Assembly (NCBI GenBank): GCA_024636505.1
Contig: JAGXGY010000037.1
Span: forward strand, 1-64,000
Direction of reading: 5' to 3'
Origin: Methylobacter sp.
GTDB lineage: Bacteria > Pseudomonadota > Gammaproteobacteria > Methylococcales > Methylomonadaceae
Length of the DNA: 64,000 bases
The notes under the pieces: model-generated
Told to the model about the DNA's origin: nothing
Seen by the model: the letters and a program-made list of their open reading frames with translations, nothing else
Database searches by the model: none
Translations under genes and position numbers: made by a program
In this document: in pieces, positions 1-64,000 of the stretch
Position numbering within the stretch: position 1 is the stretch's first letter
How the letters are laid out: every line of letters begins with the position of its first letter

Positions 1-2
1 AG

Positions 3-500
3 TTCTCCAATAATTGGAAAAAAGTCAAAGCAAAGACTAGCCAATGCCATGAGGATATTGGCAATGCGCGTAAAGATTACCTGCACAAAGTCTCAACTGA
101 AATCAGCGAAAGCCAAGCGATTATCGTTATTGAGGGTTTACGGGTAAAAAATATGAGCAAATCCGCTAAAGGAACCAGCGAAAAGCCCGGCAAGAACGTC
201 GCGCAAAAGTCAGGCTTGAATAAGTCTATCTTGGGTCAAGGCTGGAGCCTATTTGCAACTATGCTGGAATACAAACAAAACTGGAATAATGGCAGTGTGC
301 TTCGAGTACCGGCACAATATACCAGCCAAACGTGTCCGAGTTGCCGTCATGTCGCTAAAGAAAACCGGCTCACACAAGCGGAATTTGTTTGCGTGGAGTG
401 CGGTTTTAGTAAAAATGCCGACCTGGTTGGCGCCATCAATGTACTGGCTAAAGGCCATGTGCTTTTAGCAGGAAACCAACCGTCGGGCAGACGGGGCTAG
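3..500 (+). CDS. tnpB: IS200/IS605 family TnpB, 5' end outside window
   Basis: This is the C-terminal part (about 165 residues) of an RNA-guided TnpB/OrfB nuclease from an IS200/IS605-type element. The frame is open from base 3, so the true start lies upstream of the window; the ATG at 153 is internal. Visible are the RuvC-II segment IIVIEGLRVKNM with its conserved Glu, the zinc ribbon CPSC...CVEC, and the final RuvC-III segment NADLVGAINVL with its Asp. TnpB uses a guide RNA made from the element's right end to cut DNA. The conserved catalytic and zinc residues in this part are intact, so it is not visibly decayed. No tnpA is in view. Confidence 0.9.
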   Translation, partial: FSNNWKKVKAKTSQCHEDIGNARKDYLHKVSTEISESQAIIVIEGLRVKNMSKSAKGTSEKPGKNVAQKSGLNKSILGQGWSLFATMLEYKQNWNNGSVLRVPAQYTSQTCPSCRHVAKENRLTQAEFVCVECGFSKNADLVGAINVLAKGHVLLAGNQPSGRRG

Positions 501-620
501 TCTGTGAAGTGAACGGTGCAGTAAGACCGTCAGCAGCAGAAACCAGTGGGCAGTAGCGATACACGCCTGCTCCTGAGTAATCAGGAATCCCCGTCCTTTA
601 GGTCGGGGAGGATGTCAATG
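501..620 (+). mobile_element. IS605-type right end with hairpin, likely omega-RNA scaffold
   Basis: Directly after the tnpB stop lies a non-coding stretch ending in the hairpin CCCCGTCCTTTAGGTCGGGG (589-608) and GAGGATGTCAA. A subterminal hairpin near the right end is typical of IS200/IS605 elements. In related elements this same segment is transcribed as the guide (omega) RNA of TnpB. Hairpin and position are seen; the RNA is inferred from the family. The exact cleavage site cannot be fixed without an empty site. Confidence 0.65.
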
Positions 621-779
621 ATTAAGCGATGATGCGTGTATTGTGAGATCTTTCCTTATGACTGGTGTAACAGATGTCCAATCTCCGCAACAGCTTGAGC
701 AGAAAAATAAAGACTTTTCTCCAACGCCATGCCTTGCTGCTACAATGCGTCCATCTTAAACTGCACAAGAATTCAACAA

Positions 780-3062
780 ATGGATGTAATACAACGCATT
801 GCCGAAGAATTAGTCGTTAACGTCAAGCAGGTCGGTGCCGCTGTCGGCTTATTGGACGAGGGCGCGACCGTCCCGTTTATTTCCCGCTATCGCAAGGAGG
901 TGACCGGCGGTCTGGACGATACCCAATTACGATTATTGGAAGGGCGTTTGGGTTATTTGCGCGAACTTAACGCGCGGCGCCTTACCATCCTGGACAGCAT
1001 CAATTCTCAAGGCAAGCTGACGCCGGAACTGGAAAGAGCCATTGTCGATGCCGACACCAAAACGCTGCTCGAAGATTTGTATCTGCCCTACAAACCCAAG
1101 CGCCGCACTAAAGCGCAGATTGCCCGCGAAGCAGGGCTTGAGCCGTTGGCCGATGCGTTGTTGGCTGACCGCAGTCTGATTCCCGAACAAGTCGCCGCCC
1201 GCTTTATCGATGCCGATAAAGGTGTGCCGGATATTGCCGCAGCGCTGGATGGCGCACGGCAAATCATCATGGAGCGTATTTCCGAAGACGCCGAACTGTT
1301 GGCCGAACTGCGTGAGCGCATCTGGCAAAAAGGCATTGTTCACGCCACGGTTGCAAGCGGTAAAGAGCAGGCGGCGGAAAAATTCAAAGATTATTTCGAT
1401 TACGAGGAAGCCATCAATAAAATTCCTTCGCACCGGGCGTTGGCACTGTTTCGCGGCCGCAATGAGGATTTGCTGAACCTGACGCTGAAACCCGGCGCCG
1501 ACGACAAGGAAGAGCATGATCTTTGCGCCCGGTTTGTCGCCCGTCATTTGAATATTACCGACAGCACCAAACCGGCCGATGTCTGGCTGGCGGAAAGCGC
1601 GCGGTTTGCCTGGAAAATCAAGCTGTACACCCGCATCGACCTGGACTTGAAGCTCAGACTGCGCGAAGCCGCCGAACTGGAAGCCATTCGGGTGTTTGCC
1701 GGCAATTTAAAAGATTTGCTGTTGGCCGCTCCGGCAGGTCCCAAAGCGACGATGGGCCTGGACCCCGGCATACGCACCGGCGTCAAAGTGGCAATCGTTG
1801 ACCCAACCGGAAAAGTGCTGGACACCGACACCATCTACCCGCACCCGCCGCGCAAGGACTGGGATGGATCAATCGACACATTGGCCAAGCTGATCGAACA
1901 GCACAAGGTCGATTTAGTCAGCATCGGCAACGGCACCGGTTCCCGGGAAACCGACCAGTTGGTGGCCGATGTGATGAAGCGGCACAGCGAACTGAAGTTT
2001 ACCAAGATCACTGTGTCGGAGGCGGGCGCGTCGGTGTATTCGGCATCTGAACTGGCCGCCAAGGAATTTCCCGAGTTGGACGTGTCTTTGCGCGGCGCGG
2101 TTTCGATCGCCAGACGCTTGCAGGACCCGCTGGCGGAACTGGTCAAGATCGACCCCAAATCAATCGGCGTCGGCCAGTATCAGCACGATGTGAATCAGGT
2201 TCGGTTGGCCAAGGGACTCGATACCGTGGTCGAGGATTGCGTCAATGCGGTCGGCGTTGATGTGAATACCGCCTCGGTCGCCCTGCTGAAACAAGTATCC
2301 GGTCTGTCCGCCAGTATCAGCGAAAATATCGTCGCGTTCCGTAATGACAACGGCCCGTTCGTTAACCGCAAGCAATTGAAAAAAGTGCCGCGCCTGGGCG
2401 ACAAGGCTTACGAACAGGCGGCGGGATTTTTGCGCATCATGAACGGCGACAACCCGCTAGATGCCTCTTCGGTGCATCCTGAAGCCTATCCGGTGGTTGA
2501 AGCGATCATCGGCAGCACCGGAAAATCGATCCGCGACCTGATCGGCCAGAGCCGGTTTTTACGCAGCCTGAATCCTGCCAATTTCACTAATGAACATTTC
2601 GGTTTACCGACCGTGACCGACATTTTGCAGGAACTGGAAAAGCCCGGCCGCGATCCGAGGCCGGAATTCAAAAGCGTCGAGTTCAAAGCGGGCATCGAAA
2701 AAATCACCGATCTTCAAGTCGGTATGAGGCTCGATGGCGTAGTCACCAATGTCGCCAACTTCGGCGCCTTTGTCGACATCGGCGTACACCAGGACGGCCT
2801 GGTGCATATCTCCCATTTGTCCGATACCTTTGTCAAAGATCCCAGGGATGCGGTTAAAACCGGCGATATGGTCAAAGTGCAAGTCATGGAGGTCGATGCC
2901 CTGCGCAAACGCATTTCCTTATCGATGAAAACCCATCCTGAAGCGACTGACGCCAGACCCGAGCGAAATAATCAAAAACAGGCGGCGCACAAGCCAAAAC
3001 AGCAGGCTCCGGTGCAAGGTTCAATGGCCAGCGCCTTTGCCAAGGCGCGGATCAGTAAATAA
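780..3062 (+). CDS. tex: Tex-family RNA-binding transcription accessory protein
   Basis: A 760-residue Tex protein, full length for the family. An in-frame ATG exists at 729, but the family N-terminus ([13 protein letters not shown], then [26 protein letters not shown]) starts at 780, so that start is preferred although no strong ribosome site is seen. Order: N-terminal helical Tex domain, YqgF/RuvC-like fold from about residue 323 ([17 protein letters not shown]), helix-hairpin-helix region about 500-560, and an S1 RNA-binding domain about 645-717 ([21 protein letters not shown]). The tail is Gln/Lys-rich. Tex is a cytoplasmic nucleic-acid-binding protein linked to transcription and stress tolerance. 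It is a single gene, separated by about 140 bases from the next. Confidence 0.95.
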
Positions 3063-3205
3063 TTTTAGCTTTGCTATACTGTAATCGTTTACGGCGAGGC
3101 AATCCGCCGATCTCTATCTGTCGATGGATGGTCGTAAGACAAGTCATTTGGCAGATGAGGTCAAATGTGGATTGAAATATTATTAATACATCACCAGGAT
3201 TTGAT

Positions 3206-3796
3206 ATGTGTAAATTCAGTCGTTTTTTCGCTCCTCTTTTATGTGCAGGCCTGTTTGCAGCCTATGCGCCGATTACCCAGGCCGAAACGTATGACAATAC
3301 GGCCACTGTAGCGCTCATGCAAACGAAGCAATCGCAATGCCGGAGTTATGGCGGCAAGGTCGGCAACAAGGCGTTGAATGCCTTTGCCAATCTGACCGCC
3401 GGCGTGCTGGAAATTCCCAAAAATATCATTAACACCACCAATCAAAGCAATATTGTTTATGGCGTTGTCGGCGGCCTGTTTAAAGGCTTGATTCATACGG
3501 GCGGACGCATAGGCGTGGGGATTGCCGATTTAGTGACTATACCGCTTCCTACCAAGCCGATCGCTCAGCCTATCTACATCTGGGAAGATTTCGATGTGGA
3601 CACCGCTTACGGCCCGGTATTTCGTTTGGACACCTGTCAAGAAGAGCCCTCCGCCGCTCAAGCGCCGATCCCGGAGCCGGTTTTAGCACCTGTGGTAATC
3701 GCGCCCAAACCCGAGCCGATTGATAATGCCAAGCAGTATCGCCAGGAAATTAATCAGAAACTGGATGTGATGTTCAAAAAAGAAATGATGAAATAA
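3206..3796 (+). CDS. exosortase system-associated protein, TIGR04073 family
   Basis: A 196-residue exported protein. Residues 1-26 form a signal peptide (hydrophobic core FAPLLCAGLFAAYA, cleavage likely after TQA). The mature part holds the family signature KALNAFANLTAGVLEIPKNIINT and a Gly-rich hydrophobic stretch GVVGGLFKGLIHTGGRIGVGIADLVTIP, followed by a proline-rich tail (PIPEPVLAPVVIAPKPEPI). TIGR04073 proteins occur in genomes with an exosortase/PEP-CTERM system; the molecular role is not known. The start is the only one giving a complete signal peptide. A TATACT-like -10 lies near 3075, leaving a leader of about 120 bases that contains a motif shared with 41889-41921. Confidence 0.85.
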   Translation: MCKFSRFFAPLLCAGLFAAYAPITQAETYDNTATVALMQTKQSQCRSYGGKVGNKALNAFANLTAGVLEIPKNIINTTNQSNIVYGVVGGLFKGLIHTGGRIGVGIADLVTIPLPTKPIAQPIYIWEDFDVDTAYGPVFRLDTCQEEPSAAQAPIPEPVLAPVVIAPKPEPIDNAKQYRQEINQKLDVMFKKEMMK

Positions 3797-3862
3797 ACTG
3801 CGGCTGCTTAGCGATAAAGTCGGCTTCAATTGAGACGACGGCAGCAGCATGGCATGGTGTAT

Positions 3863-4201
3863 TTAACCCGGCGGCCAAATCATTTGTCTGCCGCCCAGCA
3901 AATGTAAATGCAGATGATAAACGTCCTGCCCGCCATGCCTGTTGCAGTTAAATAGGGTTCTGTAGCCTGTTTCAGCTATACCTTCCTGTTTAGCCAGCTT
4001 TGCCGCCGTCTGTAATATTTGACCTGCCAGCAGAGTGTCATCCAGGTCATTTAGGGTGGCAATATGGCGTTTGGGAATAATCAGGATATGCACCGGAGCT
4101 TGGGGGTTAATGTCCCTGAAAGCCAGGATATTTTCGTTTTCAAAAACCACATCCGGTTTGATAACGCCGGCAACCATTTTACAAAATAAACAATCCGTCA
4201 T
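3863..4201 (-). CDS. hinT: HIT-family purine nucleoside phosphoramidase
   Basis: A 112-residue HIT protein of the HinT branch. It shows the N-terminal CLFCKMVAG motif, the core VHILIIPKRHIATLNDL, and the histidine triad VYHLHLHLLGGRQMIWPPG near the C-terminus; the central His of HLHLHLL is the nucleophile. HinT hydrolyses AMP-lysine and other nucleoside phosphoramidates in the cytoplasm. The next gene upstream on the same strand is recR, about 45 bases away, so it may be co-transcribed with the recR-ybaB-dnaX block. Length and motifs are normal. Confidence 0.93.
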   Translation of the reverse strand: MTDCLFCKMVAGVIKPDVVFENENILAFRDINPQAPVHILIIPKRHIATLNDLDDTLLAGQILQTAAKLAKQEGIAETGYRTLFNCNRHGGQDVYHLHLHLLGGRQMIWPPG

Positions 4202-4245
4202 AGCTTTTACCTGTTGTGGGCTGGTGAATCATTATCCGGCCGCCT

Positions 4246-4845
4246 TTACATGCCTACGCGGCCATTAAATGCGTGCGATAAAGTGCTGCTGTCGGTAAAC
4301 TCCAGTTCGCTGCCCATGGGTACGCCGTGGGCGATTCTGCTGGCCGACACTTGATGTTTTCTGGCCAGTTCGCCGATAAAATAAGCGGTCGCTTCGCCTT
4401 CGACCGTGGAGTTGGTCGCCAGTATCAGTTCCTTGATATGGCCTGTTGCCAGCCGTTGTTCCAGCTGATCCAGACCCAGTTCGTCCGGTCCTATGCCGTC
4501 CAGCGGCGATAACCGGCCATGCAGTACAAAATAGCGGCCCTTGAATGCGGTGGCTTGGTCGATAATCCAGACGTCGGCAGGACTTTCGACAATACAGATG
4601 ATGGCGTCGTCTCTTGATTTGTCAGCGCATATTGAACAGACCTCGCCTTCGGTCAAGGTGCGACATTGATTGCAGTGCCCTATTTTTTCAATCGCCAGCA
4701 GCAGCGTTTTGGCCAGCATTGTTGCGCCGTTGCGGTCGCGTTGAAGCAGCTGAAACGCCATGCGCTGAGCGGTTTTAGGGCCGACGCCGGGCAGGCAGCA
4801 TAAATTCTGGATTAATTGCCCGAGTAAGCCCGATTTTCTCATCAT
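4246..4845 (-). CDS. recR: recombination mediator RecR
   Basis: A 199-residue RecR, full length. It has the N-terminal helix-hairpin-helix [17 protein letters not shown], a four-Cys zinc finger ([16 protein letters not shown]), a Toprim domain ([14 protein letters not shown]) and the Walker-like C-terminal region. RecR acts with RecF and RecO to load RecA at single-strand gaps. Its start overlaps the stop of ybaB (TAATG), which is the usual ybaB-recR coupling. Two ATG codons are adjacent at the start; either is possible. Confidence 0.97.
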
Positions 4846-5168
4846 TAAAACGGCAGTTGAAATCCGGGAGGTAAGGGTATTCCTGCGGTAACGTCTGTCA
4901 TTTTTTCCTTTTTCATTTTTGCGACTTTATTGACTGCGTCGTTGATGGCGGACGCAATCAGGTCTTCCAGCATGTCCTTGTCATCGCCGAGCAGGGACGG
5001 ATCGATGGTCACCTTTCTGGCTTCGCGTTTGCCGGTCATTAGTATGGTTACCAGGCCGCCGCCGGATTCGCCCATGACCTGCATCGCGCTAAGCTCTTCC
5101 TGCGCTTTTTTTAAGTCTTCCTGCATTTTTTGGGCTTGCTGCATGATGTTGCCGAGTGCATTTTTCAT
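4845..5168 (-). CDS. ybaB: YbaB/EbfC family nucleoid-associated protein
   Basis: A 107-residue YbaB/EbfC protein with the family N-terminus [22 protein letters not shown], the central [28 protein letters not shown], and the C-terminal [16 protein letters not shown]. These small dimers bind DNA and help organise the nucleoid. It lies between dnaX (31 bases upstream) and recR (overlapping stop/start), the conserved gammaproteobacterial order. Confidence 0.96.
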
Positions 5169-5199
5169 GTGTTTTTCTCTTGTCGTTATAGGGGGCTGA

Positions 5200-6795
5200 T
5201 TAGATTGGCTCTATGGTGCCGGGCATGACTCTGGCGCCTAGGTGTTCTTTTAAGGTTTGAACATTTTCGTCGGAATTAATCGCGTCAACCGCCGCCTGTT
5301 GCCGGTCTTCGCGGGCTTTGGTCAGTTGCACCGCAGGTGTGGCCAGCGTGGTTTTTTCGGTGGTAATCACCAGTTTCAAGGGTGTTTTGCGATAATCCTG
5401 TAATGCCTTTTGCAGGTTTTCTTCCCGGCGTTTAATGCGTAAGTGACTGGGATCTAAAATTAACGTACATACATTGTCATCTATATTTTCCAGTACGCAG
5501 TTATTGGCTAATTCCCGGGTTGCCGGGGCAAGATTCATCGCAACAACCATTTCCGCCCAATTGACATTGTCGCTTTGCGCAACGGTTTCCGGGGCGCTTT
5601 TTTCGATGATAATGTCAGGTTGTTGCATTGCTGTCGGTTTATACGCGGGTTGAGCCTGCGGTTTGTTAATGACCGGATGAGTCTGTGCCGGTTTAACCGC
5701 TACCGATGTTATGCCGACCGGCCTGAAGGTCAGCATCCGCAACATGACCATTTCAAAGCCGCTGCGCGGGTCGGGGGCTAAATCCAGATCCCGTTGTCCT
5801 ACCAGACCTATCTGATAATAAAGCTGTACATCTTCCGGGGTTAGTTTGACCGCCAAGGCCGCAATCATCTCCACGTCAAAATCGTGATCTATAGCGTCTG
5901 GTATTTGTTGTAGCAAGGCGATGCGATGCAGGACTTGCAAGATTTGTTGCAGCACATCGCTAAAGTCCGGCGTCAAGTTGGCTATCTCGTTTATTTTATC
6001 GAGTATCGCGGCCGCATCGCCTTCTGCAAGAGCTGTCAATATATCGTCAACCGGCTGCTGGGCTACTGTGCCCAGCATCGCGCTGACCTCGTCGGTGCCG
6101 ACTTTGCCGTTGCCGTAAACAATGGCCTGATCCAGCAAGCTTAAGGCGTCGCGCATACTGCCGTCGGCGGCGCGGGATATGAATTTTAAGGCTCCCGATT
6201 CGGCTTCGATATGTTCCTGCTGGAGGATGAATTCCATCTGGGTAAAAATCTGGCTGGGCAGCAGGCGTTTGAGATTAAACTGCAAACAGCGTGACAAGAC
6301 GGTGACCGGGATTTTATGGGGATCGGTGGTAGCGAGCAGGAATTTGACGTGCGGCGGCGGTTCTTCCAGCGTTTTCAACAAGGCGTTGAAACTGTGCCCG
6401 GACAGCATGTGGACTTCATCGATCAGGTAAACTTTGTAGCGGCCCTGGTTGGGCGCGTATTGGGCGTTATCCAGTAAATCGCGGGTATCTTCAACCTTGG
6501 TGCGCGATGCTGCGTCGACCTCGATTAAATCCAGAAAACGGCCTTCATCCAGATCGCGGCACACGCTGCATTCGCCGCAGGGGTTGAAATCCTGGAGATT
6601 TTCGCAATTAATGGCTTTGGCTAAAATTCGAGCGATAGTGGTTTTGCCTACGCCGCGCGTTCCGGTAAATAAATAGGCGTGATGAAGCCGATCATGTTGT
6701 AAAGCGTTCATTAACGATTTGACGACATGCTCTTGTCCGACAACTTCGGTGAAATTATGGGGACGCCATTTTCTGGCGAGAACCTGATAATTCAT
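5200..6795 (-). CDS. dnaX: DNA polymerase III subunits gamma/tau
   Basis: A 531-residue clamp-loader ATPase. The start is set at MNYQVLARKWRPHNF (6795), the family N-terminus; a longer frame from 6846 would run into the SRP RNA gene. Seen in order: Walker A GTRGVGKTT, zinc-binding CGECSVC region, Walker B LIDEVHM, sensor 1 region LLATTDP, then domain III and a C-terminal part that is more variable. Tau binds DnaE and DnaB and holds the replisome together. The protein is shorter than E. coli tau (643 residues), mostly in the linker and domain IV. It begins 27 bases after ffs and heads the dnaX-ybaB-recR unit. Confidence 0.95.
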   Translation of the reverse strand: MNYQVLARKWRPHNFTEVVGQEHVVKSLMNALQHDRLHHAYLFTGTRGVGKTTIARILAKAINCENLQDFNPCGECSVCRDLDEGRFLDLIEVDAASRTKVEDTRDLLDNAQYAPNQGRYKVYLIDEVHMLSGHSFNALLKTLEEPPPHVKFLLATTDPHKIPVTVLSRCLQFNLKRLLPSQIFTQMEFILQQEHIEAESGALKFISRAADGSMRDALSLLDQAIVYGNGKVGTDEVSAMLGTVAQQPVDDILTALAEGDAAAILDKINEIANLTPDFSDVLQQILQVLHRIALLQQIPDAIDHDFDVEMIAALAVKLTPEDVQLYYQIGLVGQRDLDLAPDPRSGFEMVMLRMLTFRPVGITSVAVKPAQTHPVINKPQAQPAYKPTAMQQPDIIIEKSAPETVAQSDNVNWAEMVVAMNLAPATRELANNCVLENIDDNVCTLILDPSHLRIKRREENLQKALQDYRKTPLKLVITTEKTTLATPAVQLTKAREDRQQAAVDAINSDENVQTLKEHLGARVMPGTIEPI

Positions 6796-6822
6796 GGCAG
6801 GCTCGAAAGGTGAGTGGTGTTT

Positions 6823-6936
<114 letters not shown>

Positions 6937-7056
6937 ATTAAAACATCAGCCGTACTGGCTAAAGGACGGCCATTATCGTTGAATCGGTTTAATAATACAA
7001 GCAGGAATGACTATAGTTTTTTAAAAAGCCAAAACTTTACACTATGAGCAAATAGT

Positions 7057-7082
7057 GTGGGCGCGAATTTATTCGCGCCCAC
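7057..7082. repeat. REP-like perfect palindrome
   Basis: GTGGGCGCGAAT, a two-base TT loop, and its exact reverse complement ATTCGCGCCCAC. No T-tract follows on either strand, so it is not a canonical intrinsic terminator. A related but diverged palindrome lies at 38095-38122, which suggests a small dispersed REP-type family. Confidence 0.7.
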
Positions 7083-7112
7083 GGCACTAAAAATATTCGG
7101 ATTTTGTAAACG

Positions 7113-8513
7113 CTATCCCGGCCAAACAATCACCGCCGTCCTGAGCCGGTTCTTGCCGAAACTGGACATTCGCTCGAAATCCTCGCAAGCAATCGGAATA
7201 AACTGGCAATCGAGTTCGCTTTGCCGCCCTTCTTCAGGATCCGGATCGTGCATGTACAGGCAATCATCGTCGAAGCCACTCATCACCACCCAGTGCGGCG
7301 CTTTTTTTCTGTCCATTTGAAAAGTGCTGATCAGGATCAACGGTATCGCCCCGGATTTGAAGGCGCTGATCAGCTCATTCCGGCTGATATTGGCGTAATG
7401 GATTTTTATGCCTTGCTCTTGGGCTTCACGCTTAAAGCAGCTGTCGACCAATTCGACGACCTGCTTTTTTTCTTCATTGCGAACACCGTCGATAAACAGC
7501 GTTCCGGTCTGGTTGACCCAGACTTCCACGGTAAAGTGCCGCCGCTTGGCCGCCAGCGCCAGTCCAATCGGATGGCAGCCGCCATGGCCCGAGGTCATGA
7601 AAATGGTGGTGGCTTCGCGCCACAGATTGATTTCTTCTTCCTGCGAAGGTTGGTAATTCCGGTTTAGGCCGTGCATCGCCATCATTAGCGATGCGGGGCC
7701 GCAGGTAAACGGCGTGGTTTGCCGTAACCAATGTACCGAGCGGTGTTGCAGGGTGTCGCGATAACGGCGAATACGTTTCTGGTAACGCAATGCGTCTTTA
7801 TGGTCTTGATAATAATCGCGGTAGATGCCGAATTTCCGGTAGCCCAGTGTTTCGTAAAGTTTAATCGCAGCGGTGTTATCGACGCTGACTTCAAGACGCA
7901 AATACAGTCTGCCCGCATCGGTGGCAGCCTGTTCGCCTGCCGACATCAGCAGTTTAGCGATGCCTGAGCCTCTTTGTTCAGGGGCGACGGCCAATGAATA
8001 AACGCGGGCCAGCCGGGTGCCGGGGTGATAAATAATCAGTACATAACCGACGACCGCCAGGGATGGTGGCCGCGACTGCTCCCGGCAGTCGTCGGCATTT
8101 CCTCCATCCGTGGAGGTCAGAAGTGTCGCAATCGGTAGGGAACCGATACGACCGACCGCCAGGGATGGTGGCCGCGACTGCTCCCGGCAGTCGTCGGCAT
8201 TTCCTCCATCCGTGGAGGTCAGAAGTGTCGCAACCGGTACGACTGCAGGGATGCAGGACGACTGCATGGATGCAGGAGGTAGAGCAACGCAGGGAGCAGT
8301 TGCCGAGGTAGAGCAACGCATGGAGCGGTTGCCGAGGGAACCGGTGCGACCGCTCTCGATTGTCTGTTCTGCAACCAGCAGGGCACGATGTTCGGTACTG
8401 ATCCAGTGTTTGAAGCTGCGCGAGCTGAGTTGATCGGTGTCAAAACAGGTTTTTTCCAATTCTATCAGTTGCTTAAGGTCGGTCAGCAGAGCAGGGCGGA
8501 TTAAAATACTCAA
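7113..8513 (-). CDS. GNAT acetyltransferase fused to peptidase C39-like domain
   Basis: A 466-residue two-domain protein. The N-terminal GNAT domain has ARVYSLAVAPEQRGSGIAKLLM (acetyl-CoA binding) and LYETLGYRKFGIYRDYY. The C-terminal half is a papain-like C39-family peptidase domain: TPFTCGPASLMMAM carries the candidate catalytic Cys, and HWVVMSGFDDDCLYMHDP carries the His and an Asp. Residues about 51-154 are an insertion made of repeated DNA (8051-8363); without it the sequence would run LLVAEQ directly to VVGYVLIIYHPGTRLARVYSLAV as in the family. Its start overlaps the DUF2817 gene stop by 4 bases (ATGA), so the two are translationally coupled. The ATP-grasp gene is divergent. Substrate unknown. 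Whether the acetyltransferase tolerates the insertion is open. Confidence 0.85.
   Translation of the reverse strand: MSILIRPALLTDLKQLIELEKTCFDTDQLSSRSFKHWISTEHRALLVAEQTIESGRTGSLGNRSMRCSTSATAPCVALPPASMQSSCIPAVVPVATLLTSTDGGNADDCREQSRPPSLAVGRIGSLPIATLLTSTDGGNADDCREQSRPPSLAVVGYVLIIYHPGTRLARVYSLAVAPEQRGSGIAKLLMSAGEQAATDAGRLYLRLEVSVDNTAAIKLYETLGYRKFGIYRDYYQDHKDALRYQKRIRRYRDTLQHRSVHWLRQTTPFTCGPASLMMAMHGLNRNYQPSQEEEINLWREATTIFMTSGHGGCHPIGLALAAKRRHFTVEVWVNQTGTLFIDGVRNEEKKQVVELVDSCFKREAQEQGIKIHYANISRNELISAFKSGAIPLILISTFQMDRKKAPHWVVMSGFDDDCLYMHDPDPEEGRQSELDCQFIPIACEDFERMSSFGKNRLRTAVIVWPG
8051..8363. repeat. in-frame repetitive insertion within the GNAT domain
   Basis: About 312 bases of repetitive DNA. 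Two direct copies begin at 8051 and 8153, exactly 102 bases (34 codons) apart; the first 81 bases are identical (8051-8131 and 8153-8233). They are followed by two short copies of TGCA(G/T)GGATGCAGGA and two near-identical 29-base copies of GTAGAGCAACGCA(G/T)GGAGC(A/G)GTTGCCGAG. Within the units, GGAGG/CCTCC and related pairs give palindromic character. The block keeps the reading frame and has no stop. It looks like an interspersed repeat that landed in, then duplicated within, a gene. Confidence 0.85.
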
Positions 8514-9607
8514 GACGCTACTCCGTGCAAAGCTTGTGCAATGACCTGTCGGGCGCGAAACAACACCATTTCCTGCCAGGCCTGATCATTGGGGCAAAAA
8601 TGACGGCGCATGACTTTTTGGTGTGCCAGTCGTGCTTGCAGGTTTTCGGCTTGCGCCCACAATTGATGATCGCGCCGCAAGATTTCAAACAACTGATCGG
8701 TGCTGAAGGTGCCGAATTCCAGGGTGATGTAGCAACTGCGGTCATTCATGATCGCGTGCCAGACATAATCCAGCAATCCTGTTTTCGGCACCGAACTGGA
8801 GGTGCCCAGCAACGGCAATGCGACCGAATCGCCGTACCAGTTTTGGGCGATGCGTGTTGCGGTACTGTCGGGCTGATGATCGCAAATGATTTCGCCGTAG
8901 CCGTAAGAACCTAGGCCGGTGTGCAGGTCGATGACGGCCAAGTTCCGATGTTGCAGAGCGTATTGGCGGATCAGGTCTTCGCAGACCAGTTTGCCGTGCG
9001 CGGGCGCTTTGCCGCCGTAGAACGGCCCGGACGGATCGCTGTATTGTCCGGCGCTAATGGCTTTTTCCAGCGCCACGCGGCCATGCTGCTGTTCAAACTC
9101 GGTAAGGGCGATTTGTCTTGCCGCAGCATCCGCCAAATACAGAATATTTCTCAGTAGATCATAGTCTTTGTTTTCAGGCAGCGGCCTGGAAAAATCGACG
9201 CTATTGCGGTTAAGATCGACGCCGTCGGCATCGCAACGCCGTTGCCAGGCATAGCCCCACGGCGTTAGTGCATGAACCATTAACACCGCAGTGTCGGCCG
9301 GAATAACGACTAGGCCGTCGGCAATTAACGCCAGCATGTCGATCTGTACAGCACTGCCTGCAAAGCCTTCAATGCCGTGGGTTCCGCCGAGCAAAACCAG
9401 CACTTTTGCTGCGTCTTCCGGACCGATCCAGAGCGTATCGGTGACCAGTTGTTCCCTTTGAGGTCCGGCTCCGTCACAAGGATAAGGCCGACAATGTGTC
9501 TGCCGGGATAATTTGTTTAACTGTGTCAGCCAGCGCTGCCGGGCAGCGGCATAACTGCCGGGAAAAACGGCGATATCGATAGCGGCGAGAGGAAGACAAT
9601 AAGACAT
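8510..9607 (-). CDS. DUF2817 family metallohydrolase (M14/aspartoacylase-like)
   Basis: A 365-residue DUF2817 protein, related to the zinc carboxypeptidase/aspartoacylase fold. Zinc-ligand type motifs are visible: GGTHGIEGFAGSA (His and Glu), DADGVDLNRNSVDF, and AVIDLHTGLGSYGYGE (third His). The family is predicted to hydrolyse a peptide or amide; the substrate is not known. No signal peptide is evident. It is coupled to the GNAT/C39 gene by an ATGA overlap and is divergent from the ATP-grasp ligase at 9883, consistent with one pathway. The start ATG at 9607 is the only plausible one. Confidence 0.85.
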   Translation of the reverse strand: MSYCLPLAAIDIAVFPGSYAAARQRWLTQLNKLSRQTHCRPYPCDGAGPQREQLVTDTLWIGPEDAAKVLVLLGGTHGIEGFAGSAVQIDMLALIADGLVVIPADTAVLMVHALTPWGYAWQRRCDADGVDLNRNSVDFSRPLPENKDYDLLRNILYLADAAARQIALTEFEQQHGRVALEKAISAGQYSDPSGPFYGGKAPAHGKLVCEDLIRQYALQHRNLAVIDLHTGLGSYGYGEIICDHQPDSTATRIAQNWYGDSVALPLLGTSSSVPKTGLLDYVWHAIMNDRSCYITLEFGTFSTDQLFEILRRDHQLWAQAENLQARLAHQKVMRRHFCPNDQAWQEMVLFRARQVIAQALHGVAS

Positions 9608-9655
9608 GATGGTTACCTGAAATTTTTCTTAAGGTACATGCATAAATTAATTTAA

Positions 9656-9729
9656 GCTATTACCACGAAGAGCATCAAGGGCGTGAAGACTTAAATCCCT
9701 CATGCTTTTCATGTTCTTCATGGTTTAAA
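9656..9729. repeat. imperfect inverted repeat between divergent genes
   Basis: The arm TACCACGAAGAGCATCAAGG (from about 9660) pairs imperfectly with TTCATGTTCTTCATGG (about 9708-9724) across a short spacer. The motif resembles dispersed 'accacgaagagcatgaag' palindromes seen in many bacterial genomes. It sits in the 275-base gap between the DUF2817 and RimK-like genes. No gene is seen in this gap. Confidence 0.5.
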
Positions 9730-9882
9730 AATAAAACTTGCTCAAGCTATTTCATACGTATTCCTAAGCATAGCCCCAGTTAAGTCAACCAGGAAATATT
9801 TTTCAATCCCCATAAAAACTCCTTGTGTAAACAGCTGACTGGTTCCAGAATTTAGCCTTACTTACTACAGGATCTTATCGTT

Positions 9883-11364
9883 ATGGCGCGTACCCTTTTG
9901 GTGGTTGATGATCTTTCCGACTGGAATCCCTATTATCCCAGCGACCAGGTTATCACCTTTGAAACCTATCTTGCGACCGAGCAGGGCGATTCTTTGCAGC
10001 GCGTCCGTATCATCAACCTGTGCGGCAGCTACCGTTATCTGTCCGACGGTTATTACTGCTCGTTACTGGCCGAAGCCAGAGGCCATCACGTTATTCCGTC
10101 GGTTAAAGTGCTAAATGACCTGGACAAAAAAGCGCTGTACCGGCTACAGCTTGAAGACTTGTCGCAGACCTTGGCGCGAGCATTTAAGACCACTGACAAG
10201 GGTAAGGAAATCACTCTGTTGAGTTATTTCGGCACCACCCCCGATCCGGCTTTTCAGGATTTTGCCCGGCTGCTGTTTGAGCGCTTTTCCTGTCCGATTC
10301 TGGCAGTAACGCTACGCTACCGGCAGCAATGGGAAATCGTCGGCTTAAAGGCGGTGTCGCACCGGCATCTGGATGATGAACAGCAAAGCGTTTTTGCCGA
10401 CGCGCTGGATAAATTCAGCAAGAAAGTCTGGCGCAAAGGCCGTGCCCGTAAAGCGGCGCGCTTTGATTTGGCGATACTGATTAACCCCGAAGAAAAATTG
10501 CCGCCCAGCAATAGAGGCGCGATAAAAAAGTTTATGAAAATCGGCAGGGAACTGGGCATCGAAGTAGAACTGATAACCCAGCAACATTACGTGCGCCTGC
10601 CCGAGTTTGATGGCTTGTTTATCCGCGAAACCACCAACATCGACCATCACACCTACCGTTTCGCTAAAAAGGCCGAGGCCGAGGGCTTGGTGGTTATCGA
10701 CGATCCGACCTCGATGCTGCGTTGTACCAATAAAGTCTATCTTGCCGATCTGTTCCGCACTCATAAAGTGCCTACGCCCAAAACCTGGCTATTGCACAAA
10801 GGCAATGCCGCGCACTTGGATAGGGTGGAAGCTGAAGCTGGTTTTCCGGTGGTGATAAAAATCCCGGACGGCTCTTTTTCTCGCGGCATCGTTAAAGTGC
10901 ATGACCGCAAAGAGTTGGAACTCAAAGTGGAAGAGCTGTTTCAAAAATCCGCATTGTTGTTGGCGCAGGAATTCCTTTATACCGATTTCGACTGGCGCAT
11001 CGGTATTTTCAACAATAAGGCTTTATATGCGTGCCGTTATTACATGGTTAAGAATCATTGGCAGATATACCGTCATGGCGAAAGCCGAATAGATACCGGC
11101 AGTTTTGCCACCCTGCCGACTTTTGAGGTTTCCAAAGCCGTGCTGGACGCCGCATTAAAAGCAACCTTGCCGATAGGCAATGGCTTATACGGCGTGGATG
11201 TTAAGGAAAAAGACGGCAAAGGCTATGTGATAGAAGTCAACGACAACCCCAACATCGACAGCGGCGTCGAGGACAAATATCTGGGCGACGAGCTGTATCG
11301 ATTGATTATGACCGAACTGCTGCGGCGCATGGAAAATCGCAGTAAAGGGATATTAACGCTGTAG
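9883..11364 (+). CDS. RimK family ATP-grasp ligase with RLAN-type N-terminal domain
   Basis: A 493-residue protein. Residues 1-200 match the RimK-like ATP-grasp N-terminal (RLAN) type: LVVDDLSDWNPYYPSDQVITFETYL, SYRYLSDGYYCSLLAEARGH. Residues about 290-480 are the ATP-grasp domain: GFPVVIKIPDGSFSRGIVKV, LAQEFLYTDFDWRIGIFNNK, and the metal-binding end GYVIEVNDNPNIDSGVED. ATP-grasp ligases form peptide or amide bonds via an acyl phosphate; the substrate here is unknown and a role on ribosomal S6 should not be assumed. It is divergent from DUF2817 and GNAT/C39. Comparative work on amidoligases has noted ATP-grasp genes together with GNAT and papain-like peptidases. Confidence 0.88.
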   Translation: MARTLLVVDDLSDWNPYYPSDQVITFETYLATEQGDSLQRVRIINLCGSYRYLSDGYYCSLLAEARGHHVIPSVKVLNDLDKKALYRLQLEDLSQTLARAFKTTDKGKEITLLSYFGTTPDPAFQDFARLLFERFSCPILAVTLRYRQQWEIVGLKAVSHRHLDDEQQSVFADALDKFSKKVWRKGRARKAARFDLAILINPEEKLPPSNRGAIKKFMKIGRELGIEVELITQQHYVRLPEFDGLFIRETTNIDHHTYRFAKKAEAEGLVVIDDPTSMLRCTNKVYLADLFRTHKVPTPKTWLLHKGNAAHLDRVEAEAGFPVVIKIPDGSFSRGIVKVHDRKELELKVEELFQKSALLLAQEFLYTDFDWRIGIFNNKALYACRYYMVKNHWQIYRHGESRIDTGSFATLPTFEVSKAVLDAALKATLPIGNGLYGVDVKEKDGKGYVIEVNDNPNIDSGVEDKYLGDELYRLIMTELLRRMENRSKGILTL

Positions 11365-11482
11365 GCTCTGAATTTAAAATAACTTCTCGGCAGAAGGATG
11401 TGTAGAGGAAAAAAGCGTATTTTTCTCGATTGATGATGCGCAATCTTCTACAGATTGGGCCTTACCGTGTTTTCAATAATGC

Positions 11483-11508
11483 TATACTCTTGTTGAATAT
11501 TTCAACAA
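11483..11508 (+). promoter_or_regulatory. -10 box and palindromic operator of the VapBC-like pair
   Basis: TATACT at 11483-11488 is followed immediately by the perfect palindrome TTGTTGAATATTTCAACAA (11490-11508), 12 bases before the antitoxin start. An inverted repeat overlapping the start of transcription fits autorepression by the antitoxin or the toxin-antitoxin complex. The role is inferred from position and symmetry. Confidence 0.65.
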
Positions 11509-11520
11509 CCGAGCGACATC

Positions 11521-11754
11521 ATGGCTACCGTAAACTTTAGCGTACCCGATGACATCAGGCAGGAATTCAACCAGCTGTTTGAAAAGGAAAACAAAAGTGC
11601 AATCTTAACCCGATTGATGCAACAGGCGATTGAAGAGAAAAAACAACAGCAACGCCGCCAGCTGGCTATTGATAAAATCCTGCAATTAAGAACCACACAA
11701 GCGCCTGTTTCAGCGGCGGATATTGAGCAGGCAAGGGAAGAATTGCGCAGATGA
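11521..11754 (+). CDS. antitoxin of VapBC-type system (ribbon-helix-helix-like)
   Basis: A 77-residue protein. The N-terminus MATVNFSVPDDIRQEFNQLF is typical of a ribbon-helix-helix DNA-binding antitoxin, followed by a charged helix (EEKKQQQRRQLAIDK) and a C-terminal tail likely to wrap the toxin (SAADIEQAREELRR). Its stop overlaps the toxin start by 4 bases (ATGA). It probably binds the palindrome at 11490-11508 and neutralises the PIN toxin. Confidence 0.8.
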   Translation: MATVNFSVPDDIRQEFNQLFEKENKSAILTRLMQQAIEEKKQQQRRQLAIDKILQLRTTQAPVSAADIEQAREELRR

Positions 11755-12167
11755 TTGTGGTGGTTGATGCCGGCGTCAGCATTAAATGGTTTTTTCCAGA
11801 CTCAGCACAGGAACAGGATGCCGATCAGGCGATTGCTATGCTGCTGCAAGTTCAATCCGGGCAGGTAACACTGGTGCAACCCGCCCACTGGCGGCCGGAA
11901 GTGGTTGCCGTCATTACCCGCATTCGCCCGGAAATCGCAGAGCTAGCCATTGATTATTTGAGCGCTATGGAAGTAAAAGTACAGCAGGATGCCGACATTT
12001 TAAAAACAGCCGCTCGTCTTTCCCAGCAGTTTTCTCATCATTTATTCGATACGCTTTACCACGCCTTGGCCATTCATCTGAATGCCGTGTTTGTAACTGC
12101 GGATGAAAAATATTACCGCAAAGCTGAAACGATGGGATGTATTCAGTTGTTGAGTAATTGGCGGTAG
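11751..12167 (+). CDS. vapC: VapC-type PIN-domain ribonuclease toxin
   Basis: A 138-residue PIN-domain protein. The four acidic residues expected for a metal-dependent PIN nuclease are present: Asp6 (VVVDAGVSIKW), Glu50 (HWRPEVVAV), Asp100 (HHLFDTLYHALA) and Asp118 (TADEKYY). VapC toxins cleave specific RNAs, often tRNA or rRNA, when the antitoxin is lost. It is translationally coupled to the upstream antitoxin. The active-site residues are intact. Confidence 0.87.
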   Translation: MIVVVDAGVSIKWFFPDSAQEQDADQAIAMLLQVQSGQVTLVQPAHWRPEVVAVITRIRPEIAELAIDYLSAMEVKVQQDADILKTAARLSQQFSHHLFDTLYHALAIHLNAVFVTADEKYYRKAETMGCIQLLSNWR

Positions 12168-12232
12168 GGCACACGTTTTATTAAGCTTTAGAACTATTTG
12201 AGTTTATACTGAAATCCCGTACAATCAAGCAA

Positions 12233-12529
12233 GTGAAAACAGTTATCGAAACGCCTGCTTTTCAAAAACAAGCCGAGTCTATTTGGACAGAAGAGGAACG
12301 TCTGGCATTTATCAGTTGGATTTCTCAAAATCCACTGGCAGGCGATGTGATTCCAGGGGCGGATGGCGCTCGAAAAGTGCGCTGGTCGGTAGCGGGTAAA
12401 GGTAAGCGAGGCGGTGTGCGGGTGATTTACTTTAATTTGGTAGAACAAGATTTGATTGTGTTAATCATTCTGTATCAAAAATCCAAGCAGGCCAACATTC
12501 AGGCCAGCGATATAAAAAAGGCGGTGTAA
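12233..12529 (+). CDS. RelE/HigB-type toxin
   Basis: A 98-residue RelE/ParE-superfamily protein beginning at GTG 12233. The core GADGARKVRWSVAGKGKRGGVRVIYF is characteristic: a basic beta-sheet surface followed by the VRVIYF strand and LIVLIILYQKSKQANI. Such toxins cut mRNA at the ribosome. The antitoxin gene follows after one base. Toxin-first order is the HigBA arrangement. Confidence 0.83.
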   Translation: MKTVIETPAFQKQAESIWTEEERLAFISWISQNPLAGDVIPGADGARKVRWSVAGKGKRGGVRVIYFNLVEQDLIVLIILYQKSKQANIQASDIKKAV

Positions 12530-12530
12530 G

Positions 12531-12836
12531 GTGGATATTGAAAAAATAGCCCAAGCAATTGAAGCGGATGCCGGGATGGTATTGACAGATTTACGGCAAG
12601 GCTTAGCCGAAATGCAGGACGGTATCGGGCAGGTGCACCGCCCTGAGCAAATTTTATTGCGCTCGGTTCGACAACAAACCGGCTTATCGCAACAAGCCTT
12701 TGCTGATTTGATTAAGACCCCGGTGGCGACATTACGCGACTGGGAACAAGGCCGGTTTACTCCGCCGGGCGGCGTAATATGTTTGTTAAAACTGATGCAT
12801 GACCATCCTGAATTAAAGGATGAGCTGGCTGCTTGA
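12531..12836 (+). CDS. HigA/NadS-like helix-turn-helix antitoxin
   Basis: A 101-residue protein starting at GTG 12531. It holds an Xre-type helix-turn-helix at about residues 40-85: ILLRSVRQQTGLSQQAFADLIKTPVATLRDWEQGRFTPPG is split across these positions, with LSQQAFADL and VATLRDWEQG as the recognisable core. It should bind the toxin encoded just upstream and repress the pair's promoter. Confidence 0.83.
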   Translation: MDIEKIAQAIEADAGMVLTDLRQGLAEMQDGIGQVHRPEQILLRSVRQQTGLSQQAFADLIKTPVATLRDWEQGRFTPPGGVICLLKLMHDHPELKDELAA

Positions 12837-12853
12837 GTAATGGTGTGAGTATT

Positions 12854-12905
12854 GTAGGGGGAGCCTCCCTGAGATGCTCAAAAATGGTACGCGATGCGCC
12901 CCTAC
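12854..12905. repeat. inverted-repeat remnant with GTAGGGG/CCCCTAC ends
   Basis: The ends GTAGGGG (12854) and CCCCTAC (12905) are exact inverse complements around a 38-base core containing GGTACGCGATGCGCCCCTAC. This resembles a dispersed small repeat of the 'TGTAGGGGCGCATCGCG' type. It lies between the antitoxin gene and the restriction-modification genes, a position typical of island joints. Confidence 0.5.
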
Positions 12906-12951
12906 CTTTACTGTAGAATAAGGCAACCAAAAAATTTAAGACAATAGCTAT

Positions 12952-13782
12952 ATGACCGAAAAAGAAAATTTTGCAGAAAAACTCGAAGAGTTTGTCACCG
13001 AACTTAAAGAGCACATCAGTACAGATGACGGTCAATGGACGGTAAAAGGCTTTATTGATATTTTCAAGAACGTATACACAATCTCTTCAGATACCAAGAT
13101 TGTATCGAAAATCCTTGAAATTCATCTATTTCCTAAAATTCTGCATTTTGCACAAACTAACGGGTACAAAGTGGTTCTTGCCGATCACCAGAATTACTAC
13201 CCTGACATATCATTTGTCAAAGCTAGCGATGAATCTATCAAATTTGCCGTTGATTTTAAAACAACCTATCGGAACCCAAAGAAGCCCCATTTGTGCAATG
13301 GCTTTACGCTGGGTTCGCACGGCAAATATTTTGAACATCGCGCCAGCACCAAAAACATTCAGTTTCCTTACGGCTCGTATTCGGGGCATTTCTGTCTTGG
13401 TATCATTTACGATAGAGCTGATGGCGCAACCATTAATGAGACAAAAGCACACAGCATTGATGAACTGCATTCAATTGCTTCGGTAGTAAGAAACTTTCAC
13501 TTCTTTGTTACAGAAAAATGGAAGATTGCCAGCGATAAAGGTGGTAGCGGTAACACAGCCAACATCGGAAGTATCAACAATATCGCCGATATAATCTGTG
13601 GACGAGGTATGTTTTCAAGGCTTGGCGAGCACTGGTTTGATGAGTACTGGATGAACTACAAAAAAATAACTATTCAAGACGGAAACGGCGGGACAAAAAT
13701 AATATCCACACTTCGAGATTACGTAGAGTACAAAAACGGTGATCTGTCTTTGGTTGTAAACAAAAGGAATGGCGAAGAATGA
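12952..13782 (+). CDS. EcoRV-like type II restriction endonuclease
   Basis: A 276-residue protein strongly resembling EcoRV. Shared blocks include [65 protein letters not shown] and [20 protein letters not shown]. The catalytic PD...DxK set is Asp85, Asp101 and Lys103, and Glu56 aligns with EcoRV Glu45. EcoRV cuts GATATC to blunt ends; the same or a closely related site is expected but not shown. It is about 30 residues longer than EcoRV at the N-terminus. The stop overlaps the methyltransferase start by 4 bases. Base composition is visibly more AT-rich than the flanking chromosome, consistent with transfer. Confidence 0.92.
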
Positions 13783-14696
13783 CCGTAAAAGTTGGTGTGC
13801 CTCCGATCAAGTCGCAAGGCATAAAAACTAAGCTAGTTCCTTGGATTAAAAGCATTGTTCCGAGCGATTTTACAGGCGCGTGGATTGAGCCTTTTATGGG
13901 TACGGGTGCGGTAGCTTTTAATGTCGCGCCTCATCATGCAGTTTTATGTGACACCAATCCTCATTTGATTAATTTCTATTCCGGCATAGCTTCCGGTGAA
14001 ATAACGCCTGAAGTAGTTAAGGAATACCTTATGCGTGAAGGTGAGCTTCTGTTATCAAAAGGTGAAGAGCATTATTACTTCATAAGAGCTAGGTTTAATT
14101 CCGATCACTCGCCACTGGATTTTCTATTCCTTAATCGCGCTGGATTTAATGGCATGATTCGTTTTAATCGAAAAGGTGGATTCAATATCCCATTTTGCAA
14201 AAAGCCTCAACGCTTTGCGCAAGCGTATATAACGAAAATCACCAATCAAGTTGCTTGGGCTGGCAAAATAATCAAGACCAAGGAATTCGTATTCAAGTGC
14301 CAGGATTTTAACAAAACCATTGCTGAGGCATCATCATCAGACATTATCTACTGTGACCCACCCTATATTGGCAGGCATGTTGACTACTACAATGGTTGGG
14401 ATGAGTCTCACGAACAAGAGTTATTCGATAAACTTTCTGATTTTGGAGGAAAGTTCATTTTATCAACATGGCATCACAATGATTACCGGGAAAACGAATG
14501 CATTAAAACCCTATGGGCTAAGCATTCCGTTCTTACCCGTGAGCATTTCTATCATGTTGGGGGTAAGGAAAAAAACAGAAACCCTGTTATTGAAGCCTTA
14601 GTTACAAATTTCAATGCCATTTCTATTGAACGAAAAAAAGAAAATCCAATTCAATATTCTCTGTTTGAAACACAAGCGAAATATGGCACTGCATAA
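13779..14696 (+). CDS. M.EcoRV-like adenine-N6 DNA methyltransferase
   Basis: A 305-residue Dam-family adenine methyltransferase matching M.EcoRV along its length: [77 protein letters not shown]. The SAM-binding motif is EPFMGTG (37-43) and the catalytic motif DPPY is at 193-196. It should protect the host from the coupled endonuclease by methylating adenine in the shared site (GATATC by analogy). No separate control (C) protein is seen. Confidence 0.93.
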
Positions 14697-14775
14697 CGAA
14701 TCGTTCCGGCGGACGTGCTAAAGATTGTTGCTGAATTGAACTGTTATTATCGTTTCAAATCAAATCCACTAACCC

Positions 14776-17700
14776 ATGCTAGCCACTCTAGTCCGCTTCT
14801 CCATCCGCTTCTACGGCATCGTCATCGCGCTTGCCATATTAATCCTGCTCTACGGCAGTTATCGCTTCGCCACGGCGGGTCTTGATATTTTTCCTGAGTT
14901 TTCCCCCAAGCAGGTCATCATCCAAACCGAATCGCCCGGCCTGTCTTCGGAACAGGTTGAGGTGCTGGTGACCCAGCAAATCGAAACCTCGATCAGCGGC
15001 TTGATCGGCATGAAGTCGGTGCGCTCCGAATCGATCCAGGGCCTGTCGATTATTACCGCGACCTTTGCCGAAGACAGCGATGTGTACCGCAATCGCCAGC
15101 TGATCAGCGAGCGCTTGACTACGCTGACGGGACAGCTGCCGCTGGGCATTACGCCGGTGGCGATACCGCTGTCCTCGTCTTCGGCGACGGTGCTGACCAT
15201 CGGTTTAAGCAAAGACGATCAGACCGATTTGATGGCGTTGCGCAGTCTGGTTGACTGGACGATTGTGCCGCGCTTGAAGGCTGTTCCGGGCGTTGCCGAT
15301 GTTAACGTGTTCGGCGGCGATATTCAGCAATTGCAAATCCAGGTCGATCCGCTGCAACTGCATCGCTTTAGCCTGACGCTGGAGGATATTATTTTGGCCG
15401 CCTCAAAGGCCGGAAACATTCAGGGCGGCGGCTTTATCGAAAACAACAACCAGCGCTTCACGTTGCAGGTGACGGGACAGCCCGCCACGCCGGAACAATT
15501 CGCCAAGATTATCGTCAAGCGGGATCAGGGGCGCAATGTGACGTTGGGCGAAGTCACTACGATTGGCTATGCGCCGGAACCGCCGATTGGCGCGGCGCAA
15601 ATCATGGGCAAGTCCGGCATCGTGATGATGGTGATCGGCCAGTACGGGGCCAATACTTTGTCGGTGTCCAGGCAGGTTGAGCAAACGCTGCACGAGTTCG
15701 AGCCTATTTTCAACAAACAGGCGATTAACTTTTACTCGCACCTGTTCCGGCCTGCCGATTATATCGAACGCTCGCTGAGCAATTTGTCCGGGCATTTGCT
15801 GATCGGCGGCCTGTTCGTGCTGATTATCCTGTACCTGTTTTTGTTCAATTTCCGCACCGCGTTTATTTCCGCGCTGGCCATTCCGGTGTCGTTGATCGGC
15901 GCGGTGATCGTGCTGCTGGAAAGCGGAGTCAATCTGAATATCATGGTGTTGGGCGGGCTGGCTATCGCGTTGGGCGAGGTGGTTGACGATGCGATTATCG
16001 ATACCGAAAACATTTTCCGGCGCTTGCGCGAAAACCGCTTGTTAGCCAAACCGCTGCCGGTTGCCGATGTGGTTTACAGCGCATCGCTGGAGGTGCGCAG
16101 CTCCGTGGTTTACGCCAGCTTTATCGTCGCGCTGGTGTTTGTGCCGCTGTTGACCTTGAACGGCGTTGCCGGGCGTTTGTTTGCGCCGCTGGGATATTCC
16201 TACATTCTGGCGATTTTAATGTCGCTGCTGGTGGCGCTGACCTTAACACCGGCGCTGTGCTATGCGTTGCTGGGTAATGCGGATTTCGGTAATGATGATC
16301 CGCCGTTGATCAGGCGTATCAAGCCGCTGTACAAGGATTTGTTGGACAGGGTTTCCAGACATTTCAAGCCGGTGCTTATCGGCAGTATTGTCGTTTGCCT
16401 GTCAGTCTTGCTGGCCTTTTTCAGTCTCGACAGCAAATTCCTGCCCGAATTGCGCGAAGGCCATTATATCGTCCACACCACCAGCATTCCCGGCACGTCG
16501 TTACAGGAATCGATCAGAATCGGCAGCAAGCTGACTGAGCAGTTTATGGCGATCCCCGGCATCCAGTCGGTGTCGCAATGGGCGGGCAGGGCGGAGCGCG
16601 GCGCGGACACTTACGGCAGCCATTACAGTGAGTACGAAGTGCGGCTTGAGCCGATGTCGGGATCTGATCAGCAGCAGATCAAGGACAGGCTGCGGGCGAT
16701 CCTGGTTAGTTTTCCTGGCATTTTATTTGAGGTAAATACCTTTTTAACGGAACGGGTCGACGAAACCATTTCCGGCTACACCTCGCCGGTGGTGGTTAAT
16801 ATTTACGGCAATGACCTGAATAAGCTGGACGCCAAAGCCCAGGCGGTCGCCGGGATTATGCGGGGCATTCCAGGTGCTACCGATGTGCAGTTGCGCTCGC
16901 CGCCCGGCACGCCGTTGCTGCAAATTGTGCTGAATCTCGACCAGCTCAGTTTCTGGGGCGTGTTGCCGGCCCAGGTTGTCGATACGGTGCAGGCCGCTTA
17001 CGAAACCCGGGTAGTCGGCAAGAACATTCAGGGCAATAAAATCTACAACGTCGTGGTGGCCTTGACGCCGGATTTAAGACAGCAGCCCGAATCGATAGCC
17101 AAGCTGCCGATCAGGACGCTGGACGGGACGATGGTCACGCTGGAGCAGGTTGCAGAAATCAGGCATGCGGCCAGCCGTTACAATATTCTGCATCAAGGTT
17201 CGCAGCGGCGGCAAACCGTGACCGGCAATGTGCAAGGCCGGGATCTGGATGCTTTTGTCGAGGAGCTTAAAGCGCAGGTATTAAAGGAGATTCCGTTCAC
17301 TGCGGATAGCTATCCCGAATTTACCGGTGCGGCGGTTGAGCAGGCCGAGGCGCGGAAAGAACTGATCCTGCATTCGCTGCTGGCCGGAGCCGGGGTGCTG
17401 ATTTTTATTTATATTGCAATAGGCAGCATCCGGCACGTGTTGCTGACCCTTGCCAACCTGCCTTTCGCGCTGATCGGCGGCGTTGCTGCGGTGGTGTTGA
17501 CCGGCGCCACCTTGTCGGTCGGTTCGGTGGTCGGCTTTGTGACGCTGTTCGGCATTACTGTGCGCAACAGCATCATGCTGCTGTCGCATTACCGCTATCT
17601 GGTCGAGGTCGAAGGCAAAAGCTGGAATCCGGACACCGCCATTCAGGGCGCGCAGCAACGCTTGCCGTCGATTTTAATGACGGCGCTGGTCACCGCGCTG

Positions 17701-17874
17701 GCGATGTTCCCGATTGCATTTAACAGCGATAATCCGGGTCGAGAAATCATGGGGCCGATGGCGGCGATCATTATTGGCGGCTTGGCCTCTTCGACCTTGC
17801 TGAACTTGTTATTGCTGCCCGCCATTTTGCTGCGCTATGGAGCATTTAACCGCCAGGCTGATACCGATAAATAA
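14776..17874 (+). CDS. HME-type RND efflux permease (CzcA/CusA-like)
   Basis: A 1032-residue RND-superfamily inner-membrane pump. It begins with the family N-terminal TM helix and LDIFPEFSPKQVIIQTESPGLSSEQVEVLVT, which is typical of heavy-metal efflux members. TM4 carries the acidic relay GEVVDDAIIDTENIFRRL. Two large periplasmic loops and a second half-repeat (GVLIFIYIAIGSIRH...GVAAVVLTGATLSVGSVVGFVTLFGI) are complete. It would export a cation or small molecule by proton antiport, normally with a membrane-fusion protein and an outer-membrane channel; neither is adjacent. Substrate is not predictable here. The gene lies just after the restriction-modification genes and returns to chromosome-like composition. 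Confidence 0.9.
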   Translation: MLATLVRFSIRFYGIVIALAILILLYGSYRFATAGLDIFPEFSPKQVIIQTESPGLSSEQVEVLVTQQIETSISGLIGMKSVRSESIQGLSIITATFAEDSDVYRNRQLISERLTTLTGQLPLGITPVAIPLSSSSATVLTIGLSKDDQTDLMALRSLVDWTIVPRLKAVPGVADVNVFGGDIQQLQIQVDPLQLHRFSLTLEDIILAASKAGNIQGGGFIENNNQRFTLQVTGQPATPEQFAKIIVKRDQGRNVTLGEVTTIGYAPEPPIGAAQIMGKSGIVMMVIGQYGANTLSVSRQVEQTLHEFEPIFNKQAINFYSHLFRPADYIERSLSNLSGHLLIGGLFVLIILYLFLFNFRTAFISALAIPVSLIGAVIVLLESGVNLNIMVLGGLAIALGEVVDDAIIDTENIFRRLRENRLLAKPLPVADVVYSASLEVRSSVVYASFIVALVFVPLLTLNGVAGRLFAPLGYSYILAILMSLLVALTLTPALCYALLGNADFGNDDPPLIRRIKPLYKDLLDRVSRHFKPVLIGSIVVCLSVLLAFFSLDSKFLPELREGHYIVHTTSIPGTSLQESIRIGSKLTEQFMAIPGIQSVSQWAGRAERGADTYGSHYSEYEVRLEPMSGSDQQQIKDRLRAILVSFPGILFEVNTFLTERVDETISGYTSPVVVNIYGNDLNKLDAKAQAVAGIMRGIPGATDVQLRSPPGTPLLQIVLNLDQLSFWGVLPAQVVDTVQAAYETRVVGKNIQGNKIYNVVVALTPDLRQQPESIAKLPIRTLDGTMVTLEQVAEIRHAASRYNILHQGSQRRQTVTGNVQGRDLDAFVEELKAQVLKEIPFTADSYPEFTGAAVEQAEARKELILHSLLAGAGVLIFIYIAIGSIRHVLLTLANLPFALIGGVAAVVLTGATLSVGSVVGFVTLFGITVRNSIMLLSHYRYLVEVEGKSWNPDTAIQGAQQRLPSILMTALVTALAMFPIAFNSDNPGREIMGPMAAIIIGGLASSTLLNLLLLPAILLRYGAFNRQADTDK

Positions 17875-18116
17875 CACAATGCGGCGATTATTTACACGAT
17901 ATCTTCTTGTTTTTAAAGGCTATGTCGCTGTAAAAAAAGCCCGGGTCAGCTGTTTTTAAAGCAGCTTCAGCGGAGCCGGTGTAATATACAATGATGGTAC
18001 ATTGACCGCTGCCGCCGCCGCATCTGCTTCTCTTTGGGACGGAAAATCAGCCATCTAAAAACCGACAATGACAAGTAAAATTTGTAAGTAGCCATCAAAA
18101 TAGTAAGGGCTTCCGT

Positions 18117-21029
18117 ATGGATAAATCAACTGACGCCCACGGGCCTTTGCCTTTGAGTACCGTGATGGATACGCCTCCCCCTTGCGCTGATCGGGATACC
18201 GAAAAATTAGTGCCCATCGTCGGCATCGGTGCTTCGGCCGGTGGACTTGACGCGCTTGAACGGTTTTTTAGCCATATGCCGGATAACGCCGGGATCGCTT
18301 TCGTGGTTATTCAGCATCTCGATCCCAACCACAAAGGCATGATCCCAGAATTGTTGCAACCTTCCACGGCAATGAAGGTATTCGAGGCCGAAGATCGTAT
18401 GAAAATAACAGCGGACTGCATTTATGTGATTCCTCCGAATAAAGAGCTGTCCATTTTGCAGGGGATACTTTACCTGCTCGAGTGGAATGCGCCGTCGGGA
18501 TTACGTCTGCCTATTGATACTTTTTTCTGTAGTCTGGCTGAAGATCGGCGCGATCAAAGTATCGGTGTGCTGCTGTCGGGGATGGGGTCCGACGGTCTGC
18601 TGGGTCTGCGCGCCATTAAGGCAGAATTTGGGCTGGTACTGGTACAAGGTCCTGCCGATGCCCAATACGACGGTATGTCGCGTAGCGTTATTGATGCCGG
18701 ATTAGCCGATATTATCGATATTGCGGCAGAATTGCCGCACCATATCATTGATTACCTGCAGCATCCCCCTAAAGACATTTTCGCCTGTTCAGAACCGATC
18801 CTGGAAGACACTTCCCAGCGTGCCCTGGAAAAAATCGTGGTACTGCTGCGCACTCGAACCGGCAATGATTTTTCGCTGTACAAGAAAAGTACGCTATATC
18901 GCCGTATTGAACGCCGCATGGCGCTTCATCAGATTGAGCATATCGACGCTTATGCCGATTATTTGCGCAAAAATCCGCAAGAGCAGGATTTATTATTCAA
19001 GGAACTGCTGATCGGTACGACCAGTTTTTTTCGTGATCCGTGTGTGTGGGATTACCTGAGAACCAATGCGATACCGGAATTGCTGGCGAATTATCCTAAG
19101 GGTAAGACCATAAGAGCCTGGGTGCCGGGCTGTTCCAGCGGCGAGGAAGCCTATACCTTGGCAATGACCTTCATTGAAGCCATCGAACAGATCAATCCCG
19201 GCGTATACTATTCGCTACAAATTTTTGCCACCGATCTTAGTGCCGATGCGATAGCCCATGGACGCCAGGGGTTTTACTCGGCCCACAGCGTCGCCGATGT
19301 TTCATCAAAGCGATTGTCCCGCTATTTTAAGGCTGAAAATAACGGCTACCGGATAAGCGATGAACTCCGGGAGATGCTGATCTTTGCGCCGCATAACATC
19401 ATTACCGACCCGCCATTTACCCAGCTGGATATCATCAGTTGCCGAAACCTGCTGATTTATTTTTCCGCCGATTTACAGGCAAAACTGTTACCGCTATTTC
19501 ACTATGGGTTAAATCCGCAGGGTCTGCTGTTATTAGGGACTGCCGAAAATGCCAGCAATTATAGTCATCTGTTCAAACCTTTGGATCCTAAAATAAGGCT
19601 CTACTGGCATATCGATAATCCTTTAGCAAAACCTAACATGCACTTTCCCACTAAAAAATTTACCGCATTACCCGCTGTCAGACAGGTACTCGATAATGCC
19701 GGTTTGCCCTTCAATCTGCAGCAACTGATGGATCATCTGCTGCTTACCCGTTATAGCCCATCAGCGGTACTGGTTAACGCTGATGGCGACATTCTTTATT
19801 TTAGCGGTCATACCGGCAAGTATCTGGAGCCTTCTGCCGGTAAGGCCAATTTGAATATCTATGCGATGGCGCGCGATGGTTTGCGTCAGGCATTAAAGGA
19901 ATCGATCAGCTTGGCGTTGCAACAATTAACCGCAGTGCATCTGGACGGCCTGCAGATAACCGGCGAAAACGGCAGGTACACCATTAATGTAACCATTGAG
20001 CAGATTCCTGCCTTGCAGGGCAAGGTCATCATTGTATTTACCGATGTTGCGACAGAGCATATCCGTCAGCGTACTACCGTCAAGGTTCCAGGATCCAAGA
20101 AACTGCAACAGGCCGGGATGGAAATACAAACATTATCCACGGAAATAGAGTATTTACAGAAAGAACTCAACATCAGCCAGGAAAGCTGGCAGGGTGTCAA
20201 TCAGGAGATGCTCATTTTCAAGGAGGAGGCGCAGTCAATGCACGAGGAAATGCTGACGGTGAACGCGGAGCTGCAAGCCAAGCTGGATTCGCTGTTATGG
20301 GTCAATAACGACATGCAGAATTTGCTTAACAGCACCGAAATTGCCACGATATTTCTCAACAACAAATTGCATCTGCGGCGTTTTACCGACCATGCCACGC
20401 AAGTTTTCAGATTACGTCCGCAAGATCATGGACGGCCGTTATCTGAAATTGTAACCGATCTGAACTATCCTTTATTGCAACAGGATGCAATAGAGGTGCT
20501 GCGTACCCTGGCGGTTTCGGATAAGCAAATTCAGACCTATGACGGACGCTGGTTTAATGTACGCATCATGCCTTACCACACCATGGGCAATATCATAGAC
20601 GGCGTAGTGATCACTTTTATCGACATCAGTCTCGCCAAAAACCTTGAGCTGGTGCTGAATGAACACGCGATTACAGCGGTTACCAACCGGAAAGGCAAGA
20701 TCACCTATGTGAATGACAGGTTCTGCGCCATCTCCCAGTATTCGCGCGACGAACTGCTCGGACGGGATCACCGTCTTATTAATCCGGGGTATCACCCCAA
20801 GGAATTTATGCGCGACCTGTGGCGAACCATTGGACACGGGCATACCTGGAAAGGAGAAATTCGTGACCGCGCCAAAGACGGTTCTTTTTATTGGGCAGAC
20901 GCCATCATTGTTCCTTTTCTTAATGCAAAAGGCAAACCGTATCAATATATCGTTGTTCGCACGGTCATTACCCATCATCAGCAGAAAACCGACTCGGTAC
21001 CCCAGGAAAAACTGGATGTGGATAAATAA
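18117..21029 (+). CDS. CheB-CheR-PAS fusion signalling protein
   Basis: A 970-residue fusion. Residues 30-210 are a CheB methylesterase with the triad Ser40 (GIGASAGG), His67 (VIQHLDP) and Asp159 (SGMGSDG). Residues about 225-490 are a CheR methyltransferase ([28 protein letters not shown] for SAM, NLLIYFS). Then follow a PAS-like region, a coiled coil around 660-720, and two further PAS domains, the last with [10 protein letters not shown]-type and [17 protein letters not shown] motifs near the C-terminus. There is no receiver domain and no histidine kinase or GGDEF domain after the PAS units. Such fusions are usually followed by a kinase; here the protein ends after PAS. No chemoreceptor gene is nearby. 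Cytoplasmic. Confidence 0.9.
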
Positions 21030-21079
21030 TTCCAATTCCGGGATTTATCTGTTTGCACCTAAAACCCCTTCCTTCAGGT

Positions 21080-21271
21080 CATAGGTATCTACACAACTTT
21101 AAATATCTATAATTAGTTGGTTAAGGGAAATATAGTCGGTTTTTCATAAAGATAATCACCTTTACCATGTGATTTTTGATGCTCAATGTAGTCAGTTGTT
21201 AACCGGAAATTATGAATAACCGAATTTAACTAATTGTTTTGTCAGTTATTAAGTTTGTGTAGATACTTATG
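21080..21271. mobile_element. MITE-like element with 9-bp target duplication
   Basis: A 192-base non-coding element. Its left end CATAGGTATCTACACAA and the inverse complement of its right end, CATAAGTATCTACACAA, differ at one base; the terminal inverted repeats extend to about 23 bases with three mismatches, and a subterminal AATTAGTT also recurs in inverse orientation. It is flanked by the direct repeat CCTTCAGGT (21071-21079 and 21272-21280). Removing it restores ACCCCTTCCTTCAGGTGGGG, an IS605-type hairpin. It has no coding capacity, so it must have been moved in trans. Confidence 0.85.
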
Positions 21272-21302
21272 CCTTCAGGTGGGGATGTAAGTGTGTCCTT
21301 GA

Positions 21303-21521
21303 TTTTTTGGAATCCGCTCATGGCGGTGCGATCAGTGCGGTTCTCTGCATGACCGGGATATAAACACCGCCCAAAACATCCGCAATGAAGCGCAACGTAT
21401 GATAGCGGCGGGAATCCCGGTACTGCTAATCGAGGCGCTGTTAGCCAAGCCAGGGGAAGTAAATCCTCTGTTCTTGCGGGTGCCGTTGAGGTTAGAAGCC
21501 CTGTCCTTTAGGTCGGGGTAA
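21303..21521 (+). pseudogene. decayed 3' fragment of a second IS605-family tnpB
   Basis: The frame from 21303 to the TAA at 21519-21521 encodes the C-terminal end of an OrfB/TnpB protein: SWRCDQCGSLHDRDINTAQNIRN holds half of the zinc ribbon and the RuvC-III Asp. The first CxxC pair and everything upstream is missing, and an in-frame stop lies at 21300-21302. It ends in a right-end hairpin, CCCTGTCCTTTAGGTCGGGG (21499-21518), nearly the same as that at 589-608. It differs in sequence type from the TnpB at the window start. Confidence 0.8.
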
Positions 21522-21962
21522 TTCACCGGCTGATATTAACTCGGCTTGCAGAAGCTCGCATATTTTTACCGCCAAATCCCGTTCATGTTCGATTTTTTTG
21601 ATGTTGTCTTTCGCGGTTAAAATCTCAAACTCAAGTTTTATCGCGCGGTTAAACCAGGTATCGCCTGATGATTTAAGCAACCTGTTTTTTTGTATTAACT
21701 CGCAAATATGTTTGTTTGCCAGGTCTAAATGGCCTGCTATAGCTTGTAACTGGTTTTGTGTGGTATAAAGGGAGGCGGCGCAACTTTTTATACTTTCAGA
21801 CATGATAGATTGAGCTTTGCAACTTTGATTTAATGCATATGTTTTTTGGCTTAACTCCCCCTCAAGCCGTTCGATTTCTTTGATCGCGGCGTCATATTTT
21901 TCGCCTGATTCGGCGGCCGGGTTATTACCGTGTTTTTTAGTGAAATTGAACATAGTCGGCAT
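21492..21962 (-). CDS. hypothetical coiled-coil protein with IS-derived C-terminus
   Basis: A 156-residue protein not recognised as any family. Most of it is predicted helical coiled coil (residues 20-60 and 105-145; IKEIERLEGELSQK, NIKKIEHERDLAVKICELL). The last 11 residues, GELPRPKGQGF, are encoded by the reverse complement of the IS605 right-end hairpin. The original C-terminus was therefore probably replaced when the element arrived. No signal peptide or membrane segment. It may be a truncated remnant of a larger gene. Confidence 0.5.
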   Translation of the reverse strand: MPTMFNFTKKHGNNPAAESGEKYDAAIKEIERLEGELSQKTYALNQSCKAQSIMSESIKSCAASLYTTQNQLQAIAGHLDLANKHICELIQKNRLLKSSGDTWFNRAIKLEFEILTAKDNIKKIEHERDLAVKICELLQAELISAGELPRPKGQGF

Positions 21963-22220
21963 TTACCTCCACAAAGATAAACGTGCATTGGCCTTAAAAA
22001 ACCGGTTGATGCAGTAAGGATATTTGTAGAATAAAGAATTCGGCTTTTGCATTCAATAAGTGCGATTACTTATCGCTTACATAGTCTTTAGGCATAGCTG
22101 TCTATCTCTGCACAAGTGACTACATCCGGATTGGGCATGCAGTCCGTGTACCATTTAAGCCCTAGTTTGCTCGTGAGCAGCGGAGCGGCACGGGCGAGCG
22201 AATAAGCGGATGTCAACAAG

Positions 22221-23399
22221 TCAACAGTATTGGCCGGCACACCAGGCTGACGACCAGGCCCACTGAAAGTTATAACCGCCCAGCCAGCCGGTAACATCGA
22301 GCACTTCGCCGACAAAATAAAGCCCCGGCACCTGTTTGCTTTCCATGGTTTTGGAGGACACGGCATCGCAGTCAACCCCGCCGGAAGTCACTTCGGCAGT
22401 ACGATAGCCTTCAGTACCATTGGGTTTAATCGTCCAGTTATTCAGCTGATCGGCAACCCGCTGAATCTGTTTGTCCGATAAATCCTGTAATGACATATCC
22501 AACAAATCCTCAGGCAGGAAGCTGGCGATCAGCCGCTTCGGCAAATAGCCTTCCAGGATCGATTTCAACTTGTTTTTAAGCTTTTGTTGGCGCTTCGATT
22601 TTAGCTCGATCTCCAGATCTGTCTGCGGCAATAAGTTAATCGTAAGTTCCTCTCCGGCCTGCCAATAGGACGAAATCTGTAACATCGCCGGACCGCTTAA
22701 GCCGCGATGGGTAAACAAGACATTTTCACTAAAGCTCTGTCGTTTATTGCTGACCGCGCAAGGCACGGCAATACCGGCCAATACCGAGAATTTTTCTTTA
22801 TCTTCCGGCTGCAAGGTCAACGCAACCAGACCGGCGCGGGTAGGTAGCACATCAATGCCGAATTGCCGGGCAATTTTATAGCCCAGAGGCGTCGCGCCCA
22901 TTTTGGGTATCGACAAGCCGCCGGTCGCAATCACTAAAGACTGACAGCTGAAATTGTCAAGGCCGGTTTTAACAGAAAAACGGTTATCCAGCCGTTCAAT
23001 TGAATCGATATCGGTACTTAATTGGATAATCACCCCTGCCTTGACGCATTCTGCCAGCAACATATCCAGAATATCCCTGGCGCTTTCATTGCAAAATAAT
23101 TGCCCGTGATCTCTTTCATGAAAAGCAATCCGGTATTTTCCGATTAACGCCAGAAAATCCCATTGGCTATAGCGGCTCAGCGCCGATTTGCAAAAATGCG
23201 GGTTGTGCGAAATAAAGTTATGCGCTTCAATAGAATAATTGGTGAAATTGCAACGCCCGCCGCCGGACATCAGAATTTTTTTGCCCGCCTTATTAGCATG
23301 ATCCAGAACCCGCACCTTACGCCCGCGCTTGCCCGCCTCAATGGCGCACATCAAACCCGATGCTCCTGCTCCAATAATGATGATGTCGACTTCAGTCAT
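22221..23399 (-). CDS. BaiN/HI0933 family FAD-dependent oxidoreductase
   Basis: A 392-residue flavoprotein. The N-terminal FAD-binding motif is IIIIGAGASGLMCAIEAGKRG, followed by the family signature KKILMSGGGRCNFTN. Further family blocks are SLVIATGGLSIPKMGATPLGY, LFTHRGLSGPAMLQIS, TSGGVDCDAVSSKTMESK and GLYFVGEVLDVTGWLGGYNFQWAWSSA, which is split over the C-terminal FAD site. Length is normal. These YhiN-like enzymes are poorly characterised; a role in reducing an unsaturated substrate is known for BaiN. No operon partner is apparent. Confidence 0.9.
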   Translation of the reverse strand: MTEVDIIIIGAGASGLMCAIEAGKRGRKVRVLDHANKAGKKILMSGGGRCNFTNYSIEAHNFISHNPHFCKSALSRYSQWDFLALIGKYRIAFHERDHGQLFCNESARDILDMLLAECVKAGVIIQLSTDIDSIERLDNRFSVKTGLDNFSCQSLVIATGGLSIPKMGATPLGYKIARQFGIDVLPTRAGLVALTLQPEDKEKFSVLAGIAVPCAVSNKRQSFSENVLFTHRGLSGPAMLQISSYWQAGEELTINLLPQTDLEIELKSKRQQKLKNKLKSILEGYLPKRLIASFLPEDLLDMSLQDLSDKQIQRVADQLNNWTIKPNGTEGYRTAEVTSGGVDCDAVSSKTMESKQVPGLYFVGEVLDVTGWLGGYNFQWAWSSAWCAGQYC

Positions 23400-23736
23400 T
23401 GTTTTCCTTTGAAACGCTGTTATGCAAAGTCTGCATAGATAAATGGATTGTGTTGTAATATTTTATTCAGATGGCGGCTAAATGCGCGAATAAATACATG
23501 CCCGCAATATTCAGTTATCGCTGTTTTTTCAGCCTGGCCTAATGGCAGGGACACGACAGCGAATAAGGCGGGAGGGGCATTGCGCTCTTTTTGGTTGCGG
23601 AAATCTTGATATTGAGGCATGGATTGACCTGCAAAATGCTTTAAAATTGCGCGGCTTTCCGGTATTTGTACAAGTTGCGCTCCCTAACTTGGCTTTCACC
23701 GCCTGGTCCCCTTACTTTAAGTAGAGTTATAACGCT
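23400..23736. other. intergenic region, no gene seen
   Basis: This 337-base gap lies between two divergent genes and must hold both promoters. Short reading frames exist but have no ribosome sites or recognisable motifs. No repeat or RNA gene is seen. Confidence 0.5.
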
Positions 23737-25464
23737 ATGACATTTGTTCAACGTTTTTTTGCCGCTGTCGCTATAGCCGTGAGTTTGGCGGCGTTAAGCT
23801 ATGGTATCGTTTATCGCATTGGCGCGGACAAGCCGGAATTTTTCAATCTGTCCGGCATCTTTCCCAGTGAAAATCGGGCTGCCGTGACTTTCGACGCAAG
23901 TATCATCGCCTCGCCTTTGCTGGACAAATCTCAAGGCCGACCGCGGCTGATCGTGACGACGTCCAACGGCATCATTGCGGTTCAGAATATCGATACCGGT
24001 GCGCTGGAATGGCAGATTGAAGCCCCGTCTCCCGACGGTCAGCAGGCGCAGATTATATCAACACCGGCGCTGATCGGCGACAAGCTTGTTGTGTTGTACC
24101 AATGCCTTGAGCAGGGCCGACGCGTCAGCCATCGTCTTGCCGTGATCGACCTGACCCGCAAGCAACTGCACGAAAATTTTCCGGTGCTGACCTTATCGGC
24201 CGAGGTGCCCGCCGCCGATGGCATTGCCACCGTCAAATTCGATCCTGTCATGGCATTTTCCCATTCGGCGGTCAAACATGGGCTAAAGACGGGAACCGAA
24301 CTCGGTTATATTTATGCCTCCTTCGGCAATTCAGGCGATAGCCAGCCTTTTCACGGCTGGATTTTCGAAATCGATATGGACGCCTGGCAGCAAAAAGGCG
24401 TAAAGCCTGCGGTTAGCCATGTGCTGATAACGACGCCGGAGGCCGAATGTCCGGTGACATCGGTTTATGGCACGACCGAAATGATCTGCGGCGGCGGTAT
24501 CTGGACGCCGGCTGGTCCGCAGATTTATCAAACGGGCGATGATTTCGAACTGTTTGTGCCGACAGGCAATGGCCAAATCGATCTGGCCCGGCGCGACTAC
24601 GCCAACACCGTGATGCGCCTGAAACCGGGACTGCAATTCGATCCCGGCTGCGATGCCCGATTGTGCGCTAGCTTCGATCCGGTCAATCCGTCCAAAGAAT
24701 GCATGGCCTCCTGCAAAAATCTGTTCATTCCGCGTCTGCCGGACAACAGCCCGCCGTTGCGTCCGCACGGCGGCGAATGCGACGACAAAACCTTTTGGGA
24801 ATGCCTGGCGCGCATGGATTATGATCTGGGCGCGAATGCGCCTATCAAGGTAGATCTGCAGAACGGCTCTTCGGTGCTGGTGCAGCCGGGCAAGGATGGC
24901 GGCGTCTATCTGATCGACGCCGATCATCTGGGCACGCAGTACCAGCGTTTGCAGATTGTCGAGCTGTGCGGCACCGCCGATGACGAGTGCGCATTAAGCT
25001 GGCGAGGCATGATGGTCACGCAGCCGGTCATGGCTTATATCGATCAGGTGCCGGTTGTGGTCATCGCTACGTTTGTTTCCGATAAAACCCATCCAGCAGG
25101 ACTGATTGCCCTGAAAATCGTGGTTGAAAACGGTCGGCCGCAATTCAAGCGACTCTGGCAGTTTCCCGATCCGAAAAGCCCGGACGCGGTGAATGCGTTC
25201 AGGACTCATCCGAGTTTGCCGGTCATTGCCACGCTGGGTAAAAAGAGCGAGCCTTATGTGTGGGTGGTCGACATTGCAAAATACGGCATTATTTACGGCG
25301 TTCGTCTGAAAGACGGCGCATTGGCGGCTAAAGCGGTCATGAAGGGGTCAGGGCGGCCCCTGTCTGCGCCTGTCATCTACGACAACAAGCTTTATAGCGC
25401 TTCGACCGATCCGGACACCAGAAAATCCATGATCGAGGCCTATCGGATTGAGCTGCTTGAATAA
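23737..25464 (+). CDS. membrane-anchored PQQ-like beta-propeller protein, Cys-rich
   Basis: A 575-residue protein with one N-terminal hydrophobic segment (FFAAVAIAVSLAALSYGIVY), either an uncleaved anchor or a signal peptide, then an exported domain. Repeats such as LIVTTSNGIIAVQNIDTGALEWQIEAPSPDG, GGVYLIDADHLGTQYQ and LSAPVIYDNKLYSAS resemble blades of a PQQ-type beta-propeller. A central stretch (about 305-355) is rich in cysteine: GCDARLC, KECMASCKN, GECDDKTFWEC, with another pair ELCGTADDEC near residue 410. Disulphides or metal/haem binding are possible, but there is no CxxCH. No PQQ-dehydrogenase active-site set is evident, so enzyme activity should not be assumed. Single gene with a strong inverted repeat downstream. 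Confidence 0.65.
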   Translation: MTFVQRFFAAVAIAVSLAALSYGIVYRIGADKPEFFNLSGIFPSENRAAVTFDASIIASPLLDKSQGRPRLIVTTSNGIIAVQNIDTGALEWQIEAPSPDGQQAQIISTPALIGDKLVVLYQCLEQGRRVSHRLAVIDLTRKQLHENFPVLTLSAEVPAADGIATVKFDPVMAFSHSAVKHGLKTGTELGYIYASFGNSGDSQPFHGWIFEIDMDAWQQKGVKPAVSHVLITTPEAECPVTSVYGTTEMICGGGIWTPAGPQIYQTGDDFELFVPTGNGQIDLARRDYANTVMRLKPGLQFDPGCDARLCASFDPVNPSKECMASCKNLFIPRLPDNSPPLRPHGGECDDKTFWECLARMDYDLGANAPIKVDLQNGSSVLVQPGKDGGVYLIDADHLGTQYQRLQIVELCGTADDECALSWRGMMVTQPVMAYIDQVPVVVIATFVSDKTHPAGLIALKIVVENGRPQFKRLWQFPDPKSPDAVNAFRTHPSLPVIATLGKKSEPYVWVVDIAKYGIIYGVRLKDGALAAKAVMKGSGRPLSAPVIYDNKLYSASTDPDTRKSMIEAYRIELLE

Positions 25465-25481
25465 TCGGCAGAGCTTGCATC

Positions 25482-25568
25482 GCGCCCCTTTACAAATGCC
25501 CAACCCTACCCGAAATCATGGATTGATCATCAAAGTGCTTGATTTCGGGTAGGGTAAATGGGGGGCGC
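25482..25568. repeat. long inverted repeat after the beta-propeller gene
   Basis: Two nested pairs: ACCCTACCCGAAATCA (25503-25518) with its exact complement TGATTTCGGGTAGGGT (25540-25555), and outer GCGCCCC (25482-25488) with GGGGCGC (25562-25568). The loop is 21 bases. A run of weak T's follows on the plus strand, so it could act as a terminator, but its size and symmetry also fit a mobile palindromic repeat. Confidence 0.65.
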
Positions 25569-25625
25569 TCTCTACTTTGGCTAATTTAACGGTTTAGCCG
25601 GTAATGCCTAAGGCTCGCTCAGTCG

Positions 25626-25682
25626 TGCCGGGCATCCCCCGGTTGACGCTGGAACTCAGGTCTTTGAGGTCGAGGTAATTCA
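25626..25682 (+). mobile_element. degenerate IS605-type right end
   Basis: The stretch ending GGTCTTTGAGGTCGAGGTA then ATTCA aligns with the right end at 21480-21525 (GTCCTTTAGGTCGGGGTA then ATTCA), including upstream GTTGA-G-T-GAA positions. The hairpin is broken by substitutions. No tnpB coding sequence remains before it. It marks an old insertion of the same family. Confidence 0.55.
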
Positions 25683-25962
25683 AGTAATGCCAGCCATCTA
25701 GCGGGGCTGTTTAAGGGTTCAAAGTGTTTTTCCTTGGGGGATATAAAAGCCCTGAATTCTTTTTTATCTAATGTTTGAAATTGAATTATCACGTGTAGGT
25801 ATCACCTTTACTCTGGTTTGAGCCATCAAATTCTTGATATCCTACCCAGCGAAAGCATAGCTGTCTTTTCAGTCCGGCTTAATGACAGCGCCACGGCAGA
25901 GCGAATGAGTTGTGCAGACAGCTATCCCTGAACCACGGGGTTTTACACCATTTAGCGATAAA

Positions 25963-26640
25963 CTACCCGCACTTACTCTCCCCGCAATTCAAACAGGTCA
26001 TACAGCCGTCCATCAATACCATGGCTTTGGTGCTGCATTTGCTGCACAGTACCGCTTTTTCGGGAAACGACTGGTCTTCCGACTCGCCGTGCTGGGCTTC
26101 AAATTCTTTACGCTTTTCGTCAAGAAACTTTTTTTGGAGATCGGTCATCGCTTCCGGCTTGATCATGCCGATGTGTTTCATGTGCGATTCGATCGCGTAG
26201 CCGATTTCGGCGACCAGCGACGGCATGAACACGCCGCCTTTTTTGAAGTAGCCGCCGTGCGGGTCGAATACCGCTTTCATCTCTTCGACCAGGAAGCAGG
26301 CATCGCCGCCTTTGCGGAACACCGCCGAGATTAGCCTGGTCAGCGCCAACACCCACTGGAAATGCTCCATGTTTTTGGAATTGATGAAAATTTCGTAAGG
26401 CCGACGCTCTTCATGGGGAGTGCCGGGGTTGAGGATCATATCGTTGATGGTGATATACAAGGCATGTTCCGACTGCGGAGTCTTGATTTTGTAGGTGGAG
26501 CCGAGCAGCACTTCCGGGCGCGTAAGGTTTTCGTTCATGCTTTCCAGCGATGGCTGTTCCGGCACTGGCTTAACCGCTTCGACATCGTCTTTGGTCAGGA
26601 CTTTGTAGCTGATGATTTTTTTGGCGATTTTATGGGGCAT
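25963..26640 (-). CDS. nrdJb: NrdJb, TSCPD-type C-terminal part of class II ribonucleotide reductase
   Basis: A 225-residue protein matching the separately encoded C-terminal portion of the B12-dependent ribonucleotide reductase. The start MPHKIAKKIISYKV (26640) is preferred over a TTG at 26658. Features: TYKIKTPQSEHALYITINDM (TSCPD-type region), RPYEIFINSKNMEHFQWVLALTRLISAVFRKGGD, and a C-terminal zinc-ribbon-like CSKCSTKAMVLMDGCMTCLNCG. The tail cysteines could help re-reduce the active site of NrdJa or bind zinc. In Pseudomonas the two parts are adjacent; here a desaturase gene lies between nrdJb and nrdJa, all on the same strand. Confidence 0.85.
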   Translation of the reverse strand: MPHKIAKKIISYKVLTKDDVEAVKPVPEQPSLESMNENLTRPEVLLGSTYKIKTPQSEHALYITINDMILNPGTPHEERRPYEIFINSKNMEHFQWVLALTRLISAVFRKGGDACFLVEEMKAVFDPHGGYFKKGGVFMPSLVAEIGYAIESHMKHIGMIKPEAMTDLQKKFLDEKRKEFEAQHGESEDQSFPEKAVLCSKCSTKAMVLMDGCMTCLNCGESKCG

Positions 26641-26737
26641 GTCTGTAGTCTCGAGCAATGGGGTAGTGGCCTTTTTTCAAGGCATTAATCAGGTTAAGGG
26701 ATGATAGGAACTCTCTGCCGCTCATCGATGTTGGGCC

Positions 26738-27847
26738 TTAACTTCTATCAGTTTTTAATGGCGGTCGCGATAATTCCAAATCATTAATCACCGGCTTGGG
26801 GTTATAAAAAACACTGATCACTTTTAGCCACGAAGACAGCATGCCGAGCGTGGTATGGGAGTAGCCGTTGACCTCGCAATATTCTTTAACCAGTGTGCTT
26901 AACTCCGGCAGCTTGGTGTAACACACGCCGACAAATAGATGATGTTCGATTTGATAGTCCAAGCCCGACATCAAGAATTTACCATATCTGTTGGTCTGGA
27001 TATTGATGGTGGTGGCGGTTTGTTTTAAGAAGAAATCGGCCGAACTCTGATCGTTAGTGGCAAAAACGGCTTCGGGAACCAGATGAGAGGCGCCGAGCGT
27101 AAAGAACAAGGCATAGGACAACAGCATGTTTCTTAGCAGATAAAACAGCAGTACGTCGGTCATTTCAAACCACAGGCTAGGCAGGGCTATCCAGAGAAAA
27201 ACATGCAGAATGTGGCAGCCCAAATCAACACAATATCTTATGTTGGTTTTATCTTTGCGCATCTTGCCCAACAGATAGACGAGTCCCTGACGTTGTATGT
27301 CGAACGCCAGAAAGCCAATCGCAACCGGAAAAATAATGCCTTGCAGGTAGCGATAATAAAAACCGTGTAAGCCCGGCGTATTGTCTTTTTCGTTTTTGAT
27401 GATGGTGAAGAACGGTGCAAAATCAAAATCGAAATCATGACCGACGATGTTGGGGTTTTTATGGTGGACAATATTGTGTTTATATTGCCAATAATTAATT
27501 GAAAAACCTAATATCACAACATTGCCGAAATAAGATAACAAATCATCCAGTTTCTTGCTGTTAGTACTGGCATAGTGCGCTGAATTATGGGTATGGGTGC
27601 CTATCCCTAATAATCCGACAAGCAATAAAGCCGTGGCTAACAGCGTCAGCAATAAATGGGTGGATACTATAAATAAAGTTATCCCTGCGGCGGTAAACAT
27701 ACAATGCACGCACAGGTGCAATAAAACCATTTTGGTGTCTTTTTTATAAAGTCCGCGCGCTTTTATTTCTTTTTTTAATGCGGATATGCTGCTGAGGTAA
27801 TGCTTGTCCGGTGAAATTACACGAGTACTTTGTGTTGTTGTGTCCAT
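26738..27847 (-). CDS. membrane fatty-acid desaturase
   Basis: A 369-residue integral-membrane desaturase (FA_desaturase family). The three histidine boxes for the di-iron centre are present: THTHNSAHYA, YKHNIVHHKNPN, and the C-terminal YQIEHHLFVGV. The QxxHH form of the last box is typical of front-end or acyl-lipid type desaturases. Several hydrophobic stretches (LLHLCVHCMFTAAGITLFIV, LLLTLLATALLLVGLLGI) give the expected four-helix layout. It introduces a double bond into a lipid acyl chain using O2. The neighbours are the two halves of ribonucleotide reductase, with no obvious metabolic link. Confidence 0.9.
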   Translation of the reverse strand: MDTTTQSTRVISPDKHYLSSISALKKEIKARGLYKKDTKMVLLHLCVHCMFTAAGITLFIVSTHLLLTLLATALLLVGLLGIGTHTHNSAHYASTNSKKLDDLLSYFGNVVILGFSINYWQYKHNIVHHKNPNIVGHDFDFDFAPFFTIIKNEKDNTPGLHGFYYRYLQGIIFPVAIGFLAFDIQRQGLVYLLGKMRKDKTNIRYCVDLGCHILHVFLWIALPSLWFEMTDVLLFYLLRNMLLSYALFFTLGASHLVPEAVFATNDQSSADFFLKQTATTINIQTNRYGKFLMSGLDYQIEHHLFVGVCYTKLPELSTLVKEYCEVNGYSHTTLGMLSSWLKVISVFYNPKPVINDLELSRPPLKTDRS

Positions 27848-27983
27848 CTGAATTCGGTGATTTATCAGTGATTAAAGTTGGAGCTGGAGGGGTGTCCGGC
27901 TCGATGGGTTGGGTAGTGGTGCACCCTAACACAATGCTTGTTGATGCGTCGATGTTAGAGTGCCTGCTTCATTTCAATCCGGA

Positions 27984-30900
27984 TTAAAACTTTCCGTAGT
28001 AGCCTTCTTTAAGCGCATCGAAAAGATTGGCGGCGCTGTGGATTTCGCCGTCGTATTCTACGTCTTCGTTGCCTTTAAACTCCATCACATGGCCGTCTTC
28101 CAGGGTGAATTGGTAGGTGGTATTTTCCAGGTCGGATTCTTTAACTAACACACCCTGGAAAACTTCCGGATTAAAGCGGAAGGTGGTGCAGCCTTTTAAG
28201 CCTTTGTCGTAGGCATATTCATAAATGGATTTGAAATCTTCATAGGGATAATCGGTAGGCACGTTGGCGGTTTTTGAAATCGACGAATCGATCCATTTTT
28301 GCGCGGCCGCCTGAACATCGACGTGCTGTGTCGGGTTGACGTCATCCGCCGAGATAAAGTAATCCGGCAGTTGTTTGTCGGGATCTTCGCTGTAAGGCAT
28401 CGCCTCGCTATTGATCATTTCGCGGTAAGCCAATAGTTCAAAAGAAAATACGTCGATTTTTTCCTTGGATTTTTTACCGGCGCGGATCACGTTGCGTGAA
28501 TAATGATGCGCAAAGCTCGGCTCTATACCGTTGCTGGCGTTGTTGGCCAGCGACAGGGAGATAGTGCCGGTCGGTGCAATAGAGCTGTGATGCGTGAAGC
28601 GGGCGCCGGTTTCAATCAGTTCAGCTAACAATTCAGGTTCTTCATTGCCCAGTTGCTGCATATAGCGGCTGTACTTGGCATGCAGCAGTTTTCCGGGCAG
28701 CCGGTCGCCGATTTTATGACCGTCGGCAACCATTTCCGGGCGTTTATGCAACATTTCGCCGGTGACGCTAAACATCTGCTCCATCATCGGCGCCGGACCT
28801 TTTTCTTTGGCCAGCGCCAGTCCCGCTTTCCAGCCTTCCACGGCCAGTACTTTGGTCACTTCTTCGGTGAATTCCAGCGACCCGGCATCGCCGTATTTCA
28901 TGCCCATCATGGTGACGGTTGAGCCCAAGCCCAGATAGCCCATGCCGTGACGACGCTTGCTGGTGATTTCTTCGCGCTGCTGCGCTAAGGGCAGGCCGTT
29001 GATTTCAACCACGTTGTCCAGCATCCGGGTAAAAATCTTGATGGTTTTACGGTAGTTGTCCCAGTCGAAATGGGCATCGTCGGTGAACGGTTTTTTAACG
29101 AAGCGGGTCAGGTTGATTGAGCCTAGAAGGCACGAACCGTAAGGCGGAAGCGGTTGTTCACCACAGTTACCTGTCACTAAGCCATTAAATATAAGTGTAT
29201 TGTTATCATTTTGAGTGGTATCAAAAACAGCCTCTGTTCCGATATATTCAATACTGATAATTGGGCTGATAAAGCTATTTTTTTTAGCTCGGGTGATATT
29301 TTTGGCCCACTCAGAATATTTTTCGTTTTTTTCAGCACTTAAAAAACCAATTTCCTGCATAAAAATATCGCGTGATTCTGAGCCGATAATCAATTCGTAA
29401 TCCGCTTTACAAGCGTAAGCTTTTTGTCCGCCTTTACCATCAGGCAACATTCTAAACCCAGCATTACGCCGTTTGAGAACGCGACTGAAAATGCCGAAAT
29501 TGCTTAATAGCATTTGTACGTCGTTAAGCAATTCGGGATGGCTTGATGCTAAGCGAATCGTGCAGTAATGATTTTTATCGTCGCGTTGAACCGTACCATC
29601 CGCCTGAAATAAAGCGCTTAAATAACCTTTAACGCAGGCTTCAGTGCCTTGCCAAATGACTTCAGGAACGCGCAGCTTGCTGTCTTTATTAAAGCCGTAA
29701 AATTCCAATATGCGCGCCAGTAAAACCGAGCGGATCGTAATCATATTGCGATCCGGCACCGCGACCGCTGACACCTTATAACTTCTAGCCGTGTTCAGTG
29801 ACAACGCCGTTGCCGCTATTAATTGATTGATATAAGCCACTAATGTTGGCGCAAAATCACGGTCGCCATTCCATAAATTAATCACCGCAGCCTGTTGCTG
29901 TTTGCCTCGATTGGTGAAATGGCCATCCCCGGTAATTAGGCCCAGTAACAGGCCAAAACTGTTGTCGCCCTGTTGTCCAAATTGACCTTTAGCGCATTGA
30001 ACCAGTAAGTTGTCGCCTAACTTCAGATCCTTTAATTTGATTTTGCCGCGCTCGGTATAAAAGTCATGCCAAGCGGTGGCTTTAATTTCATAACCGTCAC
30101 GCGTGGTTACCCGATAAACGTCTGCAGAAGCAGCGGTCATAAACGCAGGTTTGGCGGGGCGTATGGCGGTGCCTTTATCTTCCAAGCCGAGTGCGCGATG
30201 ATCGACGGTCACATTTAATGGGGCGCCGCTGGCGTAAAGGTCGCCGATTTTTACCATGCCATATTGCGTATGTAGGCGGGTGTCTGCAGTTACGCACGGA
30301 TTGGTCGCGCGAATTTTCTCGCAAAACCAGTTATTGTTCATCTCGTTGACTTTGTCGATCAGGATAAATCCGGGTTCGGCGTAGTCGTAAGTGGAGCTCA
30401 TGATGATGTCCCACAGACGACGTGCGGGCATGGTTTTGCTGATTTTGCAGGCGACCATGCCGTCGTCGTTAAGGATGTAGCCGTCTATGTAGGGCAGGTC
30501 TCGCCAGATGATTTGCGTGCTGTCAGCCAAATCCAGATTATCCAGTTTGACTTCTTTTGCGGTGACCGGAAAGGACAGCGACCAAGGCAAGTCGTTTTTT
30601 ACCGCTTCGACAAACTCGGCGGTAATCAGCAGCGACAGGTTGAATTGGCGCAGACGCCCGTCTTCGCGTTTGGCGCGGATAAATTCGACCACGTCGGGAT
30701 GGCCGACATCGAAAGTCGCCATTTGCGCGCCGCGTCTGCCGCCTGCCGACGACACGGTAAAACACATCTTGTCATAGATGTCCATGAACGATAACGGGCC
30801 CGAAGTATAAGCGCCTGCACCGGAAACATAAGCGTCTTTAGGCCGTAAGGTTGAAAATTCATAGCCGATGCCGCAGCCCGCTTTTAATGTCAGCCCGGCT

Positions 30901-31265
30901 TCATGTACTTTGCCTAAAATATCATCCATGGAATCGGCGATGGTGCCGGATACGGTGCAGTTGATCGTCGATGTCGCCGGTTTGTGTTCGAGAGCGCCGG
31001 CATTGGAGGTAATCCGCCCGGCCGGAATAGCGCCTTGACGCAAGGCCCACAGGAAATCTTTGTAGCATTGCTCCTGTTTGGCTTTACCTTTTTCTACTTC
31101 GGAAAGCGCTTTGGCAACCCGTTGGTAGGTGTCATCAATAGTACCGTCAATAGCCCCGCCGTCTTTGGTTTTTAAGCGATATTTGGTATCCCAGATATCC
31201 ATTGATGCGTCTTGAAAAGGTATTTCGGTCACGGTGTTGGGGATGACGTGTAGCTTTGCCGGCAT
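27984..31265 (-). CDS. nrdJa: NrdJa, class II (B12-dependent) ribonucleotide reductase with intein
   Basis: A 1093-residue precursor. The host enzyme keeps the class II markers: STINCTVSGTIADSMDD region, FTVSSAGGRRGAQMATFDVGHPD, and the active site ATNPCGEQPLPPYGSC, which is split by an intein. After splicing the mature protein would be 716 residues. It reduces ribonucleotides to deoxyribonucleotides using adenosylcobalamin and without oxygen. The C-terminal portion is encoded separately as nrdJb. A NrdR box lies 86 bases upstream of the start, so repression when dNTP/ATP levels are high is expected. Confidence 0.93.
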   Translation of the reverse strand: MPAKLHVIPNTVTEIPFQDASMDIWDTKYRLKTKDGGAIDGTIDDTYQRVAKALSEVEKGKAKQEQCYKDFLWALRQGAIPAGRITSNAGALEHKPATSTINCTVSGTIADSMDDILGKVHEAGLTLKAGCGIGYEFSTLRPKDAYVSGAGAYTSGPLSFMDIYDKMCFTVSSAGGRRGAQMATFDVGHPDVVEFIRAKREDGRLRQFNLSLLITAEFVEAVKNDLPWSLSFPVTAKEVKLDNLDLADSTQIIWRDLPYIDGYILNDDGMVACKISKTMPARRLWDIIMSSTYDYAEPGFILIDKVNEMNNNWFCEKIRATNPCVTADTRLHTQYGMVKIGDLYASGAPLNVTVDHRALGLEDKGTAIRPAKPAFMTAASADVYRVTTRDGYEIKATAWHDFYTERGKIKLKDLKLGDNLLVQCAKGQFGQQGDNSFGLLLGLITGDGHFTNRGKQQQAAVINLWNGDRDFAPTLVAYINQLIAATALSLNTARSYKVSAVAVPDRNMITIRSVLLARILEFYGFNKDSKLRVPEVIWQGTEACVKGYLSALFQADGTVQRDDKNHYCTIRLASSHPELLNDVQMLLSNFGIFSRVLKRRNAGFRMLPDGKGGQKAYACKADYELIIGSESRDIFMQEIGFLSAEKNEKYSEWAKNITRAKKNSFISPIISIEYIGTEAVFDTTQNDNNTLIFNGLVTGNCGEQPLPPYGSCLLGSINLTRFVKKPFTDDAHFDWDNYRKTIKIFTRMLDNVVEINGLPLAQQREEITSKRRHGMGYLGLGSTVTMMGMKYGDAGSLEFTEEVTKVLAVEGWKAGLALAKEKGPAPMMEQMFSVTGEMLHKRPEMVADGHKIGDRLPGKLLHAKYSRYMQQLGNEEPELLAELIETGARFTHHSSIAPTGTISLSLANNASNGIEPSFAHHYSRNVIRAGKKSKEKIDVFSFELLAYREMINSEAMPYSEDPDKQLPDYFISADDVNPTQHVDVQAAAQKWIDSSISKTANVPTDYPYEDFKSIYEYAYDKGLKGCTTFRFNPEVFQGVLVKESDLENTTYQFTLEDGHVMEFKGNEDVEYDGEIHSAANLFDALKEGYYGKF
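29166..30296 (-). other. LAGLIDADG intein in NrdJa (residues 324-700)
   Basis: The host sequence runs ATNP | CGEQPLPP, with a 377-residue insertion starting at Cys324 (CVTADTRLHTQYGMV) and ending at Asn700 (FNGLVTGN), followed by Cys+1 (701). Splicing block B is TAWHDFYTERG (TxxH at 397-400). Two dodecapeptide motifs of a homing endonuclease, LLLGLITGDGHF (439-450) and GYLSALFQADGTV (547-559), keep their acidic residues. The residue before the terminal Asn is Gly instead of the usual His. It sits exactly at the most conserved active-site motif of the reductase. Confidence 0.93.
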
Positions 31266-31350
31266 GGAGATGTCTCAGTAGTAGTGGAAAGGTAAAGGCT
31301 AGCCTGTTTAGGGCTTGTTATCGATATGTAGTGATTAGCCGATCAGGATA

Positions 31351-31366
31351 ACACAATATATAGTGT
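31351..31366. promoter_or_regulatory. NrdR box upstream of nrdJa
   Basis: ACACAATATATAGTGT fits the NrdR-box consensus ACACWATATATWGTGT at every position. It lies 86 bases before the nrdJa start. NrdR boxes usually come in pairs about 15 bases apart; a weaker partner (TCGATATGTAGTGATT, about 9 of 16) may lie at 31321-31336. The nrdR gene itself is not in the window. Confidence 0.85.
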
Positions 31367-31500
31367 TTTTCGCAAGAATAAAAACACCGGATGAACCCCG
31401 GAAATTATTCATTAAGCCGACTATTCAGCAGAGAAACCGTCGTTTTAGTGCGGTTCATCAATCTTTCTTGCTGGTTTAGACCTCGGCCTTCAGGCTAACG

Positions 31501-33438
31501 CTATCTATTAGTCCGGTGCGCAATAATATCGTCAACTACGGCCGGATCGGCCAGCGTGGAGGTATCGCCCAGGCTGTTAATTTCATTGGACGCCACTTTA
31601 CGCAAAATACGGCGCATGATTTTACCGGAACGGGTTTTGGGTAAACCCGGCGCCCACTGAATGATGTCCGGATGGGCAATCGGGCCGATTTCATTCCTGA
31701 CCAGTTCGATCAGTTCCTGGCGCAGTTGTTCAGACGGTTCGATGCCGACATTCAAGGTCACGTAAGCGTAGATGCCTTGTCCTTTAATATCATGCGGATA
31801 GCCGACCACGGCGGCTTCGGCAACATGTTCATGCAGCACCAGGGCGCTTTCGATTTCTGCGGTACCCATGCGGTGACCGGAGACATTGATGACATCGTCA
31901 ACCCGTCCGGTAATCCAGAAATAGCCGTCTTGATCGCGGCGCGCGCCATCGCCGGTAAAATAATAACCGGGGTAGTTTTTAAAATAGGTGTCGATAAAAC
32001 GTTGATGATCGCCGTAAATGGTGCGTGCCTGTCCCGGCCAGGAGCGACTGATGACTAAAAGGCCTTCGGCGGCACCTTCCCTGATTTGTCCGGAGTTATC
32101 CATAATCTCAGGCTTGATACCGAAGAAGGGCAGGGAGGCCGAACCCGGTTTTAACGCTATCGCGCCCGGTAGCGGGGTAATTAAAATGCCGCCGGTTTCG
32201 GTTTGCCACCAGGTATCGACTATGGGGCAGTGACCCTCGCCGACCACATGGTAGTACCATTCCCAGGCTTCCGGGTTAATCGGTTCGCCGACACTGCCGA
32301 GAATGCGTAAACTGGGGCGTGAGCTGCGGGTAACAAATTCATCGCCCTGCGCCATCAGCGCTCGGATAGCGGTCGGCGCGGTATAGAAAATAGTTACCTG
32401 ATGCTTGTTGATTACCTGCCAGAAACGGCCGGCATCGGGATAAGTCGGCACGCCTTCGAACAATAAGGTGGTCGCGCCGTTGCATAACGGGCCGTAGATC
32501 ATGTAGGAATGGCCCGTTATCCAGCCTATATCGGCGGTACACCAGTAAATATCGCCGTCGTGGTAATCGAACACATATTTGTGGGTCATGGCAGTGTATA
32601 GCAGATAACCGCCGGTGCTGTGCAAAACCCCTTTAGGTTGGCCGGTGGAGCCTGAGGTGTACAGGATAAACAGCGGATCTTCGGCGTCCATTTCCTCTGG
32701 GGGACAGTCGGCCGTAGCGGTCGCCATCGCTTGGTGATACCAGAGGTCGCGCTGCTCGTGCCAGTCGACAGGGTTGCCGGTGTTTTTGATGACGATGACT
32801 TTTTCAAGGCCGGGACAGGAGGCGGCGGCTTTATCGGCATTGGCTTTAATCGCTAAGGTCTTGCCGCCACGGTAGCCTTCATCGGCGCACACCAAAAACC
32901 GGCAATCGGCATCCAGAATCCGGTCTTTTAAGGCCTCGGCGGAAAAACCGCCGAACACGATCGAATGCACTGCGCCGATGCGGGTGCAGGCCAGCATCAC
33001 CGTAGCCGCCTCGCTGATCATCGGCAGGTAGATGCACACGCGGTCGCCTTTTTTAACGCCTTGCGCCTTTAATACATTGGCGAATTTGCAGACCTGTTCG
33101 TGCAGTTGCCGGTAAGTGATTTTTTTATCCTGCGCCGGATTGTCGCCTTCCCAGATAATGGCGACCTGATCGCCGCGCGCGGCAAGATGACGATCCAGAC
33201 AATTGACGCTGACGTTAAGTTTTCCGCCTTCAAACCAGCGGATATGGCCGGTCAAAAAATCGCAGTTCATGACCGTATCCCAAGGCTTGCTCCAGTCCAG
33301 AAACTGTTCGGCCTGTTCAGCCCAAAAAGCTTCCGGCTCGGCTATGGAGCGCTGATACAAGGTTTTGTAGCTTGCCGCGGTAATATGGGCATTGGCCGCT
33401 ATTTCCGGTTTTATGTCATAGATTTTAAGGTCTGACAT
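31501..33438 (-). CDS. acs: acetyl-CoA synthetase
   Basis: A 645-residue AMP-forming acetate-CoA ligase. Motifs: [20 protein letters not shown] (AMP-binding P-loop, about residue 256), [59 protein letters not shown] in the C-terminal hinge region, and [14 protein letters not shown] near residue 606, whose Lys is the conserved acetylation site. It makes acetyl-CoA from acetate, ATP and CoA. Length is normal (E. coli 652). Monocistronic by position; divergent from the M16 peptidase genes. Confidence 0.96.
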
Positions 33439-33741
33439 CGGTTAATCCTTGGGTTCGGTTGAAAAAATGTAGAAGGCTCTTAGGTGGCCAATAATGATAT
33501 TATTGATAATATATTATGTTTTAACATCGTTATGATTAGGGGCATCAGCAGCTAAAGTCAAAGATTTGTACTGCTTCGATAAAAGCAGTATTTCGTATAA
33601 AGCCGCTATCTTGTGGATAATGGCTTATTTTTCAGGTATCGCTATCCAGAACTATTTTACCCCTGTTACTATCGGGTTTGGCAAGTCATGCCGCCCGGAG
33701 TTTTTCTGGAGAGTACCTTAATATTGACCCAAGAGGGAGTT
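33439..33741. other. intergenic region between acs and the M16 peptidases
   Basis: About 300 bases between divergent genes. An AT-rich stretch near 33497-33540 (ATATTATTGATAATATATTATG) is a likely promoter area. In-frame coding continues upstream of 33742 but has no family similarity, so it is treated as leader. Confidence 0.5.
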
Positions 33742-35106
33742 ATGAACTATCGATTGCTATGCGCCGCATTATTGTGGCTACCGGCTTTTGCCAGCAGTGC
33801 CGAGACTAAGGTGTCGGAACATATATTGGGCAACGGTTTGAAAGTGCTGGTTAAAGAAGATCACCGCTCGCCGGTTGCCGTGTCCCAGGTTTGGTACAAG
33901 GTCGGTTCAAGTTATGAACCGGGCGGCATTACCGGTATTTCGCACATGCTTGAGCACATGATGTTTAAAGGCACCGACAAACATCCCGCCGGTGAGTTTT
34001 CGCGGATTGTTGCCGAGAACGGCGGCGACGAGAATGCCTTTACCGGCAGCGATTACACCGCTTATTTCCAAACCATGGAGGCATCAAGGTTGGCGGTCAG
34101 TTTTGAGCTGGAAGCCGATAGAATGCGCAATTTGCACCTGCTCGCCGGGGAGTTGAAAAAGGAACTGGAGGTGGTCACCGAAGAGCGCCGAATGCGCACC
34201 GACGATAATCCGCAGGCAAAAATGCAGGAACATTTTATGGCGATGGCTTATACCAACAGCCCTTACAGAAACCCTGTGATCGGCTGGCCTTCGGACATCG
34301 CTAATTATAAAGTTGAAGATTTGCAAGCCTGGTATCAGCGTTGGTATGCGCCCAATAATGCTACCTTGGTGGTGGCGGGCGACGTCGAACCTAAAGCGGT
34401 GTTCGCGCTGGCGGAAAAATATTTTGCTCCGCTCAAACCCAGCGACATTAAAGCGGTCAAGCCGCAGGATGAAGTCGAACAGCTCGGCGTGCGCAGGATG
34501 ACGGTAAAATTGCCGGCCAAACTGCCGTACCTGTTAATGGGCTACAAAGTGCCGGTATTGAAGACCGCAGAACACGAGTGGGAAGCCTATGCGCTGGAAG
34601 TCCTAGCCGGTGTGCTTGATGGCGGCAGCAGCGCCCGGTTGTCCTCGGAACTGGTGCGCGGCAAACAACTGGCGGTTTCTGCCGGTGCCGGCTATGGGCT
34701 GGCTTCCAGATTGCCCGGATTGTTTACGCTGGAAGCGACGCCTGCGGCCGGGAAAACCGTGTGGGATTTGGAAGCTGCGTTAAAGAACGAAATTACCGAT
34801 CTGCAAATCAAACTGGTCGACACCGTTGAATTGCAGCGCATTAAGGCGCAGGTTTTGGCGGCGGCGGTTTACGAGCGCGATTCCAATTTTTATCAGGCCA
34901 TGCAGTTGGGTATGCTGGAAACAGTGGGTCTGGGTTGGCAAAAAGCCGATGACTATGTGCCTAAGGTCAATCAGATTACTGCGGAACAGGTGCGTGAGGT
35001 GGCGCGCAAATATCTGGTTGAGGATAAGTTGAGCGTTGCTTATTTGGAACCCCTGCCGATCAATGAAAGCGCTGGCGAAACCCACACCGAAAAAGGAGTT
35101 AAATAA
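33742..35106 (+). CDS. M16 family zinc peptidase, catalytic subunit
   Basis: A 454-residue exported M16 (pitrilysin/processing peptidase-like) protein. The start at 33742 follows AAGAGGGAGTT and gives a clean signal peptide (MNYRLLCAALLWLPAFASSA); upstream in-frame ATGs lack this. The inverted zinc motif HMLEH is at 68-72, with the downstream Glu in the EADRMRNLHL...KKELEVVTEERRMR region. It is paired with a second M16 gene (overlapping by one base) that lacks HxxEH, as in two-subunit bacterial M16B peptidases. It probably degrades or processes peptides in the periplasm. Confidence 0.9.
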   Translation: MNYRLLCAALLWLPAFASSAETKVSEHILGNGLKVLVKEDHRSPVAVSQVWYKVGSSYEPGGITGISHMLEHMMFKGTDKHPAGEFSRIVAENGGDENAFTGSDYTAYFQTMEASRLAVSFELEADRMRNLHLLAGELKKELEVVTEERRMRTDDNPQAKMQEHFMAMAYTNSPYRNPVIGWPSDIANYKVEDLQAWYQRWYAPNNATLVVAGDVEPKAVFALAEKYFAPLKPSDIKAVKPQDEVEQLGVRRMTVKLPAKLPYLLMGYKVPVLKTAEHEWEAYALEVLAGVLDGGSSARLSSELVRGKQLAVSAGAGYGLASRLPGLFTLEATPAAGKTVWDLEAALKNEITDLQIKLVDTVELQRIKAQVLAAAVYERDSNFYQAMQLGMLETVGLGWQKADDYVPKVNQITAEQVREVARKYLVEDKLSVAYLEPLPINESAGETHTEKGVK

Positions 35107-36419
35107 TGCGCATCTATCTGTTAAGTCTTGTTTTTTTAGTCTTTAGCCAATCGGCCTGGGCCGTTGCAAAAATCGAACATTGGCAAACGCCGCAAGGCAG
35201 CCGGGTTTATTATGTGCAGACCGAGGGCCTGCCAATGGTGGACATACAGGTGGCTTTCGATGCCGGCAGCGCCCGCGACGGCTATCAGTTCGGCCTGTCG
35301 GCATTAACTTCGGCCTTGCTCGACAGCGGTGCAGGATCGTGGAATGCCGATGACATCGCCCAGCGTTTTGAAAGCGTCGGCGCGCAATTCGGTTCCAGCG
35401 TGTCCAACGATATGGCGTCGGTTTCATTGCGTACGTTAACGGATAAGCCCTTGTTCGATAAGGCGTTAGAGACGATGCAGGTTATTTTGACCCGGCCCGC
35501 TTTCAATGAAGCCGATTTCCAGCGGGAAAAAAACCGTACGCTAGCCGGTTTAAAGCAACAGGAAGAGTCGCCCGCCGCATTGGCCGACATCGCTTTTTAT
35601 AAGGCTTTGTACGGCGATCATCCTTACGGGCATCCGAGTTCCGGTTCGATCATCACCGTGTCCGGTTTTGAAGCGGCGGATTTGCGCAATTTTTACCAAA
35701 AATATTATGTCGCCGCCAATGCGGTTGTGGTGATTGTCGGCGACCTGTCCAGAAAACAGGCCGAACTTACCGCCGAGACCTTGCTCTCCGGTTTGCCGAC
35801 AGGAACAAAGCCGGAGGTGTTGCCGGAAGTGGTCATGCCGGTCAAAGCAGATCGGCAGCATATCGAATTCCCCTCCTCGCAAACGCATGTACTGGTCGGA
35901 ATGCCCGGCACTTACCGCAAAGACCCCGATTACTTTACCCTGTATGTCGGCAATCATATTCTCGGCGGAGGCGGACTGGTGTCCAGGCTGTTTGAGGAAG
36001 TCAGGGAAAAACGCGGCCTGGCCTATAGCGCACGCAGTTCGTTTGCGCCGATGTTTAGGAAAGGGCCGTTCACGATCAGCCTGCAAACCCGCAACGATCA
36101 GACCGGGCAAGCGCTGAAGGTACTGAATAAAACCCTGGCCGATTTTATCGAGCAGGGGCCGACAAAAGCCGAGCTGATGGCCGCCAAGAAAAACATTACC
36201 GGCGGTTTTGCCATGCGTTTCGATACCAATAAAGAACTGGCCAGCTATGTGTCGATGATCGGCTTTTATGACATGCCGCTAGATTATCTGGATAGGTTTA
36301 GACAAAATATTGAGCAGGTGACGGTAGCGTCGATAAAAGAGGCGTTTAAGCGCCGCGTTAATCCGCAGTTAATGCAGACCATCACCGTAGGCGGGAGTAC
36401 TCACGGCAGTGAAAAATAA
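35106..36419 (+). CDS. M16 family peptidase, non-catalytic partner
   Basis: A 437-residue M16 protein with signal peptide (MRIYLLSLVFLVFSQSAWA). The position of the zinc motif reads FGLSALTSALLDSGAG, so the HxxEH metal site is absent. The C-terminal substrate-binding pair region RGLAYSARSSFAPMFRKGPFTISLQT is retained, as expected for the partner subunit of an M16B heterodimer. The ATG overlaps the stop of the catalytic gene, indicating balanced expression. Confidence 0.88.
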   Translation: MRIYLLSLVFLVFSQSAWAVAKIEHWQTPQGSRVYYVQTEGLPMVDIQVAFDAGSARDGYQFGLSALTSALLDSGAGSWNADDIAQRFESVGAQFGSSVSNDMASVSLRTLTDKPLFDKALETMQVILTRPAFNEADFQREKNRTLAGLKQQEESPAALADIAFYKALYGDHPYGHPSSGSIITVSGFEAADLRNFYQKYYVAANAVVVIVGDLSRKQAELTAETLLSGLPTGTKPEVLPEVVMPVKADRQHIEFPSSQTHVLVGMPGTYRKDPDYFTLYVGNHILGGGGLVSRLFEEVREKRGLAYSARSSFAPMFRKGPFTISLQTRNDQTGQALKVLNKTLADFIEQGPTKAELMAAKKNITGGFAMRFDTNKELASYVSMIGFYDMPLDYLDRFRQNIEQVTVASIKEAFKRRVNPQLMQTITVGGSTHGSEK

Positions 36420-36972
36420 GCTCAGGATTATCGGCGGCGACTGGCGCAGTCGGCAGTTAAGTTTTGTCGATGCGCCGGGCTTAAGACCCACGCCGGCTAG
36501 AGTCAGAGAAACGCTATTTAACTGGTTGCAGTATGAAATAGTCGGCAAACACTGCCTGGATTTGTACGCAGGCAGCGGCGCGTTGGGCTTTGAAGCCGCA
36601 TCCCGAGGCGCCAGGTCGGTCGTCCAGGTAGAAAATAATATTCAGGCCTGCCGCAGTTTGAAGGACAATGCCCTTGCCTTGTCCGCGACCCGGATAACAG
36701 CGGTGCAAAGCGATGTTTTGCGCTATCTGGCCGGGGAGGCGCAGGCCTTTGACGTGGTGTTTCTTGATCCGCCGTTCGGTCTCGATCTGGTTGTGCAAAC
36801 CTGTCAACTGTTAGAACAAAACGGCTGGCTGGCCAAGCATGCCAGGATTTATGTCGAAACGGAACGGCATTTCGATTTTGCCGACATGCCCGCAAACTGG
36901 CGACAGCTGAAGAGTAAGAGCGCTGGCGAAGTCGCTTATCATTTGTTTGAGCGGGCGGGGGAGCTAAGATGA
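36409..36972 (+). CDS. rsmD: 16S rRNA (guanine966-N2)-methyltransferase
   Basis: A 187-residue RsmD. It begins at GTG 36409 (KNKLRIIGGDWRSRQLSF), overlapping the peptidase gene by 11 bases. Motifs: DAPGLRPTPARVRETLFNWL, the SAM site CLDLYAGSGALGFEAASRGA, and the catalytic DPPF at about residue 120. It methylates G966 of 16S rRNA. The rsmD-coaD order is conserved in many bacteria. Confidence 0.94.
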   Translation: MKNKLRIIGGDWRSRQLSFVDAPGLRPTPARVRETLFNWLQYEIVGKHCLDLYAGSGALGFEAASRGARSVVQVENNIQACRSLKDNALALSATRITAVQSDVLRYLAGEAQAFDVVFLDPPFGLDLVVQTCQLLEQNGWLAKHARIYVETERHFDFADMPANWRQLKSKSAGEVAYHLFERAGELR

Positions 36973-37074
36973 CAGACGAAAAAACAAGGCTACCCCTTGC
37001 GCCGCCATAAATGGGCATTTAAACGCTCTCTTTTAGTGCAGATAGTATAAAATCGCTTATTTTTTTAAAATTAA

Positions 37075-37566
<492 letters not shown>

Positions 37567-37572
37567 AAAAGT

Positions 37573-38083
<511 letters not shown>

Positions 38084-38094
38084 GTGCTTGATAA

Positions 38095-38122
38095 GGCGAG
38101 CGTGAATCTATTCGCGCTTACC
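38095..38122. repeat. REP-like imperfect palindrome overlapping the hyi stop
   Basis: GGCGAGCGTGAAT and ATTCGCGCTTACC pair with one mismatch and two G-U wobbles around a CT loop. It resembles the palindrome at 7057-7082 (GCGCGAAT...ATTCGCGC). The last codons of the minus-strand gene (GKRE and stop) are read from within it. Convergent ferredoxin and hyi genes meet here. Confidence 0.6.
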
Positions 38123-38890
38123 CTGCATTAACCAAGCCAGACTTTCAGCCGTAGTGCCAACCGGTTTATATTCCGCGCCGACCCATCCCGAATAAGCTGA
38201 TGTTGCAATGGCTAAAAATACCCGGTCGAAATCAATTTGGCCGGTACCGGGTTGCCCCCGTCCGGGGCAATCGGCAAACTGAATGTGACCGATTTTCCTG
38301 GCATGTTCGGCAATAAATGCCTCGGGCTTTTCGCCCATCATTTGCATGTGATAAATATCGTACTGCATAAACAGCTTCGGGCGGTTCAGCTGCTTTAATA
38401 TCTCCAGCATTTGCATGCCGCTATCGATGATAAATCCCGGCATGTCGTGACTATTGACCGCTTCAAAAACCGTGTTAATGTCCAGTGGCGAAAAGGCCTC
38501 GACAGCTAACGCCAAGTTTTCCTTAAAAGTTGCCAGATATTGCTCCAGGCGGCTGTTATCCAGACAGCGCCCCGGCAGGACATTGATGGCTTCCGGTTGT
38601 AACTCTTGTGCATATTCGATGGTTTGATCGATGGCCCGCCTGAACTGAACGCGTTTTTCAGGCACGCAGGCCAATCCCTCGCCGCCTTGTAATAAATCGT
38701 CGGCACCGACATTAAACAGAACCAGTTTTAAGTCATGCGCGTCCAGTTGGTTTTTTATCGCAGCTGTACTTAAGGCGTAAGGAAATTGAATTTCAACCGT
38801 ATTAAAACCTGCTTGCTTGGCGGCCTTAAAGCGGTCAATCAGCGGTACTTCGGTAAATAACAGGCTCAGATTGGCGGTAAAATCAAGCAT
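38108..38890 (-). CDS. hyi: hydroxypyruvate isomerase-like TIM-barrel protein
   Basis: A 260-residue xylose-isomerase-like TIM-barrel enzyme resembling Hyi/OtnI: MLDFTANLSLLFTEVPLIDRFKAAKQAGFNTVEIQFPY, EAINVLPGRC, FEAVNSHDMPGFIIDS, KLFMQYDIYHMQMMGE, GHIQFADCPGRGQPGTGQID, and WVGAEYKP. Metal-binding Glu/Asp/His positions appear intact. It interconverts hydroxypyruvate and tartronate semialdehyde (or a related 3-carbon acid). The reductase gene upstream overlaps by 8 bases, supporting a joint glyoxylate/hydroxypyruvate pathway. Its C-terminus is read from a REP-like palindrome. Confidence 0.85.
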   Translation of the reverse strand: MLDFTANLSLLFTEVPLIDRFKAAKQAGFNTVEIQFPYALSTAAIKNQLDAHDLKLVLFNVGADDLLQGGEGLACVPEKRVQFRRAIDQTIEYAQELQPEAINVLPGRCLDNSRLEQYLATFKENLALAVEAFSPLDINTVFEAVNSHDMPGFIIDSGMQMLEILKQLNRPKLFMQYDIYHMQMMGEKPEAFIAEHARKIGHIQFADCPGRGQPGTGQIDFDRVFLAIATSAYSGWVGAEYKPVGTTAESLAWLMQGKRE

Positions 38891-39767
38891 CGGTTTTGGT
38901 GTACAGTTTGATTAAAGTGGCCGGGTCTTGTTCCCGATAACCTTGACTGCCGTGCAGTTGCATCAGCTGCGAGGCCAGTGCGGACATGGGAATGGCATTG
39001 CCCTGTTTGACCGATAAATCAACCGCCATGTTCAAATCTTTCAATAGGGTTTTAACCCGCCATTTGACCGGCTCAAAGGTTCCGGCTGCCATTTCAGCGC
39101 CGACAATTTGCAAGGGCTTGGAGTCGGCAAAACCGCCTGCCAGTGCCGCAGGTATTTGCTGGGTATCAACACCGGCTTGTTTGGCCAGCGCCATCATTTC
39201 GGCGATAACCAGCACATTGCAACTGACGATCATTTGATTGCATATCTTGGTCGTCTGGCCGCTGCCCACTTCGCCCATACGGGTTAATTGCTGATAAAGA
39301 GGCGCCAGAACCAGTCGGGCAATATCGATATGTTCGACACTGCCTCCCGCCATAATTGCCAGACTGCCCAGTTCTGCACCGGCAACGCCGCCGGAAACCG
39401 GCGCATCAACCCAGCCCATTGCGCATTGTTGATGCAATAGCGCGGCTAATTGCCGGGTGTTTTCCGGGTGGATGCTGGATAGGTCAATCAGCAATTTGCC
39501 TGCGGTACCGTTTGGTGCAATATCGTTGCGGACAATGGATTCTACGACCTTTGTGTCGGCCAGACACAGGATAATGACCTCGGAGGCTCCGACTAATTCG
39601 GCAACGGATGCGCAGGCTGTAGCACCGGCATCGGTGACCGGCCGGAGCTTTTCAACAGTGCGGTTCCAGACATTGACGCAAAAGCCTGCATCCAGCAAAC
39701 GTAAAGTCATCGGCTTGCCCATCAGGCCGATACCGATGAAGCCGAGGGTGGGTTTTTTATCTGTCAT
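38883..39767 (-). CDS. garR: 2-hydroxy-3-oxopropionate (tartronate semialdehyde) reductase-like
   Basis: A 294-residue beta-hydroxyacid dehydrogenase. The N-terminal NAD(P) motif is LGFIGIGLMGKPMTLRLLDAG; the substrate-binding motif is DAPVSGGVAGAELGSLAIMAGG; the catalytic Lys lies in GSGQTTKICNQMIV. The family includes GarR, GlxR and 3-hydroxyisobutyrate dehydrogenase; pairing with hyi favours tartronate semialdehyde to glycerate. It overlaps hyi by 8 bases. Confidence 0.83.
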   Translation of the reverse strand: MTDKKPTLGFIGIGLMGKPMTLRLLDAGFCVNVWNRTVEKLRPVTDAGATACASVAELVGASEVIILCLADTKVVESIVRNDIAPNGTAGKLLIDLSSIHPENTRQLAALLHQQCAMGWVDAPVSGGVAGAELGSLAIMAGGSVEHIDIARLVLAPLYQQLTRMGEVGSGQTTKICNQMIVSCNVLVIAEMMALAKQAGVDTQQIPAALAGGFADSKPLQIVGAEMAAGTFEPVKWRVKTLLKDLNMAVDLSVKQGNAIPMSALASQLMQLHGSQGYREQDPATLIKLYTKTDA

Positions 39768-39898
39768 GGTATTAATTGGCCCGGTTAATATTCAAAATGG
39801 AAACGACACAGCGGCGTTAACGATAAGTTCTACGATATAATGTTCGGTTGAGGCTGGCCTAGTATTCAGTCAATTTAGACATGACGGGTGCCTGTCAC

Positions 39899-39926
39899 TG
39901 TGGGGGCGGCTTTAGCCGCCCCCACA
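39899..39926. repeat. perfect GC-rich palindrome upstream of efpL
   Basis: TGTGGGGGCGGC, loop TTTA, and the exact complement GCCGCCCCCACA. No T-tract follows on either strand. It lies in the 273-base gap between garR and efpL, which otherwise shows no gene. It is a REP-like element. Confidence 0.65.
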
Positions 39927-40040
39927 TCCAGTTGCTTAGCCGTCAGAATAAAGTTGACTGAGTACTTGGTTGCCGGAAATTTTTTAATATATAAACCCTT
40001 GCTGCGTTTTGCCGGCAAGTTTAATCGAGAAGAGGTTTGC

Positions 40041-40607
40041 GTGGCAAAGGCTAGTGATTTAAAAAGGGGCATGGTGGTTGAAATAAACGGCATACCGCAT
40101 GCGGTTAAGCAGGTCGATGCGAAAAGTCCATCGTCCCGTGGCGCGTCAACGTTGTACAAGATTCGTTTTACCAATCTTAAAACCGGTCAGAAACTGGATG
40201 AGTCGTTAAAAGGGGATGATTTCTTTAAGGATGCCGACTTGGTGCGGGCCAAGGTGCAGTTTTCTTATATTGACGGTGATAATTATATCTTTATGGATAT
40301 GGAAGATTATACCCAGTACACCTTGAGTAGTGCCGATCTGGAAGGTCAAATCGACTATTTGACCGAAGGCCTGGAAGGTATTGTGGCCTTGTTGATAGAC
40401 GGTGAGATATTGGCTGTTGAATTACCCAGTTCCGTGATGTTGGCGATAGTGGAAACGGCTCCGGCCATTAAGGGCGCGACCGCGTCAGGGCGTACCAAAA
40501 CCGCCAGATTAACTACCGGCTTGGAGGTTCAGGTGCCCGAATATCTGGAGCCTGAGGAATTGATTAAGATTAATACCGACAGCGGAAAATTCATGTCACG
40601 CGGGTAA
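40041..40607 (+). CDS. efpL: elongation factor P-like protein EfpL (YeiP)
   Basis: A 188-residue EF-P paralogue. The start is GTG 40041 after GAGAAGAGG; a longer frame from 39888 crosses the palindrome and has no family similarity. The protein matches YeiP/EfpL along its length: ASDLKRGMVVEINGIPHAVKQVD, the tip loop SPSSRGASTLYKIRF with Arg in place of the EF-P Lys, FKDADL, YIFMDMEDYTQYT, and VQVPEYLEPEELIKI. EfpL helps ribosomes stalled at proline stretches and some other motifs. rlmG follows 5 bases later. Confidence 0.92.
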   Translation: MAKASDLKRGMVVEINGIPHAVKQVDAKSPSSRGASTLYKIRFTNLKTGQKLDESLKGDDFFKDADLVRAKVQFSYIDGDNYIFMDMEDYTQYTLSSADLEGQIDYLTEGLEGIVALLIDGEILAVELPSSVMLAIVETAPAIKGATASGRTKTARLTTGLEVQVPEYLEPEELIKINTDSGKFMSRG

Positions 40608-40612
40608 TCGTC

Positions 40613-41752
40613 ATGTCTAATCGGTTAAGCGTTGCTCAAGGCGAGTTCGAACTCAACCGGCTGCCAACACGGCCGCGAGAGTTGTTGCGCGCTTGGGATG
40701 CGGCGGATGAATATCTGCTTAACGCGCTGGCAGAAGAATTAACACTGCCTGATGCAGCGCGCATTTTGATCGTGAATGACGGTTTTGGTGCGCTGACGGT
40801 AGCATTAAATGCTTTACGGCCTGATGCGGTATCGGATTCCTATTTGTCTCAGCAGGCCACAAGGCTCAATCTGGCAGCTAATAACCTGCCTGAGCAACAT
40901 GTCAGCTTGCTGCATAGCCTTGAGCCGTTGCAGGGTATCTTTGATCTGGTATTAATTAAGGTACCGAAGACGCTGGCATTATTGGAAGACCAGTTGATAC
41001 GTTTGCATTCGCATTTAACACCGTCAACTCAGGTCGTGGTCGCCGGCATGATTAAACACTTGCCGCCTTCGGTTTGGAAGTTACTGGAGCGTTTGCTTGG
41101 GCCGACCACAACCTCGCCGGCAAGAAAGAAGGCGAGGCTGATTTTTGCAACGCTTGATAGCGGATTGATTGTGCCGCCTAGTCCCTATCCGGTCAGTTAT
41201 CGGCTTGAAAACACCGATTATCTGATTAGTAACCACGCCAACGTATTTTCGCGAGACAGTCTGGATATAGGAACGCGCTTTTTTCTTCAGCATCTCCCCT
41301 TTCGGCAGCATGCTGGCGATATTATCGATTTGGGCTGCGGTAACGGCCTGGTCGGTTTAATTGCCGCCGAACGCAGTCCGGAGGCGACTGTGTGTTTTGT
41401 TGACGAGTCCTTTATGGCAGTGGCATCGGCCAGGGACAATTTTTATCGTGTATTTAAAGAGCAGCGCGCGGCGACTTTTTGTGTCGGTGACGGCTTGATG
41501 AATTTTGAGTCAGCGTCGGCCGACCTGATTCTTTGCAATCCGCCTTTTCACCAGCAAAATACGGTGGGCGATCAGATTGCAGTCGGCTTGTTTAAACAGT
41601 CGCGCAGGGTATTGCGTAAAGAGGGAGAATTATGGGTAATCGGCAATCGGCATCTGAATTATCACAATTATCTTGACCGTTTTTTTGGCGGACACTCGGT
41701 CGTTGCATCCAACTCGAAATTCGTTATTGTGAAGGCCGTTTTGAAAGGTTGA
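40613..41752 (+). CDS. rlmG: 23S rRNA (guanine1835-N2)-methyltransferase
   Basis: A 379-residue RlmG with the N-terminal degenerate methyltransferase domain (LRAWDAADEYLLNALAEE, LVLIKVPKTLALLEDQL, LGPTTTSPARKKARLI) and the active C-terminal one (NHANVFSRDSLDIGTRFFLQHLP, IIDLGCGNGLVGL for SAM, CNPPFHQQ catalytic motif). It modifies G1835 of 23S rRNA. It is probably co-transcribed with efpL, giving a two-gene translation unit. The start at 40613 overlaps none of efpL. Confidence 0.94.
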   Translation: MSNRLSVAQGEFELNRLPTRPRELLRAWDAADEYLLNALAEELTLPDAARILIVNDGFGALTVALNALRPDAVSDSYLSQQATRLNLAANNLPEQHVSLLHSLEPLQGIFDLVLIKVPKTLALLEDQLIRLHSHLTPSTQVVVAGMIKHLPPSVWKLLERLLGPTTTSPARKKARLIFATLDSGLIVPPSPYPVSYRLENTDYLISNHANVFSRDSLDIGTRFFLQHLPFRQHAGDIIDLGCGNGLVGLIAAERSPEATVCFVDESFMAVASARDNFYRVFKEQRAATFCVGDGLMNFESASADLILCNPPFHQQNTVGDQIAVGLFKQSRRVLRKEGELWVIGNRHLNYHNYLDRFFGGHSVVASNSKFVIVKAVLKG

Positions 41753-41786
41753 TTTGCTGGGCAGGCGGAAAAAACAGATAAAAAAA

Positions 41787-41814
41787 CTCCCGATGCTAAT
41801 AAAAGTACCGGGAG
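41787..41814 (-). terminator. intrinsic terminator of the small membrane-protein unit
   Basis: Read on the minus strand: CTCCCG (41814-41809), an inner loop containing TACTTTTATTAGCAT, CGGGAG (41792-41787), then TTTTTTT. This is a classic hairpin plus T-tract. It ends the minus-strand transcript that begins near 42243. There is no T-tract on the plus strand. Confidence 0.8.
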
Positions 41815-41854
41815 AAAGGGGTCAAACAGGAGAGAGTCTGCTTGAAGTAGGATG

Positions 41855-42015
41855 CCAGGAGATAATGTTTCTATCCACCGACCTCATTTGTTGATGGCTT
41901 TGTCATTCGACAGATGAGGTCGGCAGATTGCCTCCCCGTGAACGAGGAGGTTGTCAGAGGATAACGATGCTAATACATCGTTGTCAAATCTAGCGATTCC
42001 CTAAAAAGGGAGGTT
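41855..42015 (-). ncRNA. chain of hairpins: structured 3' region or small RNA
   Basis: Between the small gene and its terminator lie four successive stems (minus-strand reading): TCCCT/AGGGA near 42000; AACGATG/CATCGTT with a 6-base loop near 41963-41982; CCTCCTCGT/ACGGGGAGG near 41931-41950; and a 10-bp perfect stem CCGACCTCAT/ATGAGGTCGG (41879-41888 with 41914-41923), which also encloses TGTC/GACA. No reading frame is evident. It could be a stable 3' end, a processed sRNA, or a decayed IS605-type end, since GGAGGTTGTCA resembles those. Stems are seen; function is inferred. Confidence 0.5.
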
Positions 42016-42045
42016 CCAAACCAATAAGGAAATTTGATGAAAAAC

Positions 42046-42198
42046 TCAGTCGTGCGAACTGCGATTCAACAACATATTGCTGAATAGAGCAGCCGAGCCG
42101 AACATAATCGTTGAAACAATGAATTCGCCGGAAATAAAACCTAAAATACCCATGATAAACGTGAGCCCTATTAGAATATCTCTGTGAAGATCAGTCAT
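42046..42198 (-). CDS. small two-helix membrane protein, 50 residues
   Basis: A 50-residue frame: MTDLHRDILIGLTFIMGILG, then FISGEFIVSTIMFGSAALFS, then NMLLNRSSHD. Two hydrophobic helices (about residues 8-24 and 28-46) joined by a short GEF turn and polar ends fit a small inner-membrane protein. The ribosome site AAAGGA lies 8 bases before the ATG. A promoter with near-consensus boxes (42250-42278) and a terminator (41787-41814) frame it, which argues strongly that it is real. I do not recognise a family. Confidence 0.7.
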   Translation of the reverse strand: MTDLHRDILIGLTFIMGILGFISGEFIVSTIMFGSAALFSNMLLNRSSHD

Positions 42199-42249
42199 TT
42201 TAAATATCCTTTACTATGTTGTAGGAACGAATTAAACAGCTTGGAATAC

Positions 42250-42278
42250 ACTATACATACGTGCTTATTGGTTGACAA
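42250..42278 (-). promoter_or_regulatory. sigma70-type promoter for the small membrane protein
   Basis: Minus-strand reading: TTGTCA (42278-42273), a 17-base spacer, TATAGT (42255-42250). Spacing is ideal and both hexamers are near consensus. The start of transcription would be near 42243, giving a 45-base leader. A plus-strand TTGACA at 42272-42277 overlaps it and could serve glgX with TAATAG at 42296, though the 18-base spacing and the 240-base leader make that weaker. The rest of the 42199-42549 gap shows nothing else. Confidence 0.7.
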
Positions 42279-42549
42279 TGCCTGTAATTATTGATTAATA
42301 GTTTCCTGGTTGTATATGATCGGTTTTTAGACGTGGCGTATTTTATCGCTAAATATCGGAAAAACCGGACGAAATGCATAGAACCGGTTTGATGGCGAAT
42401 ATTCTGCAGTGATCTTGCTGTAAGCCTTAAATGACATTGCCTTGCAGTCGCTGGCTTTGGATAATAGTCATTATGATTTTCTGTTTTCAGTAGAAAACAA
42501 CTTAAACGAATTAATTTAGCTTTGTCATGACAAAGCGCGAGACGAGGAT

Positions 42550-44640
42550 ATGCAAAAAGAATACCAGTTAAGTCCGGGGAATCCTTACCCTTCAGGCTCC
42601 AGAGCTAAAAACAAGGGGGTCAATTTCTCCATTTTCAGCCGCTATGCAACGCATGTGGAGCTGTTGCTTTTTGATAGCTCGGATTGTGACGAACCCTTTC
42701 AAACCATCGTGTTGCAGGAAGATATTAACTGCACTTTTTTTTCCTGGCATGTTTATGTGGTCGGATTACCGGCGGGCATATGGTATGCGTGGCGCATGGA
42801 CGGACCTAATCAAGTCCGTGAAGCGGGATTGCATTTTGATAAAGACAAACAATTGATCGATCCTTGGGCGCGCGCCGTCAGTGATAAGCGTTGGAGTCGC
42901 AAGGCAGCGTGTATGCCGGGCGACAATAAACTTACCGCCATGCGTTGCGTTGTCACTGACGATCGTTACGATTGGGAAGGCGATATGCCGCTACGCATTC
43001 GCAGCGAAAGGGCTATTGTTTACGAACTGCATGTCGGCGGTTTTACCCGGCATTCTTCTTCAAAAGTCGATCATCCGGGTACTTTTTCCGGGTTGATTGA
43101 AAAAATTCCTTATCTGAAAGCACTCGGCATTACTCATGTTGAATTATTGCCGGTGATGGCTTTCGATGAACAGGATGTTCCTAAGAACACGGCCGATAGG
43201 GGGCTGAAGAATTACTGGGGTTACAGTACTCACAGTTTCTTTAGTCCGCATCCAGGCTACTGCGTCACCCCGGAGCAGGGTACTCATGTGCAGGAGTTTC
43301 GCGATCTGGTCAAAGCGCTGCATCAGGCCGGTATCGGCGTTATTATGGATGTGGTGTTTAACCATACCGCAGAGGCGGGTGCCGACGGTCCGATCATTAA
43401 TTTCAGGGGCATAGGCGATGATATTTTTTACCATCACGATAAGGCGAATAAGAGCATTCTTCATGATTATACCGGTTGCGGCAACACGGTAAACGCCAAT
43501 CATCCGCTGGTGGCCAATTTTATTATTAAGTGTCTGGAATATTGGGTCAGGGAAATGCATGTCGATGGTTTTCGCTTTGATCTGGCCAGTGCTTTAGCCC
43601 GAGGGGAGGGAGGTAAGGTTTTGCACGATCCGCCTTTGCTGTGGGGTATCGAACTTTCAGCGCGGCTGGCCAAAACCAAGCTGATTGCCGAGGCCTGGGA
43701 TGCGGCAGGTCTGTATCAGGTCGGCAGTTTTCCCGGTTATCGCTGGGCTGAATGGAACGGTAGATACCGGGACGTTATCCGGCGTTATGTACGGGGCGAT
43801 AATGGCTTGATCAACGAGCTTGCAACCCGCCTTTGCGGCAGTAACGATTTGTATGAACACAAAGGCCGACTGCCTATTAACAGTATTAATTTCGTCACCT
43901 GTCACGACGGTTTCACTTTGTACGATTTGTTCAGTTATAACGAAAAACATAATGAGGCTAACGGTGAAAATAATCAGGACGGCTGTAATCATAGTTTAAG
44001 TTTTAATTATGGCGTTGAGGGTGAAACCGACGACCCAAATATTTTGGCATTGCGTAGAAAACAGGCGAAAAATGTTTTTGCTATGTTGTTACTCAGTCAT
44101 GGCGTTCCGATGTTACTGGCGGGCGACGAGTTATTAAACAGCCAGGGCGGAAATAATAATTGTTATTGCCAGGATAATGAATTGTCCTGGATAGACTGGA
44201 ATATGGCGGAGAAAAATGCCGATATGCTGCGCTTTGTTCAACTGATGATAGCGTTGCGCAAAAGACATCCTGCTATCATGCGGCGGCGTTTTTTGACCGG
44301 TAAACCGGTTAATGGCCGAGGCATAGCCGAAATTCAGTGGCATGGCACCGAGCTTAACAAGCCGTTATGGGATGATCCGGAAGCCAGGATTCTGGCATTT
44401 ACCCTGGCAGGTATAGAAAATAACGAACCCGACCTGCATGTGGTGATGAATATGTCGGATCAACAAGTGACCATTGAGTTGCCGGTCATTGCCGCTCGCC
44501 TATGGTGTCTGTCTTTGGACTCATCGTTGCCATCACTGCAGGATATTATCGACATACAAGAGCAAAAGCTGTTGCATGAAAATTTTTATTCGGTAAACAG
44601 CCGGGCTGTTGTGGTTTTTGAAAATCGCATTGTCGAATAG
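42550..44640 (+). CDS. glgX: glycogen debranching enzyme GlgX
   Basis: A 696-residue GH13 debranching enzyme (isoamylase type). An N-terminal CBM48-like domain (NFSIFSRYATHVELLLFD) is followed by the catalytic barrel: VIMDVVFNHTAE, nucleophile Asp about 343 (DGFRFDLASAL), acid Glu about 381 (LIAEAWDAAG), and FVTCHDGFTLYDL. It removes alpha-1,6 branches from phosphorylase-limited glycogen. The start follows GACGAGG. It is followed by a clear terminator and is separated by about 14 kb from glgA/glgB/glgC, so it is a separate unit. Confidence 0.95.
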   Translation: MQKEYQLSPGNPYPSGSRAKNKGVNFSIFSRYATHVELLLFDSSDCDEPFQTIVLQEDINCTFFSWHVYVVGLPAGIWYAWRMDGPNQVREAGLHFDKDKQLIDPWARAVSDKRWSRKAACMPGDNKLTAMRCVVTDDRYDWEGDMPLRIRSERAIVYELHVGGFTRHSSSKVDHPGTFSGLIEKIPYLKALGITHVELLPVMAFDEQDVPKNTADRGLKNYWGYSTHSFFSPHPGYCVTPEQGTHVQEFRDLVKALHQAGIGVIMDVVFNHTAEAGADGPIINFRGIGDDIFYHHDKANKSILHDYTGCGNTVNANHPLVANFIIKCLEYWVREMHVDGFRFDLASALARGEGGKVLHDPPLLWGIELSARLAKTKLIAEAWDAAGLYQVGSFPGYRWAEWNGRYRDVIRRYVRGDNGLINELATRLCGSNDLYEHKGRLPINSINFVTCHDGFTLYDLFSYNEKHNEANGENNQDGCNHSLSFNYGVEGETDDPNILALRRKQAKNVFAMLLLSHGVPMLLAGDELLNSQGGNNNCYCQDNELSWIDWNMAEKNADMLRFVQLMIALRKRHPAIMRRRFLTGKPVNGRGIAEIQWHGTELNKPLWDDPEARILAFTLAGIENNEPDLHVVMNMSDQQVTIELPVIAARLWCLSLDSSLPSLQDIIDIQEQKLLHENFYSVNSRAVVVFENRIVE

Positions 44641-44657
44641 GGTGTAATTGGCGGGTA

Positions 44658-44690
44658 AGAGGCTCCTTTGACGAGCCTCTTTATTTCTTC
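44658..44690. terminator. intrinsic terminator after glgX
   Basis: AGAGGCTC (44658-44665), loop CTTTGAC, GAGCCTCT (44673-44680), then TTATTTCTT. It lies between the convergent glgX and the universal stress gene and probably serves the plus strand. Confidence 0.8.
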
Positions 44691-44694
44691 AGTT

Positions 44695-45564
44695 TTACCG
44701 CAGTAACAGCAGCGGCTTTTGGGTATTTAGCAGCATCTTGGCGGTAAAGCTGCCCAGCAATAGATCATGAATACGGGCGTGGCTAAACGCGCCCATGACG
44801 GTTAGATCAATGTTATGACTGGCCTGATATTCACAAAGCGCCTGATCGGGCTTGCCGGGTAATCTTTTAGTGATCACGTCAATGCCGCCCGCCTTTGTCA
44901 GTTTGTCGGCGGCCGCTTCAAGCAACGACTCTATTGCTGTATCGTCTTTGCTGACGTAGACCAGATGGCAGTTTAGGCCTTTATACAGCGGACTGGCAGC
45001 GACCATATCCACCGCTTTTTCTGCCGCTTTACTGCCGTCATAGGCGATCATGATGCGTTGTGGCGCTTTGAAAGTGTCGTTGACGACCAAAATAGGCTTA
45101 TGCAATGAGCGAATGATAGACTCAAGTTTGGCCCCTATCCGGTCGGGTTGGTTTTCGTGTACTTTTCCACGCAGGCCGATGACCAGAACGCGGATGTCGG
45201 CTTCAAGTTCTATCAGCGACTCTACCAGGCTGCCATGGCGCTGATGGGTGATAGGATCGGCGATACCGGCTTGCGTTATCCGGTCTTTTGCCGCCTGTAA
45301 TATTAATTTTCCCTGCTGCAATAACAACTTGCTGCGCTGCTGTTCGATGGAAACCAGCTCTTCGAGTAAAGATTCCTGACTGCCCAGGCCGATGTTGCCG
45401 GACAAGTCCGATATGGCAGCGGTCTCATGATGATGATCGATGCTGTGCAACAGTTTTAACGGCGCATCGACACGTTGCGCTATCCAGACGGCGTAATCGC
45501 AGACCGCTGCTGTCAGTGACGAACCGTCAATGCACGCCAGTACCAAATTTGTAGTCGTGTTCAT
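44695..45564 (-). CDS. tandem universal stress protein (UspA family)
   Basis: A 289-residue protein with two Usp domains. Domain 1: LACIDGSSLTAAVCDYAVWIAQ... RVLVIGLRGKV. Domain 2: RIMIAYDGSKAAEKAVDMVAA... LTVMGAFSHARIHDLLLGSFTAKML, which holds the G-2x-G-9x-G(S/T) ATP-binding pattern. The first domain has a degenerate nucleotide site. It is coupled to the upstream SulP transporter gene (TAATG overlap), a pairing often found and suggesting a role in controlling the transporter. Confidence 0.9.
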   Translation of the reverse strand: MNTTTNLVLACIDGSSLTAAVCDYAVWIAQRVDAPLKLLHSIDHHHETAAISDLSGNIGLGSQESLLEELVSIEQQRSKLLLQQGKLILQAAKDRITQAGIADPITHQRHGSLVESLIELEADIRVLVIGLRGKVHENQPDRIGAKLESIIRSLHKPILVVNDTFKAPQRIMIAYDGSKAAEKAVDMVAASPLYKGLNCHLVYVSKDDTAIESLLEAAADKLTKAGGIDVITKRLPGKPDQALCEYQASHNIDLTVMGAFSHARIHDLLLGSFTAKMLLNTQKPLLLLR

Positions 45565-47057
45565 TAGTGACCTCCCATAATTTTTTCAATTTCTTCCGGT
45601 TTATCGTGTATGCCGAAACGATCGACAATCGTCGAACTGGCTTCGTTCAAGCCGATTAATTCCACCTCGGCGCCTTCTCGCCGGAACTTGATCACCACTT
45701 TATCCAGCGCGGTTACCGCAGATATATCCCAGAAATGCGCGCGATGCAGGTCTATCACGACTTTTTCAACCGCCTCTTTAAAGTCAAAGGCTGCAGTAAA
45801 TTTATCTGCCGAGTTAAAGAAGACTTGCCCGATAACATGATAAGTTCTGGTGTTTGATTCCTCATCCAAGTCAGGCTCGACAATCATAAAATGACCGATT
45901 TTATTAGCGAAGAATAACGATGCCAGCAATATACCGGCTAATACGCCAAATGCCAGGTTATGTGTCCAAACCACGACAATCACCGTTGTTATCATGACGA
46001 TATTAGTGGATAAGGGATGTTGTTTTAATTTGACGATAGAACTCCAGCTGAAAGTACCGATCGAGACCATGATCATCACCGCCACTAACGCAGCCATTGG
46101 AATTTTAGACAGCCACTCGTCCAGAAATACCACCATGACTAACAGAAAACTGCCGGCAATCAAGGTGGACAAGCGTCCGCGTCCGCCAGATTTGATATTA
46201 ATCACCGACTGGCCGATCATCGCACAACCGGCCATGCCGCCTAGCAAACCGGCGCCGATATTGGCAATCCCCTGGCCTTTGCATTCGCGGTTTTTATCGC
46301 TGGTCGTGTCGGTTAGATCATCGACGATGGTGGCGGTCATTAACGATTCCAGCATACCCACCACCGCCAATCCCAGCGAATAAGGCAAAATGATCTGCAA
46401 AGTCTCCAAGGTCAACGGCACTTCGGGCCAGAGAAATACAGGCAAGGTGTCGGGCAGTTGACCCATATCGCCGACGGTGCGGATATCCAGGTGTAAATAC
46501 ATCGCTATGCCGGTCAAAGTCACAATACAAACCAGCGGTGAAGGCAGGGATTTACCGATAAAGGGAAGGTACGGGAACAGATAGATAATCGCCAGGCCGC
46601 CTGCGGTCATCGCATAGACATGCCAAGTGACGTGGGTCAGTTCCGGCAATTGCGCCATAAAGATCAATATCGCCAAGGCATTAACAAAACCGGTGACCAC
46701 CGAGCGCGACACAAAACGCATCAAACCGCCGAGTTTCAGGTAACCGGAAATGATTTGCAGAACGCCGGTTAACACGGTTGCGGCTAATAAATATTGCAGT
46801 CCGTGATCCTTGACCAAAGTCACCATCAACAACGCCATGGCTCCGGTCGCCGCTGAAATCATGCCCGGTCTGCCGCCGACAATAGCCGTTATCACCGCAA
46901 TACAGAAAGACGCATAAAGCCCGACTTTAGGGTCGACACCGGCAATGATGGAGAAGGCAATGGCTTCGGGTATCAAGGCAAGAGCAACGACAATGCCGGC
47001 CAGCGCATCGCCACGGATGTTGCCGAGCCAGTCCTGTTTTTTTGAGAGTAAAAGCAT
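45564..47057 (-). CDS. SulP family anion transporter with STAS domain
   Basis: A 497-residue SulP/SLC26 protein. The N-terminal part has [28 protein letters not shown] and [12 protein letters not shown], followed by about 12 hydrophobic segments; the C-terminal STAS domain is at about 400-490 ([22 protein letters not shown]). Members of this branch include BicA-type bicarbonate carriers as well as sulphate carriers; the substrate cannot be decided here. It forms an overlapping pair with the Usp gene downstream. Confidence 0.9.
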
Positions 47058-47188
47058 AGTTATCCTGATAAATTAAAAAAGGCTATGCCGGAAGAACACA
47101 GCCAGGGAGCATAAAAAGTTATTCAAGTAATGAAAGCGAATACTAAGGCGGCTTTGTTTGCATGGCTTTGACAGTCATTGATCATCCT

Positions 47189-47710
47189 TTAGAGAAAAAA
47201 CCAAAATAGAAGGCAAAAAAGACCGATCACATAAGCGATGATTAATTTCCATTTACGCCCAACCGGCAACGTTCGCCAATAGAAGGATTGACGCCTGGTA
47301 TATCGTAACCAGACAGCTCTGCTATTTCTTCGCCAGGAGCGATATAAGCGCGGCCATACTTTGTATAGTGGATATAGCCCGAATACCAGCAAAATCAAAA
47401 TCGTGCTGATGATGAGAATTTCGCTTTCGTGGTGAGTCGTGTGCAAGGTGTGTTCGAGGATTTCTTCAATGAATCCTTCGATAACCTCGAAAAGCAGATG
47501 CAGTAATTCAAAAACAAAATGCAGTGTTCCGAGTATTAAATCGAGAAGATCATCAGACAAGGTAATGATAAGGAATAACACCACGAACTGTTTGCCGACT
47601 CGGGTCAGCATTTGCCGGTCGGTTTCATTAGTATGTCCGCAGCATAATCCGCAGTTGGTCAGCTTCGGGAAAAAACGGATTATCCGGTTAGCTTTATGCA
47701 AACTTTTCAC
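47189..47710 (-). CDS. hypothetical membrane protein
   Basis: A 173-residue protein that I do not recognise. The central region LLDLILGTLHFVFELLHLLFEVIEGFIEEILEHTLHTTHH is a long amphipathic, acidic/His-rich helix. Two membrane segments follow (IISTILILLVFGLYPLY and LIIAYVIGLFCLLFWFFL), with a basic stretch between them (RLYRSWRRNSRAVWLRYTRRQ). The N-terminus has CGLCCGH, a possible metal site. It lies 16 bases downstream of the MarR gene and may be co-transcribed with it. Confidence 0.65.
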   Translation of the reverse strand: MKSLHKANRIIRFFPKLTNCGLCCGHTNETDRQMLTRVGKQFVVLFLIITLSDDLLDLILGTLHFVFELLHLLFEVIEGFIEEILEHTLHTTHHESEILIISTILILLVFGLYPLYKVWPRLYRSWRRNSRAVWLRYTRRQSFYWRTLPVGRKWKLIIAYVIGLFCLLFWFFL

Positions 47711-47726
47711 TATCCAATTTCATTAA

Positions 47727-48149
47727 TCAGATAGTTTCGCTCATGCTGGCTTTAATGCGCTCCAGCAACGCGGTCATCTGTTGTTGTTCTTGCGGCGTTA
47801 AGGTTTTAAGCACCTCCGCTTCCACTGCATCGGCGATTTCCCAGAGTTCCTGCATGATAGGCAGCGCTTTAGACGTGATTTCCAGACGATAAGCGCGCCG
47901 GTCCTCACTGTCCTTATTACGTCGAACCAGTCCCGCCTCTTCCAGCAAGTCGATCTGCCTTACCAGCGTAATCGGTTTGATGTCGAGGATGTCGGCCAGA
48001 TCAATTTGGCGACAGTTTTCGTTGTTGGACAGATGTACCAAGGCTCGCCATTGAGCATGGCTCAGGCCGATAGTTTCCGCTTGCTTGTTAAAGCGCTGGC
48101 GAATAATGTGGCTGATTTCGTAACTTAAAAAACCGAACTTGGAATGCAT
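47727..48149 (-). CDS. MarR family transcriptional regulator
   Basis: A 140-residue MarR repressor starting at ATG 48149 (MHSKFGFLSYEISHIIRQRFN); the frame continues 70 codons upstream but without family similarity. The winged helix-turn-helix is at about 45-105: RQIDLADILDIKPITLVRQIDLLEEAGLV, RNKDSEDRRAYRLEIT, where DxRxxxxxLT is the MarR wing signature. It likely controls itself and the membrane protein downstream. Divergent from the Kv-like channel gene. Confidence 0.9.
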   Translation of the reverse strand: MHSKFGFLSYEISHIIRQRFNKQAETIGLSHAQWRALVHLSNNENCRQIDLADILDIKPITLVRQIDLLEEAGLVRRNKDSEDRRAYRLEITSKALPIMQELWEIADAVEAEVLKTLTPQEQQQMTALLERIKASMSETI

Positions 48150-48379
48150 AGGAAAAAATATAATAAGCAAAAGGTATAATATCAATATTTTTATACGTGT
48201 CCTAATCGGATGCGTCGTCGTCCGGCGAACACATGAAGACACCGCCGGGTCGGTCATTAAATCGACAATAACATGCGATAATCTATCGGCGTAAACGGTG
48301 GGTATAAAAGCTCGAAACCACCTGAACAACCAAGCAGACAGTATCTCAGTCCGATTCATATGAAGAATTATTATTATTT

Positions 48380-49228
48380 ATGCGTACTTATATAGAAGCC
48401 TTGCGGCACAGCTTGTATCAAGTTATTTATCAGTCCCATACGCCGGCGGGAAAAGGCTTCGATATTGCGCTGATGATTTTAATTCTGAGCAGTGTCTTAA
48501 CCATTACCTTGGACAGTGTCGCCGACATTAGTCGGCAGTATGGGGAGCAACTGGCTACCGCAGAATGGCTATTCACGACTTTATTCACTGTCGAGTATAT
48601 TCTTCGTATTTTTTGCATACACAGGCCAATCAAATACATCATCAGTTTCTACGGCCTCATCGATTTATTGGCTATTGTTCCTTCCTATCTGGGTATTTTT
48701 ATATCCGATTCGCATTACCTCCAAGTCATCCGCATCCTCAGAATTTTACGGATATTTCGGGTGTTGAAACTGGTCCGTTTTATCAATCAGTCCAATCTGC
48801 TGATCAACGCTTTAATGGCCAGTCGGCTCAAAATCACTATATTTATACTCACTATTTCCACGCTGTTGGTGATTTTCGGGTCGGCCATGTATTTGATCGA
48901 AGGTCCGGAACATGGCTTTGCCAACATACCGGTAAGCATTTACTGGGCGGTGGTGACCTTGACCACGGTGGGTTTTGGCGACATCACTCCCCAAACCGAT
49001 CTGGGGCGTGCCATCTCCGCAGTGGTTATGATCAGCGGTTACGCGATCATCGCAGTACCCACCGGTATATTCACGGCGGAATTATCCCAGGAAATGAAGC
49101 GGCAGAATGCTGGTGTTGACGAAAGGGTTTGTTCGAAGTGCCGAAAAACCGGGCATGAAACCGAAGCAAACTATTGTCGTATTTGTGGCACGGATCTGGC
49201 TCAGTCGGTCGGCGAGAAGTCAGGCTAA
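48380..49228 (+). CDS. voltage-gated potassium channel with C-terminal zinc ribbon
   Basis: A 282-residue six-helix Kv-type channel. S4 carries the Arg ladder (VIRILRILRIFRVLKLVRF), the pore helix and filter are SIYWAVVTLTTVGFGDITP (filter TVGFGD at about 197-202), and S6 follows (SAVVMISGYAIIAVPTGIFTAEL). The C-terminus carries a zinc ribbon, CSKC...YCRICG. It conducts K+ across the inner membrane in response to voltage. A SLATT-domain gene follows 136 bases downstream on the same strand. Confidence 0.92.
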   Translation: MRTYIEALRHSLYQVIYQSHTPAGKGFDIALMILILSSVLTITLDSVADISRQYGEQLATAEWLFTTLFTVEYILRIFCIHRPIKYIISFYGLIDLLAIVPSYLGIFISDSHYLQVIRILRILRIFRVLKLVRFINQSNLLINALMASRLKITIFILTISTLLVIFGSAMYLIEGPEHGFANIPVSIYWAVVTLTTVGFGDITPQTDLGRAISAVVMISGYAIIAVPTGIFTAELSQEMKRQNAGVDERVCSKCRKTGHETEANYCRICGTDLAQSVGEKSG

Positions 49229-49364
49229 TCTAGGTGTTTTCTGCAATTGTGCGGTGTCTATGCGTTGTGTATGATTTATTGGTCTTCACATTTTTTGTTT
49301 TGCCTTTTAACAAATTTTTTAGCTCGTTATCAGGTTTTCGTAATTGTCACAAGAGGATGTACTT

Positions 49365-49874
49365 ATGAGAATAGAACAGAAACAGCTGTTGAAATCCTGG
49401 CGGGATGAGCTGGGAGTAACAATGCATACGCATTATGTGCTATCCACCAAGATTCGCTTATTGAATTACATCCTGGGCATTCCGTGCATCATTATTGCTA
49501 TGTTGGTCGCTACCTATATCTTTTTCACCATCAATCAGAATGTTGTTCTCTGGGTGAAGATGCTGTTCGGCTTGCTTAGTTTGTTGCTGGCGATATTGGC
49601 TTCGCTGCAAACCTTTCTTAAGTATTCGGAGCAGGCGGAAAATCATCGTAATGCCAGTGCTCGCTATCAGGCTCTGTTCAACGGGATAGATCAATTGCTT
49701 GTCATCCCGCCCAAGGATGAGGCGGCTTTAGGCGTGTGGTGTGATAAGTTTCGTGAACGCTGGGATGAGTTGAATCTTGAAGCGCCCAACATAGCGAACA
49801 AGTTTAAACTGGAATCAGGAGCAGAAACGGTATCGACAACCCCGGAAGATAGTTATCAGACGTCAGTTGAATAA
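49365..49874 (+). CDS. SLATT-domain two-TM protein (DUF4231-like)
   Basis: A 169-residue protein; the ATG at 49365 follows AAGAGGA and is preferred over a TTG at 49344. An N-terminal helix (LLKSWRDELGVTMHTHYVLSTKIRLLNY) is followed by two membrane helices (ILGIPCIIIAMLVATYIFF and VLWVKMLFGLLSLLLAILASL) and the SLATT motif YSEQAENHRNASARYQALFNGID. SLATT proteins are predicted pore-forming effectors in nucleotide-signalled conflict systems, usually next to a SMODS or SLOG gene. None is present here. The neighbour is a potassium channel. Confidence 0.78.
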   Translation: MRIEQKQLLKSWRDELGVTMHTHYVLSTKIRLLNYILGIPCIIIAMLVATYIFFTINQNVVLWVKMLFGLLSLLLAILASLQTFLKYSEQAENHRNASARYQALFNGIDQLLVIPPKDEAALGVWCDKFRERWDELNLEAPNIANKFKLESGAETVSTTPEDSYQTSVE

Positions 49875-50335
49875 GATTGCCGTCAGCGACTAACTTAAGA
49901 TAATCTCCTCTGACGTGGCGATAGACTACAGTCTTATTCTGCCCGCCAAGGCTTGTGTGATGCGACAAATACTTTGAGGGCGGTGCTGTCATCGGTAATC
50001 GAAATATTTTTAGCAGATCGAATCAAGCACCCGCTTCTAGGGTGCTATTTATTCCAAAGTATTAAAAATTTAGTAAGTTGTTGACCTCATACTCTTATGA
50101 GTTATAAGTCTACACTTTGTTCGATGCTTCCCTCTGCCAAGCAGCCTCAATCTTTGGTGGCTAAGGTGTGCGGCATCCCTAACCGTGAGGCTCATACAGG
50201 ACTGGATCCTGTGGAATTTACTAGGTATACTTAAACATGCTTAACTTTGATGGCCGTCTGTAAAGGTAGCCTAAGAATAGGCATTTAAGTGTATGGAAAA
50301 ATTTTAGTAGAGGGTAATCGCAACGTTTAAGGCTG
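49875..50335. other. long leader region with candidate RNA structure
   Basis: A 461-base gap without a gene. At 50144-50212 two stems follow each other: GCCTCA/TGAGGC enclosing a 36-base region in which GGCTAAGG and CCCTAACC can partly pair, then ACAGGA/TCCTGT with a 5-base loop. This lies about 125 bases upstream of the DUF4912-GH57 genes and could be a regulatory leader. It matches no riboswitch that I recognise. The rest of the gap shows nothing. Confidence 0.4.
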
Positions 50336-50950
50336 ATGATGTTTTTGCACGCAGAGCACAACTCCAAAATGAATCTTTCGGCAAAAGACATGTTTGAAAT
50401 TAGTCAGGAACTCAGTCGCTGTTTTACGCCATGCTTTTCAAGTCCGGTGCCGGAGCTTGATGAAGAAATCCGGCTTTCTCCCAAGGAATTATTGGATATT
50501 GGCGAAGAAATCAGTCGGGATTTTACACCGATACCGTTCAGTAGCACGCCTGAATTAGTGCTTTTGCCGGTCGATCCCGGACACCTTTATGCGTATTGGA
50601 ATGTTGGGCAAGGTCACGACCTTTCTACAGCCGATAATCACCCGCTTACCCTGCGAATTTATGCGCAATCCGGCGAAGAAGAGACGGTTGCCGAGACAGT
50701 ATCATGGTTTGACGTCGCCATTAATAACCCGATAACGGCACAACAGGTGTCCTTATCCCGTCCTGTTGATGAAACCGCCTATTCAGCAGCCATCGGCAAA
50801 TGTGATGCAGATGATGGTTTTATCGCTATTGCCTGTTCAAACATTATTCATGTACCGCTTGGACGGGCGGCCTGCTATCAGGATCGTCAAGACTCCAGCT
50901 ATTGCCAGGGAAAAAATGCCTCAGGCCTGGGAATCAACAAACCAGCGTGA
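50336..50950 (+). CDS. DUF4912 protein with duplicated N-terminal motif
   Basis: A 204-residue protein. The DUF4912 domain spans about 75-180 (PELVLLPVDPGHLYAYWNVG ... DGFIAIACSNIIHVP). Two copies of one motif precede it: LSAKDMFEISQELSRCFTPC and LSPKELLDIGEEISRDFTPI, each followed by FSS-PEL, so the N-terminus arose by tandem duplication. DUF4912 domains are often next to or fused with GH57 glucan-branching enzymes; here its stop overlaps the GH57 start (TGATG). Presumably a glucan-binding or regulatory partner. The 25 residues after NIIHVP look atypical, so a small frameshift near 50865 is possible. Confidence 0.75.
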   Translation: MMFLHAEHNSKMNLSAKDMFEISQELSRCFTPCFSSPVPELDEEIRLSPKELLDIGEEISRDFTPIPFSSTPELVLLPVDPGHLYAYWNVGQGHDLSTADNHPLTLRIYAQSGEEETVAETVSWFDVAINNPITAQQVSLSRPVDETAYSAAIGKCDADDGFIAIACSNIIHVPLGRAACYQDRQDSSYCQGKNASGLGINKPA

Positions 50951-52593
50951 TGACAACAAGCCTACCGTGTTCCGGGCAAGGATTCCTGAGTATTGTTCTG
51001 CACGCACATCTTCCCTATGTGCGCCACCCTGAACATGACAGTTTTTTTGAGGAAAACTGGCTGTTCGAAGCCATAAGCGAATGCTATCTGCCGCTAATCG
51101 GCGTACTCGACCGTTTACACGCAGATAAGGTCGATTACCGGCTGACGCTGTCGTTGTCGCCGACGCTGATATCTATGTTGCGCGACGACTTGTTGCAAAC
51201 ACGCTATCTGAGCTATTTGCACAGTCGGCTGGAATTGGCTGAAAAGGAAATTATCCGAACCCGCAAGCAGCCGGAGTATCAAAAATTAGCGCGACTCTAT
51301 CGGCGCTTTTATCTAAACGCGTTAAACACTTATCAAGATCGCTATCAGGGCGATTTATTGGCGGCTTTTAAAAAACACCAAAGCACCGGTAAGCTTGAGC
51401 TGATCACGACAGCGGCGACTCACGGTTTCTTGCCGCTGTTGAATGTCAGCGAAACCGCAGTCCGCAACCAGGTCAATACCGGTATCGGAATGTTTAAAGC
51501 AGCAACGGGCAGTGCTCCAAGCGGTTTTTGGCTGCCTGAATGCGGCTATTATCCGGGCCTTGAAGCGATTCTGGCCGATGCGGGTATCGCCTATTTTTTT
51601 GTCGATAGCCACGGTATTATGGATGCCCGTTCGCCACCTCGGCATGGCGTTTACGCGCCGATAGCTTGCGGCAATGGCGTGGCGGCATTTGCACGCGATC
51701 CTGAATCATCGCAGCAAGTCTGGAGTTCTAAAGAAGGCTATCCGGGGGATTTCGACTACCGTGAATACTATAGCGATATTGGTTTTGAGCTGGAGTTGGA
51801 TTATATTGCGCCTTTTATTCTCGACGGGAAAACCCGTATCAACACCGGCATTAAATACCATCGGGTGACCGGCGAAAACCGGCCTAAGGAAATTTACAAT
51901 CCGAGGCAGGCATTAGCCAAAGCGCGCGAACATGCCCGGGATTTTGTCGATAAGCGTCAGCGGCAGATCGATCGGCTTGGCGCTACGATGGACGACAGTC
52001 GGCAACCCATTATAGTTGCGCCTTACGATGCGGAACTGTTTGGTCATTGGTGGTTCGAAGGGACGCATTGGCTGGAATGGGTGCTGAGGTTGGCAAGCGA
52101 CAGCAGCGGTGTTCGATTGATCAGTTGCGGGGATTATTTAAAGCAGCAGCCGTCACCGCAGGTAGCGACACCCGCCGCATCAACTTGGGGCGATCAAGGC
52201 TATTCCAGTTATTGGATCAATGAAACCAATGCCTGGATTTATCCCTTGCTGCACAAGGCCGAATTAGAGATGGAAAAACTGGCGCGCGATGTTCAGGGAT
52301 TAGCACTGACGCCGATACAGACGCGGGCCTTGAATCAGGCCGCCAGATCGATTTTGCTGGCGCAAGCTTCCGATTGGCCGTTTATCATGAAGTCGGGGAC
52401 CACCATCGACTATGCGAATAAACGCGTTACCGATTATCTGGCCAGATTTAACTATTTACATGACTGTTTTCGCAAGAATAGGCTCAATGAGCGTTATTTA
52501 ACAGCGCTGGAGATCATGGACAATCTTTTTCCGGATATTGATTTTCGGGATTACAATCCCTCAAGGGTGTGTTTTAAACCCGCCCGGTCTTAA
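50950..52593 (+). CDS. GH57 1,4-alpha-glucan branching enzyme
   Basis: A 547-residue GH57 protein. Start ATG 50950 overlaps the upstream stop; N-terminal motif FLSIVLHAHLPYVRHPEHD is GH57 motif 1. The catalytic Glu is in GFWLPECGYYPGLE (about residue 197) and the Asp in VAPYDAELFGHWWFEGTHWLEW (about 360). A C-terminal helical domain (DUF1957-like) contains ETNAWIYPLLHKAELEMEKL and LLLAQASDWPFIMKSGT-type segments typical of branching enzymes of this class. It introduces alpha-1,6 branches into glycogen. A GH13 branching enzyme (glgB) is also present at 60075-62348, so the window encodes two branching enzymes. Confidence 0.9.
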   Translation: MTTSLPCSGQGFLSIVLHAHLPYVRHPEHDSFFEENWLFEAISECYLPLIGVLDRLHADKVDYRLTLSLSPTLISMLRDDLLQTRYLSYLHSRLELAEKEIIRTRKQPEYQKLARLYRRFYLNALNTYQDRYQGDLLAAFKKHQSTGKLELITTAATHGFLPLLNVSETAVRNQVNTGIGMFKAATGSAPSGFWLPECGYYPGLEAILADAGIAYFFVDSHGIMDARSPPRHGVYAPIACGNGVAAFARDPESSQQVWSSKEGYPGDFDYREYYSDIGFELELDYIAPFILDGKTRINTGIKYHRVTGENRPKEIYNPRQALAKAREHARDFVDKRQRQIDRLGATMDDSRQPIIVAPYDAELFGHWWFEGTHWLEWVLRLASDSSGVRLISCGDYLKQQPSPQVATPAASTWGDQGYSSYWINETNAWIYPLLHKAELEMEKLARDVQGLALTPIQTRALNQAARSILLAQASDWPFIMKSGTTIDYANKRVTDYLARFNYLHDCFRKNRLNERYLTALEIMDNLFPDIDFRDYNPSRVCFKPARS

Positions 52594-52726
52594 GCTGTTG
52601 CGTCGTTCCTTTGTTGTGACGCTCCGACGTCCGGCGGTACATAGGATACGCACGGCATACCCGGAATCCTATATCTTTCCTTTTGACCTGAGTTTCAGGG
52701 TAGCAATAACGTAACGGAGACAAAAT

Positions 52727-54235
52727 TTGGCCAAAATCCAACTGCTGTATGTTGAAAATGTGATTACCCGTAAAAAAACCAACGTTCAACAGACGCTGGA
52801 TTTTTTTATGCGGGTGGAAAACGTCAGTTACGATAAACGGATCGATGTACTCTGGTCGGGTGAAGATGGCATATGGCAAACGCTGCCTGCAAGCTTCCAC
52901 AGCAAGCTGGAACATGATCAGGAATGCTGGCGGGCTCAAATCCATTTCCAGCTCAGTCCGGCTCATTCGCTACCCGGCAATATCCGGTTCGGATTGCGCT
53001 ATCAGAGTGCGGCGGGCGAGTATTGGGATAACCGGCAGGGCGCAAATTATTCCAGTCAGGCTGATTCAGGTATCAGGGTCGCGTGTGCCGCGCCGGTTTT
53101 AAATATCGGCTTTACGACCCAGCTGGAGGGCGAACAAAAAAACCTTCCGATCACGGTGGCGGTGGATATGTTCAACGATGCCGACAAGGTAACCGTACAC
53201 TGGACGACCGATAATTGGCGGCATAGCCATAAAACCGCCTGCCATTTTAAAAGAAACTACTGGGACAAAGAGGCGCTCAGTAATGCCAGAAATCCCAATC
53301 AGTACGGTGTTGCAATTTGGAAAGGCTGGCTTAGGATCGGTCAGGCTTTTCGCGTGCAATACAGTATTTCCGTTGAACGCAACGGCCAGATTTTTTGGGA
53401 TAACAATCACGGCAAAAACTACTCGCTTAGCCATGAGCCGCTGAAAGTATTGATTCTTAATCTGCATTGTTATCAGGAAGATAATCAGGATGATAAGTTT
53501 TCCCAAATAGCCAAGGCGATTAACGAATTGAATGTTGACGTGGTCTGTCTACAGGAAGTGGCTGAACTTTGGAATGACGGGGCAGGGGACTGGGAGTCCA
53601 ATTCCGCCAAAATAATCAATGATCGCTTGGCTACGCCTTATCATATCTACACCGACTGGGCGCATCTGGGCTTTGACAAGTACCGCGAAGGCGTTGCCAT
53701 TTTAAGCAAATACCCGCTGCTTAAACACGATGCCAAGTATGTGTCCGATAGCGATGACGTTTACAGTATTCATTCCCGAAAAGTGGTCATGGCACAAATC
53801 AAGGTGCCTTATATCGGGCGGCTTAATGTTTTTTCTGCGCATTTAAGCTGGTGGGAAGACGGATTTGCCGGGCAGTTTAATCGACTGTGCGAGTGGGCCA
53901 AGGCTAAACAGACGGCGCAAGTTTGCGCCACGTTGTTGTGCGGCGATTTTAATATTACTGCCGGATCAAAAGGCTATCATCTGGTGGTCGATGCTCATCA
54001 ATATGACGACCAGTATTTGGCCGCTAATTCGCAGGGCGTGTTTGAAAAAATCTTCAGAGTTAACGATCCCTACTGGCAAGATTATCCCAGCGACGATTAT
54101 CGTATCGATTATGTTTTTTTGAATAAAACCAGTGAGCTGACTGTCACCTCAGCGACGATTCTGTTTACCGAGCGGGATTATGGCAGGGTTTCCGATCATT
54201 GCGGTTATTTGATGACCTTTGAACCTAAGATTTAA
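52727..54235 (+). CDS. tandem CBM21-like starch-binding domains fused to an EEP-fold phosphodiesterase
   Basis: A 502-residue protein starting at TTG 52727 after GGAGACAAAA. Residues about 5-115 and 125-235 are two related beta domains, each ending in the CBM21-type signature: EYWDNRQGANY and IFWDNNHGKNY. From about 240 a DNase I/endonuclease-exonuclease-phosphatase fold follows: LILNLHCYQ, VVCLQEVAE (metal Glu, about 276), LLCGDFNITAG, YRIDYVF and VSDHCGYLM (catalytic His). No signal peptide, so cytoplasmic. The combination implies a phosphodiesterase or phosphatase tethered to glycogen. The true substrate is unknown. A phospholipase D-fold gene follows 172 bases later. Confidence 0.85.
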   Translation: MAKIQLLYVENVITRKKTNVQQTLDFFMRVENVSYDKRIDVLWSGEDGIWQTLPASFHSKLEHDQECWRAQIHFQLSPAHSLPGNIRFGLRYQSAAGEYWDNRQGANYSSQADSGIRVACAAPVLNIGFTTQLEGEQKNLPITVAVDMFNDADKVTVHWTTDNWRHSHKTACHFKRNYWDKEALSNARNPNQYGVAIWKGWLRIGQAFRVQYSISVERNGQIFWDNNHGKNYSLSHEPLKVLILNLHCYQEDNQDDKFSQIAKAINELNVDVVCLQEVAELWNDGAGDWESNSAKIINDRLATPYHIYTDWAHLGFDKYREGVAILSKYPLLKHDAKYVSDSDDVYSIHSRKVVMAQIKVPYIGRLNVFSAHLSWWEDGFAGQFNRLCEWAKAKQTAQVCATLLCGDFNITAGSKGYHLVVDAHQYDDQYLAANSQGVFEKIFRVNDPYWQDYPSDDYRIDYVFLNKTSELTVTSATILFTERDYGRVSDHCGYLMTFEPKI

Positions 54236-54260
54236 GGTGAAAGATTCAGGGCGAGAGGCA

Positions 54261-54303
54261 GGAGTGCAAGCTTCGCTTGCTCAGCAGGCGAAGCCTGCAC
54301 TCC
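54261..54303. repeat. REP-like palindrome between EEP and PLD genes
   Basis: GGAGTGCAAGCTTCGCTTGC and GCAGGCGAAGCCTGCACTCC are inverse complements except for two mismatched positions, around a TCA loop. No T-tract follows on the plus strand. A dispersed repeat is more likely than a terminator, though it could attenuate transcription into the PLD gene. Confidence 0.65.
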
Positions 54304-54407
54304 AGCTGCACCTTCACGTTTTATAGATGTAAACGTTACCGACGGCGCTGCAAACCCCGTCCGGCATGAGGTAGATAATAATACCTTGACCATGGAGATA
54401 AAAAAAT

Positions 54408-56000
54408 ATGCAGATAGCAGAACATTACGCCGCACCCACTCATGGAAATTTGGGAGGCTCTTTTCAAAGAGTTAACGACTTCAACGACAAATTCTATGTC
54501 CGCTGGGGAAAAATAGATTTCGATGTGTTTTATGGCGTTCAGGCCAATGTCAAAGTTATCCTAAAAGTCTATCGCGATACGATCTGCGAAACCTATATCG
54601 TCGATACCGACGCCTATGATATTCACTGGGATAGGCACAAACGCTGTACCCGGGATTTTTATATCCATCCGTTTTCCAGTAATTTCGGCCAGATCAACTG
54701 CGTTAAGTTCGCCTTTATTGTGCATCTGGACGAGCATTCCATTGCCTCCCGGAACGAATATATCTTTATGGACTGGCACCAGCTTCAGTGCGACCATCCG
54801 CAGTACCGAAGAATTACCGGTGATTGGGCCACGACCAATAGTTATCGAAGTTATGAGCTGAATGCCGGTGAATTACAGTGTGATGCGGATTGGTATAACC
54901 ATCATTTTGACGCCTTGCAACTGGTGCCGAAATTCACTAAAGGACAGCAGCATCACCCTTATCATCCCAAACGTTATATTCACGACCTGATCGACAAGGT
55001 TATCCGCTGCAAGCACCAGAATCCTGAGCGCTTATGCACCATAAAAGTCAGCGTGGATTGCATCGACGACCACGATTTCACCACCCATTTGATAGCCGCC
55101 AGCGAGCAGGGGGTTTGGGTTCAGTGCATCGTGGATTGGCGAAAAATGACCCTGACCAACAGCCAAAATTATGCGCGCTTGAAGCGTTCCCGGATTGAAT
55201 TAATCGGCGTGTTTTGCAGCCCCAAACATCACTTGATCGAAGTGGAACCGGATATGCATACCAAATTCATTATTTTTAATGATGAGGACAGCATACTGGG
55301 CTCATTCAATATTACTTTCGATCGCTGGTGGGCCAATTGGGAGTCGGGGATGACCTTTCATTCCAAAGGTGTCTGTCGATTGCTGGACAATATTTTTCAA
55401 AGTCAGCGGGGTGGCGTCAATCAACAATACGGTATCGATCCGTTGAGTCATTTCAATCTGCTATATACCTTTGGCCGGCACGTGATGCTGAACGGCAAAC
55501 CCTATCTTCCGCATCATGCGATATTGGCCGAAATTAACCGTGCCAGATATTCGATTAAAGTGTCGTTATTTTTGATTGGCGATTTGTTGGGCGATCATCA
55601 CGATAGCGTGGTCAATGCACTGATTAATGCCAGAAATAGAGGCGTCCATGTGCATATTCTGCTTAACGGGCATTTGGCCAGACAAGGTCGTATCGGTGTG
55701 GAACGGCCGATGGGGGAAGAGCTGAGTCGCCCGTTGCTGCCGACGGTGGATCGATTAAAACATGCCGGTATTGCGGTAGGTCTGGTTTACGGGCAGGACG
55801 ACCATCCGGTGCCTTATTCCCCGATACATTCCAAGTATTGCATTATTGACGATTATATCGTTATAGAAGGCAGTTTCAACTGGTACAACACCTCGGTTTT
55901 TTCCCATGATTTATTGGTCGTAGCGGCCAATTACCATGTAGCGCAGCCTTATTTGTATGAGTTTGAACAAATACAGCGGTCGTTTAGGGTGTATTACTGA
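54408..56000 (+). CDS. phospholipase D-fold protein with two HKD motifs
   Basis: A 530-residue protein. Residues 1-170 are a beta-rich region (IDFDVFYGVQANVKVILKVYRD, YIHPFSSNFGQINCVKFAFIVHLDEH) that I cannot assign; its position suggests ligand binding. The PLD core has two HxKx4D-type motifs: MHTKFIIFNDEDSILGSFN (about 282) and IHSKYCIIDDYIVIEGSFN (about 473), both followed by the G(S/G)xN element. This is the two-site layout of a working phosphodiesterase or transphosphatidylase. No signal peptide or membrane helix is evident. It is the downstream neighbour of the starch-binding EEP protein. Confidence 0.85.
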   Translation: MQIAEHYAAPTHGNLGGSFQRVNDFNDKFYVRWGKIDFDVFYGVQANVKVILKVYRDTICETYIVDTDAYDIHWDRHKRCTRDFYIHPFSSNFGQINCVKFAFIVHLDEHSIASRNEYIFMDWHQLQCDHPQYRRITGDWATTNSYRSYELNAGELQCDADWYNHHFDALQLVPKFTKGQQHHPYHPKRYIHDLIDKVIRCKHQNPERLCTIKVSVDCIDDHDFTTHLIAASEQGVWVQCIVDWRKMTLTNSQNYARLKRSRIELIGVFCSPKHHLIEVEPDMHTKFIIFNDEDSILGSFNITFDRWWANWESGMTFHSKGVCRLLDNIFQSQRGGVNQQYGIDPLSHFNLLYTFGRHVMLNGKPYLPHHAILAEINRARYSIKVSLFLIGDLLGDHHDSVVNALINARNRGVHVHILLNGHLARQGRIGVERPMGEELSRPLLPTVDRLKHAGIAVGLVYGQDDHPVPYSPIHSKYCIIDDYIVIEGSFNWYNTSVFSHDLLVVAANYHVAQPYLYEFEQIQRSFRVYY

Positions 56001-56051
56001 GGTTGGGTTAAATGATAACGCGGTTAACCCAACTAAGCTAATGTCTAACAT

Positions 56052-57332
56052 TTAGTCGGAAAATGCTTTCAGTGCATCGCTGATTTGCTGTTTGGCTTCA
56101 TGCAGTATATTCAATGAAAGTTCAGGGGAAAGTGAAAAGTTTTTTAATTTGCTGGCGGCAGGAACAGAGGAGATAATCGGCAGGTCGGCTGTTTTTTTCT
56201 GTCCTATCTTGTTATGCAGGCGCGATAGTACCACTATGTCCGTTAAGTTAAGTTCTTGGCTATTATTCTGATACCAGTCATCGGCATAGAGTGGAATTTC
56301 AAGGTGTTCTTGAGTAAATCCCCAGTCGCTTAAAACCTTATATCCTACCGGACCTTTGATGTAAGGCAAGGCGAGCTCGATATCGGATTCCGTGTAATAC
56401 TCTTTAGGGCAATTGGCCGCAAAACTTAAAAAAGGCACGATACCAATATTACTGACAAGTCCTGCGAGCAAGGCTTCTTCAGGGTTAGCTTGTTTGGTAA
56501 TGCTCGCCAAAACAAAACTGATAATGGAAATGGAGAGACTTTCTTTCCATATTTCATTTAAGTATTTTTTGATAAGAGGGGAGTCGGTTTTGAAAATACG
56601 ATTGATACTTAAGCTAATAACTAAGTTACGGGTGGCATTTAACCCAATACGGCTTACCGCTTCAAGACAGCTTTTTACCGGATTGACGCCCCGATAGAGA
56701 GGGCAATTGGCTAAGCCAATAAGCTTGGCAGAAAAAACCGGGTCATGTTGAATGATCTTTACGACATCAGCAACGCCTGCTTCATTCTGCATGGCGTTGC
56801 GCACTTTAATCGCGATATCCGGCAATGAGGGTATATTAAGTTCCTCATTGTTATAGTGATGAATAAAACCGGACAACAAGTAGTTTCCAGCTAATTCATC
56901 CGGAATCACCAGTGTTGAAAATAGTGATAATGGCGCATATTTGGGCGACATGATTTTTTGTGAGACTCGTAAAACGCTTACGTCGGTTTTAGATATGGCT
57001 GTTATTGTATATTTGGAGCCGCTGGAAAGCGGAAATCTGGCTTTTGGGCTTTTAGGGTCTATTTCATAAGTATTTCCACTCTCGTCCGATAAAGTAACCG
57101 TTCCTTTTAACAAATACAGCGCTGAATCTGCTGTATCGCCAAGATGAAACAAGGTGGTTTGTTTAGGAAAAACTTCAGATTTAAGATCGGATGTAAACGC
57201 TACCAGTTTTTCAATATCATAATTTCTAATCGGAAAGAGTTTTTTTACGGTATCCATTGAAATATTTTCGGCAACAAGACCACAGGCATGCAAAGCAGTT
57301 GCGCAACTTGTATCATTTTTTAAACCCATCAT
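56052..57332 (-). CDS. cNMP-binding domain plus HDOD signalling protein
   Basis: A 426-residue protein. The ATG at 57332 follows AAAGAGGATTCC and is preferred over one at 57353. The N-terminal half resembles a cyclic-nucleotide-binding domain (VFPKQTTLFHLGDTADSALYLLKGTVTL), though key phosphate-binding residues are not clear. The C-terminal half is an HDOD domain (IPSLPDIAIKVRNAMQNEAGVADVVKIIQHDPVFSAKLIGLANCPLYRG). HDOD proteins act in stress, motility or biofilm signalling. It is 24 bases downstream of the deacetylase gene on the same strand and may be co-transcribed. Confidence 0.85.
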   Translation of the reverse strand: MMGLKNDTSCATALHACGLVAENISMDTVKKLFPIRNYDIEKLVAFTSDLKSEVFPKQTTLFHLGDTADSALYLLKGTVTLSDESGNTYEIDPKSPKARFPLSSGSKYTITAISKTDVSVLRVSQKIMSPKYAPLSLFSTLVIPDELAGNYLLSGFIHHYNNEELNIPSLPDIAIKVRNAMQNEAGVADVVKIIQHDPVFSAKLIGLANCPLYRGVNPVKSCLEAVSRIGLNATRNLVISLSINRIFKTDSPLIKKYLNEIWKESLSISIISFVLASITKQANPEEALLAGLVSNIGIVPFLSFAANCPKEYYTESDIELALPYIKGPVGYKVLSDWGFTQEHLEIPLYADDWYQNNSQELNLTDIVVLSRLHNKIGQKKTADLPIISSVPAASKLKNFSLSPELSLNILHEAKQQISDALKAFSD

Positions 57333-57377
57333 GGAATCCTCTTTATTGATCATTGTTATATTCTTTTGCCGTTCAGT

Positions 57378-58148
57378 TTATTCATAAGCTTCAAGCGCCA
57401 AAAGCCGCTCTAGGCTGACAATTTTGTAGCCATTTTCTTGCGCAAAATGTAACGTTTGTCTTAATATTTGGATAGTTTTATCCGAAGTATCGTGAAACAG
57501 AATAATAGCACCCGGTTTTATTTGCGATTGTACGCGTCGGCTGATGGTTTGTGCGCTGTCGGCCGTTGTATCGAGCGAGCGAATATTCCAGCCGATGATA
57601 CGGTAATCCAGGCTGCTGGCGGCCTTGGCAAGATTGGGTGTGGTGACGCCATAGGGCGGCCGGAATAATTTCATGCGTTTGCCTGTGAGGTTAAAGACAC
57701 TCTCTGCAGTCTGGTTCAGTTCGTTTTTAAAGCCTTGCAAGCTTTTGAAATCGACAAAAAAAGAATGCGTGTAGCTGTGGTTGCCAATGCTGTGTCCATC
57801 CGCATCTATTTGCTTCAAAACGCTTTCATTGTCTTTGATGTTTTTCCCGATCACAAAAAAAGTTGCCGGCGCATTGTATTGCGCTAATATTGAAAGCACC
57901 TGCGGGGTGTATTCCCGATTTGGGCCATCGTCAAATGACAGGGTAATTTCTTTTTCGACAGTATTTGCATAACAATAGACCGGAGCGTGGAAGCTGGATT
58001 GAATGCTTGCCGAGCCGTAAATGAGTAATGCCAGATAAGCTATGCTGGGCAATACCAGCCAACCGAGGCTGAGCCCCAAAAATACATGCAATAAGCCGAT
58101 AATACTGATGATAATGAGGAAGCTGTTACGGGTTGATTTGAATGTCAT
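57378..58148 (-). CDS. membrane-anchored polysaccharide deacetylase
   Basis: A 256-residue NodB-family carbohydrate esterase. Two N-terminal membrane segments (FLIIISIIGLLHVFLGLSLGWL and LPSIAYLALLIYG) precede the catalytic domain: ITLSFDDGPNREYTPQVL (Asp-Asp), GHSIGNHSYTHSFF (metal His pair), LFRPPYGVTTPNL, and ILFHDTSDKT. All five NodB motifs are in order. It removes N- or O-acetyl groups from an envelope polysaccharide. It lies between the HDOD gene and glgA. Confidence 0.9.
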   Translation of the reverse strand: MTFKSTRNSFLIIISIIGLLHVFLGLSLGWLVLPSIAYLALLIYGSASIQSSFHAPVYCYANTVEKEITLSFDDGPNREYTPQVLSILAQYNAPATFFVIGKNIKDNESVLKQIDADGHSIGNHSYTHSFFVDFKSLQGFKNELNQTAESVFNLTGKRMKLFRPPYGVTTPNLAKAASSLDYRIIGWNIRSLDTTADSAQTISRRVQSQIKPGAIILFHDTSDKTIQILRQTLHFAQENGYKIVSLERLLALEAYE

Positions 58149-58358
58149 GTGAAAGACTTGGCGGCGGCTAATTCGGCAGAGGGTAGCGCATTGCGCCGGT
58201 GATTTGTAACGTCTGATTAGTGCCGGTCAATCCACAAAAAAAACGATAGACAGGCTTAAAAAATCATAACCATAAAGACACGAAATTATTGCTTTTCTTC
58301 ATCAAATTTGAAACATGCTGAATAAAAACTTTCAATGGCTCAACGCTAGTCAGAGACG

Positions 58359-59792
58359 TTATAAATGACTGTATAAGGTCATGTATTGTTTCGCGCTTTT
58401 TCTCCAAGAGTAGTCTTTTTGCATACCATTAAGTTGCAGTTTTTTCCAGGTTGCAGGATGTTGATATAAAATCAGCGCACGTTTAACGGCTTCCATTAAT
58501 ACCCAGGGATTGGCTTCATTGAAAACAAAACCTGTTGCGGTATTATTGCTCAAGGTGTCAGGAACGGTATCAATAACGGTATCAGCCAGTCCTCCGGTTT
58601 TTCTGACGATGGGCACTGTGCCATAACGTTGGCTGTAGATCTGGTTTAAACCGCAGGGTTCAAAACGTGAGGGCATCAGAAACATATCGGCTCCCGCTTC
58701 AATTTGATGAGCCATGGCTTCATCATAACCGATAGTAATCGACATTTTATCGGGGTGGCTATCGACAAAGTTATATAAATGCTGCTCAAAACCTTTGTCG
58801 CCGTTGCCGAGCAAGATAAATTGCAACGGGTGGCTTAGCATTTCGGGGAGACATTTCAGGATCAGATCGATGCCTTTTTGTTCTACTAAACGACTGATAA
58901 GTCCGATTACCGGAATGTTTTTGTCTACAGGCAGGGATAATCTTTCCTGTAGTGCCGTTTTATTGAGCAGTTTTTTGTTTAGCGTTGAGTGATTAAACGT
59001 TTGGGAGATGTTGATGTCGGTTTCGGGATTCCAGTAGTCGACATCTATGCCGTTGATAATGCCGCTTAGAAAATCTTTCCGGTGGCTTAACAGGCCTTCC
59101 AGTCCGTAGCCGAATTCGGCGGTTTGGATTTCCCGGGCGTATGTTGGGCTTACCGTGGTGATGCGATCCGCATAGACCAGTCCGCCTTTAATAAACGACA
59201 GCAGGTCGTGAAACTCTATACCGTAAGGATGCCAAAGTTGCCCCGGCAAATTTAAAGAAAGGTAAGTCGCTTTAGGAAATAATCCCTGATAAGCCATGTT
59301 ATGTATGGTGAAAATTGTCGCAGGTCGGCTGTATTCCAGCGATAACAGTGCAGGTACCAGTCCGCTTTGCCAGTCGTTACAGTGAACGATGTCGGGCTCC
59401 CAATCCAGATAGCTGCGGTTCATCGCAACTTCTACGGCGACGCGGCAAAACAGGGCAAAACGTTGGGCATTGTTCGCCCAGGGATTGCCGTATTGATCAA
59501 GATAGGGATTGCCGGGAAAATTGAAGTGTTCCGGGGAATCTACCAGCCATACGATGACATCGGTATCAGGAAGCCGGGTTTCCAGAATGTTCACCGCATA
59601 ATTATTCACATAGACGGTGCTGAGGTAACGAACTTCTTCGGTGGTTTTAATGGCCTGATAATTGGGTATGATAATGCGTACATCTTCACCCAATTCCACC
59701 AGCGCCTTCGGTAGACTGCCGGATACATCGGCTAGACCTCCGGTTTTAATCAGGGGGTGGGCTTCACTAGTGACAAAAAGTATTTTTTTCAT
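58359..59792 (-). CDS. glgA: glycogen synthase
   Basis: A 477-residue GT5 glycogen synthase. The ADP-glucose motif KTGGLADVSGSLPKAL is near the N-terminus, HNMAYQGLFPK follows, and the C-terminal catalytic block is PSRFEPCGLNQIYSQRYGTVPIVRKTGGLADTV. It adds glucose from ADP-glucose to glycogen. Length matches E. coli GlgA (477). It is on the same strand as glgB, 282 bases downstream, with a MITE-like element between them, so they could still form one unit. Confidence 0.96.
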   Translation of the reverse strand: MKKILFVTSEAHPLIKTGGLADVSGSLPKALVELGEDVRIIIPNYQAIKTTEEVRYLSTVYVNNYAVNILETRLPDTDVIVWLVDSPEHFNFPGNPYLDQYGNPWANNAQRFALFCRVAVEVAMNRSYLDWEPDIVHCNDWQSGLVPALLSLEYSRPATIFTIHNMAYQGLFPKATYLSLNLPGQLWHPYGIEFHDLLSFIKGGLVYADRITTVSPTYAREIQTAEFGYGLEGLLSHRKDFLSGIINGIDVDYWNPETDINISQTFNHSTLNKKLLNKTALQERLSLPVDKNIPVIGLISRLVEQKGIDLILKCLPEMLSHPLQFILLGNGDKGFEQHLYNFVDSHPDKMSITIGYDEAMAHQIEAGADMFLMPSRFEPCGLNQIYSQRYGTVPIVRKTGGLADTVIDTVPDTLSNNTATGFVFNEANPWVLMEAVKRALILYQHPATWKKLQLNGMQKDYSWRKSAKQYMTLYSHL

Positions 59793-59844
59793 TGTCTCGG
59801 TTGTTGGGTTCTTATCAAATGGTAACTACTTTGCAGTTAAAAAG

Positions 59845-60040
59845 ATGGAACGCGGATGACGCGGATAATTATGATCAGATAAGATTTTTTATTTTCCAAG
59901 TTCAAGGTTAAAACCACCGGCTTCAGCCGGTCAGCTTTAGCTTTGTATTTTTACTAAAAGGTATACAGTCTTGTTATTTTGGTCTTAATTTATTAAATTA
60001 TCTGTGTTCATCATATTCATCTGCGTCATCCGCGTTCCAT
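59845..60040. mobile_element. MITE-like element between glgB and glgA
   Basis: A 196-base non-coding element with terminal inverted repeats: ATGGAACGCGGATGACGC and its complement GCGTCATCCGCGTTCCAT, extending with partial matching to about 28 bases (GGAT-AATTATGAT versus AGATGAATATGAT). It contains an internal hairpin CCGGCTTCAGCCGG (59917-59930). No clear target duplication is seen. The 'ACGCGGATGACGCGGAT' motif recurs in many bacterial genomes. It occupies nearly all of the 282-base glgA-glgB gap. Confidence 0.7.
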
Positions 60041-60074
60041 TTTATTTGCTAGCTGATTAGTTTTATACCGATAG

Positions 60075-62348
60075 CTATAGTTTCAAGATGACGGCCCCTA
60101 AAGGCGGCAAAGTCAGGCTGACGGAGTGGGGCAGATTCATCCACGCGGTAGGTTCCGATAAGGCTGAGCCGTTGCCGACATTACTGCCATTGTAGTAACT
60201 GGAGTCGGAATTAAATATCTCGGTATAAGCGCCCGCAGCAGGTACGCCGATACGGTATTGCTCACGGGTTACCGGGGTAAAGTTGAGTATGACAATCAAG
60301 TCTTCATGCTCAGTCTTGCGCCGGTAGCTAATGATGGATTGTTGCATATCATGGCAATCGATCCAGTCGAAACCCTGATGATCGAAATCATGCTGGTATA
60401 GGGCGGGGTGTTTTTTATAAAGATTATTCAGGTCTTTTACCAACGATTTCAAGCCCTGGTGATGGGGATACTCCAATACATACCAGTCCAATTCCTTGTT
60501 AAAATTCCATTCGGTGCCTTGGCCGAATTCACAGCCCATAAACAGCAGTTTTTTACCGGGATAGGTATACATGAAGGTGTACAGCAGTCGAAGATTGGCG
60601 AAGCGCTGCCACTCATCTCCCGGCATTTTGCTGAGCAGAGAGCCTTTGCCGTGTACCACTTCATCGTGGGAAAAAGGCAGGCAGAAGTTTTCGGTAAATG
60701 CATAGAGCATCCCGAAAGTCAGTTGGTCATGATGATATTTGCGGTGTATCGGCTCCTGACTCATATAAGCCAAAATATCATGCATCCAGCCCATATTCCA
60801 TTTCATCGAAAAACCTAAGCCGCCGGTCCAGGTCGGCCTTGTGACTTGCGGCCAGGATGTTGATTCTTCGGCCATCATCACTGTGCCGGGATGCAGGTCA
60901 TGGGTAACGGTGTTCAGGTCTTTTAGAAAATCTATTGCTTCCAGATTCTCGTTACCGCCGTATATATTGGGAATCCAGTCATTTGCCTCACGAGAATAAT
61001 CCAGGTAAAGCATCGAGGCCACTGCATCGACCCGAAGGCCGTCAAGATGAAACTCCTCCAGCCAGAAAATGGCGCTGGACAGTAAGAAGTTTTTAACCTC
61101 ACTGCGGCCGAAGTTATAAATCAAGGTGCCCCAGTCGCGATGCTCACCTTTACGCGGGTCTTCGTGTTCATACAGCGCGCTGCCGTCAAAACGAGCCAGT
61201 GCAAAGCTGTCTTTGGGGAAATGCGCCGGCACCCAGTCCAGAATCACACCGATACCGTTTTGATGGCAGGTGTCGATAAAATAGCGAAAATCGTCCGGTG
61301 TGCCGTGACGACTGGTTGGGGCAAAATAACCGGTGGTTTGATAACCCCAGGAGGCATCCAGCGGGTGTTCGGTGACCGGCAATAACTCAACATGAGTAAA
61401 GCCCATCTCTTTGACATAGTCGACCAGTTCTATTGCCAGTTCACGGTAATTGAGAAAATTACCCCGGTTATCGCGTCGCCAGGAGCCTAAGTGAGCTTCA
61501 TAGATCGACATAGGCTCATGCAGCCAATTGTGATGGGCACGATCATCCATCCATTGCCTATCCTGCCAAATGTAGCTGTTTTCAGGGATGACAATAGATG
61601 AGGTATTGGGGCGTAACTCAAATTGTTGTCCGTAGGGATCTGTTTTTAATAAGATCTCATGGGTATTGCGGTTTAATATCTCAAATTTATAGTAGCAACC
61701 GGCGTGCAAATCCGGCAGGAACAGCTCCCAAATGCCGCTGCCGCCTAGGCTGCGCATGGGATTGCAGCGGCCATCCCAGTGATTGAAATCTCCCACTACG
61801 CTGACGCGTCCGGCATTAGGTGCCCAGAGCGCAAACAAAACGCCGTCAAGACCGTCGGCTTTATGCAGATGTCCGCCGAGCTTTTGGTAAATATGCCAAT
61901 GCTTACCTTCGCCGAATAAATACTGATCAAATTCCGGCAATTGGCTGCCGAAATCATACGGGTCATAGTTCTCGTGACTGTAGCCGGATTTATCGATCCA
62001 GGACAGGCGATAATGTGCCGGCAATTGCTCGCCTTCTTTGGTGTTATATTCAAAAAAGTCGGTACCGGGTACCCGGTTTAAAGCTGCGGCGTTATGAGTA
62101 AAACAGACTGTTTCTGCGTAAGGCAGGTACAGTTTAACCTGAACGCAGTTGTCCTTGATGTGGCGGCCTAAAACTGAAAAAGGATCGTGATGCCGGGCTT
62201 CCGTGATTTTTATCATGTCAGCATCAAGTGAGCTGTTAGCTGGTGTTTGCACATTGCCGGGCAGTACTTCTGAAGAAAGGATCGCATCTGAGTCAAGTGC
62301 ACTGCCAGCTTGTTTTTGCACTGTGGCATTTTTAGATTGCTTTTTCAC
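60075..62348 (-). CDS. glgB: GH13 1,4-alpha-glucan branching enzyme
   Basis: A 757-residue GlgB. The start is placed at GTG 62348; a longer frame to 62453 would overlap the divergent glgC start. A non-conserved N-terminal extension holds a tandem repeat ([28 protein letters not shown]), then the family region [14 protein letters not shown]48 and the barrel: [18 protein letters not shown] (nucleophile, about 438), [13 protein letters not shown] (acid, about 488) and [14 protein letters not shown] (about 559). It forms alpha-1,6 branches. Divergent from glgC with about 90 bases between, so a shared control region is likely. Confidence 0.95.
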
Positions 62349-62440
62349 TATGAATAGCCTCGGAGTAGTGGAATAATGATTGTTGTCAATATTAACAAAC
62401 ACATCAAGAATTGTCAGTCTATTCCACATGGAGATGAAAA

Positions 62441-63721
62441 ATGTCAGCATCAAGTAATCAGAAACATGATCATAATATCAGTCATTTAACCCGTAATACT
62501 ATTGCCTTAATCCTGGCTGGCGGCCGCGGTTCACGGTTAATGAATATGACTGATTGGCGCGCCAAGCCGGCGGTGCCTTTTGGCGGTAAGTTCAGAATCA
62601 TCGATTTTCCATTATCGAATTGTATGAATTCCGGTATACGCAAGATAGGTATTTTGACTCAATACAAGGCGGATTCACTGATCAGGCATATTCAACAAGG
62701 CTGGGGGTTTTTACGCGGTGAATTCGGTGAATATGTCGACTTGATGCCTGCTCAACAGCGACACAGCGAAAATTCCTGGTATCAAGGAACCGCTGATGCT
62801 GTTTTCCAGAATATCGATATTCTGCGCAGTCGCCGTCCTGAACATATTTTGGTGCTGGCCGGCGATCATATTTATAAAATGGATTACGGCGCCATGCTTG
62901 CCGATCATGTTGAAAAAAATGCTGATTTGACAATAGGCTGTATCGAGGTTTCGTTGCAAGATGCAACGGCTTTTGGTGTCATGGATGTCGATGAGAATCG
63001 GCGGGTCAGGGCTTTTGTGGAAAAGCCGGCTAATCCGCCGCTGATGCCGGGTAGAACAGATACAGCGTTAGCGTCAATGGGCATTTATATTTTTAATGCC
63101 GATTTTTTGTTTGAACAATTACTGAAAGATGCCGACACCCTAGACTCGACTCGCGATTTTGGTAGAGATATTATTCCTGCCGTTATCGATAAATATTTAG
63201 CCAATGCCTATCCCTTTTTGGATTTGCAAAGCGGGGAGCAAAGTTATTGGCGCGATGTAGGCACTATTGATGCCTACTGGTCTGCCAATATGGAATTGAT
63301 TGGCGTAAAACCGGATTTGAATTTATACGATAAAACCTGGCCCATATGGACTTATCAGGCGCAAACGCCGCCGGCCAAATTTGTTTTTGATAGCGATAAA
63401 AGACGAGGACAGGCCGTGGACTCTATGGTTTCAGGAGGGTGTGTCATTTCCGGAGCAAAAGTCAGGCATTCGCTGTTATTTTCGGATGTTCGCGTCAACT
63501 CGTATACGACCTTGCAAGATACCATTGTTTTGCCTGAAGTTAATATCGGTCGCCATTGTCGTATTACTAAGGCGATTATAGAAAAAGGCTGTGAAATTCC
63601 GGAAGGCACTATTATCGGTGAGGATAAGGCGGACGATGAAAAAAGATTTCATGTGAGTCCCGGCGGAGTCGTTTTAGTTACCACCGATATGCTGGGGCAA
63701 AATAGACACTATGTTCGATAA
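62441..63721 (+). CDS. glgC: glucose-1-phosphate adenylyltransferase
   Basis: A 426-residue ADP-glucose pyrophosphorylase. Motifs: [62 protein letters not shown], and the C-terminal left-handed beta-helix ([30 protein letters not shown]). It makes ADP-glucose from glucose-1-phosphate and ATP, the committed step of glycogen synthesis, and is normally allosterically controlled. The GH57 gene that follows 55 bases later is probably in the same transcript. Confidence 0.96.
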
Positions 63722-63776
63722 AAGCAGTAAATTTTTATAAGAAATTATTGCCTTGGCAATGGAAAAATAAAACATT

Positions 63777-64000
63777 ATGTCAGATAAATCCAAATTAAAA
63801 CTAGTCTTATGCTGGCATATGCATCAGCCGGAGTATAGGGATTTACAGACAGGGGAATTTAAGCTGCCGTGGACCTATCTGCATGTTATTAAAGACTATG
63901 TAGATATGGTGGCGCATTTGGAAACGGTGCCGAATGCCAAGGCGGTCATTAATTTTGCCCCTATCCTGCTGGAGCAAATTGAGGAATACGCCCGGCAAGT
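63777..64000 (+). CDS. GH57 glycoside hydrolase, 3' end outside window
   Basis: The first 74 residues of a GH57 enzyme: LKLVLCWHMHQPEYRDLQTG is motif 1 with the HxHQP core, followed by FKLPWTYLHVIKDYVDMVAHLE and the FAPILLEQIEEYA segment. It is of the amylase/alpha-glucanotransferase kind rather than the branching-enzyme kind at 50950. The frame is open to the window end. It follows glgC closely and likely belongs to glycogen metabolism. Confidence 0.88.
   Translation, partial: MSDKSKLKLVLCWHMHQPEYRDLQTGEFKLPWTYLHVIKDYVDMVAHLETVPNAKAVINFAPILLEQIEEYARQ

Follow-up and report, generated by a model that had tools for sequence, protein, structure and literature searches.

Two phosphodiesterase-fold proteins encoded beside glycogen genes in Methylobacter: a candidate glycogen-bound enzyme pair

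Why do two genes for phosphodiesterase-fold proteins lie side by side in a glycogen locus of Methylobacter sp.? The question is raised by the first 64,000 nucleotides of contig JAGXGY010000037.1 (assembly GCA_024636505.1; this whole stretch is referred to as the window), where a gene encoding two CBM21 domains and an EEP domain (EEP-CBM21) is followed by a gene for a PLD-fold protein (Table 1). An earlier sequence-only reading had placed this pair downstream of a DUF4912 gene and a GH57 branching enzyme gene, and this arrangement is borne out: Pfam finds GH57 and BE_C domains in the neighbour, with scores of 334 bits (cut-off 920) and 330 bits (cut-off 1000) for the two NCBIfam equivalog models. 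The literature searched holds no description of this gene pair, and the earlier statement that no system of such composition is described stands as far as that literature reaches. The portion of a review on prokaryotic alpha-glucan enzymes at hand (PMC11046441) mentions no CBM21, laforin or nuclease.

Table 1. Genes of the pair and its surroundings in the window
Feature	Coordinates	Strand	Remarks
DUF4912 gene	50336..50950	+	first in four-gene run
GH57 branching enzyme gene	50950..52593	+	GH57 + BE_C; presence tracks the EEP/PLD pair
EEP-CBM21 gene	52727..54235	+	502 aa; two CBM21 (~1-118, 124-237) and EEP catalytic domain (239-500)
PLD-fold gene	54408..56000	+	530 aa; beta-rich N-terminus (~1-150) and two HKD domains (HxKx4N, then HxKx4D)
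GlgA glycogen synthase gene	58359..59792	-	relative in 190/201 family genomes
GlgB gene	60075..62453	-	downstream of pair, opposite strand

The start codon of the EEP-CBM21 gene, at 52727, is TTG, as against ATG in the closest relative. Pfam assigns its product CBM_21 in two stretches (E 3e-20, 73 bits against a gathering score of 28.9) and Exo_endo_phos above the curated cut-off (E 1.7e-18). With a profile built from 28 EEP-CBM21 sequences and searched against solved structures, the first beta domain (CBM21-1) matches the CBM21 of the R. oryzae glucoamylase, 2djm (profile positions 28-110, E 2.1e-6), and the second (CBM21-2) those of PPP1R3B and PPP1R3C (positions about 134-240, E 9.1e-7 and 1.9e-6), confirming that both domains are of the CBM21 type. 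The AlphaFold2 model (mean pLDDT 76.8) likewise shows two beta-rich domains, with strands at 4-118 and 124-235, followed by the EEP domain. The latter has the fold and the catalytic N, E, H, D, N, D and H of the EEP (Exo_endo_phos) superfamily, including the metal Glu (E277), GDFN (406-409) and SDH (489-491) noticed before; the score against exonuclease III (xth) is 23.9 bits, below the NCBIfam cut-off of 99.05. E277, D407, N409, S489, D490 and H491 are unchanged in 53/53 EEP sequences, a set that includes the window's own and holds 52 distinct ones, two loci (L014 and L085) being one contig.

Residues of the sugar sites were mapped by profile alignment to PTG and to the R. oryzae domain. In CBM21-1, K37 is found in 53/53 sequences, N32 in 40/53, Y35 in 43/53, F or Y at 57 in 50/53, W100 in 47/53 and N102 in 50/53. 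In CBM21-2, W164 and W224 are invariant (53/53), and N226 and N231 occur in 49/53 each. Both putative sugar sites thus appear largely kept in CBM21-1 and most of site I only in CBM21-2, where, by the same alignment, the phenylalanine of PTG site II is not conserved. The PTG site residues were taken from the part of PMC9582199 at hand. The EEP-CBM21 protein would be expected to bind glycogen.

The PLD-fold protein has two PLDc_2 stretches (E 1.5e-32) and scores above the Pfam cut-offs of PLDc_2 and PLDc. It carries the two HxK...GSxN repeats of the PLD superfamily. Motif 1 reads H284-x-K286-x4-N291, with N instead of D in 51/51 sequences (50 distinct), and motif 2 is canonical (H474, K476, D481); the H, K, N and E residues are unchanged in all 51. 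Among the NCBIfam models listed, it falls below every cut-off: 22.3 of 290 bits for cardiolipin synthase, 38.6 of 133 for DISARM DrmC, 19-28 of 211-351 for NucT nuclease and 12.6-14.7 of 465.85-935 for polyphosphate kinase 1 (PPK1). The two HKD motifs and the unassigned beta-rich N-terminus described earlier were recovered, apart from the N in motif 1. For this N-terminus, no Pfam family reaches its cut-off (the nearest, Acb3, has 12.7 of 27 bits), no PDB sequence matches up to E 10, and among 299 genomes of the phylum only the source genome holds a match. A third CBM21 domain was considered and rejected, since hhalign gives a probability of at most 0.5% against either CBM21, compared with 96.3% for CBM21-1 against CBM21-2 in the same script, and no sugar-binding domain is detectable in the protein. 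The AlphaFold2 model, in which residues ~1-150 are beta-rich, is poor (pLDDT 49, pTM 0.36), and the Foldseek list is therefore not relied on; its top rank, PPK1, has an rmsd of about 20. Pfam PP_kinase_C matches occur in 15/15 PLD members (24 bits of a cut-off of 25.8 for the window's protein) and most likely reflect the PLD fold in common. Mean column identity is 83% in the PLD protein versus 69% in EEP-CBM21. Based on this stronger conservation and the lack of a detectable sugar-binding domain, the PLD-fold protein may have a separate job.

Both proteins are predicted to be cytosolic. Neither has a strongly hydrophobic N-terminal stretch (best 19-residue Kyte-Doolittle means of -0.02 for EEP-CBM21 and -0.22 for the PLD-fold protein, in windows starting before residue 25), in line with the absence of export signals proposed at first sight.

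The two genes are strongly coupled. Among 201 genomes of the family, 126 hold both, 67 neither and 8 one alone, six of these at contig ends, and in 114 of the 126 the genes stand in tandem with EEP first, so adjacency is the rule, as the sequence-only reading had suggested should be checked. Ignoring kinship, and with some absences perhaps being gaps in draft genomes, co-occurrence with the EEP gene over the 201 genomes gives a phi of 0.91 for PLD, 0.74 for GH57, 0.19 for GlgA and 0.008 for a neighbouring channel gene taken as a control. The EEP set comprises 129 of 131 genomes, G517 (standalone EEP match only) and G519 (match range not given) having been dropped and partial matches in G512, G500, G533, G543 and G501 kept; EEP places are those among the matches listed, and very short fragments could be missed. 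Elsewhere the PLD gene is rare, with 3/150 genomes in Accumulibacter's family and 1/369 in the class, the source genome alone.

The match with GH57 is not accounted for by linkage alone, since the EEP and GH57 genes lie within 2.5 kb in 66 of the 116 genomes having both, while the other 50 have them on different contigs or at a larger distance, which in G394, G395, G422, G521 and G566 is 0.9-2.2 Mb within a single contig. Nine genomes have GH57 without either EEP or PLD, and 16 have EEP and/or PLD without a GH57 match. As 64 of the 190 GlgA genomes are without the EEP gene, it is dispensable for glycogen as such. A glycogen gene (GH57, GlgA/B/C/X or MalQ) is present in 39 of the 52 EEP loci read and absent from the stretch read in the other 13. 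In G461, G526 and G562, where the two genes lie apart on the same chromosome contig, the EEP gene still adjoins GH57 and DUF4912; around split-off PLD genes (L112, L114, L116 and L118), nothing common was seen by eye in two ORFs on each side. Gene order was obtained from a simple longest-ORF caller, which lost the EEP and PLD genes in L095 and the PLD gene in L015, L093 and L106.

Structure comparison of the EEP domain gives 3teb (Z 24.9), 3g6s (23.8), TDP2 (23.3), 4c1r (23.1) and neutral sphingomyelinase (21.9). Since these values are close together and EEP folds cut many substrates, the fold does not choose the substrate. One of these neighbours is a glycan phosphatase, the mannosyl-6-phosphatase BT3783 (4c1r; VIA Z 23.1, rmsd 3.0 over 229 residues). 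A standalone EEP paralogue (36-39% identical, among the matches listed) was set aside as a guide to the substrate, as inspection by eye of the predicted ORFs in eight neighbourhoods showed no common neighbour.

Together, the domain make-up, the conserved catalytic and sugar-site residues, the coupling of the genes and their glycogen context lead us to a tentative best explanation: two cytosolic phosphodiesterases at the glycogen particle, stripping phosphoryl adducts and thereby allowing branching and debranching enzymes to act, a role resembling that of laforin but carried out by unrelated folds. In animals, laforin removes such adducts from glycogen. The tandem CBM21 domains would anchor the EEP enzyme on the alpha-glucan, where its metal-dependent domain would cleave phosphate esters within the particle or on its surface. 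A second class of phosphodiesters would be cleaved by the PLD-fold partner via a covalent phosphohistidine, as in PLD enzymes; alternatively, this partner might cut a diester and leave completion to the EEP domain. The outcome would be glycogen, or glycogen-bound partners, rid of adducts that hinder branching and debranching. Both proteins are predicted to be catalytically active and may act jointly, and the presumed substrate is glycogen phosphate, not a nucleotide or a lipid. Of the functions proposed earlier, we judge the removal of phosphate esters from glycogen the best fit and the defence nuclease the worst.

A more specific version, which we regard as doubtful, is bacterial glycogen-phosphate editing, in which an EEP phosphoesterase anchored by CBM21 domains and a PLD-fold phosphodiesterase with its own N-terminal domain jointly clear phosphate mono- and diesters for the GH57 branching enzyme. 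Methanotroph glycogen would then be phosphorylated. To our knowledge, EEP and PLD folds are known nowhere in glycogen-phosphate editing. According to the part of PMC13011383 at hand, in which GH57 is not mentioned, glucan phosphate lowers the affinity of branching enzymes, a bacterial one among those tested, for starch amylopectin; bacteria may encounter little glucan phosphate, if any; and laforin is absent from some glycogen makers, bacteria among the examples, with phosphorylation of their glycogen being speculation. If correct, the pair, found in 126/201 sampled genomes of this methanotroph family, would offer a direct genetic handle on bacterial glycogen phosphate. If the substrate is another, it would still be an unstudied module of phosphodiesterases that probably sits on a storage polymer.

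Another possibility, unlikely in our view, is that the target is a soluble phosphodiester or pyrophosphate, for example ADP-glucose, a nucleotide or a cyclic dinucleotide, which the two proteins would hydrolyse at the surface of the particle, thereby braking or tuning glycogen synthesis. The nucleotide cutters PDE12, Nocturnin (one entry with NADPH) and CNOT6L in the EEP structure list are consistent with this, and GH57, GlgA or GlgC near part of the loci would suit ADP-glucose control. However, the EEP gene tracks GH57 and not GlgA, as seen from the phi values and the GlgA genomes without EEP, and it is not obvious why such a role should require two CBM21 domains as well as a second phosphodiesterase.

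Action on phospholipids with a link between glycogen particles and membranes, on the model of E. coli YbhP (EEP) and ClsB (PLD), is improbable. In E. coli, ybhP adjoins clsB, and the EEP domain resembles YbhP (25% identity, E 7e-13), although this match may reflect the common superfamily only. The close EEP folds include the neutral and B. cereus sphingomyelinases, and the PLD profile finds its best PDB sequence match in mitochondrial cardiolipin hydrolase (E 4.5e-5). The PLD-fold protein, however, matches ClsB only at E 0.02 and stays far below the cardiolipin synthase cut-off, and hydropathy shows no membrane segment in either protein.

Still less probable is a role of the two proteins as nucleases kept on glycogen for defence or nucleic-acid repair, with the EEP domain acting as TDP2 and the partner as a TDP1- or NucT-like enzyme. 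TDP2 is indeed among the closest EEP folds, and in PADLOC the PLD-fold protein matches DrmC (E 7e-10) and MkoC (E 2e-9); it also has NucT matches (best E 1.7e-6). Against this, the DrmC and NucT scores are below cut-off, EEP-CBM21 has no PADLOC or PHROG match, the two PHROG matches of the PLD-fold protein (E 6e-7) are of unknown function, and one plasmid record matches that protein, over 28% of its length. The genes also occur in ~64% of family genomes and are tied to glycogen genes. An EEP-CBM21 protein serving mainly as a targeting scaffold that brings other proteins to glycogen, as suggested by the PPP1R3 domains being the best solved-structure matches of CBM21-2, is the least probable of all, since invariant catalytic residues are not expected of a dead domain.

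The proposed glycogen-bound phosphodiesterases can be compared with several known systems. The nearest solved relative of the EEP domain is 3teb, a Leptotrichia buccalis EEP protein (E 1.6e-31), whose 266 aa chain is matched over the EEP part only and whose title gives no function. BT3783 shares the EEP fold and is named as taking phosphate off a sugar, but it is 18% identical over the aligned part and acts on another glycan in another setting. With the PLD superfamily (NucT, PLD6/Zucchini, cardiolipin synthase, DrmC and PPK1), the partner shares two HKD repeats with GSxN, but differs in its own N-terminal part and in the N for D. In E. coli YbhP-ClsB, too, an EEP gene and a PLD-fold gene are immediate neighbours; YbhP, however, has 253 aa and aligns to the EEP part only, and ClsB barely matches the PLD-fold protein. 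Origin from that pair was rejected, the EEP likeness being superfamily-level only and the ClsB likeness near noise. The PPP1R3 glycogen-targeting subunits (PTG, GL and GM) have a CBM21 with the WDNNxGxNY stretch, but are without an EEP domain and recruit PP1.

In laforin, the catalytic part is a dual-specificity phosphatase, whereas here two CBM21 domains are joined to an EEP domain with a PLD partner, and no dual-specificity phosphatase is among the EEP-CBM21 Pfam matches up to E 1. The glucan-binding domain of laforin is a CBM20, according to the part of PMC13011383 at hand. What laforin, the plant SEX4/LSF glucan phosphatases and the proteins described here would have in common is a glucan-binding domain combined with a phosphoesterase at a storage-glucan particle, a role that is, for the present pair, a proposed one.

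The EEP-CBM21 gene (gene 1, 502 aa) and the PLD-fold gene (gene 2, 530 aa) end a plus-strand run of four genes. The DUF4912 stop codon ends with the A of the probable GH57 ATG (TGATG at 50948-50952), and this overlap suggests that DUF4912 and GH57 are translationally coupled. Among the loci of EEP-CBM21 relatives, DUF4912 identity spans 36-75%. The SLATT_4 domain protein scores 107.3 bits against a cut-off of 55, and its gene lies directly 3' of the ion-channel gene; SLATT proteins are frequently tied to nucleotide-signal defence. The closest relative found for the gene 1 protein (95% identical) comes from Candidatus Methylobacter titanis, and the window's genome is of the Methylobacter type.

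Genes in and around the plus-strand run (window positions)
Feature	Position	Strand	Arrangement
Ion-channel gene	48380-49228		
SLATT_4 domain protein	49344-49874		directly 3' of ion-channel gene
DUF4912 gene	50336-50950	+	first of run DUF4912, GH57, EEP-CBM21, PLD
GH57 branching enzyme with BE_C domain	probable ATG start at 50950	+	after DUF4912
EEP-CBM21 gene	52727-54235	+	after GH57
PLD-fold gene	54408-56000	+	after EEP-CBM21
HDOD gene, polysaccharide deacetylase, GlgA, GlgB	in this order past PLD gene	-	convergent to plus-strand run

As the sequence-only reading had proposed, gene 1 encodes two CBM_21 stretches and one Exo_endo_phos domain, all over the Pfam cut-off. Searched against PDB sequences, a 28-sequence profile matched the EEP protein 3teb over positions 237-495 (E 1.6e-31), while the first CBM21 matched that of R. 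oryzae glucoamylase (E 2.1e-6) and the second PPP1R3B (E 9.1e-7) and PPP1R3C (E 1.9e-6). The predicted model (mean pLDDT 76.8, pTM 0.74; weak at 174-193, 281-284 and 444-457) is in accord with this assignment. Its EEP part ranks 3teb (Z 24.9) before 3g6s (23.8), TDP2 (23.3), the mannosyl-6-phosphatase BT3783 (23.1) and neutral sphingomyelinase (21.9), differences too small for the ranking to name a substrate. Since the fold list scarcely covers the beta domains, their assignment to CBM21 rests on sequence. N245, E277, H372, D407, N409, D490 and H491 are invariant in the 53 EEP-CBM21 sequences, window included (52 distinct, as loci L014 and L085 are one contig).

The accessible part of PMC9582199 gives Arg187, Trp193, Tyr196, Cys235, Trp246, Asn248 and Asn253 for PTG site I, and Asn177, Phe180, Glu181, Lys182, Tyr203 and Asp214 for site II. 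By profile alignment, CBM21-2 retains residues equivalent to Trp193, Trp246, Asn248 and Asn253 (W164 and W224, 53/53 each; N226 and N231, 49/53 each) and has a histidine at the Arg187 position (47/53); the site II phenylalanine is not retained. In CBM21-1, aligned to the fungal domain, the conserved residues are N32 (40/53), Y35 (43/53) and K37 (53/53) for site II, and W50 (50/53), W100 (47/53) and N102 (50/53) for site I. The sugar-site residues kept in both domains make it likely that the EEP-CBM21 protein binds glycogen.

The PLD-fold protein (P0002) has two PLDc_2 repeats (Pfam), with H284, K286, N301, E312, H474, K476, D481 and N491 invariant in all 51 sequences (50 distinct); the first HKD motif carries an asparagine (N291) at the usual aspartate position, again in 51/51. 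It falls under the curated NCBIfam cut-offs for NucT, cardiolipin synthase, DrmC and PPK1. Its N-terminal part gave zero matches among PDB sequences and none among Pfam families at the Pfam cut-off, and a further CBM21 there was rejected, no match to the CBM21 domains of gene 1 being found. Residues 188-242 show weak, uniform PP_kinase_C matches in 15/15 members (best E 5e-7), and PPK1 ranked first in a fold search of P0002, for which the predicted model is poor. The PLD protein is the more conserved partner, with a mean column identity of 83% (28 sequences) versus 69% for the EEP protein (comparable set).

Within the 201 Methylomonadaceae genomes, the PLD gene is present in 131 and the CBM21-EEP gene in 129, the latter being 131 less two rows (G517, matched by a standalone EEP only, and G519, with no match range listed). 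Both genes occur in 126 genomes, EEP alone in 3, PLD alone in 5 and neither in 67. All three lone EEP genes are close to the edge of their contig on PLD's expected side, at 110-222 bases (for two, counted to its base 1). Lone PLD genes in G435, G490 and G559 are truncated matches whose starts are 140, 57 and 0 bases away from the edge of the contig, again on the side expected for the partner, here EEP; in G519 and G524, EEP is absent from the upstream 1.5 kb and 5.4 kb read, respectively. Where both are present, 114 genomes have them in tandem with EEP leading and a median gap of 58 bases (from 14 to 716), 4 apart on one contig and 8 on different contigs. By genus label, the 67 genomes with neither gene, some of them incomplete, are scattered among 18 genera; pair-bearing genomes occur in 11 of these genera too, which suggests that the pair was repeatedly lost or gained jointly. 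In three genomes of genus g282 (G461, G526 and G562; loci L112-L117) both genes are kept but sit at separate places on the chromosome contig, EEP beside DUF4912-GH57 and PLD away from them.

GH57 is found in 127/201 family genomes, 116 of them with EEP; 13 genomes have EEP without GH57, 11 GH57 without EEP and 61 neither (phi 0.74, kinship ignored). For GlgA (190/201) phi with EEP is 0.19, and for the window's ion channel, the control (82/201 at E 1e-50), it is 0.008 with EEP, 0.012 with PLD and 0.17 with GH57. As the genomes are related, Fisher values are not taken as probabilities. EEP lies within 2.5 kb of GH57 in 66/116; the other 50 are farther or on other contigs, although G411 and G493 are still near (under 4.4 kb) and some others may be assembly splits. 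In G394, G395, G422, G521 and G566 the two are 0.9-2.2 Mb apart on one contig. Of 52 EEP loci read (16 from the relative search, 36 taken by position and selected to cover many genera), 39 contain, within the stretch covered, a GH57, GlgA, GlgB, GlgC, GlgX or MalQ gene (38/51 minus the duplicate), with GlgX, GlgC, MalQ and a second GH57 gene each named from a single exemplar. The other 13, including three from Accumulibacter's family, have no glycogen gene in the stretch read.

The PLD gene is rare outside the family: 1/369 genomes carry it in the class sample and 1/299 its N-terminus in the phylum sample, both times this genome itself. The EEP gene occurs in 37/121 genomes of the order sample, all from this family. 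In Accumulibacter's family, 3/150 genomes have the PLD gene (77-78% identity) with EEP directly upstream, and the stretches read (L015, L099 and L106) hold none of the glycogen genes looked for; horizontal transfer is a possible origin of the pair there. Many of the same genomes also carry a standalone EEP paralogue, about 280-310 aa long (around base 5000-6000 in L120-L127). Among the matches listed it is 36-39% identical to the EEP domain, and eight of its loci showed no shared neighbour.

A CBM21-anchored EEP with a co-inherited PLD enzyme, tied to GH57, may best be explained as a module acting on phosphate esters at the glycogen particle, a tentative reading that we rate somewhat below an even chance and for which we infer the substrate throughout. 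According to the accessible part of PMC13011383, branching-enzyme affinity drops with phosphate on the alpha-glucan, a Deinococcus enzyme being among those tested; that part leaves open whether bacterial glycogen carries phosphate and is silent on GH57. Another clue comes from Methylobacter tundripaludum SV96, for which the accessible part of PMC10030640 describes two branching-enzyme copies with opposite temperature responses. The SV96 locus (L004) has both GH57 and GlgB, which may or may not be these copies.

Each fold in the pair is already known, and no description of the composition was found in the open-access papers searched, which take in few subscription journals and no bioRxiv preprints. 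The pair would be placed among carbohydrate-anchored phosphoesterases rather than glucan phosphatases, as the laforin-type domain is absent and the activity is a prediction. An EEP gene beside a PLD-fold gene is likewise seen in E. coli, where ybhP (EEP) and clsB (PLD-fold) adjoin (locus L128, 2499-4498).
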